Source: Hydrogenophaga flava NBRC 102514 (GTDB lineage Bacteria; Pseudomonadota; Gammaproteobacteria; Burkholderiales; Burkholderiaceae_C). From it: a stretch of DNA of 64,000 bases. Each line of letters begins with the position of its first letter. Within the stretch, counting starts at the first letter, position 1. Position numbers and translations under genes: made by a program. The notes below the pieces were generated by a model, which was not told the DNA's origin, made no database searches, and saw nothing but the letters and a program-made list of their open reading frames with translations. This document shows, one piece after another, positions 1-64,000 of this stretch. The DNA lies in assembly GCF_001571145.1 (NCBI RefSeq), contig NZ_BCTF01000015.1, positions 62,001-126,000 of the forward strand, given 5' to 3'.

Positions 1-43
1 AAAATGCATGCTGAACGACAACATCGACCCTGGAGACCCTTTC

Positions 44-1741
44 ATGACTGAACCGACGCAGGCGTCCGCCGCCCGCCCCTGGCTGGGCGCGTATCCGGAC
101 GGTGTGCCGGCCGACATCGACGTCGAGCAATATCCTTCGCTGGTGCACCTGCTGGAAGAGAGCTTCCAGAAGCACGCCGCCAGCACCGCCTACAGCTTCA
201 TGGGCAAGGACGTGGGCTATGCGCAGGTCGACAGCCTGTCGCAGGCGTTCGCGGCCTATCTGCAGGGTCTCGGGCTGGTCAAGGGCGATCGCGTCGCGAT
301 CATGATGCCCAACGTGCCGCAGTACCCGGTGGCTGTGGCCGGCATCCTGCGCGCCGGCTTCGTGGTGGTGAACGTCAACCCGCTCTACACCGCGCGCGAA
401 CTGGAGCACCAGCTCAAGGACTCGGGCGCGAAGGCCATCGTCATCATCGAGAACTTCGCTGCGACGCTGGAACAGTGCATCTCGGCGACGCCGGTCAAGC
501 ACGTGGTGCTGGCCGCCATGGGCGACCTGCTGGGCCTGATCAAGGGTGGCATCGTCAACTACGTCGTGCGCAACGTGAAGAAGATGGTGCCGGCCTTCGA
601 CCTGCCGCAGGCGGTGCGCTTCAACGAGGCCATTGCGCGCGGCACGCGCGGCACGCTCAAGCGCCCGGACATCCGGCCCGACGATGTGGCGGTGCTGCAG
701 TACACCGGCGGCACCACTGGCGTCAGCAAGGGCGCGGTGCTGCTGCACCGCAACGTGCTGGTCAACGTGCTGCAGTCCGAGGCCTGGAACGCGCCGGTCA
801 TGAGCAAGGTGCCGGTCGGCGAGCAACCCACCAGCGTCTGCGCCCTGCCGCTGTACCACATCTTCGCCTTCACGGTGAACATGATGCTGGGCATGCGCAC
901 CGGCGGCAAAGTGATCCTGATTCCCAATCCGCGCGACCTGCCGGCGGTGCTCAAGGAACTGAGCAAACACACCTTCCACAGCTTCCCGGCGGTCAACACG
1001 CTGTTCAACGGCCTGGCCAACCACCCCGAGTTCAACACCGTGAACTGGCGCAACCTCAAGGTGTCCGTGGGCGGCGGCATGGCGGTGCAGGGCGCGGTCG
1101 CCAAGCTGTGGCTGGAGAAGACGGGCTGCCCGATCTGCGAGGGCTACGGCCTGTCGGAGACCAGTCCCTCGGCCACCTGCAACCCGGTGACCAACACCGA
1201 GTTCACCGGCACCATCGGCGTGCCCCTGCCCAACACCTGGCTCAAGTGCCTGGACGACGAGGGCAACGAGGTGCCGCAGGGCCAGCCCGGCGAGATCGCC
1301 ATCAAGGGCCCGCAGGTGATGGCCGGCTACTGGCAACGCCCCGACGAGACCGCCAAGGTCATGACCGCCGACGGGTTCTTCAAGACCGGCGACGTGGGCA
1401 TCATGGACACGCGCGGCTACTTCAAGATCGTGGACCGCAAGAAGGACATGGTGCTGGTCAGCGGCTTCAACGTCTATCCCAACGAGGTCGAGGACGTGGT
1501 GGCCCAGCTGCCGGGCGTGATGGAATGTGCCGTGGTGGGTGTGCCCGACGAGAAGTCGGGCGAGGCGGTCAAGCTGGTGATCGTCAAGAAGGACCCCGCG
1601 CTGACCGAGGCGCAGGTGCGCGAGTTCTGCAAGGCCAATCTCACAGGCTACAAGCAGCCCAAGGTGGTCGAGTTCCGCACGGAGATGCCCAAGACGCCGG
1701 TGGGCAAGATTCTCCGCAGGGAGCTGCGCGACAAGAAGTGA
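44..1741 (+). CDS. fadD: Long-chain fatty-acid-CoA ligase
   Basis: Activates fatty acids to acyl-CoA with ATP via an acyl-adenylate, feeding beta-oxidation; cytoplasmic or membrane-associated. The 565-residue length is typical. The AMP-binding P-loop YTGGTTGVSKG lies at about residues 220-230, followed by GYGLSETSP, GFFKTGDVG and GFNVYPNEVE. The C-terminal PKTPVGKILRREL carries the adenylation lysine. I chose the ATG at 44 because a purine-rich TGGAGA sits just upstream; an in-frame ATG at 8 would add 12 unconserved residues. The gene is followed by a hairpin, so it is probably transcribed apart from mtnN. Function is secure; preferred chain length is not readable. Confidence 0.93.
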   Translation: MTEPTQASAARPWLGAYPDGVPADIDVEQYPSLVHLLEESFQKHAASTAYSFMGKDVGYAQVDSLSQAFAAYLQGLGLVKGDRVAIMMPNVPQYPVAVAGILRAGFVVVNVNPLYTARELEHQLKDSGAKAIVIIENFAATLEQCISATPVKHVVLAAMGDLLGLIKGGIVNYVVRNVKKMVPAFDLPQAVRFNEAIARGTRGTLKRPDIRPDDVAVLQYTGGTTGVSKGAVLLHRNVLVNVLQSEAWNAPVMSKVPVGEQPTSVCALPLYHIFAFTVNMMLGMRTGGKVILIPNPRDLPAVLKELSKHTFHSFPAVNTLFNGLANHPEFNTVNWRNLKVSVGGGMAVQGAVAKLWLEKTGCPICEGYGLSETSPSATCNPVTNTEFTGTIGVPLPNTWLKCLDDEGNEVPQGQPGEIAIKGPQVMAGYWQRPDETAKVMTADGFFKTGDVGIMDTRGYFKIVDRKKDMVLVSGFNVYPNEVEDVVAQLPGVMECAVVGVPDEKSGEAVKLVIVKKDPALTEAQVREFCKANLTGYKQPKVVEFRTEMPKTPVGKILRRELRDKK

Positions 1742-1758
1742 CGCGGCGCCTGCGACAC

Positions 1759-1792
1759 AATGACAGGGCGGCTTCGGCCGCCTTTGTCATTT
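1759..1792 (+). terminator. Hairpin with UUCG tetraloop after fadD
   Basis: GGCGGC (1767-1772) pairs with GCCGCC (1777-1782) around a TTCG tetraloop, and TGACA (1761-1765) with TGTCA (1785-1789) extends the stem. Only short T stretches follow, so termination may be partial. It sits between the fadD stop and the mtnN start. Confidence 0.55.
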
Positions 1793-1805
1793 CCGGAGCC
1801 ACTGC

Positions 1806-2555
1806 ATGACCCGAACCGCCATCGTCGCCGCCCTGCACGACGAACTCGCCAGCGTGCTGGCGCTGATGCCCGACGAGCAGAAGGAGGTGGTGGGTGGGCG
1901 CGAGTTCTGGGTCGGGCACCTGCACGGGCAGGACGTGGTTGCGGTGTTGTCGGGCATTGGCAAGGTGTCGGCCGCCACGACCGCGGCCCTGCTGATCGAC
2001 CGCTTCAAGGTGCAGCGCATCGTGTTCACCGGTGTGGCCGGCGGACTGGGCCCGGGCGTGAAGGTGGGCGACGTGGTGCTGGCGCGCTCGTTCCTGCAGC
2101 ACGACATGGACGCCTCCCCGCTGTTTCCGCGCCACGAGGTGCCGCTCTACGGCCGTGCCCGCTTCGAGGCCGACGCGGCCCTGGCTGACGCGCTGGAGCT
2201 GGCCTGCGAGCGCATGCTGCACAGCCTGCCGCAGCAGCTGGGCGCCTCGACGGTGGACGCCTTTGGCCTGCAGGCGCCGCGCCTGCACCAGGGCCTGCTG
2301 ATCAGCGGCGACCGCTTCGTCGCCACCACCGCCGAGAGCGCGGCGTTGCAGCGCGAGCTGCCTGACGCCCTGGCGGTGGAGATGGAGGGCGCGGCCTTCG
2401 CCCAGGTCTGCCACGACTTCGGCGTGCCGCTGGCGGTGGTGCGCACCATCTCCGACCGCGCCGACGACGCGGCGCACGTGGACTTCCCGCGTTTCCTGCG
2501 CGAGGTGGCCAGCCGCTACAGTGGCGCGCTGATCGACACCCTGCTGCGCGCATGA
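1806..2555 (+). CDS. mtnN: 5'-methylthioadenosine/S-adenosylhomocysteine nucleosidase
   Basis: Hydrolyses MTA and SAH to adenine plus the thio-sugar, clearing by-products of polyamine synthesis and methylation. The 249 residues have the phosphorylase-type fold signatures: an N-terminal IVAALHDELASV, the VFTGVAGGL glycine loop, EMEGAAFAQVC near residue 192 (the ribose-binding Glu) and the late SDRADD with the catalytic Asp. Length is slightly above the usual 230. Its stop overlaps the next start by four bases (ATGA), implying translational coupling with the DapB-like gene. Confidence 0.9.
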   Translation: MTRTAIVAALHDELASVLALMPDEQKEVVGGREFWVGHLHGQDVVAVLSGIGKVSAATTAALLIDRFKVQRIVFTGVAGGLGPGVKVGDVVLARSFLQHDMDASPLFPRHEVPLYGRARFEADAALADALELACERMLHSLPQQLGASTVDAFGLQAPRLHQGLLISGDRFVATTAESAALQRELPDALAVEMEGAAFAQVCHDFGVPLAVVRTISDRADDAAHVDFPRFLREVASRYSGALIDTLLRA

Positions 2556-3223
2556 ACCACCCCTCCATCCTGATCGCCGGCTCCGGCAAGCTGGCGCGCG
2601 AACTGCTCACGGGCCTGGCGCCCGACGCCAAGCCATGGAGTGACCGGACGGACGCAGACGGGGTGCGGGCCGTGGTGCATGCCGGCTCCGGGCGCGAACT
2701 GCCGGACATCCTGCGCTTCTGCCGCGAGCGCACATTGCCGCTGATCGAACTGTCCACCGGCACCGGGGTTGCGGACCTGGCCGACGGCGTGCCGGTGGTG
2801 GTCTGCGCCAACGCCAACCTGCTGATGCTCAAGTTCATGGCCATGCTCGCGCGCAGCGGGCCGTGGTTCCATGGTGAATCCGTGCACCTGACCGAGTCGC
2901 ACCAGGCCGGCAAGACCTCGGTGCCGGGCACGGCGGTGGCCCTGGCGGCGTCGCTGGGCCTGTCGCCAGAGGCCATCGTCTCGGTGCGCGATCCGGCGCT
3001 GCAGTCGACCGATCTGGGCATTCCCCCGGACCACCTGGGTCGCCACGCCTTCCATCGGATCGAGATCGGCGAGGGCGACTGCCGCCTGCGGCTCGAGACG
3101 CTGGTGACGGGCGGCTCGCCTTATGCCGAGGGTGCGCGGCGCATCGTCGATGCGGCGCTGGCCCACCCGCTGGAGCCGCGCTGCCACGACGTGGTCGAGT
3201 TCATCGACAAAGGCTGGCTCTGA
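2552..3223 (+). CDS. DapB-like (dihydrodipicolinate reductase family) paralogue
   Basis: A 223-residue protein that resembles DapB without being the canonical enzyme, which is encoded at 10286-11107. An N-terminal dinucleotide-type loop AGSGKLAREL (residues 9-18) replaces DapB's GASGRMG. The catalytic-loop equivalent is ESHQAGKTSVPGTA (116-129): the His and Lys of DapB's [15 protein letters not shown] are kept, but the second His and the Ser-Gly diaminopimelate-binding pair are altered. CANANLLMLKFMAML parallels DapB's [17 protein letters not shown]. It overlaps mtnN by 4 bp. Substrate unknown; an NAD(P)H-dependent reductase is a reasonable inference. Confidence 0.75.
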   Translation: MNHPSILIAGSGKLARELLTGLAPDAKPWSDRTDADGVRAVVHAGSGRELPDILRFCRERTLPLIELSTGTGVADLADGVPVVVCANANLLMLKFMAMLARSGPWFHGESVHLTESHQAGKTSVPGTAVALAASLGLSPEAIVSVRDPALQSTDLGIPPDHLGRHAFHRIEIGEGDCRLRLETLVTGGSPYAEGARRIVDAALAHPLEPRCHDVVEFIDKGWL

Positions 3224-3236
3224 CCCCGTTGCGGCT

Positions 3237-4223
3237 TTACTTGAGCCAGCCGCGCTTGCGGAAGTACAGCATCGGCACCACGGCCGACAGCACCATCAGG
3301 CCGAGTGCAAACGGGTAGCCCCACTTCTGGCTCAGCTCGGGCATGTACTGGAAGTTCATGCCATAGAGGCTGGCGATCAGCGTCGGCGGCAGCAGCGCCA
3401 CGCTGGCCACCGAGAAGATCTTGATGATCTTGTTCTGGTTGATGTTGATGAAACCGACCGTCGCGTCCATCAGGAAGTTGATCTTGTCGAACAGGAAGGC
3501 GGTGTGGCCGTCCAGCGAGTCGAGGTCGCGCAGGATCTGACGCGCGTCCTCGAACTGCTCGGCATTCAGCATGCGGCTGCGCATCAGGAAGCTGACCGCG
3601 CGGCGCGTGTCCATCACGTTGCGGCGGATGCGGCCGCTCATGTCCTCGTGGCGCGCAATGGCGGCCAGCACCTCGCCGGCCTTGTTGTCCGTCACGTCGC
3701 CCGCGAGCACCTGGCGGCTGACCTGTTCCAGGTCGTCGTAGATGTCTTCGAGCGTGTCGGCGCAGTATTCGGCGTCGGCGTCGAACAGCATCAGCAGCAC
3801 GTCCTTGGCGTTCTCGATCAGGCCGGGCATGCGCCGCGCGCGCATGCGCAGCAGGCGGAACACCGGCACGTCCTCGTCGTGGATCGAGAACAGCACGCCC
3901 TGGCTCTTGAGCTCGGCGTTGTGCTGGTTCAGGATGAAAGCGACGCGAATCGCGCGCGGGTTTTCGTCGTCGTCGATCAGGAAGTCCGAGCGGATGTGCA
4001 GCTCGCCGTTGTCTTCCTCGAAGAAACGGGCCGATTCTTCGATGTCCTCGTCCATCGCGTCTTCGGGGATGGACAGGCCGAAGTGCTGTTTGACCCAGCG
4101 CCGCTCTTCGGGCGTGGGGTTTTCGAGGTCCACCCAGATGGGTTTGAAGCGGGTCAGCTCTTCGAGCGACTCGATTTCTTCCTGGAACAGGCGGCCGTTG
4201 GCCAGGGTGAAGACGTTGAGCAT
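3237..4223 (-). CDS. corA: Magnesium/cobalt transporter CorA
   Basis: Pentameric inner-membrane channel for Mg2+ (also Co2+ and Ni2+). The 328 residues show the long acidic, helical cytoplasmic N-terminal domain, the first membrane helix ending in the diagnostic YGMN (GMN about 288-290), a short periplasmic loop, the second helix, and a positively charged tail FRKRGWLK. Start ATG has a GGGAG upstream. It lies 178 bp downstream of the patatin gene on the same strand, with a structured leader in that gap. It converges on the DapB-like gene with only 13 bp between stops. Confidence 0.94.
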   Translation of the reverse strand: MLNVFTLANGRLFQEEIESLEELTRFKPIWVDLENPTPEERRWVKQHFGLSIPEDAMDEDIEESARFFEEDNGELHIRSDFLIDDDENPRAIRVAFILNQHNAELKSQGVLFSIHDEDVPVFRLLRMRARRMPGLIENAKDVLLMLFDADAEYCADTLEDIYDDLEQVSRQVLAGDVTDNKAGEVLAAIARHEDMSGRIRRNVMDTRRAVSFLMRSRMLNAEQFEDARQILRDLDSLDGHTAFLFDKINFLMDATVGFININQNKIIKIFSVASVALLPPTLIASLYGMNFQYMPELSQKWGYPFALGLMVLSAVVPMLYFRKRGWLK

Positions 4224-4289
4224 GGGGGCTCCCGGGCAAATGGTCTGGCGGAACCGGGCGCAGGTGCGCGCCGGTGGGCGGTTCGGACG

Positions 4290-4385
4290 GCGCTTTCAGC
4301 CGGCCGCCCGCCTTTGCATCAGACGGTCGCGGGGAGGGCTGAAAGCACACGACTGGGCGGTGTGCTTTCCATGAGGAGCTTTCAG
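4290..4385 (-). promoter_or_regulatory. corA 5' leader with mutually exclusive hairpins
   Basis: Seen directly (plus-strand coordinates): segment C at 4337-4350 reads GGCTGAAAGCACAC. Its GAAAGCACAC (4341-4350) pairs perfectly with GTGTGCTTTC at 4360-4369 (10 bp, 9-nt loop). Its GGCTGAAAGC (4337-4346) pairs perfectly with GCTTTCAGCC at 4292-4301 (10 bp). Its CTGAAAGC (4339-4346) pairs with GCTTTCAG at 4378-4385 (8 bp). Only one pairing can form at a time. The region lies entirely in the corA leader. I infer an RNA switch or attenuator; no T-run follows, so control could be Rho-dependent or translational. Confidence 0.5.
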
Positions 4386-4401
4386 AATCGGGAAGCCCGA
4401 A

Positions 4402-5670
4402 TTATGGCATCGCCCCGTTGCGCAGCGGGGTGTCGGAATGCGCGAAAAAGGCCTTGATCTCGGCCTGCTTGCGCCAGGCGTCGTGCTCGCCCAGCTCCAT
4501 CAGGGCGTTGACGAACGGGGGTTCGAACATCAGGTAGCTGGCCAGCGAGGCCGCACTGCCGGCCGCGCCGCGTCCGGTGTCCAGCGCCCCGAGTCCGATC
4601 AGCGTGTTGCGGGTTGTTGCCGGCAGGCTGTCGATGTGCTTGTGGGTCAGCTCATCCAGCGAGAAGCTGGGCTGCAGGGCCAGCACCCGCACCGGGTGGT
4701 AGGGCAGGGCCGCGGCGAGCCCGTGGGGCAGCTGGGCCAGGGTCTGGCTCACGCGCTGGGCCTGCTCGACGTCGGCCTGCAGGGTGTCGTGGAACACGCT
4801 GGCCATCGCATGACCGGCGATGGTGCCTGCCGTGGGTTCGTCGGCCACCCGGGCCGCCAGTCCCGAGCGCTGGGGCTGGCCGGCGCCGATGGCCAGGATG
4901 CGACGGGCGCCGAACTGGATCGCGGGCGACAGCGGTGAGAGCTGCCGCATCGAGCCGTCGCCGAAGTGTTCCCGGTGACCGTCGACCCAGAGTGGCACGG
5001 CTGGAAACAGGAAGGGGATGGCGCTGGAGGCCATCAGGTGCTCGACCGTGATGGGCTGGAAGTCGGCGCGCCGCCCGGGCCGGTGCCAGGGCTTCAGCGG
5101 ATGCCCGGGCCGGATCTGGCAGAAGGTCCAGTGCTCGCCGGTGGAGTAGCTGGACGCGGTCACACCCAGGGCCTCCAGGTGCCCGTCGGCCAGACCGAGT
5201 TCCAGGCTGCGCAGATCAATGGCCCGGTGGAGGGTGTCCACCAGCGGGAGGGTGTCGAGCAAGGCGCGGTGGCGACGCACCTGGCGTGCGAGCGTGAGCC
5301 CGGCGACGATGCGGTTGGCGCGAACCCAGTTGGGCGCATCCAGGCGGTAGACCCGTTCCGAGCGCAGGGCGCTCCAGAACGCGGACAGTTCGTGGAAGGC
5401 CTGCAAGCCCTGCGCGGCGTGGCTGGCCAGGAAGGCGGCGTTGAGCGCACCGGCCGAGGTGCCAAACAACCAGCGGAACGGGAAGCCACTGCCGGGCATC
5501 GAGCCGGCGCTGCGCCAGTGGCTGTGCATCACGGCGATCGCCTTGAGCACCCCGGCCTGGTAGGCGGTGCGGGCACCGCCCCCCATCAGGACCAGCGCGC
5601 AGGCGCCGTCGTCCGTCGGCGCAGGAGCGGGGCTCAGCAGGTTGTAGGTGATCAGCGTATCGAGGGACAC
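4402..5670 (-). CDS. Patatin-like phospholipase
   Basis: Predicted serine lipid acyl hydrolase using a Ser-Asp dyad. The oxyanion-hole glycine run MGGGARTAYQAGVL begins at about residue 29, the nucleophile elbow GTSAG at 70-74 (Ser72), and the DG of the dyad in HFGDGSMRQLSPL at about residues 237-239. The 422 residues include a C-terminal extension beyond the patatin core. No signal peptide, so probably cytoplasmic or peripheral. Start is GTG at 5670 (no ATG fits); divergent from the MFS gene with 42 bp between them. Confidence 0.87.
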   Translation of the reverse strand: MSLDTLITYNLLSPAPAPTDDGACALVLMGGGARTAYQAGVLKAIAVMHSHWRSAGSMPGSGFPFRWLFGTSAGALNAAFLASHAAQGLQAFHELSAFWSALRSERVYRLDAPNWVRANRIVAGLTLARQVRRHRALLDTLPLVDTLHRAIDLRSLELGLADGHLEALGVTASSYSTGEHWTFCQIRPGHPLKPWHRPGRRADFQPITVEHLMASSAIPFLFPAVPLWVDGHREHFGDGSMRQLSPLSPAIQFGARRILAIGAGQPQRSGLAARVADEPTAGTIAGHAMASVFHDTLQADVEQAQRVSQTLAQLPHGLAAALPYHPVRVLALQPSFSLDELTHKHIDSLPATTRNTLIGLGALDTGRGAAGSAASLASYLMFEPPFVNALMELGEHDAWRKQAEIKAFFAHSDTPLRNGAMP

Positions 5671-5712
5671 AGAAAGGGTCAGCGCTTACATTGGCAGGCT
5701 GATTTGAAAATC

Positions 5713-6939
5713 ATGACACAACATTCCCTTGCTCCCATCCGCGAGCGGTGGCTGCTGCTGACCATTGCCGGCATCCAGTTCACGCACATCCTCGATTTCA
5801 TGATCATGATGCCGCTGGGGCCGCAGTTCACGCAGCTGTTTGGCATTAGCGACGCCCAGTTCGGCCTGCTGGTCTCGGCCTACACCTTCTCGGCAGGTGT
5901 TTCAGGGCTGGCGGCGGCGACCTATGTCGACCGCTTCGATCGCAAGCGGCTGCTGCTGGTCCTGTATGTGCTGTTTGCTCTCGCCACGCTGGCGTGCGGC
6001 CTGGCGCCTGGCTATGGATTCCTGATGGCCGCGCGCATCGCAGCCGGCCTGTTCGGCGGAGTGCTGTCCGCGCTGTCGCAGACCATCGTGGCCGACGTGG
6101 TGCCGTTCGAGCGGCGCGGGCGGGCGATGGGGGTGGTGATGTCCTCGTTCTCGTTCTCCACCGTGGCGGGCGTGCCGATCGGCCTGTTCCTGGCATCCCG
6201 CTGGGGCTGGCAGCTGCCCTTCCTGGCGATCGCCGGTCTCAGCGGACTGCTCGCGGTGGCGGCTGCGCTTACGCTGCCACCGCTGCGCGGCCATCTGCGG
6301 GCGCACGGTCACCCCTCGGCCTGGCGAGGCATCGGGCGTGTGGTGGTCAATCCGAACCACCTGCGTGCGTTCGGCTTCTCGGCGCTGCTGGTGTTTGCGG
6401 GCTTCTGTGTCATTCCCTTCATCACGATCTACCTGCAGTCCAACGCTGGCGTGCTTCCCGAGCAGGTGCCCTACGTCTACCTGGTGGGGGGCGTGGCAAC
6501 CCTGGTCACGGCGCGCTGGATCGGGCGCCTCACGGACCGCAAGGGCAAGGTGCAGGTGTTCGGTGTCCTGGCGATCACCGTGACGGTGCCGATCCTGGCC
6601 ATGACGCTGCTGCCACCCTGGCCGCTGCCCGTCATTCTGGTGGGCACCACCGCGTTGTTCGTGTTCCTCAGCGGTCGCATGATCCCCGGCATGGCCCTCA
6701 TCACCGGGGCCGCCGATCCGGCCCTGCGCGGCACCTTCATGGCGCTCAACGGGGCGGTGCAGTCGGCTTCGATGGGGTTCGCTTCGTTCCTGTCCGGCCT
6801 GATCATTGGTCGCGATGCCGCAGGGCAGGTGCAGAACTATTGGGTGGCAGGTGTGATTGGCGTCGGTGCCAGCCTGGCGTCCATCGCGCTGGCGCGCCGC
6901 CTGGTCATTCATTCGGCCGCACCCGCGCACCGGGCATGA
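5713..6939 (+). CDS. MFS transporter, 12-helix exporter type
   Basis: Inner-membrane secondary transporter of 408 residues. The first helix begins soon after the start (WLLLTIAGIQFTHILDFMIMMPLG), a family style seen in AraJ-like sugar/drug exporters. The loop after helix 2 carries YVDRFDRKRLLL, the MFS motif A, and a later GRLTDRKGKVQ is its second-half counterpart. An upstream open frame reaches much further 5' but is antisense to the patatin gene and lacks membrane character. Substrate is not predictable. Confidence 0.85.
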   Translation: MTQHSLAPIRERWLLLTIAGIQFTHILDFMIMMPLGPQFTQLFGISDAQFGLLVSAYTFSAGVSGLAAATYVDRFDRKRLLLVLYVLFALATLACGLAPGYGFLMAARIAAGLFGGVLSALSQTIVADVVPFERRGRAMGVVMSSFSFSTVAGVPIGLFLASRWGWQLPFLAIAGLSGLLAVAAALTLPPLRGHLRAHGHPSAWRGIGRVVVNPNHLRAFGFSALLVFAGFCVIPFITIYLQSNAGVLPEQVPYVYLVGGVATLVTARWIGRLTDRKGKVQVFGVLAITVTVPILAMTLLPPWPLPVILVGTTALFVFLSGRMIPGMALITGAADPALRGTFMALNGAVQSASMGFASFLSGLIIGRDAAGQVQNYWVAGVIGVGASLASIALARRLVIHSAAPAHRA

Positions 6940-7090
6940 ATGCCAAGGTTTTCTTTGATGCCCTTTGTTGCAGTGCAGGCTTGCGCCCCGGCGCAATCGT
7001 GGGCATAGTGGGTTTGAGACATCCCCGAGGCCGCAGGGGGGTCCGCCCACCGGCGGCTTGTGTCAACCCGGAGCATTAGGAGGCTCTTGT

Positions 7091-7420
7091 ATGAACCTGA
7101 CGATCAGCGGTCACCACCTCGAAGTCACCCCCGCCCTGCGCGGTTACGTCACTTCCAAATTGGAACGCATCTCCCGACACTTCGACCAAGTGGTCGATAT
7201 GAAGGTGCTGCTGACGGTAGACAACCTCAAGGAAAAAGACCAGCGGCAAAAGGCCGAATGCAACATCCATGTCAAGGGGAAAGACCTGTTCGCGGAATCG
7301 GCTCATGCCGATCTGTACGCCGCCGTCGATGAACTGGCCGACAAGCTGGACCGCCAGGTGCTGCGCTACAAGGACAAGGCGCAGGATCACCACCACGATT
7401 CGGCCAAACGCCTGATGTGA
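7091..7420 (+). CDS. hpf: Short-form ribosome hibernation promoting factor
   Basis: Binds the 30S decoding region in stationary phase and promotes inactive 100S ribosomes. The 109 residues are the short HPF form, starting [20 protein letters not shown] and containing the conserved acidic-basic helix and the [21 protein letters not shown] region. A strong TAGGAGG precedes the ATG. It is first of the conserved set hpf-ptsN-hprK; in many relatives rpoN precedes it, but here an MFS gene does. An intrinsic terminator follows it. Confidence 0.92.
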
Positions 7421-7469
7421 GTCCCCGCTGCTGCCGGCGGCCTTGGCGCCGCGTGTGCTGCAATGCAAC

Positions 7470-7500
7470 AAGCCGCTTGGAAAGTCAAGCGGCTTTTTTG
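7470..7500 (+). terminator. Intrinsic terminator after hpf
   Basis: Ten-base stem: AAGCCGCTTG (7470-7479) pairs perfectly with CAAGCGGCTT (7486-7495), with a 6-nt loop GAAAGT and a run of Ts from 7494 to 7499. It separates hpf from ptsN, so ptsN needs its own promoter or read-through. Confidence 0.9.
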
Positions 7501-7560
7501 TGCCTGCTGTCTAGGCAAGCATTCTCAACTCGGCATAATTTGCGCTCCGAAGAGGCCCAA

Positions 7561-8031
7561 ATGAACCGTCTATCCGTGATTCTGCCTGCCACCCAAGTGC
7601 TCGTTGGTGTGGACGCAACCAGCAAGAAGCGTGCTTTCGAAGAGGCGGGCCTTCTGTTTGAAACCCTGCATGGTCTCAACCGTGCATTGATCACTGACAG
7701 CCTGTTTGCCCGCGAGCGTCTGGGTTCCACCGGGCTGGGCCATGGTGTGGCCATTCCCCATGGTCGCATCAAGGGACTCAAGCAGCCGCTGGCCGCGGTG
7801 TTCCAGCTGGGCAACCCGATCGGTTTTGACGCGCCCGACGAGCAACCGGTGCAACTGATGATCTTCCTGCTGGTGCCGGAAGCGGCCACGCAGAAGCATC
7901 TGGAAATCCTTTCCGAGATCGCCGAACTGCTCAGCGACAGCCCGCTGCGTGAGCAGATGAAGAGCTCGACCGACGCGGCTGCCCTGCACGCGCTCATCAC
8001 CGGTTGGCAGTCGGCCCACGCGGCCGCATAA
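7561..8031 (+). CDS. ptsN: PTS IIA-like nitrogen-regulatory protein PtsN
   Basis: EIIA-Ntr of the nitrogen phosphotransferase system, a regulatory phosphoacceptor that in relatives tunes K+ uptake and stress responses. The 156 residues contain the IIA type-2 active site [11 protein letters not shown] with the phosphorylatable His67. Upstream, a CATAAT at about 7534-7539 could be a -10 element for a promoter downstream of the hpf terminator. The gene is followed by hprK, a pairing typical of betaproteobacteria. Confidence 0.93.
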
Positions 8032-8040
8032 GACTTGCCC

Positions 8041-8111
8041 GCCCCCACGCTCCAGCGCTGCGCGGGTCGCTGCCCCCCGAGGGGTCTGGTTTTGCTTTGC
8101 GGCGGCCCGGC
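8041..8111 (+). repeat. Interspersed GC-rich repeat, copy A
   Basis: About 70 bp in the ptsN-hprK gap that match, in reverse complement, positions 23562-23631. Shared blocks include GCCCCCACGCTCC, CGCGGGTCGCTGCCCCCCGA and GGCGGCCCGGC; by eye roughly 55-60 of about 70 aligned bases agree. It resembles a dispersed REP-like family I recall from Comamonadaceae intergenic DNA; that recollection is not verified. Confidence 0.7.
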
Positions 8112-8135
8112 CGCAAGCCCTTCCACCGTCGTTTC

Positions 8136-9086
8136 ATGAAGCCCACCGTTGTCAGCGCCGACGTTCTTTTCGAAGACCACCGTGATGCGCTGAAGTGGCA
8201 ATGGGTCGCCGGACTCGGGGCGTCCGAGCGCCGGTTTGACGAGGTTGCGGTGCGCGAAGCCCGTTCGGGCGCCGACCTGGTCGGCTACCTCAACTACATC
8301 CACCCGTACCGTGTCCAGGTGTTCGGGGAGCGGGAGATGGCCTACCTCACCAGCCCCAGCGACGATGACAACCGGCGCCGCATCGCGCGCATCGTGACCC
8401 TGGAGCCGCCTGTGCTGATCGTGGCCGATGCCCAGGCGGTGCCCGATCCGCTGATGGCCATGGCCGAGCGCGCTCAGATCCCGATGTTCGCGACGCCCGA
8501 GCCGGCCGCGTTCGTGATCGATGTGTTGCGTGCCTACCTATCGCGGCACTTCGCCGACCGGTCTTCCATGCACGGCGTGTTCATGGACATCCTGGGCATG
8601 GGTGTCATGATCACCGGCGAGTCGGGCCTGGGCAAGAGCGAGCTGGGGCTGGAGCTCATCTCTCGCGGTCACGGCCTGGTGGCAGACGACGCGGTGGACC
8701 TATACCGCATCAACCAGACCAGCGTGGAGGGCCGCTGTCCCGAGTTGTTGCAGAACCTGCTGGAAGTGCGCGGCATCGGCCTGCTGGACATCAAGGCGAT
8801 CTTTGGCGAAACCGCGGTGCGCCGCAAGATGCGCCTGCAACTCATCGTGCATCTGGTGCGCAAAGAAACCATGGAACGGGACTACGACCGGATGCCGCAC
8901 GAGCCCCTTTATCAGGATGTGCTGGGTGTCCCGGTGAGAAAGGCCGTGATCCAGGTGGTGGCCGGCCGGAACATCGCCGTGCTGGTGGAAGCGGCGGTGC
9001 GCAACACCATCCTGCAGTTCCGCGGCATCGACACCTACCAGGAGTTCGTCTCGCGTCACCGCGCGGCCATGATGCGCAGCGAATGA
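8136..9086 (+). CDS. hprK: HPr kinase/phosphorylase
   Basis: Phosphorylates and dephosphorylates HPr on a serine, linking energy status to the PTS. The 316 residues show His146 in [10 protein letters not shown], the Walker A loop GESGLGKSE (161-169) and the family signature [15 protein letters not shown]. The ATG at 8136 gives the standard N-terminus [15 protein letters not shown]; an upstream in-frame TTG would translate the intergenic repeat. No HPr gene is in the window. Converges on fur with 19 bp between stops. Confidence 0.94.
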
Positions 9087-9105
9087 ACTAGCGGATCGCG
9101 GCAGG

Positions 9106-9549
9106 TCAGCGCTGATCTGCGGGGGCGGTGCGGTGAGGGCAGTCTGCTTTGCTGCAGGTGGCGTACAGCGAGAGCGCGTGCTCCTGCAGAACGAACCCTC
9201 GGGTCTTCGCAATCATTTGCTGGCGCTTCTCGATTTCCGGGTCGAAGAACTCCTCGACCCGGCCGCAATCGAGGCACACGAGGTGGTCGTGGTGCTGGCC
9301 CTCGTTGAGTTCGTAGACGGCCTTGCCGGACTCGAAGTTGCTGCGCGACAGCAAGCCCGCCTGTTCGAACTGCATCAGCACGCGGTAGACCGTGGCGAGA
9401 CCAATGTCTGAGTGCTCTTCCAGCAGGATGCGGTAGACGTCCTCGGCCGTCATGTGACGGCGCTTGGCGTTTTGAAAGACTTCGAGAATCTTCAGCCGCG
9501 GCAGGGTGGCCTTCAGGCCCGTGCTCTTGAGTTCATCGATGTTGGACAT
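9106..9549 (-). CDS. fur: Ferric uptake regulator Fur
   Basis: Iron-responsive repressor. The 147 residues comprise an N-terminal winged helix ([15 protein letters not shown]... [15 protein letters not shown]) and a C-terminal metal/dimerisation domain with [16 protein letters not shown] and the second Cys pair CSKADCPH. The start MSNIDELK at 9549 matches family N-termini; an in-frame ATG at 9570 would add seven residues. It is divergent from bamE, as in many beta- and gammaproteobacteria. Confidence 0.95.
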
Positions 9550-9695
9550 GGCGGCAGAAGCGGGTGGCAATTGGGTGGCCGCCGGATCCCGTCTGGACCC
9601 CGGGGCTACAATGGCCGGATCATATCGTCAGCGCGCGGCGGTGGTGCCAATGACCCGGGATTCCCGCGGTCGAGCGCTTTATCTGAGAGTCGCAC

Positions 9696-10289
9696 ATGCG
9701 CCTGTCTATCTTGAATTCCCTGATGCAGCCGCAGGCCCTTGTTCGCGGTGGCGCATGGCCACGTCCTGCGCTGGTACTGGCTGCATGTGTGGCACTCGGA
9801 GCCTGCTCCAGCGTGGGTGAGAAGATGCCTTCTGCGTCCAGCGTGGCGGGTTTCGTGACCCCTTACAAGGTCGATGTTCTCCAGGGCAACGTGGTGACCC
9901 GCGAGCAGGCCCAGGCGCTGCAGCCGGGCATGGCGCGCGACCAGGTGCGTGGCGTGCTGGGTTCTCCACTGCTGGCCAGTGTCTTCCATGCCGACCGCTG
10001 GGACTACGTGTTCACTCTCAAGCGCCAGGGGCAGCCGCCGCAGCAGCGTAGGGTGACCGTGTTCTTCAAGGGCGATGTCATGGACCGCATCGAGTCGGAC
10101 GAGCTGCCCAGCGAAACCGAGTTCGTGTCCTCCCTGGATGCCCGTCGCAAGGCCGAGAAGGTGCCGCCGCTGGAGGCCACCGAAGAGCAGCTCAAGGCCT
10201 TCCAGGGCCGCAATGCGGGGCCTGCGGCTGCACCGGCCGCACCCACCACCGCTTACCCGCCGCTGGAAACCACAGGGGCACCACGATGA
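9696..10289 (+). CDS. bamE: Outer-membrane assembly lipoprotein BamE (OmlA/SmpA)
   Basis: Accessory lipoprotein of the BAM complex that inserts beta-barrel proteins. A long basic N-terminal region leads to the signal peptide and lipobox ALGAC (Cys38). The core carries [27 protein letters not shown] and [14 protein letters not shown], the standard BamE blocks. The C-terminus is an Ala/Pro-rich tail. Its stop overlaps the dapB start by four bases. Confidence 0.92.
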
Positions 10290-11107
10290 GCCCGGCGACC
10301 GATCATCTGCACCGGGTGTGCATCGCCGGTGCCAGCGGCCGCATGGGTCAGATGCTCGTCGAGGCGGTGCGCGGCAGTGGTGACTGCACGCTGAACGGCG
10401 CGCTGGACGTGGCGACGAGCACCGCCATCGGCCTCGATGCTGGCGCGTTCTCCGGCAAGTCCACCGGGGTGGCGATCACCGCCGACCTCGCTGCCGGACT
10501 GGCGGGCAGCCGGGTGCTGATCGACTTCACCCGTCCCGAGGGCACGATGGCGCACCTCCAGGCCTGCGTGGCGCACAAAGTCAACCTGGTGATCGGCACC
10601 ACCGGCTTCAGCGATGAGCAGAAGGCGCAGATCGCGGAGGCCGCGAAGTCGATCGCCATTGTCATGGCGCCAAACATGAGCGTGGGCGTGAACGTCACGC
10701 TCAAGCTGTTGGAGATGGCGGCCAAAGCCTTGTCGACCGGGTACGACATCGAGATCATCGAAGCCCACCACCGCCACAAGGTCGATGCCCCCAGCGGCAC
10801 CGCCCTGAAGATGGGAGAGGTGATCGCCGACGCGCTGGGCCGCAATCTCAAGGACTGTGCGGTCTATGGCCGAGAGGGGGTGACGGGTGAGCGCGATCCG
10901 TCGACCATCGGTTTTGCCACCGTGCGCGGCGGCGACATCGTGGGCGACCACACCGTGCTGTTCGCCGGCACCGGCGAGCGCATCGAGATTACCCACAAGT
11001 CCAGCAGCCGTGCCACCTACGCCCAGGGCAGCCTGCGCGCGGTGCGGTTCCTGGCTGGCCGGTCATCCGGCCTGTACGACATGTTTGACGTGCTCGGCCT
11101 GCGCTGA
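10286..11107 (+). CDS. dapB: 4-hydroxy-tetrahydrodipicolinate reductase
   Basis: Reduces the DapA product in the diaminopimelate/lysine pathway. The 273 residues carry the nucleotide-binding GASGRMGQ (15-22), the catalytic [15 protein letters not shown] (His161, His162, Lys165), and the C-terminal [15 protein letters not shown] overlap with bamE; exbB begins 27 bp after the stop. This is the canonical enzyme, in contrast to the divergent paralogue at 2552-3223. Confidence 0.96.
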
Positions 11108-11134
11108 GCGAGGCGGGACAAGGGAGAACGATCC

Positions 11135-11800
11135 ATGGGTAGCGTCTGGCAAACCATCTGGCAGGGCGATGCGGTCAGCCGCGGTGTGGCCCTGCTGCTG
11201 TTGGCCATGTCGGTCGCGAGCTGGGTGGTGATCCTCTGGAAGGGCTGGCTGCTGCGCCGGGCTGTGCGCGACGTGCACACCTCGACCGCTGCCTTCTGGC
11301 AAGCCGGGTATCTGGACGAGGCACAGCAGCGCCTCAAGGCCTTTGATCCCCGCCGTCTGGTGCTGCCCCTGCTGGAGGCCGCCCGTACCATCGAACAGGC
11401 CGCCCCGCAGACGCTGGCCGCCGCTGGCGACCGCTCGCAGCAGCTCACGCGCGTGCTGCGCGATGCGCTGCACCGGGTGCTGCACCGTCTGCAGTTCGGT
11501 CAGGTGCTGCTGGCCACAGTGGGCTCCACGGCACCCTTTGTCGGCCTGCTGGGCACGGTGTGGGGCATCTATCACGCGCTTACCGAGATCGGCATCGATG
11601 GCAAGTTCCGCATCGAGCAGGTGTCGGGTCCGGTCGGCGAGGCGCTGGTCATGACGGCGGCCGGCCTGGCCGTGGCGATCCCCGCCGTGCTGGCCTACAA
11701 CGTGCTGGGTCGTCAGATCGCCCGCATCGAGGCGGACCTTGAGGGCTTCGCGCGTGACCTGCGTGAACTGCTGGTGCACCACCAGGAGTGCGCGCAGTGA
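11135..11800 (+). CDS. exbB: MotA/TolQ/ExbB family proton-channel protein
   Basis: Inner-membrane stator subunit that uses proton-motive force to energise outer-membrane processes through TonB- or TolA-type partners. The 221 residues have three membrane segments (about 14-33, a central one in VLLATVGSTAPFVGLLGTVWG, and ALVMTAAGLAVAIPAVLAYNV). A clear GGGAG lies upstream. Coupled to exbD by a GTGA overlap. No tonB or tolA is in the window, so the ExbB-versus-TolQ assignment rests on the partner's similarity. Confidence 0.88.
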   Translation: MGSVWQTIWQGDAVSRGVALLLLAMSVASWVVILWKGWLLRRAVRDVHTSTAAFWQAGYLDEAQQRLKAFDPRRLVLPLLEAARTIEQAAPQTLAAAGDRSQQLTRVLRDALHRVLHRLQFGQVLLATVGSTAPFVGLLGTVWGIYHALTEIGIDGKFRIEQVSGPVGEALVMTAAGLAVAIPAVLAYNVLGRQIARIEADLEGFARDLRELLVHHQECAQ

Positions 11801-12249
11801 GCTTCGGGCGACTGGAAAAACCGGGCGGCAACCAGCCGATCAGCGACATCAACGTCACGCCACTGGTGGACGTGATGCTGGTGCTGCTGGTGATCTTCAT
11901 CATCACCGCGCCGCTGATGTCCAGCCGGCTGGAGCTGGAGCTCCCCAAGGCCGAAGACAAGGCCGCGCAGGTCGAGGAACCCGAGGCCTTCGTGTCGATC
12001 AGCGTCGATGCACAAGGTCAGGTCTTCTGGGACGAGCAGCCGGTGGATGCGGCCGCGCTTCAGCAGCGCTTGGAAGAGATCGCCAAGCGGGACCCCGAAA
12101 CCGAGCTGCAGCTGCGCGCCGACACAGCGGTGCCTTACGGGCGCATGGTGCAGCTGATCGGTATGGCGCAGGCCGTCGGGCTCTCGCGCATCGGTTTTGT
12201 GGCCGATCCTGCTACGGGCGCCCCCACCGCTCCGGTGCCAGGCCGCTGA
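11797..12249 (+). CDS. exbD: Biopolymer transporter ExbD/TolR family
   Basis: Partner of ExbB. The 150 residues have a short cytoplasmic N-terminus with SDINVTPLVDVMLVLLVIF, in which the membrane Asp (VDV) is the proton-carrying residue of the family, then a periplasmic domain. The GTG start at 11797 overlaps the exbB stop; an in-frame ATG at 11788 inside exbB is less likely. The placement between dapB and leuS is common in Comamonadaceae. Confidence 0.88.
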   Translation: MSFGRLEKPGGNQPISDINVTPLVDVMLVLLVIFIITAPLMSSRLELELPKAEDKAAQVEEPEAFVSISVDAQGQVFWDEQPVDAAALQQRLEEIAKRDPETELQLRADTAVPYGRMVQLIGMAQAVGLSRIGFVADPATGAPTAPVPGR

Positions 12250-12324
12250 ACCGCAAGCCCTAAAATCAGGGGCGACGCAGTCCGCTGCCCCTTCCGAACG
12301 CCGGCCCAGCCCGGCCCCAGCCCC

Positions 12325-15000
12325 ATGCAAGACAAATACGCCCACCAGGACGTCGAGCGCGCAGCGCACGCCCACTGGACCGCCACCGACGCCTACCGCG
12401 TCACCGAAGACCAGAGCAAGAAGAAGTTCTACGCCTGCTCCATGCTGCCCTACCCCAGCGGCAAGCTGCACATGGGCCATGTGCGCAACTACACCATCAA
12501 CGACATGCTCACGCGCTACCTGCGCATGAACGGTCACAACGTGCTGATGCCCATGGGCTGGGACGCCTTCGGTCTGCCGGCCGAAAACGCGGCGCTCAAG
12601 AACGGCGTGCCACCGGCGAAGTGGACCTACGAAAACATCGCCTACATGAAGAAGCAGATGCAGGCGATGGGGCTGGCCATCGACTGGTCGCGCGAGGTCG
12701 CCACCTGCTCGCCCGAGTACTACAAGTGGAACCAGTGGCTGTTCCTGAAGATGCTGGACAAGGGCATCGCCTACCGCAAGACCCAGGTCGTCAACTGGGA
12801 CCCGGTGGACCAGACCGTGCTGGCCAACGAGCAGGTGATCGACGGCCGCGGCTGGCGCACCGGCGCGCTGGTGGAAAAACGCGAGATCCCGGGCTACTAC
12901 CTGAACATCACGTCGTATGCCGACGAGCTGCTCAACCATGTGCAGATCGGCAACGACAAGGCCACGCTCAACGGCTGGCCCGACAAGGTCCGCCTGATGC
13001 AGGAGAACTGGATCGGCAAGAGCGAAGGTGTGCGCTTCGCCTTCACGCATGAGATCAAGTCCGCCGACAGCAGCCTGATCGGCGATGGCCGCATGTACGT
13101 GTTCACCACGCGCGCCGACACCATCATGGGTGTGACCTTCTGCGCCGTGGCGCCCGAACACCCTCTGGCCCAGCACGCCGCGGCGACCAACGACAAGCTG
13201 GCCGTCTTCATCGAAGACTGCAAGAAGGGCGGCACCACCGAGGCCGAACTGGCAACACAGGAAAAGCTGGGCATGCCCACCGGCCTGTTCGTCACCCACC
13301 CGCTGACCGGCGAGCAGGTCGAGGTCTGGGTCGGCAACTACGTGCTTATGAGCTATGGCGACGGCGCCGTGATGGGCGTGCCGGCGCATGACGAACGCGA
13401 CTTCGCGTTTGCGCTCAAGTACCAGCTGCCGATCAAACAGGTGGTGGCAGTCGAAGGCGAAACCTTCTCCACCGACGCCTGGGCCGAGTGGTACGGCGAC
13501 AAACAGAAGTGTGTCTGTGTGAATTCGGGCGTGCTCGACGGGCTGAATCAGAAGGCCGCTGTGAACAAGGTCGCCGAGCTGCTGGCCGACAAAGGCCTGG
13601 GCGAGAAGAAGACCACCTTCCGCCTGCGCGACTGGGGCATCAGCCGCCAGCGCTACTGGGGCACGCCGATCCCGATCATCCACTGCGAATCCTGCGGCCC
13701 GGTGCCGGTGCCCGAGAAGGACCTGCCGGTGCGCCTGCCCGAGGATCTGGTGCCGGACGGCAGCGGCAACCCGCTGAACAAGTGCGAAGCCTTCCTGAAG
13801 GTGGACTGCCCCTGCTGCGGCAAGCCCGCGCGGCGTGAGACCGACACCATGGACACCTTCGTGGATTCGTCCTGGTACTTCATGCGCTATTGCGACCCCA
13901 CCAACAGCGAGAAGATGGTCGCGGAAGGCGCCGACTACTGGATGCCGATGGACCAGTACATCGGCGGCATCGAACACGCCATCCTGCACCTGCTATACGC
14001 GCGTTTCTGGACCAAGGTGATGCGCGACCTGGGCCTCGTGAAAGTGGACGAGCCCTTCACCAAGCTGCTGACTCAGGGCATGGTGCTCAACCACATCTAC
14101 TCGCGCCGCACCGAGAAGGGCGGCAAGGAGTATTTCTGGCCGCAGGACGTGGAGCATGTGTTGGACGAAGGTGGCAAGGTCATCGGCGCCAAGCTGATCA
14201 AGGCGGTGGGCGACCTGCCCACGGGCACGGCCATCGACTACGAGGGCGTGGGCACCATGTCCAAGTCCAAGAACAACGGCGTCGACCCGCAGGACCTGAT
14301 CGAGAAGTACGGTGCCGACACCGCGCGCCTGTACACCATGTTCACCGCGCCGCCCGAGGCCACGCTGGAGTGGAACGACGCGGCGGTGGAGGGCAGCTAC
14401 CGCTTCCTGCGCCGGGTCTGGGGCTTCGGCCACAAGCTCGGCGCCATCGATGGCCTGGGGGGGCTGGCGGCCGGCGTGTCGGGCCAGGGCCTGTCCAAGG
14501 CGGCCAAGGCGCTGCGGCTGGAGGTCCACACCGTGCTCAAGCAGGTGGACTACGACTACCAGCGCATGCAGTACAACACCGTGGTCTCGGGCGCGATGAA
14601 GATGCTCAACGCGCTGGAAGACTTCAAGGGCGACGGCGGCGAGGGTGACAACGCCGCGCTGGCAGAGGGCTTTGGCATCCTGCTGCGCGCGCTGTATCCC
14701 GCCACGCCGCACATCGCCCAGACCCTGTGGAGCGAACTGGGCTACGCAGCCGTGTCGGGCGACCTGCTGGACGCGCCCTGGCCCAAGGCCGACGAATCGG
14801 CCCTGCAACGCGACGAGATCGAGCTGGTGCTGCAGGTCAATGGCAAGCTGCGCGGCAGCGTGACCGTGCCGGCCAGCGCCGACAAGGCCGCCATCGAGGC
14901 CGCCGCCCTGGCCAGCGAAGCCTTCCAGAAAGCCGCCAACGGTGCCGCGCCCAAGAAGGTCGTGGTGGTGCCCGGCCGTCTGGTGAACGTGGTGGTATAA
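12325..15000 (+). CDS. leuS: Leucyl-tRNA synthetase
   Basis: Class Ia synthetase charging tRNA-Leu. The 891 residues carry the HIGH-type motif [11 protein letters not shown] (about 47-57), the CP1 editing domain with [20 protein letters not shown] and [13 protein letters not shown], and KMSKS as MSKSKNNG near residue 645. The C-terminal domain ends [21 protein letters not shown] at about 12261-12266 could be a -10 element for its own promoter. lptE starts 18 bp downstream. Confidence 0.97.
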
Positions 15001-15018
15001 AACTTTGATTCCCGTCGC

Positions 15019-15621
15019 ATGTCCTCTTTCAACCGAGCGAGACCCCAAGCCATGGCCCCTGCTGTCCTGAAATCACCGGCCCGACGGGCCGCCCTGTGTG
15101 GTCTGGCGGCGGCCGGTTCGGCAGGCCTTCTGGCAGGTCTGACGGGCTGCGGGTTTGCGCTGCGCCAGGCGCCCAAGTTCGCGTTCGAGTCGGTGCGGGT
15201 GGCGGGCTTCGAAAACACCTCGGTGTCCCGGTCGCTGCAGCTGGCGCTGGTGTCTTCGGGGCTGCGCGTGGTGAACTCGTCCGCGGGCGCCCAGGCGCCG
15301 GCGGACCCTGCGCAGGCCGCGGTGCCGCCGCAGGTGGTGCTCTTCGTCACACTGGACCGCCACGAGCGCGTGGTGTCCGGCCAGACCGACACTGGCCAGG
15401 TGCGGGAACTGACTCTGCGCGCCCGGTTCCGCTTCCGGCTGACGACCCCGACGGGAAAGATCCTGATCGAAGAGACCGAGCTGCTGCTGGAGCGCGACAT
15501 CAGCTTCAGCGAAACGGTGGCCCTGGCCAAGGCCGCGGAAGAGAGCCTCATGTTCCGCGACATGGACGGCGACATCGTGCAGCAGGTGCTGCGCCGGCTG
15601 GCCGCTGTGAAGACCCTCTGA
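15019..15621 (+). CDS. lptE: LPS-assembly lipoprotein LptE
   Basis: Outer-membrane lipoprotein that plugs LptD and helps place lipopolysaccharide on the cell surface. Signal peptide with lipobox LTGC followed by GFALRQAPKFAFESVRV, the hallmark N-terminus of LptE. An alternative ATG at 15052 would give a more usual signal length (lipobox Cys33 instead of 44); neither start has a good ribosome site. Lies between leuS and holA, the conserved context. Confidence 0.9.
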   Translation: MSSFNRARPQAMAPAVLKSPARRAALCGLAAAGSAGLLAGLTGCGFALRQAPKFAFESVRVAGFENTSVSRSLQLALVSSGLRVVNSSAGAQAPADPAQAAVPPQVVLFVTLDRHERVVSGQTDTGQVRELTLRARFRFRLTTPTGKILIEETELLLERDISFSETVALAKAAEESLMFRDMDGDIVQQVLRRLAAVKTL

Positions 15622-15625
15622 TCCC

Positions 15626-16678
15626 ATGCAGCTTGCCGCCCCGCAGCTGGCCGGGCATCTGCAAAAGGCACTGCGCTCCCTCTACACGCTGCACGGTGAT
15701 GAGCCTCTGCTGATCCAGGAGGCGGCGGATGCCATCCGCGCCACCGCGCGCGCCCAGGGCTACACCGAGCGCACCGTGCACACCGTGGCCGGTGCCCACT
15801 ACGACTGGAGCGAGGTGCTCGCCAGCGGCGGTTCGATGAGCCTGTTTGCCGACCGGCAGCTGATCGAGATCCAGATCCCGTCAGGCAAACCGGGCAAGGA
15901 CGGCTCGCAGGTGCTGCAGCAAGTGGCCGAGGCTGCGCGGGACAACGACTCGACCCTCACGCTGGTGCTGCTGCCGCGGCTGGACATGGCCACGCAGAAG
16001 GGTGCCTGGTTTGGTGCTCTGGACAGTTTTGGGGTCACGGTCAAGGTGGACCCGGTCGAGCGGCAGGCGCTGCCCGCCTGGATCGCCCAGCGCCTTCAGG
16101 CCCAGGGGCAGCGGGTGTCGGCCGGAGAGCAAGGGCAGCGCACGCTGCAGTTTTTTGCCGACCGGGTCGAAGGCAACCTGCTGGCGGCGCACCAGGAGAT
16201 CCAGAAGCTGGGTCTGCTGTATCCGGCCGGCGAACTGAGCTTTGAACAGATCGAGAACGTGGTGCTGAACGTGGCCCGTTACACGCCGTTCAAGCTGGCC
16301 GAGGCGGTACTGGGCGGCCAGGTGCTGCGGGTGCAGCGCATGCTCGATGGCCTGCAGGCCGAGGGGGAGGCGGCGGTGCTGGTGCACTTCGCGCTGTCCG
16401 AGGGCATCCGCACGCTGCACCGGGTGCGGGCCGCGATGGACGCCGGCCGGCCGCTGCCCATGGCGCTGCGCGAGAACCGGGTCTGGGGCGTCAAGGAAAA
16501 GCTGATGGAGCGCGCGCTGCCGTTGATCCGGCCCGCACAGCTGGCTCAGTGGCTGCAGGACGCACACACGGTGGACGGCATCGTCAAGGGGCTCAAGCAG
16601 CCCGACTGGCCGGCCGATCCGTGGGACGCCCTGCACCGCATGGCACTGCGTGTGGCCAATGCCTGTGCGCTGAAGTAG
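15626..16678 (+). CDS. holA: DNA polymerase III delta subunit
   Basis: Clamp-loader subunit that opens the beta clamp. The 350 residues begin with the AAA-like fold typical of HolA (LYTLHGDEPLLIQEAADAIR), then GGSMSLFADRQLIEIQIP and the helical FFADRVEGNLLAAHQEIQKL block, and the C-terminal collar domain. Starts 4 bp after lptE stops, so it is probably co-transcribed. Confidence 0.93.
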   Translation: MQLAAPQLAGHLQKALRSLYTLHGDEPLLIQEAADAIRATARAQGYTERTVHTVAGAHYDWSEVLASGGSMSLFADRQLIEIQIPSGKPGKDGSQVLQQVAEAARDNDSTLTLVLLPRLDMATQKGAWFGALDSFGVTVKVDPVERQALPAWIAQRLQAQGQRVSAGEQGQRTLQFFADRVEGNLLAAHQEIQKLGLLYPAGELSFEQIENVVLNVARYTPFKLAEAVLGGQVLRVQRMLDGLQAEGEAAVLVHFALSEGIRTLHRVRAAMDAGRPLPMALRENRVWGVKEKLMERALPLIRPAQLAQWLQDAHTVDGIVKGLKQPDWPADPWDALHRMALRVANACALK

Positions 16679-16689
16679 GCACTCTGCGA

Positions 16690-16712
16690 AAATCGCGTGA
16701 TGAACGCGATTT
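16690..16712 (+). promoter_or_regulatory. Hairpin enclosing the proA start codon
   Basis: AAATCGCGT (16690-16698) pairs perfectly with ACGCGATTT (16704-16712), leaving loop GATGA, which contains the proA ATG (16700-16702). No Shine-Dalgarno is evident upstream. In RNA this would display or constrain the initiation codon; an effect on translation is inference. Confidence 0.45.
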
Positions 16713-17980
16713 CCACCTCCGAACTGATGAACACCCTGGGCAGCCAGGCCAAGGCCGCCTCGGCGCTGATGGCCAAGGCCGGCGCCGCGACCAAGATCAA
16801 GGCGCTGCGCGAGCTGGCCCGCCTGCTGCGTGAGAACGTCGCGCCGCTGCAGGTGGAAAACGCCAAGGACCTGGAGCGCGCCCGTGCCGCCGGTCTGGCC
16901 GAACCCATGGTGGACCGGCTCAAGCTCACGCCCAAGGTGCTGGAGACCTGCGCCGAGGGCTGTGAGCAGCTGGCCGCGATGGCGGACATCATCGGCGAGA
17001 TCTCGGGCATGAAGCAGATGCCCAGCGGCATTCGCGTGGGCCAGATGCGTGTGCCCATCGGCGTGTTCGGCATGATCTACGAGAGCCGTCCGAACGTCAC
17101 CATCGAGGCCGCCAGCCTGTCGATCAAGAGCGGCAATGCCTGCATCCTTCGCGGCGGCTCCGAGGCCATCGATTCCAACCGCGCCCTCGCCGCGCTGGTG
17201 CAGCAGGCTCTGGTCGCCGCCGGTCTGCCGGCCGACGCGGTGCAACTGGTGCCCACGACCGACCGCGCCGCCGTCGGCCAGCTGATTGCCATGCCGCAGT
17301 ACGTGGACGTGATCATCCCGCGCGGTGGCAAGGGCCTGATCGAGCGCATCAGCGCCGAGGCCAAGGTGCCGGTCATCAAGCACCTGGACGGCAACTGCCA
17401 CACCTATGTGGACGACCCCTGCGACATCGCCATGGCGGTCAAGGTGGCCGACAACGCCAAGACGCAGAAGTACAGCCCCTGCAACGCGACCGAGAGCCTG
17501 CTGGTGGCTCGCGGTGTGGCGGCCGACTTCCTGCCGAAAATCGGCGCCGTCTACGCCGCCAAGGGCGTGGAGATGCGCGGCTGCACCGAGGCACTGGCCA
17601 TCCTGGCCGCCGTCCCCGGGGCGAGCACCCGGCCTGCGACCGAACAGGACTGGTGCGAGGAATACCTCGCGCCCGTCGTCAGTGTGAAGATCGTGGACGG
17701 CGTGGACGAGGCCATCGCCCACATCAACCGCTACTCCAGCCACCACACCGACGCCATCCTCACCACCGACCACGTGCACGCCCAGCGTTTTCTGCGTGAG
17801 GTCGATTCCGCCAGCGTCATAGTGAATGCGAGCACCCGCTTCGCAGACGGCTTCGAGTACGGGCTGGGCGCCGAAATCGGCATCAGCACCGACAAGTTCC
17901 ACGCCCGCGGGCCGGTGGGGGTCGAGGGCCTGACCTCGCTGAAGTACGTGGTGCTGGGCGAGGGTGAAATCCGCACCTGA
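16700..17980 (+). CDS. proA: Gamma-glutamyl phosphate reductase
   Basis: NADPH-dependent reduction of gamma-glutamyl phosphate, second step of proline synthesis. The 426 residues are full length; [41 protein letters not shown] and [12 protein letters not shown] (catalytic Cys) are family blocks, with the C-terminal [24 protein letters not shown]. The ATG at 16700 is preferred over a GTG one codon earlier. proB is not in the window. Confidence 0.96.
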
Positions 17981-18032
17981 GCGGGGCTTGCAAGCCGGGC
18001 CGCCGCCCCCATTTCCAACCTTTGGCTGTCAT

Positions 18033-18057
18033 GACCGGTCCCTACAATGGGACGGTC
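18033..18057 (+). promoter_or_regulatory. Promoter-like TACAAT framed by a dyad upstream of gshA
   Basis: TACAAT (18043-18048) is flanked by GTCCC/GGGAC (18038-18042 and 18049-18053) and further by GACC/GGTC (18033-18036 and 18054-18057), with one unpaired G. A weak TTGGCT lies at 18022-18027. I read a -10 element inside an operator-like dyad; experimental status unknown. Confidence 0.45.
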
Positions 18058-18085
18058 CTCTTATTCTTCGCGCAAAGGTTGTCCC

Positions 18086-19369
18086 ATGGTTCCGCACCTC
18101 GTCACGGCATTGACCGGTCCGATCAACGAGCTGGAGCAGCGGATCCTCGAATCCACGCCGGTGATCGAGCGCTGGTTCCGTCTGGAATGGATGGAGCACA
18201 CGCCGCCGTTCTACACCTCGGTGGACGTGCGCAACGCCGGCTTCAAGCTGGCACCGGTGGACACCAACCTCTACCCCGGCGCCTGGAACCACCTGACGCC
18301 CGAGATGATGCCGCTGGCGGTGCAGGCGGCGATGGCGGCGATCGAGAAGATCTGCCCTGAGGCCAAGAACCTGCTGCTGGTGCCGGAGAACCGCACCGAT
18401 ATCTTCTACCTGGCCAACCTGGCCCAGCTGCAGCGCATCTTCTACCAGGCCGGCCTGAACGTGCGTCTGGGCTCGTTGTCCAACGACATCAAGGCGCCGA
18501 CGACCTTCGACCTGCCCGGTGGCGAGACGGTCACGCTCGAACCGCTGATCCGCAGCAAGCGCCGCCTGGGGCTCAAGCACTTCGACCCCTGCACCATCCT
18601 GCTCAACAACGACCTCGCCGCCGGCGCGCCGGGCATTCTGGAAGACCTGCACGAGCAGTACCTGCTGCCGCCGCTGCACGCCGGCTGGGGCATCCGCCGC
18701 AAGAGCAACCACTTCAAGGCCTATGAAGAGGTGGCCAAGCGCTTTGGCAAGCTGCTGGGCATGGACCCCTGGCTGATCACGCCCATGTTCAACCAGTGCG
18801 GCGCGGTGAACTTCGCCGAGCAGAGCGGGCTGGAGTGCCTGCGCAGCAACACCGACGCGCTGCTGGCGCGCGTGCGGCGCAAGTACAAGGAATACGGCAT
18901 CAACGAGAAGCCGTTTGTCGTCATCAAGGCCGACAACAGCCACGCGGCGCTGGGCCAGCTGACGGTGCGCGACGCCAAGGAGCTGGACGACGCCTGGTTC
19001 CAGGCGCGCGCCAAGGCCACCGCGGGGCACGCGATCGGCGAGGTAATCATCCAGGAAGGCGTGCTCACCAACGAGCGCATCAACGCCGCCGTGGCCGAGC
19101 CGGTGGTCTACATGATGGACCGCTACGTGGTGGGCGGTTTCTACCGCGTGCACGCCGACCGCAGCACCGACGAGAGCCTGGCCGCACCGGGCGCGAGCTT
19201 CGTGCCCCTGGCGTTCGAGCAGAGCGCCCAGCTGCCGCAACCCGGGATGAAGCCCGGGGCCAGCGTGCCCAACCGCTTCTACATGTACGGGGTGATCGGC
19301 CGCCTGGCCATGCTCTCGGCCGCCTACGAGCTCGAAGCCACCGACCCGGACGCCGAAACCTACGACTGA
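18086..19369 (+). CDS. gshA: Glutamate-cysteine ligase (Acidithiobacillus-type)
   Basis: First step of glutathione synthesis. The 427 residues match the betaproteobacterial GshA type rather than the E. coli type: MVPHLVTALTGPINELEQ start, FRLEWMEHTPPFYTSVDVRN, LLVPENRTDIFYLANLAQL, FVVIKADNSHAALGQLTVRD and a C-terminal FYMYGVIGRLAML. The ATG at 18086 is preferred because an in-frame ATG at 18047 falls inside the TACAATGG promoter-like element. Grouped with kup, benE and gshB on the same strand. Confidence 0.92.
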   Translation: MVPHLVTALTGPINELEQRILESTPVIERWFRLEWMEHTPPFYTSVDVRNAGFKLAPVDTNLYPGAWNHLTPEMMPLAVQAAMAAIEKICPEAKNLLLVPENRTDIFYLANLAQLQRIFYQAGLNVRLGSLSNDIKAPTTFDLPGGETVTLEPLIRSKRRLGLKHFDPCTILLNNDLAAGAPGILEDLHEQYLLPPLHAGWGIRRKSNHFKAYEEVAKRFGKLLGMDPWLITPMFNQCGAVNFAEQSGLECLRSNTDALLARVRRKYKEYGINEKPFVVIKADNSHAALGQLTVRDAKELDDAWFQARAKATAGHAIGEVIIQEGVLTNERINAAVAEPVVYMMDRYVVGGFYRVHADRSTDESLAAPGASFVPLAFEQSAQLPQPGMKPGASVPNRFYMYGVIGRLAMLSAAYELEATDPDAETYD

Positions 19370-19371
19370 CG

Positions 19372-19400
19372 CCGGACGGTTGTTGCGCCGCAACATCCGG
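19372..19400 (+). other. Hairpin between gshA and kup
   Basis: TGTTG (19381-19385) and CAACA (19391-19395) around loop CGCCG, with outer CCGGA (19372-19376) and TCCGG (19396-19400) separated by a 4-nt bulge. No T-run follows, so if it terminates gshA transcription it is not a classical intrinsic terminator. Confidence 0.4.
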
Positions 19401-19510
19401 TGCCCGGCCGTCTGTTCGGGGGCATCTCCCGGCTGACAGCCGGGTGGGCGCGGGCGCAGAATCGCGGTCTTCCAGACAACGGGTCTGGCCCGCCCGGGCC
19501 GGACGGTTTT

Positions 19511-21379
19511 GTGTCCTCGAACAAGTCGTCGCTTGCTGCGCTCACCCTGGGCGCCATCGGTGTGGTCTACGGCGATATCGGCACCTCGGTGCTGTACGCC
19601 ATCAAGGAAATTTTCGGGTCGGGCCATGTGCCCTTCACCCACGCCAACGTCTACGGCGTGCTGTCCATCGTCTTCTGGACGCTGACGGTCATCGTCTCCC
19701 TCAAGTACGTCACCCTGGTGCTGCGCGCCGACAACGGCGGCGAAGGCGGCCTGATCGCCATGCTGGCACTGGCCTCGCAGGCTGTGAAGGACAAGCCCGA
19801 ACTGCGCAAGTGGCTGCTGGCCATCGGCATCTTCGGCACCTCGCTGTTCTACGGCGATGGCGTCATCACCCCGGCCATCTCGGTGCTGTCCGCGGTGGAG
19901 GGTCTGGAGGTGGTGTCGCCCCACTTCAGGAAATACGTGGTGCCCATCACGCTGGTGGTGCTGTTTGCACTGTTCTTCGTGCAAAAGCGTGGCACGGGCG
20001 GCATCGGCAAATTCTTCGGCCCCATCACGGTGCTGTGGTTCGTGTCCATCGCCCTGCTGGCGGTGCCTCACATCGTCGGCCACCCCGAGATCCTGGGGGC
20101 GCTCAGTCCGCACCACGCGCTGCGCTTCATGTGGGAGCAGCCGGGCACGACCTTCATCATCCTGGGCGCCGTGGTGCTGTGCGTGACCGGCGGCGAGGCG
20201 CTGTACGCCGACATGGGCCACTTCGGCAAGAAGCCGATCCGGCTGGCGTGGTTCTCCATCGTCATGCCCTGCCTCACCATCAACTACTTCGGCCAGGGCG
20301 CGCTGCTGCTGGAAGACCCGGAGGCGGTGAAGAACCCGTTCTTCAACATGGCGCCCGACTGGGCCCTGCTGCCCCTGGTGGGCCTGGCGACCATGGCCAC
20401 GGTGATCGCCTCGCAGGCGCTGATCTCCGGTGCCTTCAGCGTGACCAAGCAGGCCATCCAGCTGGGCTACCTGCCGCGCCTGAACATCCGCCACACCAGC
20501 GTCAGCGACACCGGACAGATCTACATTCCCTTCGTCAACTGGGGCCTGTTCACCGCCATCGTGCTGGCGGTGGTGATGTTCAAGTCCTCCTCCAACCTGG
20601 CCGCGGCCTACGGCATTGCTGTCACGCTGGACATGCTCATCACCACGGTGCTGACCTTCTTCGTCATCCGCTACGGCTGGAAGTACCCGCTGGCCCTGTG
20701 CGTGGCCGCCACCGGCTGGTTCTTCATCGTCGACCTGGCCTTCTTCAGTTCCAACCTGCTCAAGCTGTTCGCGGGCGGCTGGTTCCCGCTGCTGATCGGT
20801 GGCGTGGTGTTCACGCTGATGATGACCTGGAAGCAGGGCCGGGCCCTGATGGCCAAGGCCCAGCAGGCCGAGGCGATCGAGCTGGACAGCTTCCTGGAAG
20901 CTGTGTTCATGGACCCGCCCACGCGGGTGGCCGGCACGGCCGTGTTCCTGACGGCGGATACCGGCACCGTGCCCAACGCGCTGCTGCACAACCTCAAGCA
21001 CAACAAGGTGCTGCACGAGCAGAACCTGTTCGTCACCGTGCGCAGCCACGAGCGCCCCTGGATCGGCCTGGACAAGCGGCTGGAGGTCAACGCCCTGGGG
21101 CACGACTGCTGGGAAGTGGTGATCCACTACGGTTTCAAGAACGATCCGGACGTGCCCAAGGCGCTGGCCCTGATGCGCGGTCGTGGCTGCGAACTGGAGC
21201 CGATGCTCACCAGCTACTTCCTCTCGCGCGACCTGGTGGTGCCCACGCTGGGCGAGGGCATGGCGCTGTGGCGCGAGAAGCTGTTCGCCCAGATGCACCA
21301 CAACGCCGGTGCGGCGGCGGAGTTCCTGAACCTGCCGGCCAATGCGGTGATCGAGCTCGGCTCCAAACTCGAGATCTGA
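19511..21379 (+). CDS. kup: Low-affinity potassium uptake protein Kup
   Basis: Twelve-helix K+/H+ symporter of the inner membrane. [20 protein letters not shown] is the family N-terminal signature; [16 protein letters not shown] and the C-terminal cytoplasmic domain complete it. The GTG at 19511 gives 622 residues, the usual length; an ATG at 19400 would add 37 charged residues lacking in the family. Located between gshA and benE-gshB. Confidence 0.94.
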
Positions 21380-21398
21380 TGCCCGGCACAATCGCCGG

Positions 21399-22583
21399 AT
21401 GTCTTTTTTCCGTGACCTGAACCTCTCGGCCGCCACGGCCGGCTTCGTGGCGGTGCTGGTGGGCTTCACCAGCTCGGTCGCCATCGTCTTCCAGGCCGCG
21501 CAGGCCTTCGGCGCCACGCCCGAGCTCATCACGTCGTGGATGTGGGCTCTGGGCCTGGGCATGGGCCTGTGTTCGGTCATTCCCTCGCTGATCCTGAAGA
21601 AGCCCGTCATGGTGGCCTGGAGCACGCCGGGCGCCGCGGTGCTGGCCACGGCTGGCATCGCCGGCGGCTTCACGATGGCTCAGGCGGTGGGCGCCTTCAT
21701 GGCCTGCGCGGTGCTGATCATCCTCTCGGGTGCGACCGGTCTGTTCGAGCGGGTGATGAACCGCATCCCCATGGCCATTGCCTCGGCCCTGCTGGCTGGC
21801 GTGCTGGCGCGCTTCGGCTTGCAGGCCTTTGCCGCCGCGCAGACCGCGCTGCCGCTGGTGGTGCTGATGCTGCTGGCCTACCTGCTGGGGCGGCGCTTCC
21901 TGCCGCGCTATGCCGTGCCGCTGACGCTGCTGGTGGCGGTGGTGACCGTGGTGGCCAACGGGCAGTTCAACGCCGGTGCACTCACGCTGCAGTGGGCGGT
22001 GCCGGTGTTCACCGCACCCGAGTTCACGTTCGGCGCTTTCGTCAGCCTGGCGCTGCCGCTGTTCATCGTCACCATGGCCTCGCAGAACCTGCCGGGCGTG
22101 GCCGCGATCCGCGCCGCGGGCTACCAGATGCCGATCTCCAGGATCATCACCATGACCGGGGTCGCCACCCTGGTGCTCGCGCCCTTCGGCGGCTACGCGC
22201 TCAACCTCAGCGCCATCACCGCGGCCATCTGCATGGGCGAGGAGGCGCACGCCGACAAGGACAAGCGCTACACCGCGGCCGTGGCCTGCGGGCTGATCTA
22301 CATCGCCATCGGTCTGGTGGGCGCGGCGGTCACCGGCCTGCTGCTGGCCTTCCCCAAGGAACTGGTGCTGGCGATCGCGGGGCTGGCGCTGCTGGGCAGC
22401 ATCGGTGGCGGCCTGCACGCCGCGCTCAAGGACGACACCCACCGCGAAGCCGCGCTCATCACCTTTCTGGTCACGCTCAGCGGGGTGGTGATTGCCGGCA
22501 TCGGCTCGGCGTTTTGGGGTGTGGTCGCCGGCGCGCTCGCGCTGTTTGTGCAACAGTACGGAGCCCGAAAGCACACACCATGA
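21399..22583 (+). CDS. benE: BenE-family benzoate/H+ symporter-like transporter
   Basis: Twelve-helix inner-membrane protein of 394 residues. FTSSVAIVFQAAQAFGATPE, KKPVMVAWSTPGAAVLA and AGGYQMP-like blocks are typical of BenE. No benzoate-degradation genes are nearby, so the substrate may be another aromatic acid or unrelated. Its stop overlaps the gshB start by four bases, placing it in the glutathione operon. Confidence 0.85.
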   Translation: MSFFRDLNLSAATAGFVAVLVGFTSSVAIVFQAAQAFGATPELITSWMWALGLGMGLCSVIPSLILKKPVMVAWSTPGAAVLATAGIAGGFTMAQAVGAFMACAVLIILSGATGLFERVMNRIPMAIASALLAGVLARFGLQAFAAAQTALPLVVLMLLAYLLGRRFLPRYAVPLTLLVAVVTVVANGQFNAGALTLQWAVPVFTAPEFTFGAFVSLALPLFIVTMASQNLPGVAAIRAAGYQMPISRIITMTGVATLVLAPFGGYALNLSAITAAICMGEEAHADKDKRYTAAVACGLIYIAIGLVGAAVTGLLLAFPKELVLAIAGLALLGSIGGGLHAALKDDTHREAALITFLVTLSGVVIAGIGSAFWGVVAGALALFVQQYGARKHTP

Positions 22584-23533
22584 ACATCCTCTTCGTTGCC
22601 GACCCGCTGGAGTCCTTCAAGACCTACAAGGACACCACCTTTTCCATGATGCGCGAGCTGCAGAAGCGCGGCCACGCCATCGCCGCCACCGAACCGCGCC
22701 ACATCGGCTGGCGCAGCGGTGGCACCGTCAATGCCACCGTGCGCCGCATCCGCCTGACTGGCGATCCACACGACTGGTTCGCCGTCACCGGTGAGGCGGT
22801 CGAAGCGCTGAAAGACTTTGACGCCGTGGTCATGCGCAAGGACCCGCCGTTCGACAGCGAGTTCTTCTACTGCACCCACCTGCTGGAGCAGGCGCAGCGC
22901 GAAGGTGCGCGCGTGTTCAACCGCCCCTCGGCCCTGCGCGAGCACCCCGAAAAACTCGCGCTGATGGAGTTCGCCGAGTTCGCGCCACCCACGCTGGTGA
23001 CGCGCTCGCCCGAGGCCATCCGCGCCTTCCACGCGGAACACAAGGACATCATCCTCAAGCCGCTGGACGGCATGGGCGGCATGGGCATCTTCCGCGTCGG
23101 CGCCGACGGCATGAACCTCGGTTCCATCATCGAGACGCTCAACCAGGGCGGCGCCACCAGCGTGATGGTGCAGCGCTACCTGCCCGAGATCGTGGACGGC
23201 GACAAGCGCCTGCTGCTCATTGGCGGAAAGGTCGCGCCCTATGTGCTCGCGCGCATCCCGCAGGGCAACGAGGTGCGCGGCAACCTGGCGGCCGGCGGCA
23301 AGGGCGTGGCCCAGCCGCTGAGCGACGAGAATCGCGCCGTGGCCGAGGCCATTGCGCCGGTGCTGGCCGCGCGCGGTCTGCTGCTGGTGGGGCTGGACAT
23401 GATCGGCAACAAGGTCACCGAGATCAACGTCACCAGCCCGACCTGCTTCCAGGAGATCCACGACCAGACCGGTTTCGATGTGCCGGCGATGTTCGTGGAT
23501 GCGCTGGAAGCGGCGTTGAAAGTGCCCGCGTGA
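22580..23533 (+). CDS. gshB: Glutathione synthetase
   Basis: ATP-grasp ligase adding glycine to gamma-glutamylcysteine. The 317 residues show [20 protein letters not shown], the YCTHLLEQA block, [14 protein letters not shown] (nucleotide-binding glycine loop), [20 protein letters not shown] and [10 protein letters not shown]-type metal-binding residues ([10 protein letters not shown]). Overlaps benE upstream and the VF530 gene downstream (GTGA), so the run is translationally coupled. Confidence 0.96.
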
Positions 23534-23871
23534 GCGAAGAGCAGCAACTCGACGATCCGGCGCCGGGCCGCCCCAAGCCGGATCAGCCCCCTCGGGGGGC
23601 AGCGACCCGCGAAGCGGCGGAGCGTGGGGGCACCCATGTTCAGCCGAGGAACCCGCTGCACGGGATGACGCTGGAGGCGATCCTCAACGCCCTGGTGGAC
23701 CACTACGGCTGGGACGGCCTGGGCGAGCGCATTCCGGTGCGCAGCTTCAACATCGACCCCAGCATCCCCTCCAGCCTGCGCTTCCTGCGCAAGACGCCCT
23801 GGGCGCGCGAGAAGGTCGAGGGCCTGTACCTCTACATGCTGCGCGAGCAGCAGCGCCGAGCCCGGCGCTGA
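23530..23871 (+). CDS. VF530 (DUF2132) family protein with repeat-encoded N-terminus
   Basis: Small conserved protein of the VF530 fold, function unknown (described as possibly DNA-binding). The conserved core [20 protein letters not shown] begins only at residue 41 and ends with [15 protein letters not shown]. The preceding 40 residues are Pro/Arg/Gly-rich and are encoded largely by the interspersed repeat at 23562-23631. The GTG start overlaps the gshB stop; no good in-frame start lies nearer the core, the ATG at 23636 being out of frame. Confidence 0.8.
23562..23631 (-). repeat. Interspersed GC-rich repeat, copy B
   Basis: Reverse-complement match to the copy at 8041-8111. It lies within the 5' part of the VF530 gene and stays open in its frame, supplying roughly residues 12-34 of that protein. 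Confidence 0.7.
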
Positions 23872-23874
23872 GGC

Positions 23875-24636
23875 CTACACCACCACGCCGTCGACGAAGA
23901 CCTTCAGTTCGCCGGGTTCGAACGCCGTCCACTGCTCGTCGCTGGTCAGTGGCGTTGTGACGATCACGGCCGCGCGGTCACCGGGCTGGTTGACCTCGGC
24001 GAAGTTCACCGTCCAGTCGTGGTCCATCAGCGTGGCCTTGGAGAACGGGTACTGGCGCACCAGGTAGTGCAGCTTCGTGCTGCAGTGCGCCCACATGGCC
24101 TCGCCGTTGGACAGCAGGAAGTTGAAGGTGCCGAAGGACGTGACCTGCGGTATCAGCTCGCGCAGGGTGTGCGTCAGCTCCTCGACGCTGGGCAGGCTGG
24201 CGTGCGATTTGGCCAGCTCCTGCATCAGCCAGCAGAAGGCGCGCTCGCTGTCGGTGGTGCCGACCGGGCGGAACGCACTGTGCAGCTTGGGGAAATAGTC
24301 CTTGAGGTCGCCGTTGTGGGCGAACACCCAGTGCCGGCCCCAGAGCTCGCGCGTGAACGGGTGGGCGTTTTCCAGGGCCACCTCGCCGATGGTGGCCTTG
24401 CGCACGTGGGCGACGATGTTCCTGCTCTTGAGCGGGTAGCTGCGCAGGAACTCGGCCATGCGCGAGTTGGCGGCGCTCTCGTGGTCGATGAACAGCCGCA
24501 GGCCCCGGCCCTCGAAGAATGCGATGCCCCAGCCGTCCGCGTGGTGGTCGGTGGCACCACCGCGCCGGCAGAAGCCGGTGAAGCTGAAGGATGCGTCGGT
24601 CGGGGTGGCGCAGTTGAGGGCGAGCAGCTGGCACAT
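23875..24636 (-). CDS. Class II glutamine amidotransferase (YafJ-like)
   Basis: Ntn-type glutaminase domain protein of 253 residues. MCQLLALN exposes the nucleophilic Cys after Met removal; GATDHHADGWGIAFF, NIVAHVRKATIGEVALENAHPF and HWVFAHNGDLKDYF are the glutamine-binding blocks. No synthase domain is fused, so the ammonia acceptor is unknown. Starts 4 bp after the MFS gene stops, suggesting an operon, and converges on the VF530 gene 3 bp away. Confidence 0.9.
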   Translation of the reverse strand: MCQLLALNCATPTDASFSFTGFCRRGGATDHHADGWGIAFFEGRGLRLFIDHESAANSRMAEFLRSYPLKSRNIVAHVRKATIGEVALENAHPFTRELWGRHWVFAHNGDLKDYFPKLHSAFRPVGTTDSERAFCWLMQELAKSHASLPSVEELTHTLRELIPQVTSFGTFNFLLSNGEAMWAHCSTKLHYLVRQYPFSKATLMDHDWTVNFAEVNQPGDRAAVIVTTPLTSDEQWTAFEPGELKVFVDGVVV

Positions 24637-24640
24637 CCGG

Positions 24641-26146
24641 CTATTGTCCGGCAGCCTTCCCGGTTTTTTCGCGCATTTTCACGGCGGCCCCAATGGCCAG
24701 CGCACAAATGGCCGCGACCATGAAAAACGTCTCGTTGAACGGCGCCAGGTGGCCGGGCGCGGTGTTGCCCGGAACCAGCTTGAGGCCGTGCGCCGCGGTT
24801 CGCCACTCCAGCACGATGCCGCACAGGCTCACCCCCGCGGCGCCGCCGAGCATGCGCAGGAAGTTGATGGCGCTGGCGCCCTGCGGGATCTGGGCCCGGT
24901 CCAGACCGCGCATGGCGCCGACGTTCAGCGAGGGCAGGATGAAGCCCAGGCCCAGCCGGCCCAGGATGGCCCAGGCCACCAGCAGGGTGAGGGTCTGGGC
25001 ACGGTGCTCGGTGTCTATGGTCGGCATCAGCGCGAACGAGGTCGCCAGCAGCAGCAGACCGATGCTCACCAGCCGGTGGGCAGGCTGGCGGTCCGATATC
25101 CGGCCCACGACGGCGATGGTCACGGCCAGCACCAGGCCGGCGGGCAGCAGGATGGTGCCGACGAAGGAGGCCGACAGGCCCAGGCCCATCTGCATGTAGA
25201 CCGGCAGCAGGTAGGTGGAGCCGAACAGCGCGACGCCGTAGATGAAGGCCACGATGCTGCCCATGGCGAAGCGCCGGTCGCGGAACAGCGAGAGGTTCAG
25301 CAGCGGGTCTGTGCCCTGGTCGGGGTGGCGCGCGCGCGCCAGCAGCATGCGCCGCTGCAGCGCCACGAAGACCACCAGCGCCAGCGCAGCGGCGCCCAGC
25401 AGACCGGCCGCCGTGAGGGCCGTGCCTCCTTTGAGCTCCACCAGGCCGTTGAGCAGGCACAGCGTACCGGCCGTGGCCAGCAGCAGGCCGCGCCAGTCGA
25501 GTGCGGCGCCCTGCGGGTTGGCGGCGGCGCCGCCGGGTGCGGTGGTCGGGACGAAGCGCCGCGCCAGCCACAGCGAGGCCAGGCAGAAGGGCACGACCAT
25601 AAAGAAGATGGAGCGCCAGCCGAAGGCGTCGACCAGCAGGCCGCCGATGGACGGGCCGAGGGCCGGCGCCAGCACCACGCCCATGCCGAAGATGCCGCTG
25701 GCGCGGCCCTGTTCCTGGGAGTCGAAGGCGCGCAGGATGATGATGGCGGGGATCGGCTGCACGACGCCCGCGGCCAGTCCTTCGGCCACCCGCGCGGCCA
25801 GCACCAGCGGGTAGTGCTGGGCGAAGCCACCCACCAGGCCGCCGACCAGCAGCAGCCACATGCAGCCGGTGTAGGTGCGGCGGTAGCCGTAGCGCGCCAG
25901 CAGCCAGGGCGTGGTCAGCATGGACACCGTCATCGCGGCCATGAAGCCGGAGGTGGCCCACTGCGCGCGCTCCTGGCCGAGCGCGAAGTGGTGGCTCATG
26001 TCGGGGATGGCCACGTTGACGATGGTCGAGGACATCACCGAGGCCATGGTGCCGACCATCACCGAGAGCAGCAGCAGCCAGCGGTAGCGCGGCCCGTGGC
26101 GTGCGCGCAGGGCGGTGATGGAGTGGGGATCGGCTGGTGTGTTCAT
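24641..26146 (-). CDS. DHA2-family drug efflux MFS transporter (EmrB/QacA type)
   Basis: Fourteen-helix proton antiporter of 501 residues. SVMSSTIVNVAIPDMSHHF in helix 1, ATSGFMAAMTVSMLTTPWL, and GMGVVLAPALGPSIGGLL (antiporter motif C) mark the DHA2 family. The start ATG at 26146 gives the usual short N-terminus; longer in-frame starts add Pro-rich sequence. Divergent, 114 bp away, from a two-component system that could control it. No membrane-fusion partner (EmrA) is present. Confidence 0.88.
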   Translation of the reverse strand: MNTPADPHSITALRARHGPRYRWLLLLSVMVGTMASVMSSTIVNVAIPDMSHHFALGQERAQWATSGFMAAMTVSMLTTPWLLARYGYRRTYTGCMWLLLVGGLVGGFAQHYPLVLAARVAEGLAAGVVQPIPAIIILRAFDSQEQGRASGIFGMGVVLAPALGPSIGGLLVDAFGWRSIFFMVVPFCLASLWLARRFVPTTAPGGAAANPQGAALDWRGLLLATAGTLCLLNGLVELKGGTALTAAGLLGAAALALVVFVALQRRMLLARARHPDQGTDPLLNLSLFRDRRFAMGSIVAFIYGVALFGSTYLLPVYMQMGLGLSASFVGTILLPAGLVLAVTIAVVGRISDRQPAHRLVSIGLLLLATSFALMPTIDTEHRAQTLTLLVAWAILGRLGLGFILPSLNVGAMRGLDRAQIPQGASAINFLRMLGGAAGVSLCGIVLEWRTAAHGLKLVPGNTAPGHLAPFNETFFMVAAICALAIGAAVKMREKTGKAAGQ

Positions 26147-26260
26147 GCGGGCGGGTCCAGGCGGCAGCTTATCGGGTTTGCCGCTGCCGGGCGTGGCCGG
26201 GGACATGCCGCGTAACATTGCCGGCACCCGCGCGCGGCACTCAGGCCGCCGCGGACTGCA

Positions 26261-26920
26261 ATGCGCCTTTTGCTGGTGGAAGACGACTCGATGATCGGCG
26301 AATCGGTGCTCGACCTGTTGCGCGCCGAGCTGTACGCCGTGGACTGGGTGCGCGACGGCGACGCCGCCGACACGGCCCTGCGCACCCAGGACTACGACCT
26401 GGTGCTGCTCGACCTCGGCCTGCCGCGGCAGGACGGCCTGTCGGTGCTGCGCCGGCTGCGCGCGCGCCGCTCCCGCGTGCCGGTGCTGATCGCCACCGCG
26501 CGCGACGCGCTGGCGCAGCGGGTCGAGGGCCTGGACGCCGGGGCCGACGACTACGTGGTCAAACCCTACGAGATGGACGAGCTGCTGGCGCGCATCCGTG
26601 CCCTGCTGCGCCGCGCCTCGGGCCGCGCCGAACCGGTCTACGAGCACCAGGGCGTGTCCATCAACCCGGCCACGCGCGAGGTCACGGTGAACGGCGAACC
26701 GGTGGTGCTCTCCGGGCGCGAATGGGCGGTGCTGGAGCCGCTGCTGGCGCGGCCCGGGATGGTGCTCTCGCGCGCGCAGCTGGAAGAAAAGCTCTACGAC
26801 TGGAAGCACGAGATCAGCTCCAACGCGGTCGAGGTGTACATCCACGGTCTGCGCAAGAAGCTGGGCGCCGACCTGATCCAGAACGTGCGCGGCGTCGGCT
26901 ACCTGGTGCCCAGGGCATGA
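26261..26920 (+). CDS. OmpR-family response regulator
   Basis: DNA-binding regulator of 219 residues: receiver with acidic pocket EDD (7-9), phospho-acceptor Asp51 in LVLLDLGLP, Lys in YVVKPYEMDELL, and a winged-helix domain ending VEVYIHGLRKKLGADLIQNVRGVGYLV. Most like the QseB/PmrA subgroup. ATGA overlap with the kinase gene downstream. Confidence 0.93.
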   Translation: MRLLLVEDDSMIGESVLDLLRAELYAVDWVRDGDAADTALRTQDYDLVLLDLGLPRQDGLSVLRRLRARRSRVPVLIATARDALAQRVEGLDAGADDYVVKPYEMDELLARIRALLRRASGRAEPVYEHQGVSINPATREVTVNGEPVVLSGREWAVLEPLLARPGMVLSRAQLEEKLYDWKHEISSNAVEVYIHGLRKKLGADLIQNVRGVGYLVPRA

Positions 26921-28254
26921 GGCTGCGCTGGCCCACCTCCCTGCGCGCGCGCCTGCTGGTGTTCGTGCTGCTGGCCATCCTGGCGACCGCGCTGCTGCAG
27001 GCCGCCCTGGCCTGGCGCGCGGCGCGGGCCGAGGCCGATGCGCTGTTCGACTACCAGATGCGCCAGACCGCCCAGACCCTGCGCGCCGGCCTGCCCGAGG
27101 GGCTGGCCACCGGCGTGCTGCCGGTGCCGCCAGAGCAGCAGGACTTCGACTTCGTACTGCAGATCTGGTCGGTCGACGGCTCGCTGCTGCTGCGCTCGGC
27201 CGACCGGCCCGAGCTGCCGGCGCGTGCGGTGCTGGGTTTTGCCGACGTGGTGGCGCACGGCACCACCTACCGCGTCTATTCGGTGATCACCGGCGGCCTG
27301 GTGATCCAGGTTGCGCAGGACATGGCGGTGCGCCAGCGCATGGCCGGCGACCTGGCGCTGCGCACGGCCGCGCCGGTGCTGTGGCTGGCGCCGGTGCTGA
27401 TGCTGGCCGTGGGCTGGCTGGTGCGCCGCACTCTGGCCCCGGTGGCGCGGGTGCGCGAGCAGGTGGCCACGCGCAGCGCCGATGACCTGGCGCCGCTGGC
27501 CGGGCAGGCCCTGCCCGACGAGATCCGCCCGCTGGTGCAGGAGTTCAACGGCCTGCTGCAGCGCCTGGGCCAGGCCTTCGAGGTGCAGCAGCGCTTCGTG
27601 GCCGACGCGGCCCACGAGCTGCGCTCGCCGCTGGCGGCGCTCAAGCTGCAGGTGCAGGGCCTGCGCCGCGCCGACGACGCCGAGCACCGCGAGCGCGCAC
27701 TGCAGCGGCTGGATACCGGCATCGACCGCGCCACCCGCCTGGTGGGCCAGCTGATGGAACTGGCGCGCCAGCAGGCGCGGCAGGCCGAGGGCGCGCCCGC
27801 GGCGCCGCTGGACCTGGCGGCGCTGGCGCGCACGGTGATCGCCGAGGCGGTGGCCGATGCCCAGGCCCGCTCGCAGGAGCTGGGCCTGTCGGGCCTGGAG
27901 ACGGCGATGGTGACCGGCCACGCCGACGCGCTGCGCCTGCTGCTGCGCAACCTGGTTGAAAACGCCATCAAGTACACACCGGCCGGTGGCCGCATCGAGG
28001 TCGGTGTGGTGGCCGGCGAGGCGCCCGGGCGGCTGGCGCTGGTGGTGGAGGACAGCGGCCCGGGCATTCCCGAGGCCGAGCGCACGCGCGTGCTCGACCG
28101 CTTCTACCGCCTGCCCGATGCGCCTTCCACCGGCAGCGGCCTGGGGCTGGCGATCGCGCAGTCGGTGGCCCAGATGCACGGCGGCGCGCTGCGGCTGGAC
28201 GCCTCGCCCACGCTGGGCGGCCTGCGCGTGCGGCTGGAGCTGCCGGCGGCCTGA
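26917..28254 (+). CDS. Sensor histidine kinase partner
   Basis: Membrane kinase of 445 residues: TM1 at about 12-30, a periplasmic sensor of about 115 residues, TM2 at about 146-166, HAMP-like linker, the H-box DAAHELRSPLAAL (His233), N-box NLVENAIKYTPAGG, and ATP-lid motifs EDSGPGIP and GSGLGLAIAQ. QseC/PmrB-like architecture. Signal unknown; the nearby efflux pump suggests an envelope or toxicant cue (inference). Confidence 0.92.
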   Translation: MRLRWPTSLRARLLVFVLLAILATALLQAALAWRAARAEADALFDYQMRQTAQTLRAGLPEGLATGVLPVPPEQQDFDFVLQIWSVDGSLLLRSADRPELPARAVLGFADVVAHGTTYRVYSVITGGLVIQVAQDMAVRQRMAGDLALRTAAPVLWLAPVLMLAVGWLVRRTLAPVARVREQVATRSADDLAPLAGQALPDEIRPLVQEFNGLLQRLGQAFEVQQRFVADAAHELRSPLAALKLQVQGLRRADDAEHRERALQRLDTGIDRATRLVGQLMELARQQARQAEGAPAAPLDLAALARTVIAEAVADAQARSQELGLSGLETAMVTGHADALRLLLRNLVENAIKYTPAGGRIEVGVVAGEAPGRLALVVEDSGPGIPEAERTRVLDRFYRLPDAPSTGSGLGLAIAQSVAQMHGGALRLDASPTLGGLRVRLELPAA

Positions 28255-28944
28255 TCAGCCCAGCGCGCTGGCCAGCACGTTCACCGCCAGCGCCAGCACG
28301 GTGAGGTTGAAGGCGAACGACAGCAGGCCATGCCAGGTGGCGAGCCGGCGCAGCGAGCGTTCGGTGATGGCCACGTCCGAGACCTGCGAGGTCATGCCGA
28401 TCACCGCGCTGAAATAGAAGAAGTCCAGGTAGTCCGGCGCCTCACCGCCCGGAAACGCCAGGCCACCCACATGCGGGCGGTCGTGCCCGTCCGGGCGGTA
28501 GTAGCGCCGCGCGTAGTGCAGCGCGAACACGCTCTGGATCAGCAGCCAGGCGCCCATCAGCGACAGCACCATCAGCGCCAGGTGGGCCATGCGCGGGGCG
28601 CCGCGCAGGTGGGCGCCAGCGTCGGCGGCCATGGCCACGGCCACCAGGCAGGCCAGCCCCGCCAGCGTGACCAGCACGAACAGCATGGCGGCGCCGGGGT
28701 CTTCCCACTGGGCGCGGCGCCGGGTGTCGGCGGCGTTGAGGCGGTGGGCCAGGTGGGCCATCAGCCCGAGGTAGGTGGTGCAGTACGCGACCCAGCCGCA
28801 GAGCAGGGCGGTACCGGCCGGCGCCGCCACCAGCCGCGCCACCGCCAGACCGGTCAGCACCCCGGGCAGCAGCGCCAGCGCCTGGCGTTCCAGGGCGCTG
28901 AAGCGGGCCGACCAGTGCAGGCCGTGCAGCGGGTGCGATTTCAT
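28255..28944 (-). CDS. DUF1345 membrane protein
   Basis: Predicted five-helix inner-membrane protein of 229 residues, function unknown. The C-terminal APDYLDFFYFSAVIGMTSQVSDVAI block is diagnostic of DUF1345. The stop abuts the histidine-kinase stop. The ATG at 28944 is used; an in-frame upstream ATG (29001) adds a basic stretch unlike the family. Divergent from the HtrA protease. Confidence 0.82.
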   Translation of the reverse strand: MKSHPLHGLHWSARFSALERQALALLPGVLTGLAVARLVAAPAGTALLCGWVAYCTTYLGLMAHLAHRLNAADTRRRAQWEDPGAAMLFVLVTLAGLACLVAVAMAADAGAHLRGAPRMAHLALMVLSLMGAWLLIQSVFALHYARRYYRPDGHDRPHVGGLAFPGGEAPDYLDFFYFSAVIGMTSQVSDVAITERSLRRLATWHGLLSFAFNLTVLALAVNVLASALG

Positions 28945-29036
28945 GCGGGCAGTGTGCCACCGCGGGCCGATTAAGCCCCGTCTAAGTGAAGACGCCCACA
29001 TTCGTCACCAGTCCCACCCTTTTCACAGGAGCGATC

Positions 29037-30515
29037 ATGCAACTCAACACCCTCACCCCCACCCGTCTGGTGCTGGCCCTGGCGGCCGCCGGTGCGATCG
29101 GCGGTGCCGGCGCCACCTGGCTGCACGGTTCGCAGGCCAGCGCCGCCGCGCCTGCGCCGGCCGCCGTGGTCGCGCCCGCGCCCGCCATGAGCGCTGGTCA
29201 GGCCGACTTCGCCAGCATCGCCGAGCGCCACGGCGCGGCGGTGGTCAACATCAGCGTCAGCGGCATGAAGAAGGTGTCCGACGAGGAGCGGGCCGGCGTG
29301 CCCGGGCTCGACCCTCGGGACCCGCTCAACGACTTCTTCCGCAACTTCCCGGGCTTCGCCGGGCCGCGCGGTGGCGCCACGGAACAGCCGGTGCGCGGCC
29401 AGGGCTCGGGCTTCATCGTCAGCAGCGACGGCCTGATCCTGACCAACGCCCACGTGGTGCAGGACGCCAGCGAGGTCACGGTCAAGCTCACCGACCGGCG
29501 CGAGTTCCAGGCCAAGGTGCTGGGGGCCGACCCGCGCACCGACGTGGCGGTGCTGCGCATCGACGCGAAGAACCTGCCCGTGGTGCCGCTGGGCAGCTCC
29601 CGCTCGATGCGGCCCGGCGAATGGGTGCTGGCCATCGGCTCGCCCTACGGTTTCGAGAACAGCGTGACCGTCGGGGTGGTCAGCGCCAAGGGGCGCTCGC
29701 TGCCCGACGACAGCCTGGTGCCCTTCATCCAGACCGACGTGGCCATCAACCCCGGCAACTCGGGCGGGCCGCTGTTCAACGCGCGCGGCGAGGTGGTGGG
29801 CATCAACTCGCAGATCTACAGCCGCTCGGGCGGGTATCAGGGCCTGTCCTTCGCCATCCCGATCGAGGTCGCGAGCAAGGTGCGGGACCAGATCGTCGCC
29901 ACCGGCAAGGCCAGCCACGCGCGGCTGGGCGTGACGGTGCAGGAGGTGAACCAGGCGCTGGCCGACTCCTTCCGCCTCGACAAGCCCGAGGGCGCCCTGG
30001 TCTCGGGCGTCGAGCCGGGCGGCCCGGCGGCCAAGGCCGGGCTGAAGTCTGGCGACGTGATCCTGAGCGTCAACGGCCAGCCCATCGTGTCCTCGGCCGA
30101 CCTGCCGGCCTACATCGGCCAGGCCAGCCCGGGTGAGAAGGTCACGCTCGAACTCGCGAGCCAGGGCCAGCGCGAAACACTCAGCGCACAGCTGGGCGAC
30201 GCGGGTGCCAAGAAGGCCGAGGTGGCCCAGGCCGACAAGGCCGCGAGCCAGGGCCGTCTGGGGCTGGCGCTGCGGCCACTGCAGCCGCAGGAAAAGCGCG
30301 AGGCGGGCGTGGACGGCGGCCTGGTGATCGAGGATGTGGCCGGTGCCTCGGCCCGCGCCGGCGTGCAGCCGGGCGACCTGCTGGTGGCGGTCAACGGTAC
30401 GCCGGTGACCAGCATCGACCAGGTGCGCGCGGCGGTGGCCAAGGCCCAGAAGTCGGTGGCGCTGCTGATCCAGCGCGACGGCGACCGCATCTTCGTGCCG
30501 GTCAAGCTGGGCTGA
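29037..30515 (+). CDS. Do-family periplasmic serine protease (DegP/DegQ/MucD)
   Basis: Periplasmic quality-control protease/chaperone of 492 residues. Signal region at 1-30, then an Ala/Pro-rich linker; trypsin-like core with His139 (TNAHVV), Asp169 (TDVAVLRI) and Ser242 (NPGNSGGP); two PDZ domains, at roughly 275-370 and 395-490. Strong CAGGAG upstream of the ATG at 29037. A 106-residue membrane protein starts at the stop codon. Possible targets of the two-component system next door are not shown by the sequence. Confidence 0.93.
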   Translation: MQLNTLTPTRLVLALAAAGAIGGAGATWLHGSQASAAAPAPAAVVAPAPAMSAGQADFASIAERHGAAVVNISVSGMKKVSDEERAGVPGLDPRDPLNDFFRNFPGFAGPRGGATEQPVRGQGSGFIVSSDGLILTNAHVVQDASEVTVKLTDRREFQAKVLGADPRTDVAVLRIDAKNLPVVPLGSSRSMRPGEWVLAIGSPYGFENSVTVGVVSAKGRSLPDDSLVPFIQTDVAINPGNSGGPLFNARGEVVGINSQIYSRSGGYQGLSFAIPIEVASKVRDQIVATGKASHARLGVTVQEVNQALADSFRLDKPEGALVSGVEPGGPAAKAGLKSGDVILSVNGQPIVSSADLPAYIGQASPGEKVTLELASQGQRETLSAQLGDAGAKKAEVAQADKAASQGRLGLALRPLQPQEKREAGVDGGLVIEDVAGASARAGVQPGDLLVAVNGTPVTSIDQVRAAVAKAQKSVALLIQRDGDRIFVPVKLG

Positions 30516-30835
30516 TGGCGTCCGACACCAGCGGCGCACGTCAGGGGGCGGGCCTGTCGGCCCACATCCTGCCGACCTCGGCCACCATGATCGGGGTCTG
30601 CCTGACCGCGCTCTACATCAGCCTGCTCGGGCCCTCCAGCGAGAGTCGGATGCTGGTGGACAAGCTGCTCGCGGTGGACGGGCTGGTGTTCCTGGGCAGC
30701 GCGCTGCTGTCCTTTGTGTCGATGCGGGTGGCGCGCGAGGCCGGGCGCTGGGAGCGCCTGGCCGAGAGTGTGTTCGTCGGTGGGCTCGGCCTGCTCGCGC
30801 TGGGCGGCGTCGCGCTGGCCTTCGTGGTCAACTGA
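30515..30835 (+). CDS. Small three-helix membrane protein coupled to the HtrA gene
   Basis: 106 residues, not recognised. Three hydrophobic segments (about 24-40, 51-68 and 84-105) with an Arg-rich loop (VAREAGRWERLAES) between the second and third. The ATG shares its A with the protease stop codon (TGATG), so translation is very likely coupled. Its 3' end overlaps the CWC gene on the other strand by 8 bp. Confidence 0.7.
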   Translation: MASDTSGARQGAGLSAHILPTSATMIGVCLTALYISLLGPSSESRMLVDKLLAVDGLVFLGSALLSFVSMRVAREAGRWERLAESVFVGGLGLLALGGVALAFVVN

Positions 30836-31052
30836 GCGGCTGGCCGGCGAAGCGCGCCACGCAGGCGGCGCAGATGCATGCCTTGCCTTCGGCCTCCTGA
30901 GGCAGCCGGGCCAGCAGGTCGGGCGGGAATGCGGCATCGACGCACCAGCAGGGCGGCTGGGGCTGGCCGGTCGCGCGTTCGAGCTCCATCGCGCAGCGGT
31001 TGTCGCCACCGCAGAGCGGGCAGCGGGTGGGGTCGTTCGGCGTGTCGGACAT
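30828..31052 (-). CDS. Cysteine-rich CWC-family protein
   Basis: Seventy-four residues with CPLCGGDNRCAME, CWCVD and CICAACVARF: seven cysteines plus one in PPCWC, a pattern of the short CWC family, presumably metal-binding. The start MSDTPNDP at 31052 is typical; an ATG three codons upstream also fits. Divergent from the cytochrome gene. Function unknown. Confidence 0.78.
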   Translation of the reverse strand: MSDTPNDPTRCPLCGGDNRCAMELERATGQPQPPCWCVDAAFPPDLLARLPQEAEGKACICAACVARFAGQPLS

Positions 31053-31108
31053 GGGGTGCATGGTATGGTCAAACGCTCCCGGCGCGGCCGGGACTTTGTT
31101 GTCGCCCC

Positions 31109-31825
31109 ATGTCTCTGCGCACCCTGTTTCTTGTCGCCGCCCTGGGCCTGCCGTGGGTGGTCCGCGCCCAGGCGCCCGCCGTTCCGCCGCCCCACATGGA
31201 CCAGCGCGTCCAGGCCTGCACCCTCTGCCACGGCAAGGAAGGCCGCGCGACGCCCGGTGGCTTCTTCCCGCGCATCGCTGGCAAGCCGGCCGACTACCTC
31301 TACCACCAGCTGCTGAACTTCCGCGACGGCCGTCGCAACAACGACGGCATGCGCTACCTGCTGGACCACCTGGGCGACGACTACCTGCGCCTGATCGCGC
31401 AGCACTTTGCATCGCTGGACCTGCCGTACCCGCCGCCGCTGCCGCCGCAGGGCGACGCCGCCACGCTGGCCCTCGGTGAGGCGCTGGTGCGCCGCGGCGA
31501 CCCGGCGCGCGATCTGCCGGCCTGCACCGCCTGCCACGGCGCGGCAATGACCGGCGTGCGGCCCGCCGTGCCCGGCTTGCTGGGCCTGCCGCGCGACTAC
31601 CTGATCGGCCAGCTCGGCGCCTGGCAGACCGGCCTGCGCAAGGCCTTCGCGCCCGACTGCATGGCCCACGTGGCGCAGCGCCTCTCGCCCACCGATGTCG
31701 CGGCCGTGGCCAGCTGGCTCGCCGCCCAGCCGCTGCCGGGAGACCCGCACCCGGCCGCGCCCACCACCGAGCCGCTGCCGCTGCGCTGCGGTCTGACGCC
31801 GCCCGCGCCGGGAGCCACGAGATGA
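31109..31825 (+). CDS. Diheme cytochrome c4-like protein
   Basis: Periplasmic electron carrier of 238 residues. Cleavable signal (to about residue 20, VVRAQA), two heme-attachment motifs CTLCH and CTACH, with GGFFPRIAGKPADYLYHQLLNFRDGRR after the first, as in cytochrome c4 and class I diheme cytochromes. ATGA overlap with the triheme cytochrome gene. No oxidase or dehydrogenase subunit is adjacent. Confidence 0.88.
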   Translation: MSLRTLFLVAALGLPWVVRAQAPAVPPPHMDQRVQACTLCHGKEGRATPGGFFPRIAGKPADYLYHQLLNFRDGRRNNDGMRYLLDHLGDDYLRLIAQHFASLDLPYPPPLPPQGDAATLALGEALVRRGDPARDLPACTACHGAAMTGVRPAVPGLLGLPRDYLIGQLGAWQTGLRKAFAPDCMAHVAQRLSPTDVAAVASWLAAQPLPGDPHPAAPTTEPLPLRCGLTPPAPGATR

Positions 31826-33078
31826 GGCACCCGTTGCGCTGGATCGCCGCCGTCTTCGTCGCGGGCCTGGCCCTGCTCGGTGCCGTGGTCGGTGTGGAAA
31901 TGCAGGCGCCTGCACTGCCGCCCTCGACCGAAGCCGCGCCCACCGACCCCACGCTGCTCGCACGCGGCGCCGAACTGGCGCGCGCCGGCAACTGCATGGC
32001 CTGCCACACCGTGCGTGGTGGTGCGCCTTATGCGGGCGGTCGCCGCATCGGCACGCCGTTTGGTGACCTCTACGCCGGCAACCTCACGCCCGACGCCGAG
32101 ACCGGCCTGGGCGCCTGGTCGCAAGACGCTTTCCGGCGCGCGCTGCACGAAGGCCGCTCGCGCGACGGCCGGCTGCTCTACCCGGCTTTTCCCTACGCGC
32201 ACTTCACGCGCCTGGGCGACGAGGACGTGGCCGCGCTCTGGGCGCACCTGCGCAGCCTGCCGCCGGTGCGCCAGCCCAACACGCCGCACGCGCTGGGCTT
32301 CCCCTACGGCACCCAGCCCGCGCTTGCGGTCTGGCGCGTGCTGTTCTTCGAACCCGGGCGCTTCCAGCCCGACACCGCGCAGAGCGCCGAGTGGAACCGC
32401 GGCGCCTACCTCGTCAACGGCGTCGCGCATTGCGCCGCCTGCCACGGCACACGCAACGCCTGGGGCGCGACCACCGAGGCCTTCGGCGGCGAGCGCCTGC
32501 CCGATGGCCGCTGGTACGCGCCCTCGCTGCTCGACCCGCGCCAGGCGGGCGTGCAGGACTGGCCGGTGGAGCGTGTGGCGGCACTGCTGAAGAACGGCAG
32601 CGTCGAGGGCGCGAGCGTGGCCGGGCCCATGGCCGAGGTGGTGTTCCACGGCACCCAGCACCTGCCCGAGGCCGATGTGAACGCCATGGCCAGCTATCTG
32701 AAAAGCCTGCCCGTGAAAGCCAGTGAGCCGCCGGCCTTCAAGCGCGCCGACGGCTCTGTGCTGGAAGCCGGCGGGCGCCTGTACCGGCAGCACTGCGCCG
32801 ACTGCCACGGCGAGCAGGGCGAGGGCCGCCCGGACATGTACCCGCCGCTGGCGGGCAACCGCGTGGTCGCCATGGACGACCCCACCAACGCGCTGCAGGC
32901 CATCGTCGGCGGCGGCTTCGCGCCGTCCACGCCGGGCCACCCGCACCCCTACGGCATGCCGCCGTTTCGCACCCTGCTGCAGGACGACGAGATCGCCGTG
33001 GTGGCGAGCTTCCTGCGCCAGAGCTGGGGCCACCACGCCAATCCGGTGAACCCGCTGGAGGTGCAGCGCGTGCGCTGA
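31822..33078 (+). CDS. Triheme cytochrome c, alcohol/gluconate dehydrogenase subunit type
   Basis: Membrane-anchored periplasmic electron-transfer protein of 418 residues: N-terminal anchor, then three heme sites CMACH, CAACH and CADCH. The spacing and blocks such as RRIGTPFGDLYAGNLTPDAETGLGAW (abridged) and FEPGRFQPD match the cytochrome subunits of membrane alcohol, gluconate or isoquinoline-type dehydrogenases. No such dehydrogenase lies in the window, so the electron donor is unknown. Confidence 0.88.
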   Translation: MRHPLRWIAAVFVAGLALLGAVVGVEMQAPALPPSTEAAPTDPTLLARGAELARAGNCMACHTVRGGAPYAGGRRIGTPFGDLYAGNLTPDAETGLGAWSQDAFRRALHEGRSRDGRLLYPAFPYAHFTRLGDEDVAALWAHLRSLPPVRQPNTPHALGFPYGTQPALAVWRVLFFEPGRFQPDTAQSAEWNRGAYLVNGVAHCAACHGTRNAWGATTEAFGGERLPDGRWYAPSLLDPRQAGVQDWPVERVAALLKNGSVEGASVAGPMAEVVFHGTQHLPEADVNAMASYLKSLPVKASEPPAFKRADGSVLEAGGRLYRQHCADCHGEQGEGRPDMYPPLAGNRVVAMDDPTNALQAIVGGGFAPSTPGHPHPYGMPPFRTLLQDDEIAVVASFLRQSWGHHANPVNPLEVQRVR

Positions 33079-33134
33079 GGCGGTTTGACGCCTGGGTGAC
33101 GGACGGGCGCTGATGGCGCTGCCACCATGCGTGC

Positions 33135-33953
33135 ATGAGCCCCACCACCGACACCACCACCCCCGCCGAAGGCCGCATCACCTCGCTGGCCCGCGGCCCG
33201 CTGTTGCTGATCGGCATCGACCGGCCCGCCAAACGCAACGGCTTCACGCCGGCCATGATGCGGGCGCTGGCCGAGGCCTACACGCGGCTGGACGACGACC
33301 CGGCGCTGCGCGTGGGCGTGCTGCACGCGCACGGTGACCACTTCACCGCCGGCCTGGACCTGCCCAGCTTCGCGCCGCTGATGCAGCGCGGCGAATCACC
33401 GGTGCCCTTCGGCGCGGTCGACCCGCTCAACCTGGGCGATCCGGGCTGGCGCCGCCGCACCAAGCCGATGGTGGTGGCGGTCAAGGGCATCACCTTCACG
33501 CTGGGCATTGAGCTGATGCTGGCGGCCGACATCGTGGTCGCGGCCGACGACTGCCGCTTCTCGCAGCTCGAAGTGGCGCGCGGCATCATGGCCACTGGCG
33601 GCGCGACGCTGCGCATGGCCGAGCGCGCCGGCCTGGGCAACGCCCTGCTGCACCTGCTGACCGGCGACGAGTTCGACAGCGCCGAGGCGCTGCGCCTGCA
33701 CTTCGTGCAGCGCGTGGTGCCGGCAGGCCAGGAGCTGGACGAGGCCCTGCGCATCGCGGACCAGATCGCGAAGCAGGCGCCACTGGCGGTGATCGCGTCG
33801 CGGCTGAACGCGCTCAAGGCGGTTGAGCAGGGGCCGATGGTGGCGATGGCCGAGTTCGACGCCACGCAGCAGCGGCTGGCGCTCAGCGAGGACGCGGCCG
33901 AGGGCGTGGCGGCGTTCCGGGAGAAGCGCCCGCCGGTGTTCAAGGGGCGCTGA
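33135..33953 (+). CDS. Crotonase/enoyl-CoA hydratase family protein
   Basis: 272 residues with the crotonase fold: HGDHFTAGLDL oxyanion region, KGITFTLGIELMLAADIVVA, then SQLEVARGIMATGGATLRM. Both glutamates equivalent to the hydratase catalytic pair appear present (Glu126 and Glu146, 20 apart). The N-terminal region is a little long. The specific substrate is not indicated by neighbours. Confidence 0.88.
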   Translation: MSPTTDTTTPAEGRITSLARGPLLLIGIDRPAKRNGFTPAMMRALAEAYTRLDDDPALRVGVLHAHGDHFTAGLDLPSFAPLMQRGESPVPFGAVDPLNLGDPGWRRRTKPMVVAVKGITFTLGIELMLAADIVVAADDCRFSQLEVARGIMATGGATLRMAERAGLGNALLHLLTGDEFDSAEALRLHFVQRVVPAGQELDEALRIADQIAKQAPLAVIASRLNALKAVEQGPMVAMAEFDATQQRLALSEDAAEGVAAFREKRPPVFKGR

Positions 33954-33973
33954 GCACCGGGCGCTGAGGCGCC

Positions 33974-34267
33974 TCAGCCGCCCAGGTCGGCCAGCAGCGC
34001 CTCGCCCCAGTCCCAGGGCCCGGTCAGCGTGAGCCGGACCTCGGTCCAGTCGCCATCCTCGTGCACCTGGGTGTCGGCGTCCCAGGCGCCGCCCTCGTCC
34101 AGCGGGCCGCGCGGCCCTGGCGCCTCGCGCTGCGCGCGCGCCAGCACCGCCTCCACCTCGGCCATCACCGCCGGCAGGTCGACGCGGCGCACGCTGGCCA
34201 CGGCCTCCCAGCTGCCGGTGCCTTCGCCATCGTCGGCGGCGTCGAAGATCAGGTAGTTCAGGGACAT
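33974..34267 (-). CDS. Hypothetical acidic protein
   Basis: 97 residues, acidic, soluble, not recognised: MSLNYLIFDAADDGEGTGSW at the start, several Trp and Asp near the end (WDADTQVHEDGDWTEVRLTL, GPWDWGEALLADL). Last of an apparent operon after LysR and the HExxH protein, 14 bp downstream of the latter. Confidence 0.65.
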   Translation of the reverse strand: MSLNYLIFDAADDGEGTGSWEAVASVRRVDLPAVMAEVEAVLARAQREAPGPRGPLDEGGAWDADTQVHEDGDWTEVRLTLTGPWDWGEALLADLGG

Positions 34268-34281
34268 GGGTGGTTCCGGGT

Positions 34282-34986
34282 TCAGCGCATGGCGTCGAGC
34301 GTGCGCGCGATCTCGCCGCCGCAGGCCGTGCGGTTGCGCGCGTACTCCTCGGGCGTGTCGATCTCGCGGTGGCGCTGCAGCGTGTGCTTCATCTGCGCGT
34401 CGACCCAGGGCAGCCACTGCTCGCGGATGTGGCGGGTCAGGCGCTCCTGCAGCTCGGCGGCCTCGCCGTAATAGATCTTGTTGCCGAAAGACTGCCGCAT
34501 GCCCTCGCGCATGCGTTCGGCCGCCGCCGACAGCGTGAGCTGGTTGACCTGCACGTGGCGCATCTCGTGCGCCAGGATGTGGCGGTGCGCGCAGCTGCCC
34601 TCTTCGAACTCGCTGGCCACCGACACCACGTGCGGGTCCAGGCTGAGCGTGACGGTGATGGCCGGGCGCATGCACACCAGGCGCTCGCGCGGGTGGCTCA
34701 GTGTCGGGCTGCGAAAGGCGATGCGCGTGCCCAGCTGCAGCTCGGTCAGGCCCAGGGTGAAGGCGTTCTCCTGCGGCAGGCGCTGGACCTGCATCAGGTC
34801 GGCGATGCTGCGGTCGCGCCGGTGGCGCACGGGCGCCGGCTCGGCGGTCACCTCGATCACCGTTGGCGGCAGCTGCGCCTCGCACAGGGCCTGCCACCGG
34901 TCCGACGGTTGCTCGGCCAGCGCCAGCGCGGGCAACAGGGTCAGGCTCAAGGCGAGGGTCAGCGGCAGGGCGAAGGGCAGGCGCAT
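34282..34986 (-). CDS. Secreted protein with an HExxH zinc-metallopeptidase-like motif
   Basis: 234 residues. Signal peptide (MRLPFALPLTLALSLTLLPA to about residue 24). Central HILAHEMRHVQVNQL contains HEMRH, the zincin HExxH consensus. Paired cysteines (CAH, CMRP, ACGGE) suit a periplasmic protein. Family not identified; catalysis is inferred from the motif alone. Starts 7 bp after the LysR stop. Confidence 0.7.
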   Translation of the reverse strand: MRLPFALPLTLALSLTLLPALALAEQPSDRWQALCEAQLPPTVIEVTAEPAPVRHRRDRSIADLMQVQRLPQENAFTLGLTELQLGTRIAFRSPTLSHPRERLVCMRPAITVTLSLDPHVVSVASEFEEGSCAHRHILAHEMRHVQVNQLTLSAAAERMREGMRQSFGNKIYYGEAAELQERLTRHIREQWLPWVDAQMKHTLQRHREIDTPEEYARNRTACGGEIARTLDAMR

Positions 34987-34993
34987 GGCGTGA

Positions 34994-35920
34994 TCACCCC
35001 GCGGAAGCCGCGAGATTCGGCGTGCGGTCACTGGCGATCCAGCCGGCCCAGAAGTCGATGCAGGCGCGGATCTTGGGCAGCCGCTGGCGCGCGCTGGCGG
35101 TCACCGCGTACAGCGGCACCGGCTGTGGGTCGACAAAGTCCGCCAGCACCGGCACCAGCAGGCCCTGTTGCACCAGCGGTGCGGCGGCCACGGTGGCCAG
35201 CCGGCCGATGCCCAGGCCCTGCACCAGCATGTTGGCGGCCAGGCCGGTGTCGTTGGTGCGCCAGTAGCCCTCGATGGTCCGGCGGCACGGCGTGCCGTCG
35301 ACCACGAAGGGCCAGCGGTTGAGGTGCGGCGCCGCGGTGTTGCTGATCAGCCGATGGCGGTGCAGCTCGTCGGGGTGTTGCGGCAGGCCGGCGCGGGCCG
35401 CGTAGGCGGGCGACGCGTAGAGCGCGCGGCCCAGCTGGCCCAGCGCCCGCGCCACCTGGGTCTCGGGCAGGTCGGTGCTGGTGCGGATGGCGATGTCGAT
35501 GCCCTCGCGCGCCATGTCCGCCAGCCGGTCGCTCACCTCCAGCTCCACGCGCAGCTGCGGATGCTGCTGGTTGAGCGCGTTCAGGCTGGGCAGCAGCAGG
35601 TACTGCGCGATCACGGTGCTGGCGGCCACGCGCACCAGGCCGCGCGCCTCTCCCGACTGCTGCGCGAAGTCGGCCTGCAGCCCGTCGAGCGCGCCGGTGA
35701 TGCGCTGGCAGTGTTCGAGAAAGGTTTCGCCTTCAGGGCTGAGCGAGAGTCCGTGCGTGGAGCGGTGCACCAGGCGGGCGCCGCAGGTTTTCTCGATCCG
35801 GCTCAGCGCGCGCGAGACCTGGCTTACCGGCACGTCGCGCTCGCGCGCCGCCGCCGACAGGCTGCCCAGCGCGGCCACGCGGGCGAACAGCTTGAGGTCG
35901 TCGAAGGCGAGCGCGTCCAT
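34994..35920 (-). CDS. LysR-family transcriptional regulator
   Basis: 308 residues: N-terminal winged helix (LKLFARVAALGSLSAAARERDVPVSQVSRALSRIE, abridged) and periplasmic-binding-like effector domain with VRVAASTVIAQYLLLPSLNAL. It leads a three-gene minus-strand operon and is divergent from a small ORF and a tautomerase. A CAAAAC-C-GTTTTG dyad at 35967-35979 in the divergent gap is a candidate site. Confidence 0.9.
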   Translation of the reverse strand: MDALAFDDLKLFARVAALGSLSAAARERDVPVSQVSRALSRIEKTCGARLVHRSTHGLSLSPEGETFLEHCQRITGALDGLQADFAQQSGEARGLVRVAASTVIAQYLLLPSLNALNQQHPQLRVELEVSDRLADMAREGIDIAIRTSTDLPETQVARALGQLGRALYASPAYAARAGLPQHPDELHRHRLISNTAAPHLNRWPFVVDGTPCRRTIEGYWRTNDTGLAANMLVQGLGIGRLATVAAAPLVQQGLLVPVLADFVDPQPVPLYAVTASARQRLPKIRACIDFWAGWIASDRTPNLAASAG

Positions 35921-36058
35921 GCGGCGATGGTAGTGCGCGCCGGTGCAGGGGGCCTTGCGCGGAATGCAAAACCGTTTTGAACCGCCCGCCGTTTCCCGCT
36001 GAAGGGGGTTTGCCTAGAGTCGCTGCACCCCTTCATTCATCGCCCCCAGGAGCCCGCC

Positions 36059-36265
36059 ATGCGCACCGAACACCTGCACCAGACCCTTTCACCCCAGGCC
36101 CACGCGGCCCTGTTCGACGCCTTGCGGCACCAGGCCGAGCGCGAGCGCCGGTCTGCGGTGCAGCGCTTTGGCCAGGGCTGGGCCATGCGGTTGGGCGCAC
36201 GGGTCCGCCGCCTCGCCGCGCATCGCGGACATGGCGCTCACGCGGTTCGGCTGATGGAGGGTTGA
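36059..36265 (+). CDS. Small basic protein, hypothetical
   Basis: 68 residues rich in Arg and His (RHQAERERRSAVQRFG; VRRLAAHRGHGAHAVRL), not recognised. A good CCAGGAG ribosome site precedes the ATG and the tautomerase starts 3 bp after its stop, which supports it as a real coding unit. Confidence 0.5.
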   Translation: MRTEHLHQTLSPQAHAALFDALRHQAERERRSAVQRFGQGWAMRLGARVRRLAAHRGHGAHAVRLMEG

Positions 36266-36267
36266 AC

Positions 36268-36696
36268 ATGCCCACGCTGCTGCTCAAGATCACCCCGCTG
36301 CAGAACCCCGAGCGCTACCAGGCGCTGGCCGCGGCGCTCACCACCCTCACCGCCGAGCTCCTGCACAAGCGGCCCGAGGTGACTGCGGTGGTGATCGACG
36401 ACCTGCCGCGGGCGCGCTGGTGCGTCGGCGGGCGCACGGTGGAGGGCACCGCGGCGCTGCTGGAGATCGGCATCACCGCCGGCACCAACACCGAGGACGA
36501 GAAGGCCCGCTTCATCGCCGCCGCGTTCAACGAACTGCAGCGCCAGCTGGCCCCCGACGGTGGCTTCGAGGTGGCGAGCTACGTCACGGTGCGCGAGTTG
36601 CCGGCGACGGACTGGGGCTACGGAGGCCGGACGCAGCGGGCGCGGCAGTTGGTGCGCGCCGCTGCAAGACCAGCCGGATCGGCTGCGCCGATTTGA
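36268..36696 (+). CDS. Tautomerase-superfamily protein, internally duplicated
   Basis: 142 residues. MPTLLLKITPL exposes the catalytic amino-terminal Pro; two beta-alpha-beta units (about 2-55 and 65-125) indicate a fused 4-oxalocrotonate tautomerase dimer. RARWCVGGRTVEG and the late DWGYGGRTQRAR are family-like. The last 113 bp overlap the P450 gene on the other strand. Substrate unknown. Confidence 0.82.
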   Translation: MPTLLLKITPLQNPERYQALAAALTTLTAELLHKRPEVTAVVIDDLPRARWCVGGRTVEGTAALLEIGITAGTNTEDEKARFIAAAFNELQRQLAPDGGFEVASYVTVRELPATDWGYGGRTQRARQLVRAAARPAGSAAPI

Positions 36697-38053
36697 GCGT
36701 CACGTGCAGCAGCGGTGTGGGCGGCTCGGCGCCGGGCGGCACCGCCAGCCGGTAGCGCTGCAGCAGCATGGCCGCGAGCAGAGCCATCTCCAGCTGCGCG
36801 AAGTGCTGGCCGATGCAGACGCGCGGGCCGGCGCCGAAGGGCATCCAGGCGCCTTTGGGGATCGGCGGCGCACCGGCCATGAAGCGCTCGGGCAGGAAGC
36901 GCTCGGCCTGCGGGAACAGCTGCTCGTCACGGTGCAGCACCCACGGCGTGAGGCGCAGCATCGATCCCTTGGGTATCGACCAGCCTCCTAGCGCGATGGG
37001 GGCCGTGGTGCGCCGGCTCATCAGCGCGGGCGCAGGCGGGTACAGGCGCAGCGCCTCCTTCAGCGTGGCCTGCAGCCAGGGCAGGCGCGCGGCGTCCTCG
37101 GCCGTGGGCATGGCGCCGCCGAGCACTGCGTCCACCTCGTCGGTGGCGCGCTGCGCCGCCTCCGGGTGCGAGGCCATCAGCCAGCTCCACCACAGCAGGC
37201 CGCTGGTGGTGGTGTCGTGCCCGGCCTGGAAGGTGACCATGCACTGGTCGAACACCTCCTCGGGCGTGAGCGCCGCACCGCTGTCTTCGTCGCGCAGCGA
37301 CAGCAGCATGCCCAGCAGGTCCTGCGCCTCTCCTTGCGCGGTGTCGCCTGTCGGCCGCGCGTCGATGTGGCGCTGGATCAGCCCGCGCAGGGTGCACAGA
37401 GCCTGGCGCTTGGCGCGCTTGCCCGGCAGCGGCAGCCAGTCGGGCAGGGTCATGGGCATGAACATCTCGCGGTAGCCGGTCTCGCCCAGGGTGCGGTTGG
37501 CCTCGGCGGCGCGCCGCGCGTCGCCCTCGGCCGGGTGCGAAAACAGCACCTGCAGGATCACGTCCATGGTCGCTTCGCTCCACAGATCGTCCATGGCGAC
37601 CGTGCCCTGAGACTGGTTGAGGAGCAGCGCACGGTCCAGCACCCGCTGCGCGGCCTGGGCCATCAGCGTGGCGTAGCCGGCGACGCGGCGTGGGGTGAAG
37701 GCGGGCATCAGCATGCGGCGCTGGCGCTGCCAGGTCTCGCCCTCGCTGACCAGCACGCTCTGGCCCAGCACCTGCGAGAACACCTCGATGCCGCGCTCCC
37801 AGCGGATCAGCTGCGCGTGCTGCCCCACCAGGGCCTCGCGCACCAGTTCGGGGGACATCAGGTTCCAGGCCCGTTCGTAACCGAGCCGCAGCACGCAGAT
37901 CTCGCCGTGCTCGCGGCGCATGCGTGCCTCGAACGCCAGATAGTCGTCCCGCATCTCGCGCAGCAGCGGAAGCCCCCACCAGCGATCGGGTGGACCGGGG
38001 GGCTTGTGGGGCGGTTGGCGGGCGGGGAGGGGGGAGGTGTGGGTGTGCGACAT
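36584..38053 (-). CDS. Cytochrome P450
   Basis: Heme monooxygenase of 489 residues. I-helix AGHDTTTSGLLW, K-helix ExxR in LKEALRLYPP, PERFMAG meander, and heme loop FGAGPRVCIGQ with Cys413 as thiolate ligand. Pro-rich N-terminus (KPPGPPDRWWG), no membrane anchor. ATG at 38053 preferred over an upstream in-frame one. The tail RAPTAAPAASGLRSPSPS extends past the usual end into the tautomerase gene. Redox partners are not adjacent. Confidence 0.92.
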   Translation of the reverse strand: MSHTHTSPLPARQPPHKPPGPPDRWWGLPLLREMRDDYLAFEARMRREHGEICVLRLGYERAWNLMSPELVREALVGQHAQLIRWERGIEVFSQVLGQSVLVSEGETWQRQRRMLMPAFTPRRVAGYATLMAQAAQRVLDRALLLNQSQGTVAMDDLWSEATMDVILQVLFSHPAEGDARRAAEANRTLGETGYREMFMPMTLPDWLPLPGKRAKRQALCTLRGLIQRHIDARPTGDTAQGEAQDLLGMLLSLRDEDSGAALTPEEVFDQCMVTFQAGHDTTTSGLLWWSWLMASHPEAAQRATDEVDAVLGGAMPTAEDAARLPWLQATLKEALRLYPPAPALMSRRTTAPIALGGWSIPKGSMLRLTPWVLHRDEQLFPQAERFLPERFMAGAPPIPKGAWMPFGAGPRVCIGQHFAQLEMALLAAMLLQRYRLAVPPGAEPPTPLLHVTLKSAQPIRLVLQRRAPTAAPAASGLRSPSPSPATRAP

Positions 38054-38152
38054 GGGCGTGATCCTGTCGGGTCGGCTGGCATTTGTCTTGAACGGTTCCG
38101 ACATGCCAGGGCTTGACGGCCGGGGGGTGCAAGCCTCCTACACTGCCGCTCC

Positions 38153-39064
38153 ATGGCCACCCTCAAACCCTCCGCGCTCGACTTCGACCCCGCGCTGATC
38201 CCGAGCGGCACGCTCTGGCTGCCGCGCGCCTCGCTGTCGGCATGCGTGCGCGGAGCCATGGTGCGCAGCACCGTGGGGTTCACGCTCAGCGACGCCCAGC
38301 GCCTCAACCACTTTCCGGCCTCGCCGCTGTGCAACTTGTGCTGGTGGTTCGTCGGCAGCAGCCAGCTGCTGGAGCCCTCGCGCCCAGGGCAGATGGCACA
38401 GCCCTCCGATCCGCGCCGGCCGCTCGCCGGGCGCTGGGTGTTCGGCGGCCCCTCCACCCGGCCGATGACGAGCTGGTGCCCGGGTCCGGCGCACGGGATG
38501 ATGGTGATGTTCATGCCCGACGCGCTGCACGCGATGATCGGGTTGGAACCGGCCCACTACACCGATCAACTGGTCGACGCGGCCACCGTGCTGCCGCCGG
38601 ACTGGCTCGCCATGTGCGAGCAGGTGCAGCACGCGCCGGACGACGCGCGGCGCATGGAACTGCTGGAGGACTTCCTGGAGCCGCGCTGGCAGGCCTGCCG
38701 GCCCGAGCGGCCCTTGCAGGCCCATCGGTATGCCGACTGGGTGACCCACCTGGCGCAGCGCGCGGCCGTTTCCGGACCGGGCCGCAGCCTGCGCCAGCTG
38801 GAGCGCCGTGTGAAGCGCTGGGCCGGCCTGCCGCTGCGCGAGCTGCGCGGCATGGCGCGCAGCGAACAGGCTTTCTTCGATGCCGTGACCGCGCAGGCCG
38901 AGACCGGCGGCATCCGCTGGGCCGACGTCGCCGCCGACAACGGCTACGCCGACCAGTCCCACCTGTGCCGCACGACCCGCCGCATCACCGGCTTCAGCCC
39001 CGAGGCCCTGCGCGAAGGCATCGAGAAGGACGAGGCGTTCTGGGCTTATCGGGTGTGGATGTGA
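38153..39064 (+). CDS. AraC-family transcriptional regulator
   Basis: 303 residues; C-terminal double helix-turn-helix with RWADVAADNGYADQSHLCRTTRRITGFSP. The N-terminal effector domain contains several Trp and Cys (PLCNLCWWFVGSS) and is not classed further. Divergent from P450, with about 99 bp between starts, so it may regulate it. Confidence 0.87.
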   Translation: MATLKPSALDFDPALIPSGTLWLPRASLSACVRGAMVRSTVGFTLSDAQRLNHFPASPLCNLCWWFVGSSQLLEPSRPGQMAQPSDPRRPLAGRWVFGGPSTRPMTSWCPGPAHGMMVMFMPDALHAMIGLEPAHYTDQLVDAATVLPPDWLAMCEQVQHAPDDARRMELLEDFLEPRWQACRPERPLQAHRYADWVTHLAQRAAVSGPGRSLRQLERRVKRWAGLPLRELRGMARSEQAFFDAVTAQAETGGIRWADVAADNGYADQSHLCRTTRRITGFSPEALREGIEKDEAFWAYRVWM

Positions 39065-39124
39065 GTCCGCAGACGCCTTGTAGCTGCGGCTATAGTGGCG
39101 CGAATTGTTACGGGAGGTACGAAC

Positions 39125-39664
39125 ATGGCATTGAAAAGGCCATTGACGATTCGGCGTGGGATGGCGGGCTTCGTCCTGGTGGAGCTGATGCTGGTGGTGG
39201 GCATCATCGGCATCCTGGCCGCCATGGCCCTTCCCGCATACAGCGAGTACACCACGCGCGCCCGGGTCGCCGAAGCGCTTGACCTCGGGCAGGCCGCCCA
39301 GAAACCCGTCGTCGAGTTCTACGCCCGTTGGGGCGTGATGCCTGCGAACAATGCCCAGGCCGGGCTGCCGGAGGCGCGCCGCTTGCAAGGCCGCTTCGTG
39401 GACGGCATCGAGGTGTTGCCGGGCGGGGTGCTGGTGATCAGCTTGAATGCTCGCGCGATGGCGGGCAAGTCCGGGGCTGACAAGGCGCCCTTCCACCTGG
39501 TTCTGCGCCCTGCCACCAAGCCCGGCGATGCGCTGGCGCCGCTGGCCTGGGTCTGTCAGTTCGGCGATGGGCTGGAGGGCCTGCAGGTGGCGGACATGCC
39601 CGCTGCTGCGACGAACCCGATGGCCGGTCGCTACCTTCCGGCAGCGTGCCGCAAGGCGGCCTGA
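39125..39664 (+). CDS. Type IV pilin-like protein (first of mini-locus)
   Basis: 179 residues. Prepilin motif [18 protein letters not shown]: cleavage after Gly15, Phe16 becomes residue 1 and Glu20 the +5 Glu. The C-terminal region has a Cys pair (AWVC...AAC) as in pilin D-loops. It shares [12 protein letters not shown] and LRPA...AWVC with the second pilin at 41198. GGGAGG upstream; a TATAGT at 39091 could be a -10. Unlike typical PilA, the N-terminus before cleavage is 15 residues. Confidence 0.88.
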
Positions 39665-39666
39665 TC

Positions 39667-40182
39667 ATGGCTCCTGACCCTGGCTCCAAGGGCTTGCCGC
39701 CCTTGCAACTGTTCCCCCCGAGCCGGTGGAGCCGCAAGGCCTTGCCTCTGGCGCTGCTGCTGCTGGTGGTGAGCGCAGGCAACGCGCTGCTGCTGCACTT
39801 TGAGATCGACTTTGTTGACCGCGTCCGCGCCGCCGAGGCATTGGCCATGATGGGGCACGCGCGCAAGGAAATCGTGCTGGAGCGCGCTCAGCGACCTGCT
39901 GCGCGCTCGGCGGGCCCGGGGGATCCGGTCGCCCTGTCGACACTGGGCGAGCCCGCTGCGAAGCACGGGGTGGTGATCCGGTACGCACGCGACGGGGACC
40001 GGGTGGTCGCTCGCTTCAACAAGGCAAGCCAGCCCGATGAACAAGGGGTGTGGGTGCTGTCACCGGTGGAGGCGCCGGAGAACAGCGACTGGGTCTCCAA
40101 CTGGCGCTGCACTTCGCAATCCACAGGCGCATGGCAGCGCATCGCCCAAAGCACTTGCCCCGAGGACGGCGCATCACGATGA
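39667..40182 (+). CDS. Pilin-like membrane protein lacking a prepilin site
   Basis: 171 residues, one hydrophobic segment (about 24-45), no Gly-Phe cleavage site or +5 Glu. The region after it (RAAEALAMMGHARKEIVLERAQ) and the C-terminal Cys pair (WRCTSQ...STCPED) resemble the layout of the two flanking pilins, so it may be a degenerate pilin or minor subunit. Starts 2 bp after the first pilin stops and overlaps the PilC/GspF gene by 4 bp. Confidence 0.6.
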   Translation: MAPDPGSKGLPPLQLFPPSRWSRKALPLALLLLVVSAGNALLLHFEIDFVDRVRAAEALAMMGHARKEIVLERAQRPAARSAGPGDPVALSTLGEPAAKHGVVIRYARDGDRVVARFNKASQPDEQGVWVLSPVEAPENSDWVSNWRCTSQSTGAWQRIAQSTCPEDGASR

Positions 40183-41201
40183 AACAAGAACAGACGCTTT
40201 CTGAAACCGCGCTTTTGCTCGAACACCTCGCGGCCGCAACGCGCCAGCGGTTGCCGTTGCCGGCGTTGGTGTCCCGCCTTGCCGAAGGCGCCCAAGGGCA
40301 GCGCCATGCACCGGCGTTGGCCGCCCTGGCCGACGCCCTTTCCCGCGGTCAACCGCTGGGCGAGGCGTTGCAGGCCTGGCCGCGCCTAGGCCGCAACACC
40401 CTGGGTGCCTGGTTGCGCGCAGCCGAGGACGGTGGCAAGTTGCCCGAAGCGTTGGCTGTGCTGTCGGGCGATGTCCAGCTGCAGGAGCGCAGCAACCACA
40501 AGGCCCGCATCGCCTGGAGTTGGCCGTCGATGGTGCTGCTGGTGACGCTGATCGTGGCGATCGTCCTGAGCGTGTACGTGATGCCCCAGATGCGAGAGGC
40601 CTATGACTCGCTGGGAATGAGCATGCCCTTGCCGACCTGGGCTTACTTCTACGCGTTTTCATTTCCGCTGGGCCTGCCCGTGCCCCTCACCTTGCTGGCC
40701 CTGGTCACCGTCGTCTGGCTGAGATTCGATCGCACTGCCCGGAGCGATCGGTGGATGCACAGATTGCGACTGGACCGCGACCGCTGGGATGTGCAGGCCC
40801 AGTTGCGCCTGCTGCCCATGGTCGCTGCGGACCCGCCCCATGCCGCGGCGCCGGAGTTCTTGCGCTACCTGGTGGACACCACGCCGATTGCGTCTGTTCG
40901 CAAACGCCTTGAGCAGGCACGCGCCCGGATGGACCAGGGCGCCGCGCTTGCGGTCGCGTTGGAGCAGGAGCGCCTGTTGCCTGCGGCTGCGCTGGCGCAT
41001 CTTGACGTGGCGGCGCGCACCCACAACCTGCCCGCGATGACCTCGCTGCTGACGCAGCAGTTGCATGATCGATGGACGCTTGCCTCGGTTCGCTTTGAAC
41101 GCAACCTCAATCTGGTCGTTTACCTGGTGACGGCCTGGCTGGCGCTGACCTTGCTCGTCGCCGTCTACCTGCCCATCTTCAAACTGGGGCAAGTCATATG
41201 A
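40179..41201 (+). CDS. PilC/GspF-family assembly platform protein
   Basis: Inner-membrane platform of type IV pilus/type II secretion machines. 340 residues, shorter than the usual 400. The first T2SSF repeat ([11 protein letters not shown] ... [36 protein letters not shown]) is clear; the second is divergent. Three membrane segments (about 110-133, 155-175, 310-333). Coupled to genes on both sides by 4-bp overlaps. No PilB/PilT ATPase or prepilin peptidase in the window. Confidence 0.82.
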
Positions 41202-41713
41202 AAACACGTCCAAACCGCCACGACGGCTTCACCCTGATCGAACTGATGGTGGTTGTGGCCATCATCGGCATCATGGCCACCCTCGCGGTTCCGTCCTACC
41301 AGGACCGGATCATCCGCGCCCAGGTGAAGGAGGCGCTGGGTCTGGCGAGCTTTGCCCAGGAGGGCGTCCAGACCTTCCAGCGCACGCACCGCCAACTGCC
41401 CGCCAGCAACGCCGAGGCAGGACTGCCGCCGGCCGACAAGATCGTGGGCAACTATGTGGTCGGTGTGCGGGTGGAGGCGGGCGCTACGCATCTGACCTTC
41501 GGCAACAACGCCAACCGGAACCTTGCCGGCAAGACGCTCACGCTGCGCCCGGCCATCGTCAAGGACCATCCGCAGGTGCCGATCGCTTGGGTGTGCGGTC
41601 AGGCCGGGGTGCCTGCGCAGATGCAGGCCATGGGTGAGAACCGCACCGATCTGCCAATGGAGTTTCTTCCCATCGACTGCCGGCCCGGTCCCACCGGCGC
41701 TTCCCCGTCCTGA
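41198..41713 (+). CDS. Type IV pilin (second of mini-locus)
   Basis: 171 residues with a canonical prepilin leader of 10 residues: [22 protein letters not shown], Glu at +5. C-terminal Cys pair (AWVC...PIDC). Similar to the pilin at 39125 across the whole length, so the locus carries a duplicated pilin flanking PilC. A strong terminator follows. Confidence 0.9.
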
Positions 41714-41717
41714 AAAG

Positions 41718-41747
41718 AAAACGGCGCCCCGAAGGGCGCCGTTTTTG
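41718..41747 (+). terminator. Intrinsic terminator after the pilin locus
   Basis: ACGGCGCCC (41721-41729) pairs with GGGCGCCGT (41734-41742), flanked by As and followed by TTTTT. Because As precede the stem it may work in both directions, ending both the pilin locus and glcB. Confidence 0.88.
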
Positions 41748-41769
41748 TCTCCTCGGCTCTACGTGATGG

Positions 41770-43977
41770 TCAGACCGCGGCCTTCACCTTCAGGCGCCAG
41801 GCGTGCAGCAGCGGCTCGGTGTAGCCACTCGGCTGTTCCTTGCCCTTGAACACCAGGTCCAGTGCGGCCTGGTAGGCCTTGCTGGTCTTCACGTTGCCGG
41901 CCATCGGCTGGTACAGCTTGTCGCCCGCGTTCTGCTTGTCCACCTTGGCGGCCATGCGCTCATACGTGTCGCGCACCTGCTGCTCGGTCACCACGCCGTG
42001 GTGCAGCCAGTTGGCCACGTGCTGGCTGGAGATGCGCAGCGTGGCGCGGTCTTCCATCAGGCCGATGTCGTTGATGTCCGGCACCTTGGAGCAGCCCACG
42101 CCCTGGTCGACCCAGCGCACCACGTAACCCAGGATGCCCTGGATGTTGTTGTCCAGTTCTGCCTGCTTCTCGGCCTCGGTCCAGACCGGGTTGGCGCTCA
42201 CCGGCACGGTCAGCAGACCGGTCAGCAGATCGTCGCGCAGCTTGTCGGCCTTGATCTTCTCCAGTTCCTTCTGCACGTCGGACACCAGCACCTGGTGGTA
42301 GTGCAGGGCGTGCAGCGTGGCGCCGGTGGGCGAGGGCACCCAGGCGGTGTTGGCGCCGGCCTTGGGGTGGGCGATCTTCTGCTCCAGCATGGCCTTCATC
42401 AGGTCGGGCATGGCCCACATGCCCTTGCCGATCTGCGCCTTGCCGCGCAGGCCGCAGGACAGGCCGACCAGCACGTTGTTGCGTTCGTAGCTCTGGATCC
42501 AGGCGCTGGTCTTCATGTCGCCCTTGCGCACCATCGGGCCGGCCAGCATGGCGGTGTGCATCTCGTCGCCGGTGCGGTCCAGGAAGCCGGTGTTGATGAA
42601 CGCGACGCGGCTGCCGGCGGCTTCAATACAGGCTTTCAGGTTGACCGAGGTGCGGCGCTCTTCGTCCATGATGCCCAGCTTCACGGTCGAGTCCGACAGG
42701 CCCAGCACCTTCTCGACGCGGCTGAACAGCTCGCAGGCAAAGGCCACTTCGCGCGGGCCGTGCATCTTGGGCTTGACGATGTAGACCGAGCCCTTGCGCG
42801 AGTTGCGGATCGCGTCCTTCTTGCTCTTCTTCAGGTCGTGGATGGCGATGGTGGTGGTGACCATCGCGTCCAGGATGCCTTCGGGAATTTCCTTGCCCTC
42901 GGCGCCCCACAGGATGGCGGGGTTGGTCATCAGGTGGCCCACGTTTCGCACGAACATGAGCGAGCGGCCGTGCAGGCGCACCTTCTTGCCGTTGCTGCCG
43001 GTGTACTCGCGGTCGGCGTTCAGGCCGCGCGTCAGGGTCTTGCCACCCTTTTCGAAGGACTCGACCAGCGTGCCCTGCAGGATGCCCAGCCAGTTGCGGT
43101 AGGCCAGCACCTTGTCCTCGGCGTCCACCGCGGCCACGGAGTCTTCCAGGTCCAGGATGGTGGACAGCGCGGCTTCGACCACCAGGTCGCTCACGCCCGC
43201 GGCGTCGGTCTTGCCGATGGCGGTGGCGCGGTTGATCTGGACCTCCAGGTGCAGGCCGTTGTGCTTGAGCAGCACGGCGGTCGGTGCCTTGGCCTCGCCC
43301 TGGAAGCCGATGAACTGGCTCTTGTCGGCCAGCTTGGAGGTGCCGCCTTCGGCCAGACCCACGACCAGTTCACCGTCCTTGTTGACCTTGTAGCCGGTGG
43401 AGCCGACGTGCGAGCCCTTCTTCAGCGGGGCGCAGCGGTCGAGCACGTAGCGCGCGTATTCGATGACCTTGGCACCGCGCTTGGGGTTGTAGCCGCCCTT
43501 CTTGCCGACCTTCTCGCAGCCCTTGTCTTCGCTGATCACGTCGGTGCCGTACAGCGCGTCGTACAGGCTGCCCCAGCGGGCGTTGGCGGCGTTCAGCGCG
43601 TAGCGGGCGTTCAGGATCGGCACCACCAGCTGCGGGCCAGCCTGGGTGGCCAGCTCGTCGTCCACGTTCTTCGTGGTGGCCTTGACCTTCTTGGGCTCGG
43701 GCACGAGGTAGCCGATGGTTTCCAGGAACTTGCGGTAGGCCACCATGTTGGTGATCGGGCCGGGGTTGGCGCTGTGCCAGGTGTCCAGCTCGGCCTGCAG
43801 GCGGTCTCGCTCGGCCAGCAGGGCGGCGTTCTTGGGCGCCAGGTCGGCCACGATGCCGTCGAAGCCCTTCCAGAAGGTCTCGACGCTCACGCCGGTGCCG
43901 GGCAGGACCTGCTCGTTGATGAACTGGTACAGGTCGGTGGAAACCTGCAGACCGTGGATGCTGGTGCGTTGCGTCAT
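41770..43977 (-). CDS. glcB: Malate synthase G
   Basis: Condenses glyoxylate with acetyl-CoA to malate. 735 residues, single-chain G isoform. [43 protein letters not shown], the [14 protein letters not shown] loop and [20 protein letters not shown] are family blocks. Start ATG at 43977; an upstream frame continues into the dehalogenase gene antisense-free but without similarity. Follows the dehalogenase gene on the same strand with 35 bp between. Confidence 0.95.
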
Positions 43978-44012
43978 GGAAGGACTCCGTCGGTTCAAAA
44001 GGAAAAAGGAAA

Positions 44013-44723
44013 TCAGTCGAAGAAGGCGAGGACCTCGCGCAGGTTCGTGGCCGTGCGCGTGGGCGGGGTGCCCAGTTCCTCGAAGGGCTGGTTCTGGCGG
44101 TTCACCCACAGCGTGCGGTAGCCGAACCAGGTCGCGCCCAGCGCGTCCCAGGCGTTGCTGCTGACGAACACGATCTGCTGGCGCGAGAGGCCGGTCACCT
44201 TCTCGCCCTGCGCGTATGCGTCGGGGTGGGTCTTGTACTTGCGCACGCCGTCCACGCTGATCACGTGGTCCAGCAGGCCTTCCAGCCCGGCGCTGCGCAC
44301 GGCGATGCCCAGCATCTGCGGCTCGCCGTTGCTCAGAATGCCGGTGACGACGCCGCGGCTCTTCAGCGCCTGCAGCACCTCGCGGTTCTCGGGGAAAGCG
44401 CTGAGGCTGCGGTACTGGTTCATCAGCTGCGTGGCCTTGGCCTCGTAGGCGGCCCAGTCGCTGCGCGCAGCGGGCTCGATCAGCTTGATGGCGTAGGCCA
44501 GCGCGGCCTGGGTCAGTTCCCAGAACGGGCGGTAGTGGGGCTGATGGGGCGCGCCCTGGTCGCTGGTGGTCACCAGGCGGGTGTATTCGATCTGCTTGTC
44601 GCGCCAGACCGTGGCCAGCCGCGCGCCCTGGCCCGGGAACAGCTGCTGGGCAAGCAGGCCCACGCTGTACACGTCGAACAGCGTGCCGCAGGCGTCGAAC
44701 AGGACCGCGCGGGGTTTTTCCAT
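44013..44723 (-). CDS. Haloacid dehalogenase type II
   Basis: HAD-superfamily hydrolase of 236 residues resembling L-2-haloacid dehalogenases: nucleophile Asp10 in [24 protein letters not shown] (motif II Ser-Asn), KYKTHPDAY (motif III Lys) and [16 protein letters not shown] with the Asn/Asp pair. Could yield glycolate from chloroacetate, which would fit a following malate synthase after oxidation to glyoxylate; that link is inference. Confidence 0.88.
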
Positions 44724-44799
44724 CCCGCCACTGTATTCGAGACTTGTCGCCTGATTAATTGCCTGAACTTTGACTTATCTGTGACAAAAAAGAGGGTAA

Positions 44800-45717
44800 T
44801 CAGCTTTCCTCGGCGGCCAGGCGCACCAGGTGGTCCCGCAGCAGGCGGGCGGCCGGGCCGAGGTCGGATTCGTCCCGGCAGCAGATCGCGAAGCGGCGTT
44901 CGGCCCAGTCCTCGTCCAGCGGCACCACGGCCAGACCCAGGGTGTCGGCCCGGGGCTGGGCCACCGCCACCGGCATCACGCCCACCGCCAGCCGGGTGGC
45001 CACCACGCGCAGGGCGGCTTCGAAGTCGGTCACGATCATGCGGTAGCGCAGGGTCTGGCCCAGCTCGGCCGCGGCGCGTTGCATCAGCGCCTGCACCGCG
45101 CTGTCCACCGGCAGGCCGACGAAGGGGTGGTCTAGCGCCTGTGCCAGCCGCACCCGCGCCAGCCCGGCCAGCGCATGGCCCCGGGGCAGCACCAGCCCCA
45201 GTCGGTCGCTGCGGTAGGGCGCGTGCGCCAGGCCGCGCAGGTCGGCGCCGTGCGGGCTGCTCCAGCAGATACCCAGCGAGGCCATGCCGTCGCGGATGCC
45301 CTGCACCACCTGCGCGCCAGAGCGCGACGCGAGTTCCACCTGGATGCCGTCGTGGCCCGGCTGGGCCAGGAAGCCGGCCACGTCGCCCGGCAGCGACGCC
45401 GCCATCACCGACGCGGTGGCCAGCAGGCGCACCTGGCCGCGCACGCCGGCCGCGAAGGCCGCCATGTCGCGTTCGATGCGCTGGGCGCCCAGCAGCAGCT
45501 CGCGCGCGTGTTCGCGCAGGCTCTCGCCGGCGGGCGTGGGCTCGACCCCGTGGCGGCGCCGGGTCAGCAGCGGCGTGCCGATCTGCGCCTCCAGCTGGGC
45601 CAGGCGCTTGCTGACCGCGCTGGCCGTCAGGTGGGCTTCGGCGGCGGCGCGGACAATATTGCGGTGGTCGCAGACGGCCACGAACAGCCGCAAGTTGGTG
45701 AGGTCCAGATCGCGCAT
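44800..45717 (-). CDS. LysR-family transcriptional regulator
   Basis: 305 residues: DNA-binding N-terminus (LRLFVAVCDHRNIVRAAAEAH; HLTASAVSKRLAQLEAQIG) and effector domain with VRLLATASVMAASLPGDVAGF. Divergent from the CoA-transferase/lyase pair with a T-N11-A dyad between, so it probably regulates that pair and itself; it also lies upstream of the dehalogenase on the same strand. Confidence 0.9.
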   Translation of the reverse strand: MRDLDLTNLRLFVAVCDHRNIVRAAAEAHLTASAVSKRLAQLEAQIGTPLLTRRRHGVEPTPAGESLREHARELLLGAQRIERDMAAFAAGVRGQVRLLATASVMAASLPGDVAGFLAQPGHDGIQVELASRSGAQVVQGIRDGMASLGICWSSPHGADLRGLAHAPYRSDRLGLVLPRGHALAGLARVRLAQALDHPFVGLPVDSAVQALMQRAAAELGQTLRYRMIVTDFEAALRVVATRLAVGVMPVAVAQPRADTLGLAVVPLDEDWAERRFAICCRDESDLGPAARLLRDHLVRLAAEES

Positions 45718-45728
45718 GGGTCAAGAAG

Positions 45729-45741
45729 TTCCATTTTGGAA
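45729..45741. promoter_or_regulatory. Candidate LysR T-N11-A box
   Basis: TTCCATTTTGGAA: dyad TTCCA/TGGAA with 3-nt centre, exactly a T-N11-A frame, in an AT-rich patch 12 bp upstream of the LysR start and about 97 bp upstream of the CoA-transferase. Confidence 0.5.
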
Positions 45742-45837
45742 AACCATGATGGCAAAAATACCGCTTTGCGCTGTTTTGGTAAAGCCTAAACTGCCATCAA
45801 CCGGCGCAACACCGATGCCCCGGAACGGAGACATTGC

Positions 45838-47058
45838 ATGAACCAGACCCCCGGGGCCGCCGCGGCCCCCACCCGCTCGCTGCCATTGGCCGGCCTGCGC
45901 GTTGTTGAATTCACCCACATGGTCATGGGCCCCACCTGCGGCATGGTGCTGGCCGACATGGGGGCCGAGACTATCAAGGTCGAACCCATCGAGGGCGACC
46001 GCACCCGCCACCTGCTGGGCTCGGGCGCGGGCTTCTTCCCACTGTTCAACCGCAACAAGAAGAGCATCGCCATCGACCTGCGCCAGGCCGAGGGCGCCGA
46101 GGTGGCGCGCCGGCTGGCCGCCAGCGCCGACGTGGTGGCCGAGAACTTCAAGCCCGGCACCATGGGCAAGTACGGGCTGGACTACGCCAGCCTGTCGCAG
46201 GTCAACCCGCGCTGCATCTACATCAGCCTCAAGGGCTTTTTACCCGGCCCCTACGACCACCGCACCGCGCTGGACGAGGTGGTGCAGATGATGGGCGGCC
46301 TGGCCTACATGACCGGGCGGCCGGGCGACCCTCTGCGCGCCGGCACCAGCGTCAACGACATCATGGGTGGCATGTTCGGCGCCATCGGAGCCCTGGGCGC
46401 GCTGATCCAGCGCGGCATCACCGGCAGGGGCCAGGAAGTGCAGAGCGCCCTCTATGAGAACAACGTGTTCCTCGTCGGCCAGCACATGCTGCAGTACGCC
46501 ATCACCGGCAAACCCGCAGCGCCCATGCCCGAGCGCATCTCTGCCTGGGCGGTGTACGACGTGTTCACCGTGAAGGACGGCGAGCAGATCTTCCTGGCGG
46601 CGGTGAGCGATCCGCAGTGGGTGACCTTCTGCGACGCGCTGGGTTACGCCGACCTCAAGGCCGACCCGCAGTACCCCGACAACAACGCCCGCGTGAAGCT
46701 GCGCCCGCAGCTGCTGCCGATCCTGCGCGAGCGGCTGGCCGGCTGGCGCGCGGCCGACCTCGCAGCGCTGTTCGAGAAGGTGGGCCTGCCCTTCGCCCCC
46801 ATCCGCAAGCCCGAAGAGCTGTACGACGACGAGCACCTGCTGGCCACCGGCGGCCTGGCCGACATCACACTGCCCGACGGCGAGCGCGCCGGTCAGACCG
46901 TCAAGACCACGCTGTTCCCGTTCACGCTGCATGGACAGCGGCCCGGCGTGCGGCTGGACCCGCCGACCATGGGCGCGCACACCACCGAGCTGCTGCACGG
47001 CCTGGGCTACGCGGCGTCCGACATCGAACGCCTGCGCCAGCAGGCGGCGGTCGCGTGA
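45838..47058 (+). CDS. CaiB/BaiF (class III) CoA-transferase
   Basis: Transfers CoA between carboxylic acids through an aspartyl anhydride. 406 residues: LRVVEFTHMVMGPTCGMVLADMGAETIKVEP, NRNKKSIAIDL, ENFKPGTMGKYGLDY, and Asp174 in SVNDIMGGMFGAIGAL as the likely nucleophile. Followed 7 bp later by an HMG-CoA-lyase-like gene, suggesting acid activation then carbon-bond cleavage. Specific acid unknown. Confidence 0.9.
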   Translation: MNQTPGAAAAPTRSLPLAGLRVVEFTHMVMGPTCGMVLADMGAETIKVEPIEGDRTRHLLGSGAGFFPLFNRNKKSIAIDLRQAEGAEVARRLAASADVVAENFKPGTMGKYGLDYASLSQVNPRCIYISLKGFLPGPYDHRTALDEVVQMMGGLAYMTGRPGDPLRAGTSVNDIMGGMFGAIGALGALIQRGITGRGQEVQSALYENNVFLVGQHMLQYAITGKPAAPMPERISAWAVYDVFTVKDGEQIFLAAVSDPQWVTFCDALGYADLKADPQYPDNNARVKLRPQLLPILRERLAGWRAADLAALFEKVGLPFAPIRKPEELYDDEHLLATGGLADITLPDGERAGQTVKTTLFPFTLHGQRPGVRLDPPTMGAHTTELLHGLGYAASDIERLRQQAAVA

Positions 47059-47065
47059 GGACGCC

Positions 47066-47995
47066 ATGAAGACGCCGGATGTCCACATCAGCGAGGTCGG
47101 CCCGCGCGACGGCCTGCAGTCCGTCAAGGCCACCATGCCCACGGCGGACAAGTTCCGCTGGATCGACGCACTCGCGGCGGCCGGCCTGCGCGAGATTGAA
47201 GTGGGCTCCTTCGTGCCCGCCAAGCTGCTGCCGCAGATGGCCGACGTGGCCGAGGTGGTGCGCCATGCGCTCGCCCTGACCGCCCAGCACCCCGACCTGA
47301 CCGTGATGGCCCTGGTGCCCAACCGGCGTGGCGCCGAGGCCGCGCTGGCCGCCGGCGTGCGCAAGGTCACGCTGCCGGTCTCGGCCAGCGAGGCGCATTC
47401 GCTGGCCAATGTGCGCAAGACGCGCGGGCAGATGGTGGCCGAGCTGCGCGAGGTGGCGGCGCTGCGCAATGAACGCGCGCCGGGCGTGGTGGTGGAGGTG
47501 GGCCTGTCCACCGCCTTCGGCTGCACGCTGCAGGGTCAGGTGCCGGAAGACGAGGTGATCGCGCTGGCGGTGGCCTGCGTCGACGCCGGTGTGGACGAGG
47601 TCGGTCTGTCCGACACCACCGGCATGGCCAACCCTGCGCAGGTGCGGCGCCTGTTCACCCGCCTGCGCGCCGAGCTGGGCGACAAGGCCGGCGCGGCCCA
47701 CATGCACAACACGCGCGGCCTGGGCCTGGCCAACTGCCTGGCGGCGTACGACGTGGGCGTGCGCGCCTTCGACAGCTCGCTCGGCGGGCTGGGCGGCTGC
47801 CCCTACGCGCCCGGTGCCAGCGGCAACGTGGTGACGGAAGACCTGGTGTTCATGTTCGAGGCCATGGGCGTGTCCACGGGCGTGGACATCCACAAGCTCA
47901 TCGCTGCGCGCGAACCGCTGACAGCGGGCCTGCCCGGGGAGCCGGTGTACGGCATGACGCCCGAGGCGGGACTGCCCAAGGGGTGGCTCCTCTGA
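47066..47995 (+). CDS. Hydroxymethylglutaryl-CoA lyase family enzyme
   Basis: TIM-barrel aldolase-type lyase of 309 residues: SEVGPRDGLQ (catalytic Arg-Asp), EVGSFVPAKLLPQMAD, VGLSDTTGMANP, AAHMHNTRGLGLAN (metal His pair) and GGLGGCPYAPGASGNVVTED (active-site Cys). Might cleave HMG-CoA in leucine degradation or another 3-hydroxy-3-methyl acyl-CoA fed by the CoA-transferase; the absence of other leucine genes leaves this open. Confidence 0.9.
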   Translation: MKTPDVHISEVGPRDGLQSVKATMPTADKFRWIDALAAAGLREIEVGSFVPAKLLPQMADVAEVVRHALALTAQHPDLTVMALVPNRRGAEAALAAGVRKVTLPVSASEAHSLANVRKTRGQMVAELREVAALRNERAPGVVVEVGLSTAFGCTLQGQVPEDEVIALAVACVDAGVDEVGLSDTTGMANPAQVRRLFTRLRAELGDKAGAAHMHNTRGLGLANCLAAYDVGVRAFDSSLGGLGGCPYAPGASGNVVTEDLVFMFEAMGVSTGVDIHKLIAAREPLTAGLPGEPVYGMTPEAGLPKGWLL

Positions 47996-48108
47996 TTCGT
48001 GCGCAGAGTGGCGATCTGGATCAAGACGCGGAGCGCTGGCTGTCTTAGACTGTTTGTGATGGGCGCATCGGGTGCCCATGCGTATTCATTTTCCTGAGGA
48101 GGAAACCC

Positions 48109-48495
48109 ATGAAGAAGTTGTGGACCTGGGGTGCGGCCCTGATTGCCGCGGTGACGCTGGCGGCCTGTGGTGGTGGCGGCGACAGCAATGGCTACGGCTC
48201 CATCGCTGTCAGTGAGTCGACCAACCGGGTGGGCATTGCATCCGAAGCCTTGACCCAGTCGATCGCCAACGACGCGGCGCGCGACGAGTGCGACGCCGGC
48301 GATTGCCAGGTGGTGTTGCAGTTCGAGGAGTGCGGTGCCATCGCCCAAGGACAGACGGCATCCGGTGCCTGGGTATGGGGTGTGGGCGCAGGCGGATCGG
48401 CCTTCGATGCGCAGACCGCAGCGAACAACTCCTGTGTGGCCAAGGGTGCCCAAAGCTGCACAGAGATTCCCAACCTGCCGGCCCAGTGCAACTGA
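48109..48495 (+). CDS. DUF4189 lipoprotein
   Basis: 128 residues. Lipobox TLAAC (Cys20) followed by GGGGDSNGYGS; the mature part ALTQSIANDAARDECDAG-DCQVVLQFEECGAIAQG and AAQNSC-like ending match DUF4189, of unknown function. Six cysteines after the lipid anchor suggest disulfides in the periplasm. Strong GAGGAGG ribosome site. Confidence 0.8.
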   Translation: MKKLWTWGAALIAAVTLAACGGGGDSNGYGSIAVSESTNRVGIASEALTQSIANDAARDECDAGDCQVVLQFEECGAIAQGQTASGAWVWGVGAGGSAFDAQTAANNSCVAKGAQSCTEIPNLPAQCN

Positions 48496-48578
48496 CCTCT
48501 TCGGCATAGCGGTCAGGTAAAAAATCTCTCCAGAAGTCCCGTTGATTGCCTCCTTTTGATGGGGTAATCTGCGGGTCC

Positions 48579-49580
48579 ATGGACAAGCTCAAGCAGCTCG
48601 AAACCTTCGTCTCGGTGGCCACACGCGGCAGCCTGACGGCTGCTGCGAAGGCCGAGGGCGTGGCGCCGGCCATCATCGGCCGGCGGCTGGATGCGCTGGA
48701 ATCCCGCCTCGGCGTCAAGCTCATGGTGCGCACCACGCGCCGCATCACGCTGACCCACGAGGGCAGCGCCTTCATCGAGGACTGCCAGCGCCTGCTGACC
48801 GATCTGGCCAACGCCGAGGCCAGCGTCAGTGCGGGCGGCGTCAAGGCCAGCGGCCACCTGCGCATCACGGCCCCCGCCGGGTTCGGGCGCCGCCACGTGG
48901 CGCCGCTGGTGCCGCGTTTTCGCGAGCTGCACCCTGAGGTCACGATCTCGCTCAACCTCAGCGACCGGGTGGTCGACCTCGCGGGCGAGGGCTACGACTG
49001 TGCAGTGCGGGTGGGCGACCTGCCGGACTCGTCCCTGGTGAGCGTGCGGCTGGCGGACAACCGCCGCATGTGCGTGGCCACACCCGACTACCTGCGGCGG
49101 CACGGCCGCCCCACCCACCCGGCCGACCTGGCGCGCTTCGACTGCCTGACCCTGTCGTCCGACGCGTCCCAGACCCGGGGCTGGGCGTTCCGCATGCCGC
49201 CCGGCGAAGGCGCTTCCGAAGGCGCCGAGGCCGAGATCGTGCACCTGCGCCCCGGCGGGCCGCTGGACTGCTCGGACGGGCAGGTGCTGCGCGAGTGGTG
49301 CCTGGCCGGATACGGCATCGCGTGGCGCAGCACCTGGGAGGTGGAGGCCGACATCGCGGCCGGCCGGCTCGAAACCGTGCTGGACGAATACGCCGCGCCG
49401 CCCAACGGCATCTACGCGCTGTTCCCTCAGCGCAAGCACCTGGCGCTGCGGGTGCGGCTGTGGATCGACTTCCTCAAGCACCACTATGCGCAGGCCGATT
49501 TCTGGGCCGGCGGCGGTACATTGGCGGCTGCGACGGGGTCGGCGGGCCGGCCTTTCCCCATTTCTCAACCAACAGGGTGA
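48579..49580 (+). CDS. LysR-family transcriptional regulator
   Basis: 333 residues: winged helix (ETFVSVATRGSLTAAAKAEG; IIGRRLDALESRLGVKLMVR), effector domain with GHLRITAPAGFGRRHVAPLVPRF. Unusually, the next gene, a secreted protease lipoprotein, starts 4 bp after its stop on the same strand, so regulator and protease are probably one transcript. ATG at 48579 preferred over an in-frame ATG at 48546. Confidence 0.9.
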   Translation: MDKLKQLETFVSVATRGSLTAAAKAEGVAPAIIGRRLDALESRLGVKLMVRTTRRITLTHEGSAFIEDCQRLLTDLANAEASVSAGGVKASGHLRITAPAGFGRRHVAPLVPRFRELHPEVTISLNLSDRVVDLAGEGYDCAVRVGDLPDSSLVSVRLADNRRMCVATPDYLRRHGRPTHPADLARFDCLTLSSDASQTRGWAFRMPPGEGASEGAEAEIVHLRPGGPLDCSDGQVLREWCLAGYGIAWRSTWEVEADIAAGRLETVLDEYAAPPNGIYALFPQRKHLALRVRLWIDFLKHHYAQADFWAGGGTLAAATGSAGRPFPISQPTG

Positions 49581-49584
49581 ATCC

Positions 49585-50376
49585 ATGAACAGGATCGGCA
49601 AGGGAGTGATGACCACGGTGGCTGCCGCCGCCGCGGCGGTGTTGTTGGCGGCTTGCGGGGGCGGCGACGACGCCTCGCTGCCCAGTGCGGAGTCCATGTG
49701 CGGCAGCATGGGCCTGCAGCCCAAGGTGCTCAACGGCGCCAACTGCGGGTCGCCGGAGCGCTCGTCGGTCATCCTGCTCAACGTGGCCACCAGCTCGGGC
49801 ACGGCGGTGTGTTCCGGCACGCTGATCACCCCCACCAAGATCCTCACGGCGGCGCACTGCCTGCCGGCCGGCACCCGCCGCGTGCTGGCGGGGCTCTGGC
49901 GCGGGGACGGCTCCGTGGTCGGCGTGCCCGCCAGCCGCTGGGCGGTGCACCCGCAGTACCAGCGCAGCACCAGCGCGCTGGTCAACGACGCGGCGGTGAT
50001 CGTGCTGCAGCAGGCGCTGCCCAATCCGACCATGCCGGTGCTGCTGAGCCAGCCGTCGGCGCCCGGCCAGCCGATCTACGTGGCCGGCTGGGGGGCGCCC
50101 GGCTTCGACCTGGCGGTCGGCTTCGCCTCGCTGACCACGGTCAACGAGACCAGCATTGGCTACACCTACTCGGGTGAGCTGAGCAACACCTGCAGCGGCG
50201 ATTCGGGTGGTCCGGCCTACCGCACGGTGGGTGGGCAGCCAGCGCTGATCGGCATCACGTCATCGGGCACGGTGGCCGACTGCGGCAAGGGCGACGGCTC
50301 GCTGTTCACCAACGTCCAGGGCCCTTCGGTGATCAACTTCATCCGCGCCCAGGCGCCCGAAGCCGCCTATATCTGA
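49585..50376 (+). CDS. Trypsin-like (S1) protease lipoprotein, copy 1
   Basis: 263 residues. Signal peptide with lipobox LLAAC (Cys24) then GGGDD. Complete catalytic triad: His91 (TAAHC), Asp135 (NDAAVIVL) and Ser207 (GDSGGP). Cys pairs typical of S1 proteases are present. Likely exported and lipid-anchored. It starts directly after the LysR gene and has a homologous copy downstream. Confidence 0.87.
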   Translation: MNRIGKGVMTTVAAAAAAVLLAACGGGDDASLPSAESMCGSMGLQPKVLNGANCGSPERSSVILLNVATSSGTAVCSGTLITPTKILTAAHCLPAGTRRVLAGLWRGDGSVVGVPASRWAVHPQYQRSTSALVNDAAVIVLQQALPNPTMPVLLSQPSAPGQPIYVAGWGAPGFDLAVGFASLTTVNETSIGYTYSGELSNTCSGDSGGPAYRTVGGQPALIGITSSGTVADCGKGDGSLFTNVQGPSVINFIRAQAPEAAYI

Positions 50377-50405
50377 GCGTCTGGGAAGCGCCGAAGAGCG
50401 CAGGC

Positions 50406-50432
50406 TTGTGACATCGATACATAATGTCACAA
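50406..50432. promoter_or_regulatory. Operator-like 27-bp inverted repeat before protease copy 2
   Basis: TTGTGACAT (50406-50414) and ATGTCACAA (50424-50432) are perfect 9-bp arms around a 9-nt AT-rich spacer containing a CATAAT (50420-50425). The half-site spacing does not match CRP/FNR. No T-run follows. Lies 15 bp before the ATG of the second protease. Confidence 0.55.
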
Positions 50433-50446
50433 ACAGGGAGGAATTC

Positions 50447-51262
50447 ATGAGCCAGACAGGATGGATGGGTGCGCGGTTCGCCAGCGGCTGCGCCGCGGTG
50501 CTGATGGCGGCGGCGCTCGCGGGGTGCGGCGGTGGCGATGGCGCCGAACCGGTGAACCTGGAGCCGACGGCGCTGTGCAACAGTGCGGGTGCTCAGCCCA
50601 AGGTGGTCAACGGGGCGTCCTGCGTGTCGTTCAAGAGCACGCCGGTGGTGTACCTGCTGATCGCACGGGCCAACGGCGAGCAAGTGGCCTGTTCAGGCAC
50701 CCGCGTATCACCCACCCACGTGGTCACGGCGGCGCACTGCGTGGAGGGCAACCCCAGGCAAGTCCTGGCGGCGCTCTTCAAGTCGGACACCAGCGCCAAG
50801 GGCCTCGCCGCCAAGAACTGGGTGCTGCACCCGGCCTACGACGGATCGGGCCCGCCCAGTCCCAACGACGTGGCGGTGGTGACATTCCCCGCCGGTCTTC
50901 CCAACCCCACCATGCCCATCCTCGCCAGTCAGGCGGCAGCGCCCGGACAGGCCGTGACCTTCGCCGGATGGGGTGAGCCCACGGGCTGGCTTGCGGTGGG
51001 CGCCGCCAACCTGTCCGTGGTGGACGAGCAAAGCCTGGGCTTCAAGTTCGACGGCAGCCAGAGCAACGTGTGCCCCGGTGACTCGGGTGGGCCGATGTAC
51101 CGGGTGCTCCCGGGCGGGCCGGCGATGATCGGCGTGGCATCGAGCGGGCCGAAGTCGCCCTGCGGCGAGAAGGCCACGGTGAACACCTTGTTCACCAACC
51201 TTCAAACGCCATCGGTGCTGGAGTTCGTGCGGTCCCAGGCGCCGGGCGCGGTCATTCTCTGA
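50447..51262 (+). CDS. Trypsin-like (S1) protease lipoprotein, copy 2
   Basis: 271 residues, homologous to the preceding protease: lipobox LAGC (Cys27) then GGGDG, His97 (TAAHC), Asp141 (NDVAVV), Ser213 (GDSGGP). Shared blocks include QPKV(L/V)NGA and LPNPTMP(V/I)L. AGGGAGG ribosome site. Its stop region overlaps davA by 11 bp on the opposite strand. Probably a tandem duplication. Confidence 0.87.
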   Translation: MSQTGWMGARFASGCAAVLMAAALAGCGGGDGAEPVNLEPTALCNSAGAQPKVVNGASCVSFKSTPVVYLLIARANGEQVACSGTRVSPTHVVTAAHCVEGNPRQVLAALFKSDTSAKGLAAKNWVLHPAYDGSGPPSPNDVAVVTFPAGLPNPTMPILASQAAAPGQAVTFAGWGEPTGWLAVGAANLSVVDEQSLGFKFDGSQSNVCPGDSGGPMYRVLPGGPAMIGVASSGPKSPCGEKATVNTLFTNLQTPSVLEFVRSQAPGAVIL

Positions 51263-52058
51263 CCGCGAGCGCCTGGTAGAGCCCGGGGCGGCGGTCGGGC
51301 CTCTGGCTGTGCCGCCGGGCCGCGGCCAGCTCGCCGGGCGCGAGTGCCGCGAGCAACAGCGTCTCTTGCCGCCCGGCGGTGGCCATCGGAAGCCCGTGGG
51401 CACTGGCGACGGTGCTGGCGCCGCCGTAGTGCACAGGGCCTTCGCTGTCGCAGGCGTTGGCGTAGGCCACGAACACGCGGTTTTCGCAGGCCCGGGCCGG
51501 CACCAGCAGCTGCTGCACCTCGTTGTACCCCACCATGTTGGCCGTCGGCACCAGCACCGCGTCCACCCCTTGCAGCGCCAGCAGGCGCACCGTCTCCGGG
51601 AACTCCACGTCGTAGCAGATCAGCAGGCCCAGGCGCCAGCCGCGCCATTCGAAGACCTGTGACGCCGCGTCGCCCGGGCTGAACTGCGCGCGGTCGAGGT
51701 CGCCGAACAGGTGGGCCTTGCGGTAGTTCATGAGCCGCGTGCCGTCGGCGCCGATGGCCTGCGCCGCGTTGAACGGCTGGCCGTGCGGGTTCTGCTCCGG
51801 GTAGCCGTAGACGATGGCAATGCCGTGGCGTTGCGCGATGGCCGTCACCGCCAGGGTCAGCGGGCCGTCGGCCGATTCGGCCAACTCGGCGACGCGTTTG
51901 GCGCCGATCGCGTAGCCGGTCAGGTACATCTCGGGCGTGATGAGCAGTTCTGCACCTTGTGCGCGCGCCTTTTCGCAGACCGCGTCCAGGCGCTGCAGCG
52001 CCTCGGCGGTGCTGGCCGGGTGCGGGGTCTGCCAGAGGGCGATGTGCAGGTCGTTCAC
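51252..52058 (-). CDS. davA: 5-aminopentanamidase (delta-aminovaleramidase)
   Basis: Nitrilase-superfamily hydrolase of 268 residues converting 5-aminopentanamide to 5-aminovalerate. Catalytic triad Glu43 (TPEMYLTGY), Lys114 (RKAHLFGDLDR) and Cys148 (LLICYDVEFPE). The blocks VYGYPEQ and LVPTANM match what I recall of Pseudomonas DavA. Start GTG at 52058, 4 bp after davB stops; neighbour davB is the strongest support for the specific assignment. Confidence 0.88.
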   Translation of the reverse strand: MNDLHIALWQTPHPASTAEALQRLDAVCEKARAQGAELLITPEMYLTGYAIGAKRVAELAESADGPLTLAVTAIAQRHGIAIVYGYPEQNPHGQPFNAAQAIGADGTRLMNYRKAHLFGDLDRAQFSPGDAASQVFEWRGWRLGLLICYDVEFPETVRLLALQGVDAVLVPTANMVGYNEVQQLLVPARACENRVFVAYANACDSEGPVHYGGASTVASAHGLPMATAGRQETLLLAALAPGELAAARRHSQRPDRRPGLYQALAVRE

Positions 52059-52062
52059 GCCG

Positions 52063-53730
52063 TCATTCTGGCAAGGCGACGGGTCCGAGAACGGGATACA
52101 ACTCCCCGGGGCCTGGGTTTTCTGCCGGGCACTGCCCACCCAGCTGGTGCACGATGCCCCAGACCGCGTTCAGCGAGGTCTGCACCGCCCCCTCGACCCA
52201 GGCCGGCGTGAACGAGATGTCGTCGCCGGCCAGGAAGATGCCGCGCTCCGCGGCCGGCAGGGCGTCCTGCATGAAGTGGCCGTACATGCGCTGGTTGTAG
52301 CGGTAGTGGCCGGGCAGGGCGCCCTTGAAGGCGCCGAGGAAGTAGGGGTCGGCCTCCCATGAGATCGTGATCGGATCGCCGACGATGTGGCCGGCGATGT
52401 CCACCGTGGGGTAGATCTTGCGCAGCGCGTCCAGCGCGAGCTGCACGCGTCTGGCCGGCGGGTGCGGCAGCATCTTGAGCGCGTCGCTCATCCAGGCGTA
52501 GGAGAGGCACATCACGGCCGGTTTGTCCGGCCCGTTGTCGAACAAATAGGTGCCGCGCGTGAGCCGGTCGGTCAGCGTCATGCTCATGGTGTCGCGGCCG
52601 GTCGAAGGCTGAACGTCCTTCCAGAACGGGCGGTCGACCATCACGAAGGTCTTGCTCGACTGCATGTAGCGCGTGCGGTCCAGCGCCATCCACAGCTTCT
52701 GCGAGAACAGTGATTCTTCGACCGCGATCTGCGTGGTCAGCAACCAGCTCTGGCAGGTCACCAGCACGGCGGGGTATTCGCGTTCGGTGCCCCAGCTGTC
52801 GGTGACCGCGAGCTGACCGGATGTCGCGCGGCGGATGGCGGTGACGCCCGGTCGCGTGGCGCCGCCGTGCAGGCGGGCCAGCGACGTGCCGGCCGGCCAG
52901 TGGGTGATCTGTTCGGGCGCGTGCGCCCAAAGGCCCAGCGGCACCTGCTGCACGCCACCCACGATCAGGTGCTGGTCCTCGTCGCAACCCGTGAGCACCA
53001 CGCGCAGGATTTCCAGCATGGTGTTGGGGAAGTCGGAGTCCCAGCCGCCGGTGCCGAAGCCCACCTGACCGAACACCTCGCGGTGGCGGAACGAGAGCTT
53101 CGAGAACGCCTCGGACTGCGCGACGAAGTCGTAGAAGGTGCGGTCGTCCCACAGCGGCACCAGTGCGTCCCACAGCGCCTTCAGGCGCGGCACGTCGCGC
53201 TGGCGCAGCGCCTGCTGCAGGTCGCCGAAGCCGAGCTCGTCCAGCGCGGCGGCCCAGGCGTCGGCCACCTCGCGGAACAGCGGCGGCAGGTCGGCCAGGG
53301 TGCGCGCGTAGTGGGTCTGGCCTTCCAGATCGACCACCGTGCTGCCGGCGGCGGGCGTCAGCGGGTTGGGGAAGGGCTTCGACTCCAGCCCCAGCAGGTT
53401 CACGTAATGGAAGAAGGCGGTGGACGATGCCGGGAAGCGCATGCCGCCCAGTTCGGCCACCACGCCCTGGCCGCCCTCGAAGGCTTGCGAGCGCAGGCGC
53501 CCGCCCATGCGCGAGGCCTCGTAGATGACGGGTTTGAGGCCGAGCTTCATCAGCTCGTAGGCCGCGGTCATGCCGGCCATGCCGGCGCCGACGATGGCGA
53601 CCTCGGTGCCGTGCGCGTGGGCCGGCAGCGACGCCAGCCCTTGCGGGTGCGCCAGCCAGTCGTCGTAGGCGAAGGGGAAGTCCGGGCCGAAAATGGTCAC
53701 GGGGGCATCGGTGGGGCGCAGCGTGTTCAT
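52063..53730 (-). CDS. davB: Lysine 2-monooxygenase
   Basis: Flavoprotein that oxidatively decarboxylates L-lysine to 5-aminopentanamide. 555 residues; PVTIFGPDFPFAYDDWLAHP precedes the FAD-binding VAIVGAGMAGMTAAYEL (44-60), then YEASRMGGRLRSQAFEG, and the C-terminal ERGIFLAGDDISFTPAWVEG. Strong resemblance from memory to Pseudomonas putida DavB (same length and blocks), of the tryptophan-2-monooxygenase/MAO family. ATG at 53730 has GGAGG upstream. Operon davB-davA, preceded by lysE. Confidence 0.9.
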   Translation of the reverse strand: MNTLRPTDAPVTIFGPDFPFAYDDWLAHPQGLASLPAHAHGTEVAIVGAGMAGMTAAYELMKLGLKPVIYEASRMGGRLRSQAFEGGQGVVAELGGMRFPASSTAFFHYVNLLGLESKPFPNPLTPAAGSTVVDLEGQTHYARTLADLPPLFREVADAWAAALDELGFGDLQQALRQRDVPRLKALWDALVPLWDDRTFYDFVAQSEAFSKLSFRHREVFGQVGFGTGGWDSDFPNTMLEILRVVLTGCDEDQHLIVGGVQQVPLGLWAHAPEQITHWPAGTSLARLHGGATRPGVTAIRRATSGQLAVTDSWGTEREYPAVLVTCQSWLLTTQIAVEESLFSQKLWMALDRTRYMQSSKTFVMVDRPFWKDVQPSTGRDTMSMTLTDRLTRGTYLFDNGPDKPAVMCLSYAWMSDALKMLPHPPARRVQLALDALRKIYPTVDIAGHIVGDPITISWEADPYFLGAFKGALPGHYRYNQRMYGHFMQDALPAAERGIFLAGDDISFTPAWVEGAVQTSLNAVWGIVHQLGGQCPAENPGPGELYPVLGPVALPE

Positions 53731-53744
53731 CGTGATTCCTCCGT

Positions 53745-54389
53745 TCAGACCAGTCCGGCCAGCAACCAGGCGGCGGTGCCCCACATCATCAGCGCCACGG
53801 CGCCGTCCAGCACGCGCCAGATGTGCAGCGAGTTCAGCCGGCGGCCGAGCCAGAACGCCGCGGCGCCCAGCACCAGGAACCAGACCACCGAGCCGGTGGC
53901 GGCGCCCAGGCCGAAGGCCTTGCTGCCCGGGCCGTAGGCCAGCGAGGCGGTGCCGATCAGCACGGCAGTGTCCAGCCAGGCGTGCGGGTTGAGCCAGGAA
54001 AAGGCCAGCGCCGACAGGATGGCCTGGCGCTGGCTGATCGGGGCCGGCGCCTGTGGTGCCGCCGCGGCGTTGTGGGTGGCCAGCGGGGCGGCCGCCAGCG
54101 GCTTGAGGAAGCGCTGGAAAGCCTGCCAGCCGTAGACACCCAGGAACAGCACGCCGGCGCCGATCAGCGCGCCCAGCAGCTTGTCAGAGAGGCCGCCGAG
54201 CTGGGCCAGGCCGAACACACCGAGCGAGATGAGCACGATGTCGGCCAGCGCGCAGACGGCGACGGTGAGCCAGAGGTGCTGGCGCTGCAGGCCCATGCGC
54301 AGCACGTGCGCGTTCTGCGGGCCGATGGCCATGATGAGCGACATGCTGAGCACCATGCCGGCGGTGAAGGTGGGGAATGCGAGGGTCAT
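53745..54389 (-). CDS. LysE/ArgO-family basic amino-acid exporter
   Basis: 214 residues, six membrane helices. MSLIMAIGPQNAHVLRMGLQ is the family signature; FSWLNPHAWLDTAVLIG follows the third helix. Transports lysine/arginine outwards in characterised members. Lies 14 bp upstream of davB on the same strand, so lysine overflow and lysine catabolism are probably co-expressed. Confidence 0.92.
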   Translation of the reverse strand: MTLAFPTFTAGMVLSMSLIMAIGPQNAHVLRMGLQRQHLWLTVAVCALADIVLISLGVFGLAQLGGLSDKLLGALIGAGVLFLGVYGWQAFQRFLKPLAAAPLATHNAAAAPQAPAPISQRQAILSALAFSWLNPHAWLDTAVLIGTASLAYGPGSKAFGLGAATGSVVWFLVLGAAAFWLGRRLNSLHIWRVLDGAVALMMWGTAAWLLAGLV

Positions 54390-54426
54390 GGGGCAGGAGT
54401 CTGCCGCCGTCGCTGGTTTTGTTAAA

Positions 54427-54461
54427 CCATTTCAACTCGAAATCGAGTTGGTTAAAAATGG
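54427..54461. promoter_or_regulatory. AT-rich palindrome upstream of lysE-davBA
   Basis: CAACTCGA (54433-54440) and TCGAGTTG (54443-54450) are perfect arms with a 2-nt centre; outer CCATTT (54427-54432) and AAATGG (54456-54461) are also complementary. GTTAAA occurs on both sides. The region is strikingly AT-rich for this genome and lies between the AraC stop and the lysE start. Could be operator, terminator of the AraC gene, or both. Confidence 0.55.
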
Positions 54462-54466
54462 CTTGA

Positions 54467-55441
54467 TTAGGCCTCGAGTCGGGTCGTCGAAGGGGATTCC
54501 CCGAACAGCGCCTTGTAGTCGTGGCTGAAATGGCCCATGTGCCAGAAGCCCCAGCGCGCGGCCACGTCGCCGATGGTCTGCCCGGTGTCCGCCATGCGCA
54601 GTTCGCGCCGCACGGCGTTCAGCCGCACCAGCCGCAGGTAGCTGGCGGGGCTGATGCCCAGGCTGTCCTGGAAGCAGTTCTGCAGCGTGCGGCGGGTGAT
54701 GTGCAGCGCCTCGCACAGCCGCTCCACGCCCAGGTAGTCCTGCGGCTGCTCGGTCACCAGCTCGCGCACGCGGCGCACCACGTCCTGGCGGCGCTGCTGG
54801 CGCGGGGTGACGGCGTCGGCCTGGCCATCCGGCATGAGCGTGTCGCCCAGCACCGCGAACAGGGCCTCGCGCAGGCTGCGACGGCTGGCCTCGTGGTGGA
54901 GCACGCCGGGGTCGGCTTCCAGGCCGCGCAGCACCTCGCGCATCAGCCCGACCAGGCGGAAGCGCTGGGTGGGTGTGAGGGTCTGCACCCGCACGCCCGG
55001 CCCGCGCACCGGGGCCGCGTCGGCCTGGTCGCGTGTGCGCACATGGGCCTGCAGCTCGGCCGGGTCGAACACCAGGCCGTAGAGGCCGTGGCCGGCTGGC
55101 ACCTGCAGGTCGAAGGCCTCGCTGCCATCGGAAATCATCAGTTCGTGCCCGCCCACCGGCCGCCCCATGAAGCGCAGGCCCTCGGGGCGCTCGGGCACCG
55201 ACAGGCCCAGCCAGACGCCGCCGCGCCAGGGCCGGCAGTGCTGGCTGGTGGCGCAGTTGGCCACCTCCTCGAAAGCCTGCAGCGGACCGTCGAACAGCTC
55301 GCGCACCTGGCCCTGGAAGATGCCGGGCGAGGTCTGCACGTAGTCCTGGTCCCAGGCGTCGAGGTTGCGGGCGTGCACGTCCACCTCGCGCGTTCGTTTG
55401 ACGCGGAAGGCGGTCGGCGGGGTGGGGCTGGCGACGGGCAT
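54467..55441 (-). CDS. AraC-family regulator, EutR-like
   Basis: 324 residues; N-terminal effector domain (SPGIFQGQVRELFDGPLQAF; SAHPGHGLYGLVFDPAELQA-like) and a C-terminal AraC double helix-turn-helix with TIGDVAARWGFWHMGHFSHDYKALFGESPS. Divergent from the ethanolamine permease and adjacent eutBC, as the ethanolamine regulators EutR/EatR are. It is also upstream of lysE-davBA on the same strand but separated by the palindrome. Confidence 0.88.
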   Translation of the reverse strand: MPVASPTPPTAFRVKRTREVDVHARNLDAWDQDYVQTSPGIFQGQVRELFDGPLQAFEEVANCATSQHCRPWRGGVWLGLSVPERPEGLRFMGRPVGGHELMISDGSEAFDLQVPAGHGLYGLVFDPAELQAHVRTRDQADAAPVRGPGVRVQTLTPTQRFRLVGLMREVLRGLEADPGVLHHEASRRSLREALFAVLGDTLMPDGQADAVTPRQQRRQDVVRRVRELVTEQPQDYLGVERLCEALHITRRTLQNCFQDSLGISPASYLRLVRLNAVRRELRMADTGQTIGDVAARWGFWHMGHFSHDYKALFGESPSTTRLEA

Positions 55442-55542
55442 GGGGGGCTCCTTCGGCGCACGCGGCGCCGGGGTGCAGCGGGAGTATCAAGTTCCGTGCC
55501 ACGCCCGGCCTGCTGGAAAACCCGGGGGTGAGGCCGTCCGAA

Positions 55543-55598
55543 CTATCCCGTTTCGGAAAAAGTGCGCCACGGCGGGGCGTGTTTCCGATCCGGGATAG
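55543..55598. promoter_or_regulatory. Large imperfect inverted repeat in the AraC/eat gap
   Basis: CTATCCCGTTTCGGAAA (55543-55559) and TTTCCGATCCGGGATAG (55582-55598): 17-bp arms, 15 of 17 complementary, with a 22-bp spacer. Probable paired binding sites for the divergent AraC regulator controlling the ethanolamine genes. Lies about 83 bp upstream of the eat start. Confidence 0.6.
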
Positions 55599-55681
55599 GG
55601 CGCAGCGGGCCGACGAACCACACTGCGCGCCAGGCCGCCCGAGCCGTTCGGGCTTTTCATCCACACACAAGAGAACGTCCC

Positions 55682-57076
55682 ATGTCCACCGCATCCACTC
55701 AGGTCGCCCGGGAGCTCAAGCCCGTGCTGGGCACCTTTTCCCTCTGGGGCATCGCCGTCGGTCTGGTCATTTCCGGTGAGTACTTCGGCTGGAGCTACGG
55801 CTGGGCCAGCGCCGGCACGCTGGGCTTCCTGCTGGCCACGCTGTTCGTGGCGCTGATGTACACCACCTTCATCTTCAGCTTCACCGAGCTGTCCACCTCC
55901 ATCCCGCACGCCGGCGGCCCCTTCGCCTATGCACGCCGGGCCTTCGGCCCCACGGGAGGCTTCATCGCCGGCTTCGCCACCCTGGTGGAGTTCGTGTTCG
56001 CGCCGCCGGCGATCTCGCTGGCCATCGGCGCGTATCTGAACGTGCAGTACCCATCGCTGGACCCGAAGTGGGCGGCGGTGGGTGCCTACGTGATCTTCAT
56101 CGGTCTCAACGCGGTGGGCGTGGGCATCGCGGCGGCGTTCGAGCTGTTCGTCACCATCCTGGCGGTGATCGAGCTGCTGGTGTTTGCCGGCGTGGTCGCT
56201 CCGGGCTGGTCGCTGGCCAACTTCACTGCCAACGGCTGGGCCGGTTCGCCCGACTTCAGCATGGGCACCTGGGCCGGCATCTTCGCCTCCATCCCGTTCG
56301 CCATCTGGTTCTTCCTGGCCATCGAGGGCGCGGCCATGGCCGCCGAAGAGGCCAAGGACCCCAAGCGCACCATCCCCATCGCCTACATCACCGGCATCCT
56401 GACGCTGGTGGCGCTGGCCTTCCTGGTCATGGTCATGGCCGGTGGCGTGGGCGACTGGTCCAAGCTGTCCAACATCAACGATCCGCTGCCCCAGGCCATG
56501 AAGATGGTGGTGGGCGAGTCCAGCGGCTGGCTGCACATGCTGGTGTGGATCGGCCTGTTCGGTCTGGTCGCCTCGTTCCATGGCATCGTGCTGGGCTATT
56601 CGCGCCAGATGTTCGCGCTGGCCCGCGCCGGCTACCTGCCGGCCATGTTCGCCAAGGTGCACCCGCGCTTCCGCACGCCGGTCAATGCGCTCATCGGTGG
56701 CGGCATCGTGGGCATCGCGGCCGTGTTCAGCGACCAGTGGGTCACCATTGGCGGCCTGCCGCTGACGGCCAACATCGTCACCATGGCGGTGCTGGGCGCG
56801 CTGGTGATGTACATCATGTCGATGGCCTCACTGTTCAAGCTGCGTGCGACCGAGCCGAAGCTGGACCGCCCCTTCCGTGCGCCGCTGTACCCGCTGTTCC
56901 CGGCGATCGCCATCGTCTGCGGCCTGGTCTGCCTGGCTGCGGTGGTGTACTTCAACCAGTTGCTGTCGCTGGTCTTCCTGGGCTTCATGGCGGTCTGCTA
57001 CCTCTACTTCCGTCTGACCTCGGCGCAGCGCGACGCGGCGCCGCACGACGCGATGCTGGCCACTGCGGCAGAATGA
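55682..57076 (+). CDS. eat: Ethanolamine permease
   Basis: APC-superfamily permease of 464 residues, about 12 helices. GTFSLWGIAVGLVISGEYFG and GWSYGWASAGTLGFL plus SIPHAGGPFAYARRAFGP are the ethanolamine permease (Eat) blocks. ATG at 55682; immediately upstream of eutB (41 bp) and eutC on the same strand, so uptake and cleavage are co-encoded. Confidence 0.93.
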   Translation: MSTASTQVARELKPVLGTFSLWGIAVGLVISGEYFGWSYGWASAGTLGFLLATLFVALMYTTFIFSFTELSTSIPHAGGPFAYARRAFGPTGGFIAGFATLVEFVFAPPAISLAIGAYLNVQYPSLDPKWAAVGAYVIFIGLNAVGVGIAAAFELFVTILAVIELLVFAGVVAPGWSLANFTANGWAGSPDFSMGTWAGIFASIPFAIWFFLAIEGAAMAAEEAKDPKRTIPIAYITGILTLVALAFLVMVMAGGVGDWSKLSNINDPLPQAMKMVVGESSGWLHMLVWIGLFGLVASFHGIVLGYSRQMFALARAGYLPAMFAKVHPRFRTPVNALIGGGIVGIAAVFSDQWVTIGGLPLTANIVTMAVLGALVMYIMSMASLFKLRATEPKLDRPFRAPLYPLFPAIAIVCGLVCLAAVVYFNQLLSLVFLGFMAVCYLYFRLTSAQRDAAPHDAMLATAAE

Positions 57077-57117
57077 AATCCACCGGGTGATCCGATCCCC
57101 ACCGAGGAGCCGCTGAC

Positions 57118-58512
57118 GTGAATCTGAGCGCGACGCTGGGACACCAGACACACCGCTTCGGCAGCCTGCGCGAGGTGATGGCCAAGGCCACACCCCTGCG
57201 CTCGGGCGACGCCCTGGCGGGCCTGGCCGCCACCACCGAACAGGAGCGGGTGGCCGCGCGCTGGGTGCTGGCCGAGGTGCCGCTGCAGCGCTTCCTGGAC
57301 GAGGCGCTGGTTCCCTACGAAAGCGACGAGGTCACGCGCCTGATCATCGACGGCCATGACCGCGCGGCCTTTGCGCCGGTCAGCGGCCTGACGGTGGGCG
57401 GCTTCCGCGACTGGCTGCTGAGCGATGCGGCCACGCCCGCGGTGCTGGAGCGGCTCTCGCCCGGGCTCACGCCCGAGATGGTGGCGGCCGTCAGCAAGCT
57501 CATGCGCAACCAGGACCTGATGCTGGTGGCCAAGAAGTGCGAGGTGGTCACGCGCTTTCGCAACACGGTGGGGCAACGCGGCCACCTGAGCGTGCGGCTG
57601 CAGCCCAACCACCCCACCGACGACCCGGCCGGCATCGTCGCCAGCCTGATCGACGGCCTGCTGCACGGCGCGGGTGATGCGGTGATCGGCGTCAACCCGG
57701 TGTCCGACAGCGTGCCCGACCTGGTGCGCCTGAACCACGTGCTGGCCGAGGTGATCGAGCGCGGCGCCGTGCCCACGCAGAGCTGCGTGCTCACCCACGT
57801 CACCAACACGATGCAGGCCATGCAGCTCGGCGCGCCGGTGGACCTGGTGTTCCAGTCCATCGCCGGCACCGAGGCGGCCAACCGCTCCTTCGGCATCACG
57901 CTGTCGCTGCTGGACGAGGCGCACGCCGCCGCGCTCGAACTGAAGCGCGGCACAGTGGGCGACAACGTGATGTATTTCGAGACCGGGCAGGGCAGTGCGC
58001 TGTCGGCCAACGCCCACCACGGCGTGGACCAGCAGACCTGCGAGGCGCGCGCCTATGCCGTGGCGCGGCGCTACCGGCCCATGCTGGTCAACACCGTGGT
58101 CGGCTTCATCGGCCCCGAGTACTTGTACGACGGCAAACAGATCATCCGCGCCGGCCTGGAAGACCACTTCTGCGGCAAGCTGCTGGGCCTGCCCATGGGC
58201 TGCGACATCTGCTACACCAACCACGCCGAAGCCGACCAGGACGACATGGACAACCTCATGGTGCTGCTGGCCAGCGCGGGGCTGAACTTCATGATCGGAG
58301 TGCCCGGCGCCGACGACGTGATGCTGAACTACCAGAGCACCTCGTTCCACGACGCGCTGGTGCTGCGCGACCTGCTGGGCCTCAAGCGCGCGCCGGAGTT
58401 CGAGGCCTGGCTGCAGCGCGTGGGTGTGACCGGTGCCGATGGCCGCCTGCTGCCCGCCACGGCGCAGCTGCCACTGTCGCAGCGCCTGTGGACCCTGCCG
58501 GAGCCCGCATGA
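57118..58512 (+). CDS. eutB: Ethanolamine ammonia-lyase heavy subunit
   Basis: Adenosylcobalamin-dependent enzyme that splits ethanolamine to acetaldehyde and ammonia; alpha subunit with the substrate site. 464 residues. KCEVVTRFRNTVGQRGHLSVRLQPNHP, GVNPVSDS, QSIAGTEAANRSFGI, GLPMGCDICYTNHAEADQDD and GVPGADDVMLNYQSTSFHD are family blocks. GTG start with a GAGG upstream. ATGA overlap with eutC. No carboxysome shell genes are present, as in other short eut sets. Confidence 0.96.
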   Translation: MNLSATLGHQTHRFGSLREVMAKATPLRSGDALAGLAATTEQERVAARWVLAEVPLQRFLDEALVPYESDEVTRLIIDGHDRAAFAPVSGLTVGGFRDWLLSDAATPAVLERLSPGLTPEMVAAVSKLMRNQDLMLVAKKCEVVTRFRNTVGQRGHLSVRLQPNHPTDDPAGIVASLIDGLLHGAGDAVIGVNPVSDSVPDLVRLNHVLAEVIERGAVPTQSCVLTHVTNTMQAMQLGAPVDLVFQSIAGTEAANRSFGITLSLLDEAHAAALELKRGTVGDNVMYFETGQGSALSANAHHGVDQQTCEARAYAVARRYRPMLVNTVVGFIGPEYLYDGKQIIRAGLEDHFCGKLLGLPMGCDICYTNHAEADQDDMDNLMVLLASAGLNFMIGVPGADDVMLNYQSTSFHDALVLRDLLGLKRAPEFEAWLQRVGVTGADGRLLPATAQLPLSQRLWTLPEPA

Positions 58513-59342
58513 CGAAGGACCTTTCGCCCTTGCCGGACGAACCACGCCACGACATCGGCATTGAAAGCAGCGCCGACCCCTGGGCCCACCTGCGGCGCTT
58601 CACCCCCGCGCGCATCGCGCTCGGCCGCGCCGGCGCCAGCCTGCCCACGCGCGAGGTGCTGGGCTTCACCCTGGCGCACGCACAGGCGCGCGATGCCATC
58701 CACCTGCCGCTGGACGCGGACCTGCTGGCCGGGCAGCTGCAGGCCGACGGCTGGCCCGCGCCGCTGCGCCTGCACAGCCGGGCCCACGACCGCCACGAGT
58801 ACCTGCTGCGCCCCGACCTGGGGCGCCGGCTGGACGAGGCCAGCGTGTCGGGCCTGCAGTCCTGGCGCGCCGACAACCCTGCGCCCGATCTGGCCCTGGT
58901 GGTGGGCGACGGCCTGTCGGCCCTGGGCATCCAGCGTCACACCGTGGCCCTGTTCGGTGCCATCCGAGAGGCCCTGGGCGGGGCCTTTGTCCAGAGCCCG
59001 CCCGTGCTGGTTCGCCAGGCCCGTGTGGCCGTGGCCGACGAGGTGGGCGAACTGCTGGGCGCCCGCATGGTGGCCATGGTGGTGGGCGAGCGCCCCGGCC
59101 TGAGCTCGCCCGACAGCGTGGGCATCTACCTGACGCACGCCCCCCGGGTGGGGCGCCACGACGCCGAGCGCAACTGCATCTCCAACGTGCGTCCCGCCGG
59201 GCAGGACCCGGTCACGGCCGCGCGCCGCCTGGCCTGGCTGGTGCACGAAGGCCTGCGCCTGGGCGTCACCGGCGTCGGCCTCAAGGACCACAGCGGCCTG
59301 CCCATGGTGGCCGGCCCCTCCGCGCAAGGCTTGTCTGGTTAA
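58509..59342 (+). CDS. eutC: Ethanolamine ammonia-lyase light subunit
   Basis: 277 residues; cobalamin-binding partner of EutB. RRFTPARIALGRAGASLPTREVLGF, HEYLLRPDLGR, VVGDGLSALGI, LLGERPGLSSPDS-type block and ERNCISNVRP are typical. Downstream acetaldehyde dehydrogenase is not in the window. Confidence 0.95.
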   Translation: MTKDLSPLPDEPRHDIGIESSADPWAHLRRFTPARIALGRAGASLPTREVLGFTLAHAQARDAIHLPLDADLLAGQLQADGWPAPLRLHSRAHDRHEYLLRPDLGRRLDEASVSGLQSWRADNPAPDLALVVGDGLSALGIQRHTVALFGAIREALGGAFVQSPPVLVRQARVAVADEVGELLGARMVAMVVGERPGLSSPDSVGIYLTHAPRVGRHDAERNCISNVRPAGQDPVTAARRLAWLVHEGLRLGVTGVGLKDHSGLPMVAGPSAQGLSG

Positions 59343-59349
59343 ACTCGGC

Positions 59350-59367
59350 TGAACCGTTTTCGGTTCA
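59350..59367 (+). other. Short hairpin between eutC and argP
   Basis: TGAACCG (59350-59356) and CGGTTCA (59361-59367) around TTTT. No T-run after it. May end the eut transcript weakly or act as an ArgP-site; lies 18 bp before the argP ATG. Confidence 0.4.
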
Positions 59368-59385
59368 CTCAAGTTTCAATCGGAC

Positions 59386-60294
59386 ATGCTGGACGCCCGC
59401 CAACTCGAAGCCCTGGCCGCCGTGGTCGAACACCGCGGCTTCGGCCCGGCCGCCCAGGCGCTGAACCTCACGCTGGCGGCGGTGTCGCTGCGCATCAAGT
59501 CGCTGGAAGAACACCTGGGTCAGCGCCTGCTGGTGCGCGGCAAGGCGGTGCGCGCCACGTCCGCTGGCCAGGCCTTGCTGGCGCATGTGAAGCAGCTGCA
59601 GATGATGGAGGCCGACCTGCTGGCCGGGCTGCAGGGCGGCGCCGAATCGCGGGCCGGCGCGGCCTGGCAGAGCCTGAGCGTGGCGACCAACGCCGACTCG
59701 GTGGCCAGCTGGTTTCTGCCTGGCGTGGCGCCGGTGCTGCAGCGGCACCGGCTGCTGCTGGACGTGATGATCGACGACCAGGACCACACCCACGACCTGC
59801 TGCGCAGCGGCGACGTGATCGGCTGCGTCACCACCCTGGCCGAACCCATGCGCGGCTGTGTGGCCGAGCCGCTGGGCGTGATGCGCTACCGCTGCGTGGC
59901 CGCGCCCGAAGTGGTGCAGCGCTGCCGCACACCGCGCGGGGCCGTGTCGCCGCACCAGCTGCTGGCCCAGCCGGCCGTGATTTTCAACCGCAAGGACGCG
60001 CTGCAGGACGCCTTCCTGCTGCAGCACTTCGGCCTGAAGCAGCCCAGCTACCCGCGCCACTACGCGCCGGCGGTGGACGCCTTCGAGCGGGCGATCGAAC
60101 TGGGACTGGGCTGGGGCATGGTGCCCGAGCAGAACCTGCCCGGGCGGCCGGGCCTGCAGGAGGTGCTGCCCGGCGCCACGGTGGACGTGACGCTGTACTG
60201 GCAGCACTGGGCGCGCGAGCCGCTGTCGGCGCAGCGGCTCACGCAGGCGGTCAAGGCGGCGGCGCACGCCGCCTTGCCGCCCGTGGCGGGCTGA
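59386..60294 (+). CDS. argP: LysR-family regulator of the ArgP/LysG type
   Basis: 302 residues: winged helix (LEALAAVVEHRGFGPAAQAL; LAAVSLRIKSLEEHLGQRLL) and effector domain with LSVATNADSVASWFLPGVAPV, the ArgP/LysG hallmark. Family members sense lysine/arginine and switch LysE/ArgO exporters; a LysE gene lies 5 kb away at 53745-54389, not adjacent. Its stop touches the psiF stop on the other strand. Confidence 0.88.
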   Translation: MLDARQLEALAAVVEHRGFGPAAQALNLTLAAVSLRIKSLEEHLGQRLLVRGKAVRATSAGQALLAHVKQLQMMEADLLAGLQGGAESRAGAAWQSLSVATNADSVASWFLPGVAPVLQRHRLLLDVMIDDQDHTHDLLRSGDVIGCVTTLAEPMRGCVAEPLGVMRYRCVAAPEVVQRCRTPRGAVSPHQLLAQPAVIFNRKDALQDAFLLQHFGLKQPSYPRHYAPAVDAFERAIELGLGWGMVPEQNLPGRPGLQEVLPGATVDVTLYWQHWAREPLSAQRLTQAVKAAAHAALPPVAG

Positions 60295-60666
60295 TCAGCC
60301 CTTCAGACAGGTGCTCATGAAAGCCTTGCGCTCATCGCCCTTGAGCACCTTCTTGCCGGCCTCCTCGTTGCAGGTCTTCATCTTGTTCTGCTGGCTGTTG
60401 CCGGCCTCTTCCTCGCCGCTCAGGCACTTGCTCATGAAGGCCTTGCGCTCGTCGCCCTTGAGCGTCTTGGCTTTCGGGTCGGCGTTGCAGGTCTTCATGC
60501 GGTTCTGCTGGGCGGTCGGCTTCTTGTCGGCCGCAGGGGCTGCTGCTGGCGCCGCGGCGGGAGCGGGTGCCGCGGCGGCGGCAGGTGCGGCCGCAGGAGC
60601 CGCCGTCTGGGCGAGGGCCAGGGAGAGGGTTCCGGTCAGGGCGATCAGGGTCAGCAGTTGTTTCAT
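60295..60666 (-). CDS. PsiF-repeat protein
   Basis: 123 residues: signal peptide, an Ala/Pro-rich linker of about 28 residues, then two PsiF repeats, each NRMKTCNADPK/KAFMSKCL-like (about 54-86 and 92-122), with conserved Cys pairs. PsiF is induced by phosphate starvation in E. coli; the molecular role is unknown. Exported, probably periplasmic. Confidence 0.85.
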   Translation of the reverse strand: MKQLLTLIALTGTLSLALAQTAAPAAAPAAAAAPAPAAAPAAAPAADKKPTAQQNRMKTCNADPKAKTLKGDERKAFMSKCLSGEEEAGNSQQNKMKTCNEEAGKKVLKGDERKAFMSTCLKG

Positions 60667-60781
60667 GTGGTGCCTTGTGGGGTGAAGTGCCCGAAACGGG
60701 CCCGGAAACGATACCCGCGTTTGTCTTAAGGCTGTCTGACAGCCGGGGGCAGGGCTTTCCCGAACCTAAAATCCCGTCCCT

Positions 60782-62479
60782 ATGCTCAAGATCAAACAGG
60801 AACTGCTGGCCGGCCTCGCGCAGGCGCTGGACCAGCTCTCACCCGGTGCCGGCGACAAGGCCGCCTTCGAATCGCCCAAGGTCGCGGCCCATGGCGACTA
60901 CGCCGTCACGGCCGCCATGCAGCTGGCCAAACCGCTGAAAGCCAACCCGCGCCAGCTGGGTGAGCAGCTCAAGGCCGCGCTGATGGCGCTGCCGGTCTAC
61001 CAGCAATGGGTGGCCGACATCGAGATCGCCGGGCCCGGCTTCCTGAACCTGCGGCTCAAGCCCGCGGCCAAGCAGGCCATCGTGACCGAGGTGCTGCAGG
61101 CTGGCGAAGCCTTCGGCGTCCAGCCCTCCAATGGCCAGCGCCTGATGGTTGAGTTTGTCTCGGCCAACCCCACCGGCCCGCTGCACGTGGGCCACGGCCG
61201 CCAGGCCGCGCTGGGCGACGCCATCTGCAACCTCTACAGCACCCAGGGCTGGAGCGTGCACCGCGAGTTCTATTACAACGACGCGGGTGTGCAGATCGGC
61301 ACGCTGGCCACCAGCACGCAGCTGCGCGCCAAGGGCTTCAAGCCGGGCGACGACTGCTGGCCCACCGACAGTGACAACCCGCTGGCCAAGAACTTCTACA
61401 ACGGCGACTACATCGCCGACATCGCCGAGGCCTTCAAAGCCCGTGCCACCGTGAAGGCCGACGACCGCGCGTTCACCGCGAACGGCGATGTCGAGGACTA
61501 CGACAACATCCGGCAGTTCGCTGTCGCCTACCTGCGCAACGAGCAGGACCTGGATTTGCAGGCCTTCGCGGTCAAGTTCGACCACTACTACCTGGAATCC
61601 AGCCTCTACACCGACGGCCGCGTGGACGCAACGGTGAACCGGCTGGTCGCAAACGGCAAGACCTACGAGCAGGACGGCGCGCTGTGGCTGAAGTCGACCG
61701 ACTACGGCGACGACAAGGACCGCGTCATGCGCAAGGGCGACGGCACCTACACCTACTTCGTGCCCGACGTGGCCTACCACATCGCCAAGTGGGAGCGCGG
61801 CTTCACCAAGGTCATCAACATCCAGGGCACCGACCACCACGGGACGATTGCGCGCGTGCGCGCCGGCCTGCAGGCCGCCGATGTGGGCATTCCCCAGGGC
61901 TACCCCGACTACGTGCTGCACACCATGGTGCGCGTGGTGCGCAACGGCGAAGAGGTCAAGATCAGCAAGCGCGCCGGCAGCTACGTGACGCTGCGCGACC
62001 TGATCGAGTGGACCAGCAAGGACGCGGTGCGCTTCTTCCTGCTCAGCCGCAAGCCCGACACCGAGTACACCTTCGATGTCGACCTGGCGGTGCAGAAGAA
62101 CAACGACAACCCGGTCTACTACGTGCAGTACGCCCACGCGCGCATCTGCTCGGTGCTGGCGGCCTGGGGCGGTGACGTGGCCTCGCTGGCCGGTGCCGAC
62201 CTGTCGGCGCTGGACACGCCGGCCGCGCAGGCGCTGATGCTGCTGCTGGCCAAGTACCCGGCCATGCTCACCGCGGCGGCCGAAGGCTTTGCCCCGCACG
62301 ACGTCACCTTCTACCTGCGCGAACTCGCCGCCGCGTACCACAGCTACTACGACGCCGAGCGCATCCTGGTGGACGACGAAGCCGTAAAAAAAGCGCGCCT
62401 GGCCCTGGTCCGTGCCACCGCGCAGGTGTTGCACAATGGTCTGGCCGTGCTGGGCGTGAGCGCCCCGCAGAAGATGTGA
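60782..62479 (+). CDS. argS: Arginyl-tRNA synthetase
   Basis: Class I synthetase of 565 residues. HIGH-type [19 protein letters not shown] at about 128-145; [23 protein letters not shown] near 393 in place of KMSKS, as in many ArgS; C-terminal anticodon domain with [19 protein letters not shown] at 60767-60772 may be a -10. A SPOR protein and dsbA follow on the same strand. Confidence 0.97.
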
Positions 62480-62493
62480 ACCCCCCACCTCCC

Positions 62494-63162
62494 ATGAACA
62501 TTTCATTTCCGCAGGCCCGCGCGCAGCGTGGCGGCACCCTGGTCGGCTTTGTGGTCGGCCTGCTCGTCGGTCTGGGCCTGGCGCTCTCGGTGGCTGTGTA
62601 TGTGACGCGCGTGCCCGTGCCGTTTGTGGACCGGGGTGTCACCCGCAAGCCGGCCGACGATGCGGCCGAGGCCGAACGCAACAAGGGCTGGAACCCCAAC
62701 GCCGGGCTGGTGAACAAGGCGCCGCCGCTGCCAACCCCGGCAGAGACGCCGCCGCCGGTGGCCGGCGACACCGCGCCGAAAGAGTCTCCCGCGGCCGAGC
62801 CCGACAAGGCACCGGCAGCCAAAGCCGCAGACGCCGCCACCAAGCCGGACACCGACCCGCTGGGCGACCTGATGAAGGCCAAGGCCGGGGCGCCGGCTGA
62901 GCCCGCAGCCGCACAGGGGGCCGATCCGTTCTCCTACTTCGTGCAGGCAGGCGCGTTCAAGTCCCCCGAAGAAGCGCAGGCTCAGAAGGCCCGGCTCGCC
63001 ATGCTGGGCATGGACGCCACCATCACCGAACGCGAGCAGTCGGGCCGCACCGTGTTCCGTGTCCGCATGGGACCGTTTGGCCAGAAGGCCGTGGCGGAGG
63101 CCACGCGCGAGCAGCTGGAGGTGAACGGGGTGGAAGCGGCGCTGGTGCGGGTGCAGCGCTGA
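62494..63162 (+). CDS. SPOR-domain protein (FtsN-like)
   Basis: 222 residues: short cytoplasmic N-terminus, one membrane helix (about 14-38), a Pro/Ala-rich periplasmic linker, and a C-terminal SPOR domain (FSYFVQAGAFKSPEEAQAQK ... VFRVRMGPF). SPOR domains bind denuded septal peptidoglycan; the layout matches FtsN. ATG at 62494 rather than an in-frame start at 62476. Starts 14 bp after argS. Confidence 0.88.
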   Translation: MNISFPQARAQRGGTLVGFVVGLLVGLGLALSVAVYVTRVPVPFVDRGVTRKPADDAAEAERNKGWNPNAGLVNKAPPLPTPAETPPPVAGDTAPKESPAAEPDKAPAAKAADAATKPDTDPLGDLMKAKAGAPAEPAAAQGADPFSYFVQAGAFKSPEEAQAQKARLAMLGMDATITEREQSGRTVFRVRMGPFGQKAVAEATREQLEVNGVEAALVRVQR

Positions 63163-63232
63163 TTGCTTGGCACCGAGGAACTTTTCGCAGTCCCGGGAGC
63201 CTGATTCAGGTCATTTCAAGGAGTCCGATTCC

Positions 63233-63871
63233 ATGCATCGTCGAGATTTTTCGCGCAGCCTCCTGGTGGCTGGTGCCGCCACCGCCAGCGGGCTGGCCCT
63301 GTCACCGGCCATGGCCCAGCGCGTGGCCTTCAAGGAAGGCACCGATTTCCAGCGGCTGGCCAAGCCGGCGCCGACCGAGAGCCCGACGGGCCAGGTCGAG
63401 GTGGTCGAGTTCTTTGCGTACAGCTGCATCCACTGCTACAACTTCGAGCCGGTCTTCCACGAGTGGATCAAGCGCAAGCCGGCCCATGTGACGGTGCGCC
63501 GCATGCCGGTGGCCTTCAACCAGAACTTCGTGCCGATGCAGCGCCTGTACTTCACGCTGGAGGCCATGAACCTGGTGGACACGATGCACGTCAAGGTGTT
63601 CAAGGCCATCCACGAGGAGCGCCTGCCTCTGACGACGGCGCCTGCCATCACCGCCTGGATCGAAAAGCAGGGCGTCAACCGCGAGCAGTTTCTGGGCATC
63701 TTCAACGGCCAGGCCGCCAAGCTGGCCGAGAAGGCCGTCGGTCTGCAGGACGCTTACCAGGTGGAAGGCACGCCCGCCCTGGGCATCGCCGGCAAGTTCT
63801 ATGTGGGCGGACAAGGGCCGCGTACCCTGCTGGTGGCCGACTCGCTGATCGCCGAGGCCCGCAAAGGCTGA
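63233..63871 (+). CDS. dsbA: Thiol:disulfide interchange protein DsbA
   Basis: Periplasmic disulfide donor of 212 residues. Thioredoxin fold with active site CIHC (Cys65, Cys68) in FFAYSCIHCYNFEP and the cis-Pro in VEGTPALGI. The signal peptide begins MHRRDFSRSLLVAGAA, resembling a twin-arginine signal. GGAG upstream of the ATG at 63233. A perfect 12-bp hairpin follows. Confidence 0.92.
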   Translation: MHRRDFSRSLLVAGAATASGLALSPAMAQRVAFKEGTDFQRLAKPAPTESPTGQVEVVEFFAYSCIHCYNFEPVFHEWIKRKPAHVTVRRMPVAFNQNFVPMQRLYFTLEAMNLVDTMHVKVFKAIHEERLPLTTAPAITAWIEKQGVNREQFLGIFNGQAAKLAEKAVGLQDAYQVEGTPALGIAGKFYVGGQGPRTLLVADSLIAEARKG

Positions 63872-63893
63872 CCTTTTTCTGTCCCTGCTCCCC

Positions 63894-63922
63894 GTTGAAG
63901 CCCGCCCCGTGCGGGCTTCAAC
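63894..63922 (+). terminator. Hairpin after dsbA
   Basis: GTTGAAGCCCGC (63894-63905) pairs perfectly with GCGGGCTTCAAC (63911-63922) around CCCGT; a short TTT follows. Likely transcription terminator for dsbA. Confidence 0.7.
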
Positions 63923-63976
63923 GTTTCAAGGCGGGAACAATGTGCCGGGGCGGCGGCGAAACGCTTTGGGCGCCGC

Positions 63977-63982
63977 TACAAT
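63977..63982 (+). promoter_or_regulatory. TACAAT near the window end
   Basis: A -10-like hexamer just before an ATG at 63981 whose frame runs out of the window; the gene, if any, cannot be judged. Confidence 0.25.
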
Positions 63983-64000
63983 GAATGCAAGATCTGTGCC

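Follow-up and report, generated by a model that had tools for sequence, protein, structure and literature searches.

In the trp leader and comparable amino-acid attenuators, a leader peptide accompanies a choice between 1:2 and 2:3 pairing. Expression of the transporter gene corA of E. coli drops as Mg2+ rises, with the involvement of Rho, and translation of corL, a short upstream open reading frame (uORF) with a UUG start, is inverse to corA expression: stems A and B of the leader (the OFF state) exclude stem C (the ON state), as described in PMC11552253. The E. coli genome carries at the position of corL the annotated, TTG-started small gene ysgD (MDTPSRYWLTILSSRINS). PMC11552253 and PMC11282234 likewise present the mgtA leader, which precedes another Mg2+ transporter gene, as a choice of two folds coupled to a uORF, mgtL, with early acidic and proline codons, which the MgtL model treats as a destabilizing motif, EPDP (PMC11282234); for both the mgtA and corA leaders, the sensor of Mg2+ is given as unsettled, whether RNA folding, uORF translation, or both (PMC11552253). 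Searches of open papers (subscription papers lay mostly beyond the search) yielded neither an account of such a leader or of CorL from beyond the enterobacteria nor a relevant catalogued structured RNA before corA, and the main text of PMC2864571 does not mention corA.

We analyzed a window of 64,000 nt from Hydrogenophaga flava NBRC 102514 (contig NZ_BCTF01000015.1, positions 62,001 to 126,000), in which corA lies on the minus strand and encodes a protein whose closest relative among the matches listed is that of Hydrogenophaga pseudoflava (99% identity). The upstream gene, which from its translation we take to be patatin-like, is on the same strand and ends at 4402, and the leader in the 178-bp gap before corA is present as a single copy in this genome. 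We consider it reasonably probable that this leader is a translation-coupled attenuator of the CorL type, built on another RNA scaffold in Comamonadaceae-type bacteria. Its features, read along the corA strand, are as follows:

4401..4409, minus strand: extended -10 TGCCATAAT, a conserved NATAAT with TG, the -10 itself at 4406..4401
4378..4385, minus strand: 8-bp third arm CTGAAAGC, not conserved
4319..4372, minus strand: CorL-like uORF MESTPPSRVLSALPATV, ATG start and TGA stop, peptide beginning MESTPPSR
4360..4369, minus strand: arm S1 GAAAGCACAC, uORF codons 2-5, from repeat search and covariation
4337..4350, minus strand: arm S2 GTGTGCTTTCAGCC, partner of S1 or of S3
4292..4301, minus strand: arm S3 GGCTGAAAGC, from repeat search, covariation and RNAalifold
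4234..4291, minus strand: linker, rich in C across the family and possibly where Rho loads
4229..4233, minus strand: GGGAG, likely corA ribosome site, from sequence
3237..4223, minus strand: corA, from a homology search with the annotated E. coli CorA (48% identity)

Three perfect stems can form within the gap: 4292-4301 with 4337-4346 (10 bp), 4341-4350 with 4360-4369 (10 bp), and 4339-4346 with 4378-4385 (8 bp). Because their arms overlap on one strand, they are mutually exclusive, just as the first-pass annotation had proposed when it described three stems sharing 4337-4350. Among 3000 dinucleotide shuffles of the gap, any perfect 10-bp repeat occurred in 80, three 8-bp repeats with a common base occurred in one, and the observed three-stem pattern occurred in none; the folding energy of the gap, computed for the plus strand (corA being on the minus strand), was unremarkable (z -0.65). 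Comparison with relatives separated the three arms: relatives conserve the ability of 4337-4350 to pair with 4360-4369 and with 4292-4301, supporting the annotation's idea of an attenuator-like leader before corA, with alternative partners for a single strand, but 4378-4385 was rejected as a conserved third arm, being found in the window alone (one of the 77 leaders defined below) and corresponding in relatives to what is usually the GGAG ribosome site of a uORF. That conserved uORF, which overlaps both S1 and S2, had been overlooked.

Using pattern searches and two hand additions (L003 and L047, neither of which has an S3 score), we recognized the leader in 76 of the best 80 of 588 corA loci, and these together with the window constitute the 77 leaders referred to throughout; the leader is absent from L013, L025 and L029, L032 is cut and too short for recognition, and L068 has kept the uORF and lost S2. 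On the corA strand, the order is an extended -10, a ribosome site (usually GGAG), the uORF (containing S1), S2, a loop of 8-86 nt, S3, a C-rich linker, a ribosome site, and corA. No more than 90 nt ahead of the uORF, 76 of the 77 leaders have NATAAT, preceded by TG in 72; none of 77 control stretches has it. Whether a promoter would include the arms had been named as a check on the proposal, and the conserved extended -10 lies upstream of all of them, with transcription in the window predicted to start at approximately 4394; a plain -35/-10 consensus scan, which requires a -35, detected no promoter. The upstream gene's stop codon (4402-4404) falls within the -10 of the corA leader (4401-4406).

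A putative uORF lies between promoter and corA in 76 of the 80 loci and in the window; its sequence is conserved, and it may be translated. It spans 7-20 codons: a 7-codon form with TAG inside S2 is present in 39 of the 77 leaders (METYPSW, METYPSR, METTPSR and others, METYPS followed by R or W and a stop being a frequent peptide in relatives), 14 leaders, mainly Variovorax-type, have 13 codons, and Hydrogenophaga-type uORFs mostly have 17. Codon 2 is acidic in 74 of the 77, codon 5 is Pro in 75 (in four spellings), and codon 6 is Ser in 58 (AGT/AGC in 45 and TCT in 13, from two codon boxes) and Pro in 18. The spacing between start codon and S2 core is 23 nt for 63 leaders and 26 nt for 13, the S2-less leader having 19 nt, and a ribosome-site-like string within 20 nt before the uORF start is absent in six of the 77. 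The uORF patterns admitted only ATG, GTG and TTG, so the start-codon counts constitute no independent evidence. In one locus (L205), the uORF reads MEASPSPSR, a 6-nt in-frame repeat having doubled the Pro-Ser pair.

Pairing between S2 and S3 was assessed in an alignment (A1) of 50 of the 77 leaders, consisting of those with a loop of at most 24 nt plus the window, L002, L012 and L049. S2:S3 is paired in 93.7% of 600 cells (33-57% in slid controls), with 46 cells changed on both sides vs 14.4 in shuffles and a covariation score of 0.321 vs 0.168, neither value being reached in 500 shuffles; of five measures, the two less telling were the number of pairs with a double change (6; 68/500 shuffles) and of pair types (18; 10/500). 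RNAalifold, unguided, recovered the same helix. For S1:S2, 79.2% of cells are paired vs 76.9% in shuffles (0/500) with a covariation score matched in 6/500, and neither double changes (91/500) nor pairs with a double change (438/500) stood out. Part of the match between S1 and S2 follows from the peptide, because both arms carry codons, and given the weak covariation on this wide alignment, coding sequence could therefore explain the S1:S2 match there. In one lineage (L070 and L204), S2 has GCTTGC for GCTTTC and S3 has GCAAGC for GAAAGC, which keeps S2:S3 and breaks one S1:S2 pair.

The Hydrogenophaga-type leaders were aligned separately (A3: 12 of the 13 leaders of the 26-nt kind plus L084, with L003 left out for its disturbed S1). 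Codon 4 is ACA in five leaders, all of which have TGT or CGT at codon 8, and ACG (once ATG) in eight, all of which have TGC or CGC: except for the ATG, these covarying changes are silent. The result is five double-change cells for S1:S2 vs 1.9 in shuffles (0/500), all at one pair, and another pair is open in 7 of the 13. The covariation in the window's genus may represent few evolutionary events. Judged from these alignments, both S2:S3 and S1:S2 are conserved, with S1:S2 covarying in the window's genus; the compensatory changes for which the first-pass annotation had suggested searching are thus present for S2:S3 and, within the genus, for S1:S2.

CorA was found in 111 of 120 sampled genomes of the family, and a covariance model of the leader (R1) matched in 49 of the 120, in every case 44-119 nt before corA and on the same strand; the remaining two of its 51 matches are the same hairpin on the opposite strand. 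We inspected 38 of the 62 CorA-containing genomes that lacked an R1 match, along with two that had one (no start of CorA was obtained in three of these 40 stretches), and 16 of the 38 (L221 by eye) form a second clade with the same layout in other letters. Their uORFs encode peptides such as MDSDHPR, MDVPPSR, MDTTPPR or MDSHPR, each followed by a stop, with S2 typically CCGTCCACTCC and S3 typically GGAGTGAGACGG; such a uORF was not seen in the other 22. An alignment (A2) covers 13 of these 16, L215 having been excluded because its loop is long and L221 and L225 having been missed by the pattern. In it, S2:S3 is paired in 97.9% of 142 cells, but the covariation is sparse and does not clearly exceed that of shuffles (55/500), and S1:S2 is paired in 86%, for which shuffles were equally good (154/500).

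The first-pass annotation saw by eye no match to the mgtA, M-box or enterobacterial corA leaders. Among the Rfam models, there is no family for this leader and no metal riboswitch, including Mg_sensor and M-box, that matches it; a known riboswitch was rejected on that basis. The enterobacterial corA leader, by contrast, is resembled in both its uORF and its topology. As in the E. coli and Salmonella leaders described in PMC11552253, there is a uORF before corA, with a similar peptide N-terminus (M, an acidic residue, Ser/Thr, Pro, Ser and Arg), the uORF lies inside a first stem that excludes a second, and a pyrimidine-rich stretch lies ahead of corA: S1:S2, with the uORF, would correspond to stem A and S2:S3 to stem C. 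The CorL of E. coli has 18 codons (same source), whereas the uORFs here have a stop that often falls within S2, and the RNA letters differ, R1 giving no match up to E 1 in E. coli and other Enterobacterales loci (L082, L229, L230, L231, L241, L242 and L245). The leader looks like a distant counterpart of the E. coli switch.

The window's MESTPPSR is similar to the MDTPSRYWL... of E. coli, with one or two residues inserted, but is too short to prove descent. Enterobacterales loci with a CorA at least 67% identical to that of E. coli have a CorL-like uORF in 13 of 19 cases (MDTPSR, MDIPGR, MDIPSR, MDSHSR), and a strict CorL pattern with a ribosome site is found before 27 of 39 corA genes vs none of 129 other genes of the same loci, as delimited by a simple ORF caller. 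A loose pattern gave 20 matches over 141 upstream regions, some of them duplicates, with those in L128, L139 and L250 looking like chance. Another Burkholderiales family has uORFs with a TTG start in 14 of 33 loci (12 MGSP, one MGSH and one MGSR); these lie approximately 200-250 nt before corA with other hairpins downstream (L115, L259-L263, L265, L268, L270-L272, L275, L276 and L283). The lineages between Enterobacterales and the window's group are mostly without the motif, and because it is short and missing from most of these intervening lineages, its sequence likeness may be due to either common descent or convergence. One Rfam family, RF02899 (AaHKsRNA54), does match a corA leader, at its beginning, in the Enterobacterales-order genome L242, whose uORF encodes MDSHSRYRISL; it is catalogued as an sRNA and has no match in the window, in E. 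coli or in the Comamonadaceae-type loci tested. At L242:1270-1380, where it covers the start of the MDSHSR uORF, this "sRNA" may be a corA leader fragment.

No intrinsic terminator was found on the corA strand between 3900 and 4700, the sole site there being on the plus strand at 4162-4174, and an attenuator ending in a hairpin and U run was rejected. The leader shares with the trp type a leader peptide and the 1:2 or 2:3 choice, but has neither a U-run terminator on the corA strand nor a run of a single codon in the uORF. The linker averages 48% C and 17% G, with C exceeding G in all 75 leaders scored, and in a fixed interval C exceeds G in 74 of the 77 leaders vs 38% of the 129 control genes, a composition that fits Rho loading but is no proof of it. 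In many relatives, the 5' half of S3 is able to pair with the linker, like a B stem: over 69 thinned leaders, with S3 located by simple patterns, this S3:S4 pairing has a mean z of -1.21 (19 of 69 at p<=0.05) vs 0.06 in a reversed-linker control. The S3:S4 stem expected by analogy was not seen in the window (z +0.51), and the case for it as a general part of the leader is weakened.

Sequence comparison reveals conservation of the promoter, the uORF, S2:S3, S1:S2 within the genus, the position before corA, and the likeness to CorL; with these parts, the behavior of the ribosome on the uORF probably sets the amount of transporter. Transcription would begin near 4394, and a ribosome would enter the short CorL-like uORF, in which S1 makes up the first codons. 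Given the size of the ribosome footprint, a ribosome held near the beginning of the uORF would mask S1 but not S2, such that S2:S3 forms; efficient read-through would let S1:S2 re-form behind the ribosome, releasing S3. By analogy with E. coli, S1:S2 would be the OFF state, in which the C-rich linker is open to Rho or the corA ribosome site is less accessible, and S2:S3 would be the ON state, favored at low Mg2+ when the uORF is poorly translated. Mg2+ sensing, the role of Rho and the direction of the switch are all carried over from that comparison.

How the ribosome might respond to Mg2+ is addressed by a sub-mechanism of the CorL-type attenuator, in which, as in MgtL, acidic and proline codons would cause the ribosome to drop off at low Mg2+. 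The acidic codon 2 and the Pro within codons 4-6 speak for such peptide-level destabilization, as does MEPDP, the MgtL motif, in two of the 77 uORFs. But EPDP (the motif of PMC11282234) is confined to those two, only six of the 77 have two acidic residues among the first eight, the related Burkholderiales family has Gly at position 2 in 14 of 33 loci, and an early repeated motif of the EPDP type is not in the window, MESTPPSR having one acidic residue. As a general signal, MgtL-type destabilization is weakened, and we regard it as somewhat doubtful.

A switch acting on translation only, without Rho, is unlikely. Here S1:S2 would let a CUCC beside S2 cover the corA GGGAG, and S2:S3 would free it: the window's best fold does pair CUCC with GGGAG, and of 74 leaders, 34 have a more accessible corA site with S2:S3, but 15 have a more accessible one with S1:S2 (means 0.37 vs 0.31), and several leaders lack CUCC or GGGAG. 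Cover by CUCC is a weak trend, and the view that the switch acts mainly by covering the corA ribosome site is weakened.

Distinctly improbable is a direct metal riboswitch, an RNA that itself binds Mg2+ or another CorA substrate and shifts between S1:S2 and S2:S3, with the uORF incidental. The two folds are nearly equal in energy, as such a switch and the CorL-type attenuator would both have it: in the window, the alternative hairpins have -13.0 and -13.8 kcal/mol, the best leader folds -72.3 and -69.5 kcal/mol and the ensembles -78.8 and -78.2 kcal/mol, and the two folds lie within 5 kcal/mol in 47 of 74 leaders; corA is also the sole neighbor of the element in all 49 R1-positive genomes. But the conserved letters outside the stems are mostly in the uORF and vary codon-wise (the four spellings of Pro, the two boxes of Ser), no Rfam metal riboswitch matches, and the letters of S2 and S3 are rebuilt in the second clade, leaving little fixed RNA for a binding pocket. 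A hairpin serving the upstream gene, as its terminator or for processing, and lying before corA by chance is very improbable: S1:S2 is 30 nt past that gene's stop codon, but the corA strand has no U-run terminator at that point, all 49 R1-positive genomes keep the element in front of corA, and promoter and uORF are conserved along with the hairpin.

A further possibility, which we hold tentatively, is that CorL is an old, sequence-specific regulatory nascent peptide. Its motif (M, acidic or Gly, Ser/Thr, Pro/His, Ser/Pro, Arg) would have been preserved ahead of corA in Enterobacterales and several Burkholderiales lineages as the surrounding RNA was rebuilt, and the metal would therefore be sensed by this peptide in the ribosome rather than by the RNA. 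With a similar short peptide on different RNA, this second leader offers a natural test of which part does the sensing, and the 7-codon uORF offers itself as an object of study. The leader also suggests that many further bacteria control corA, for a long time regarded as constitutive in E. coli, through a uORF.
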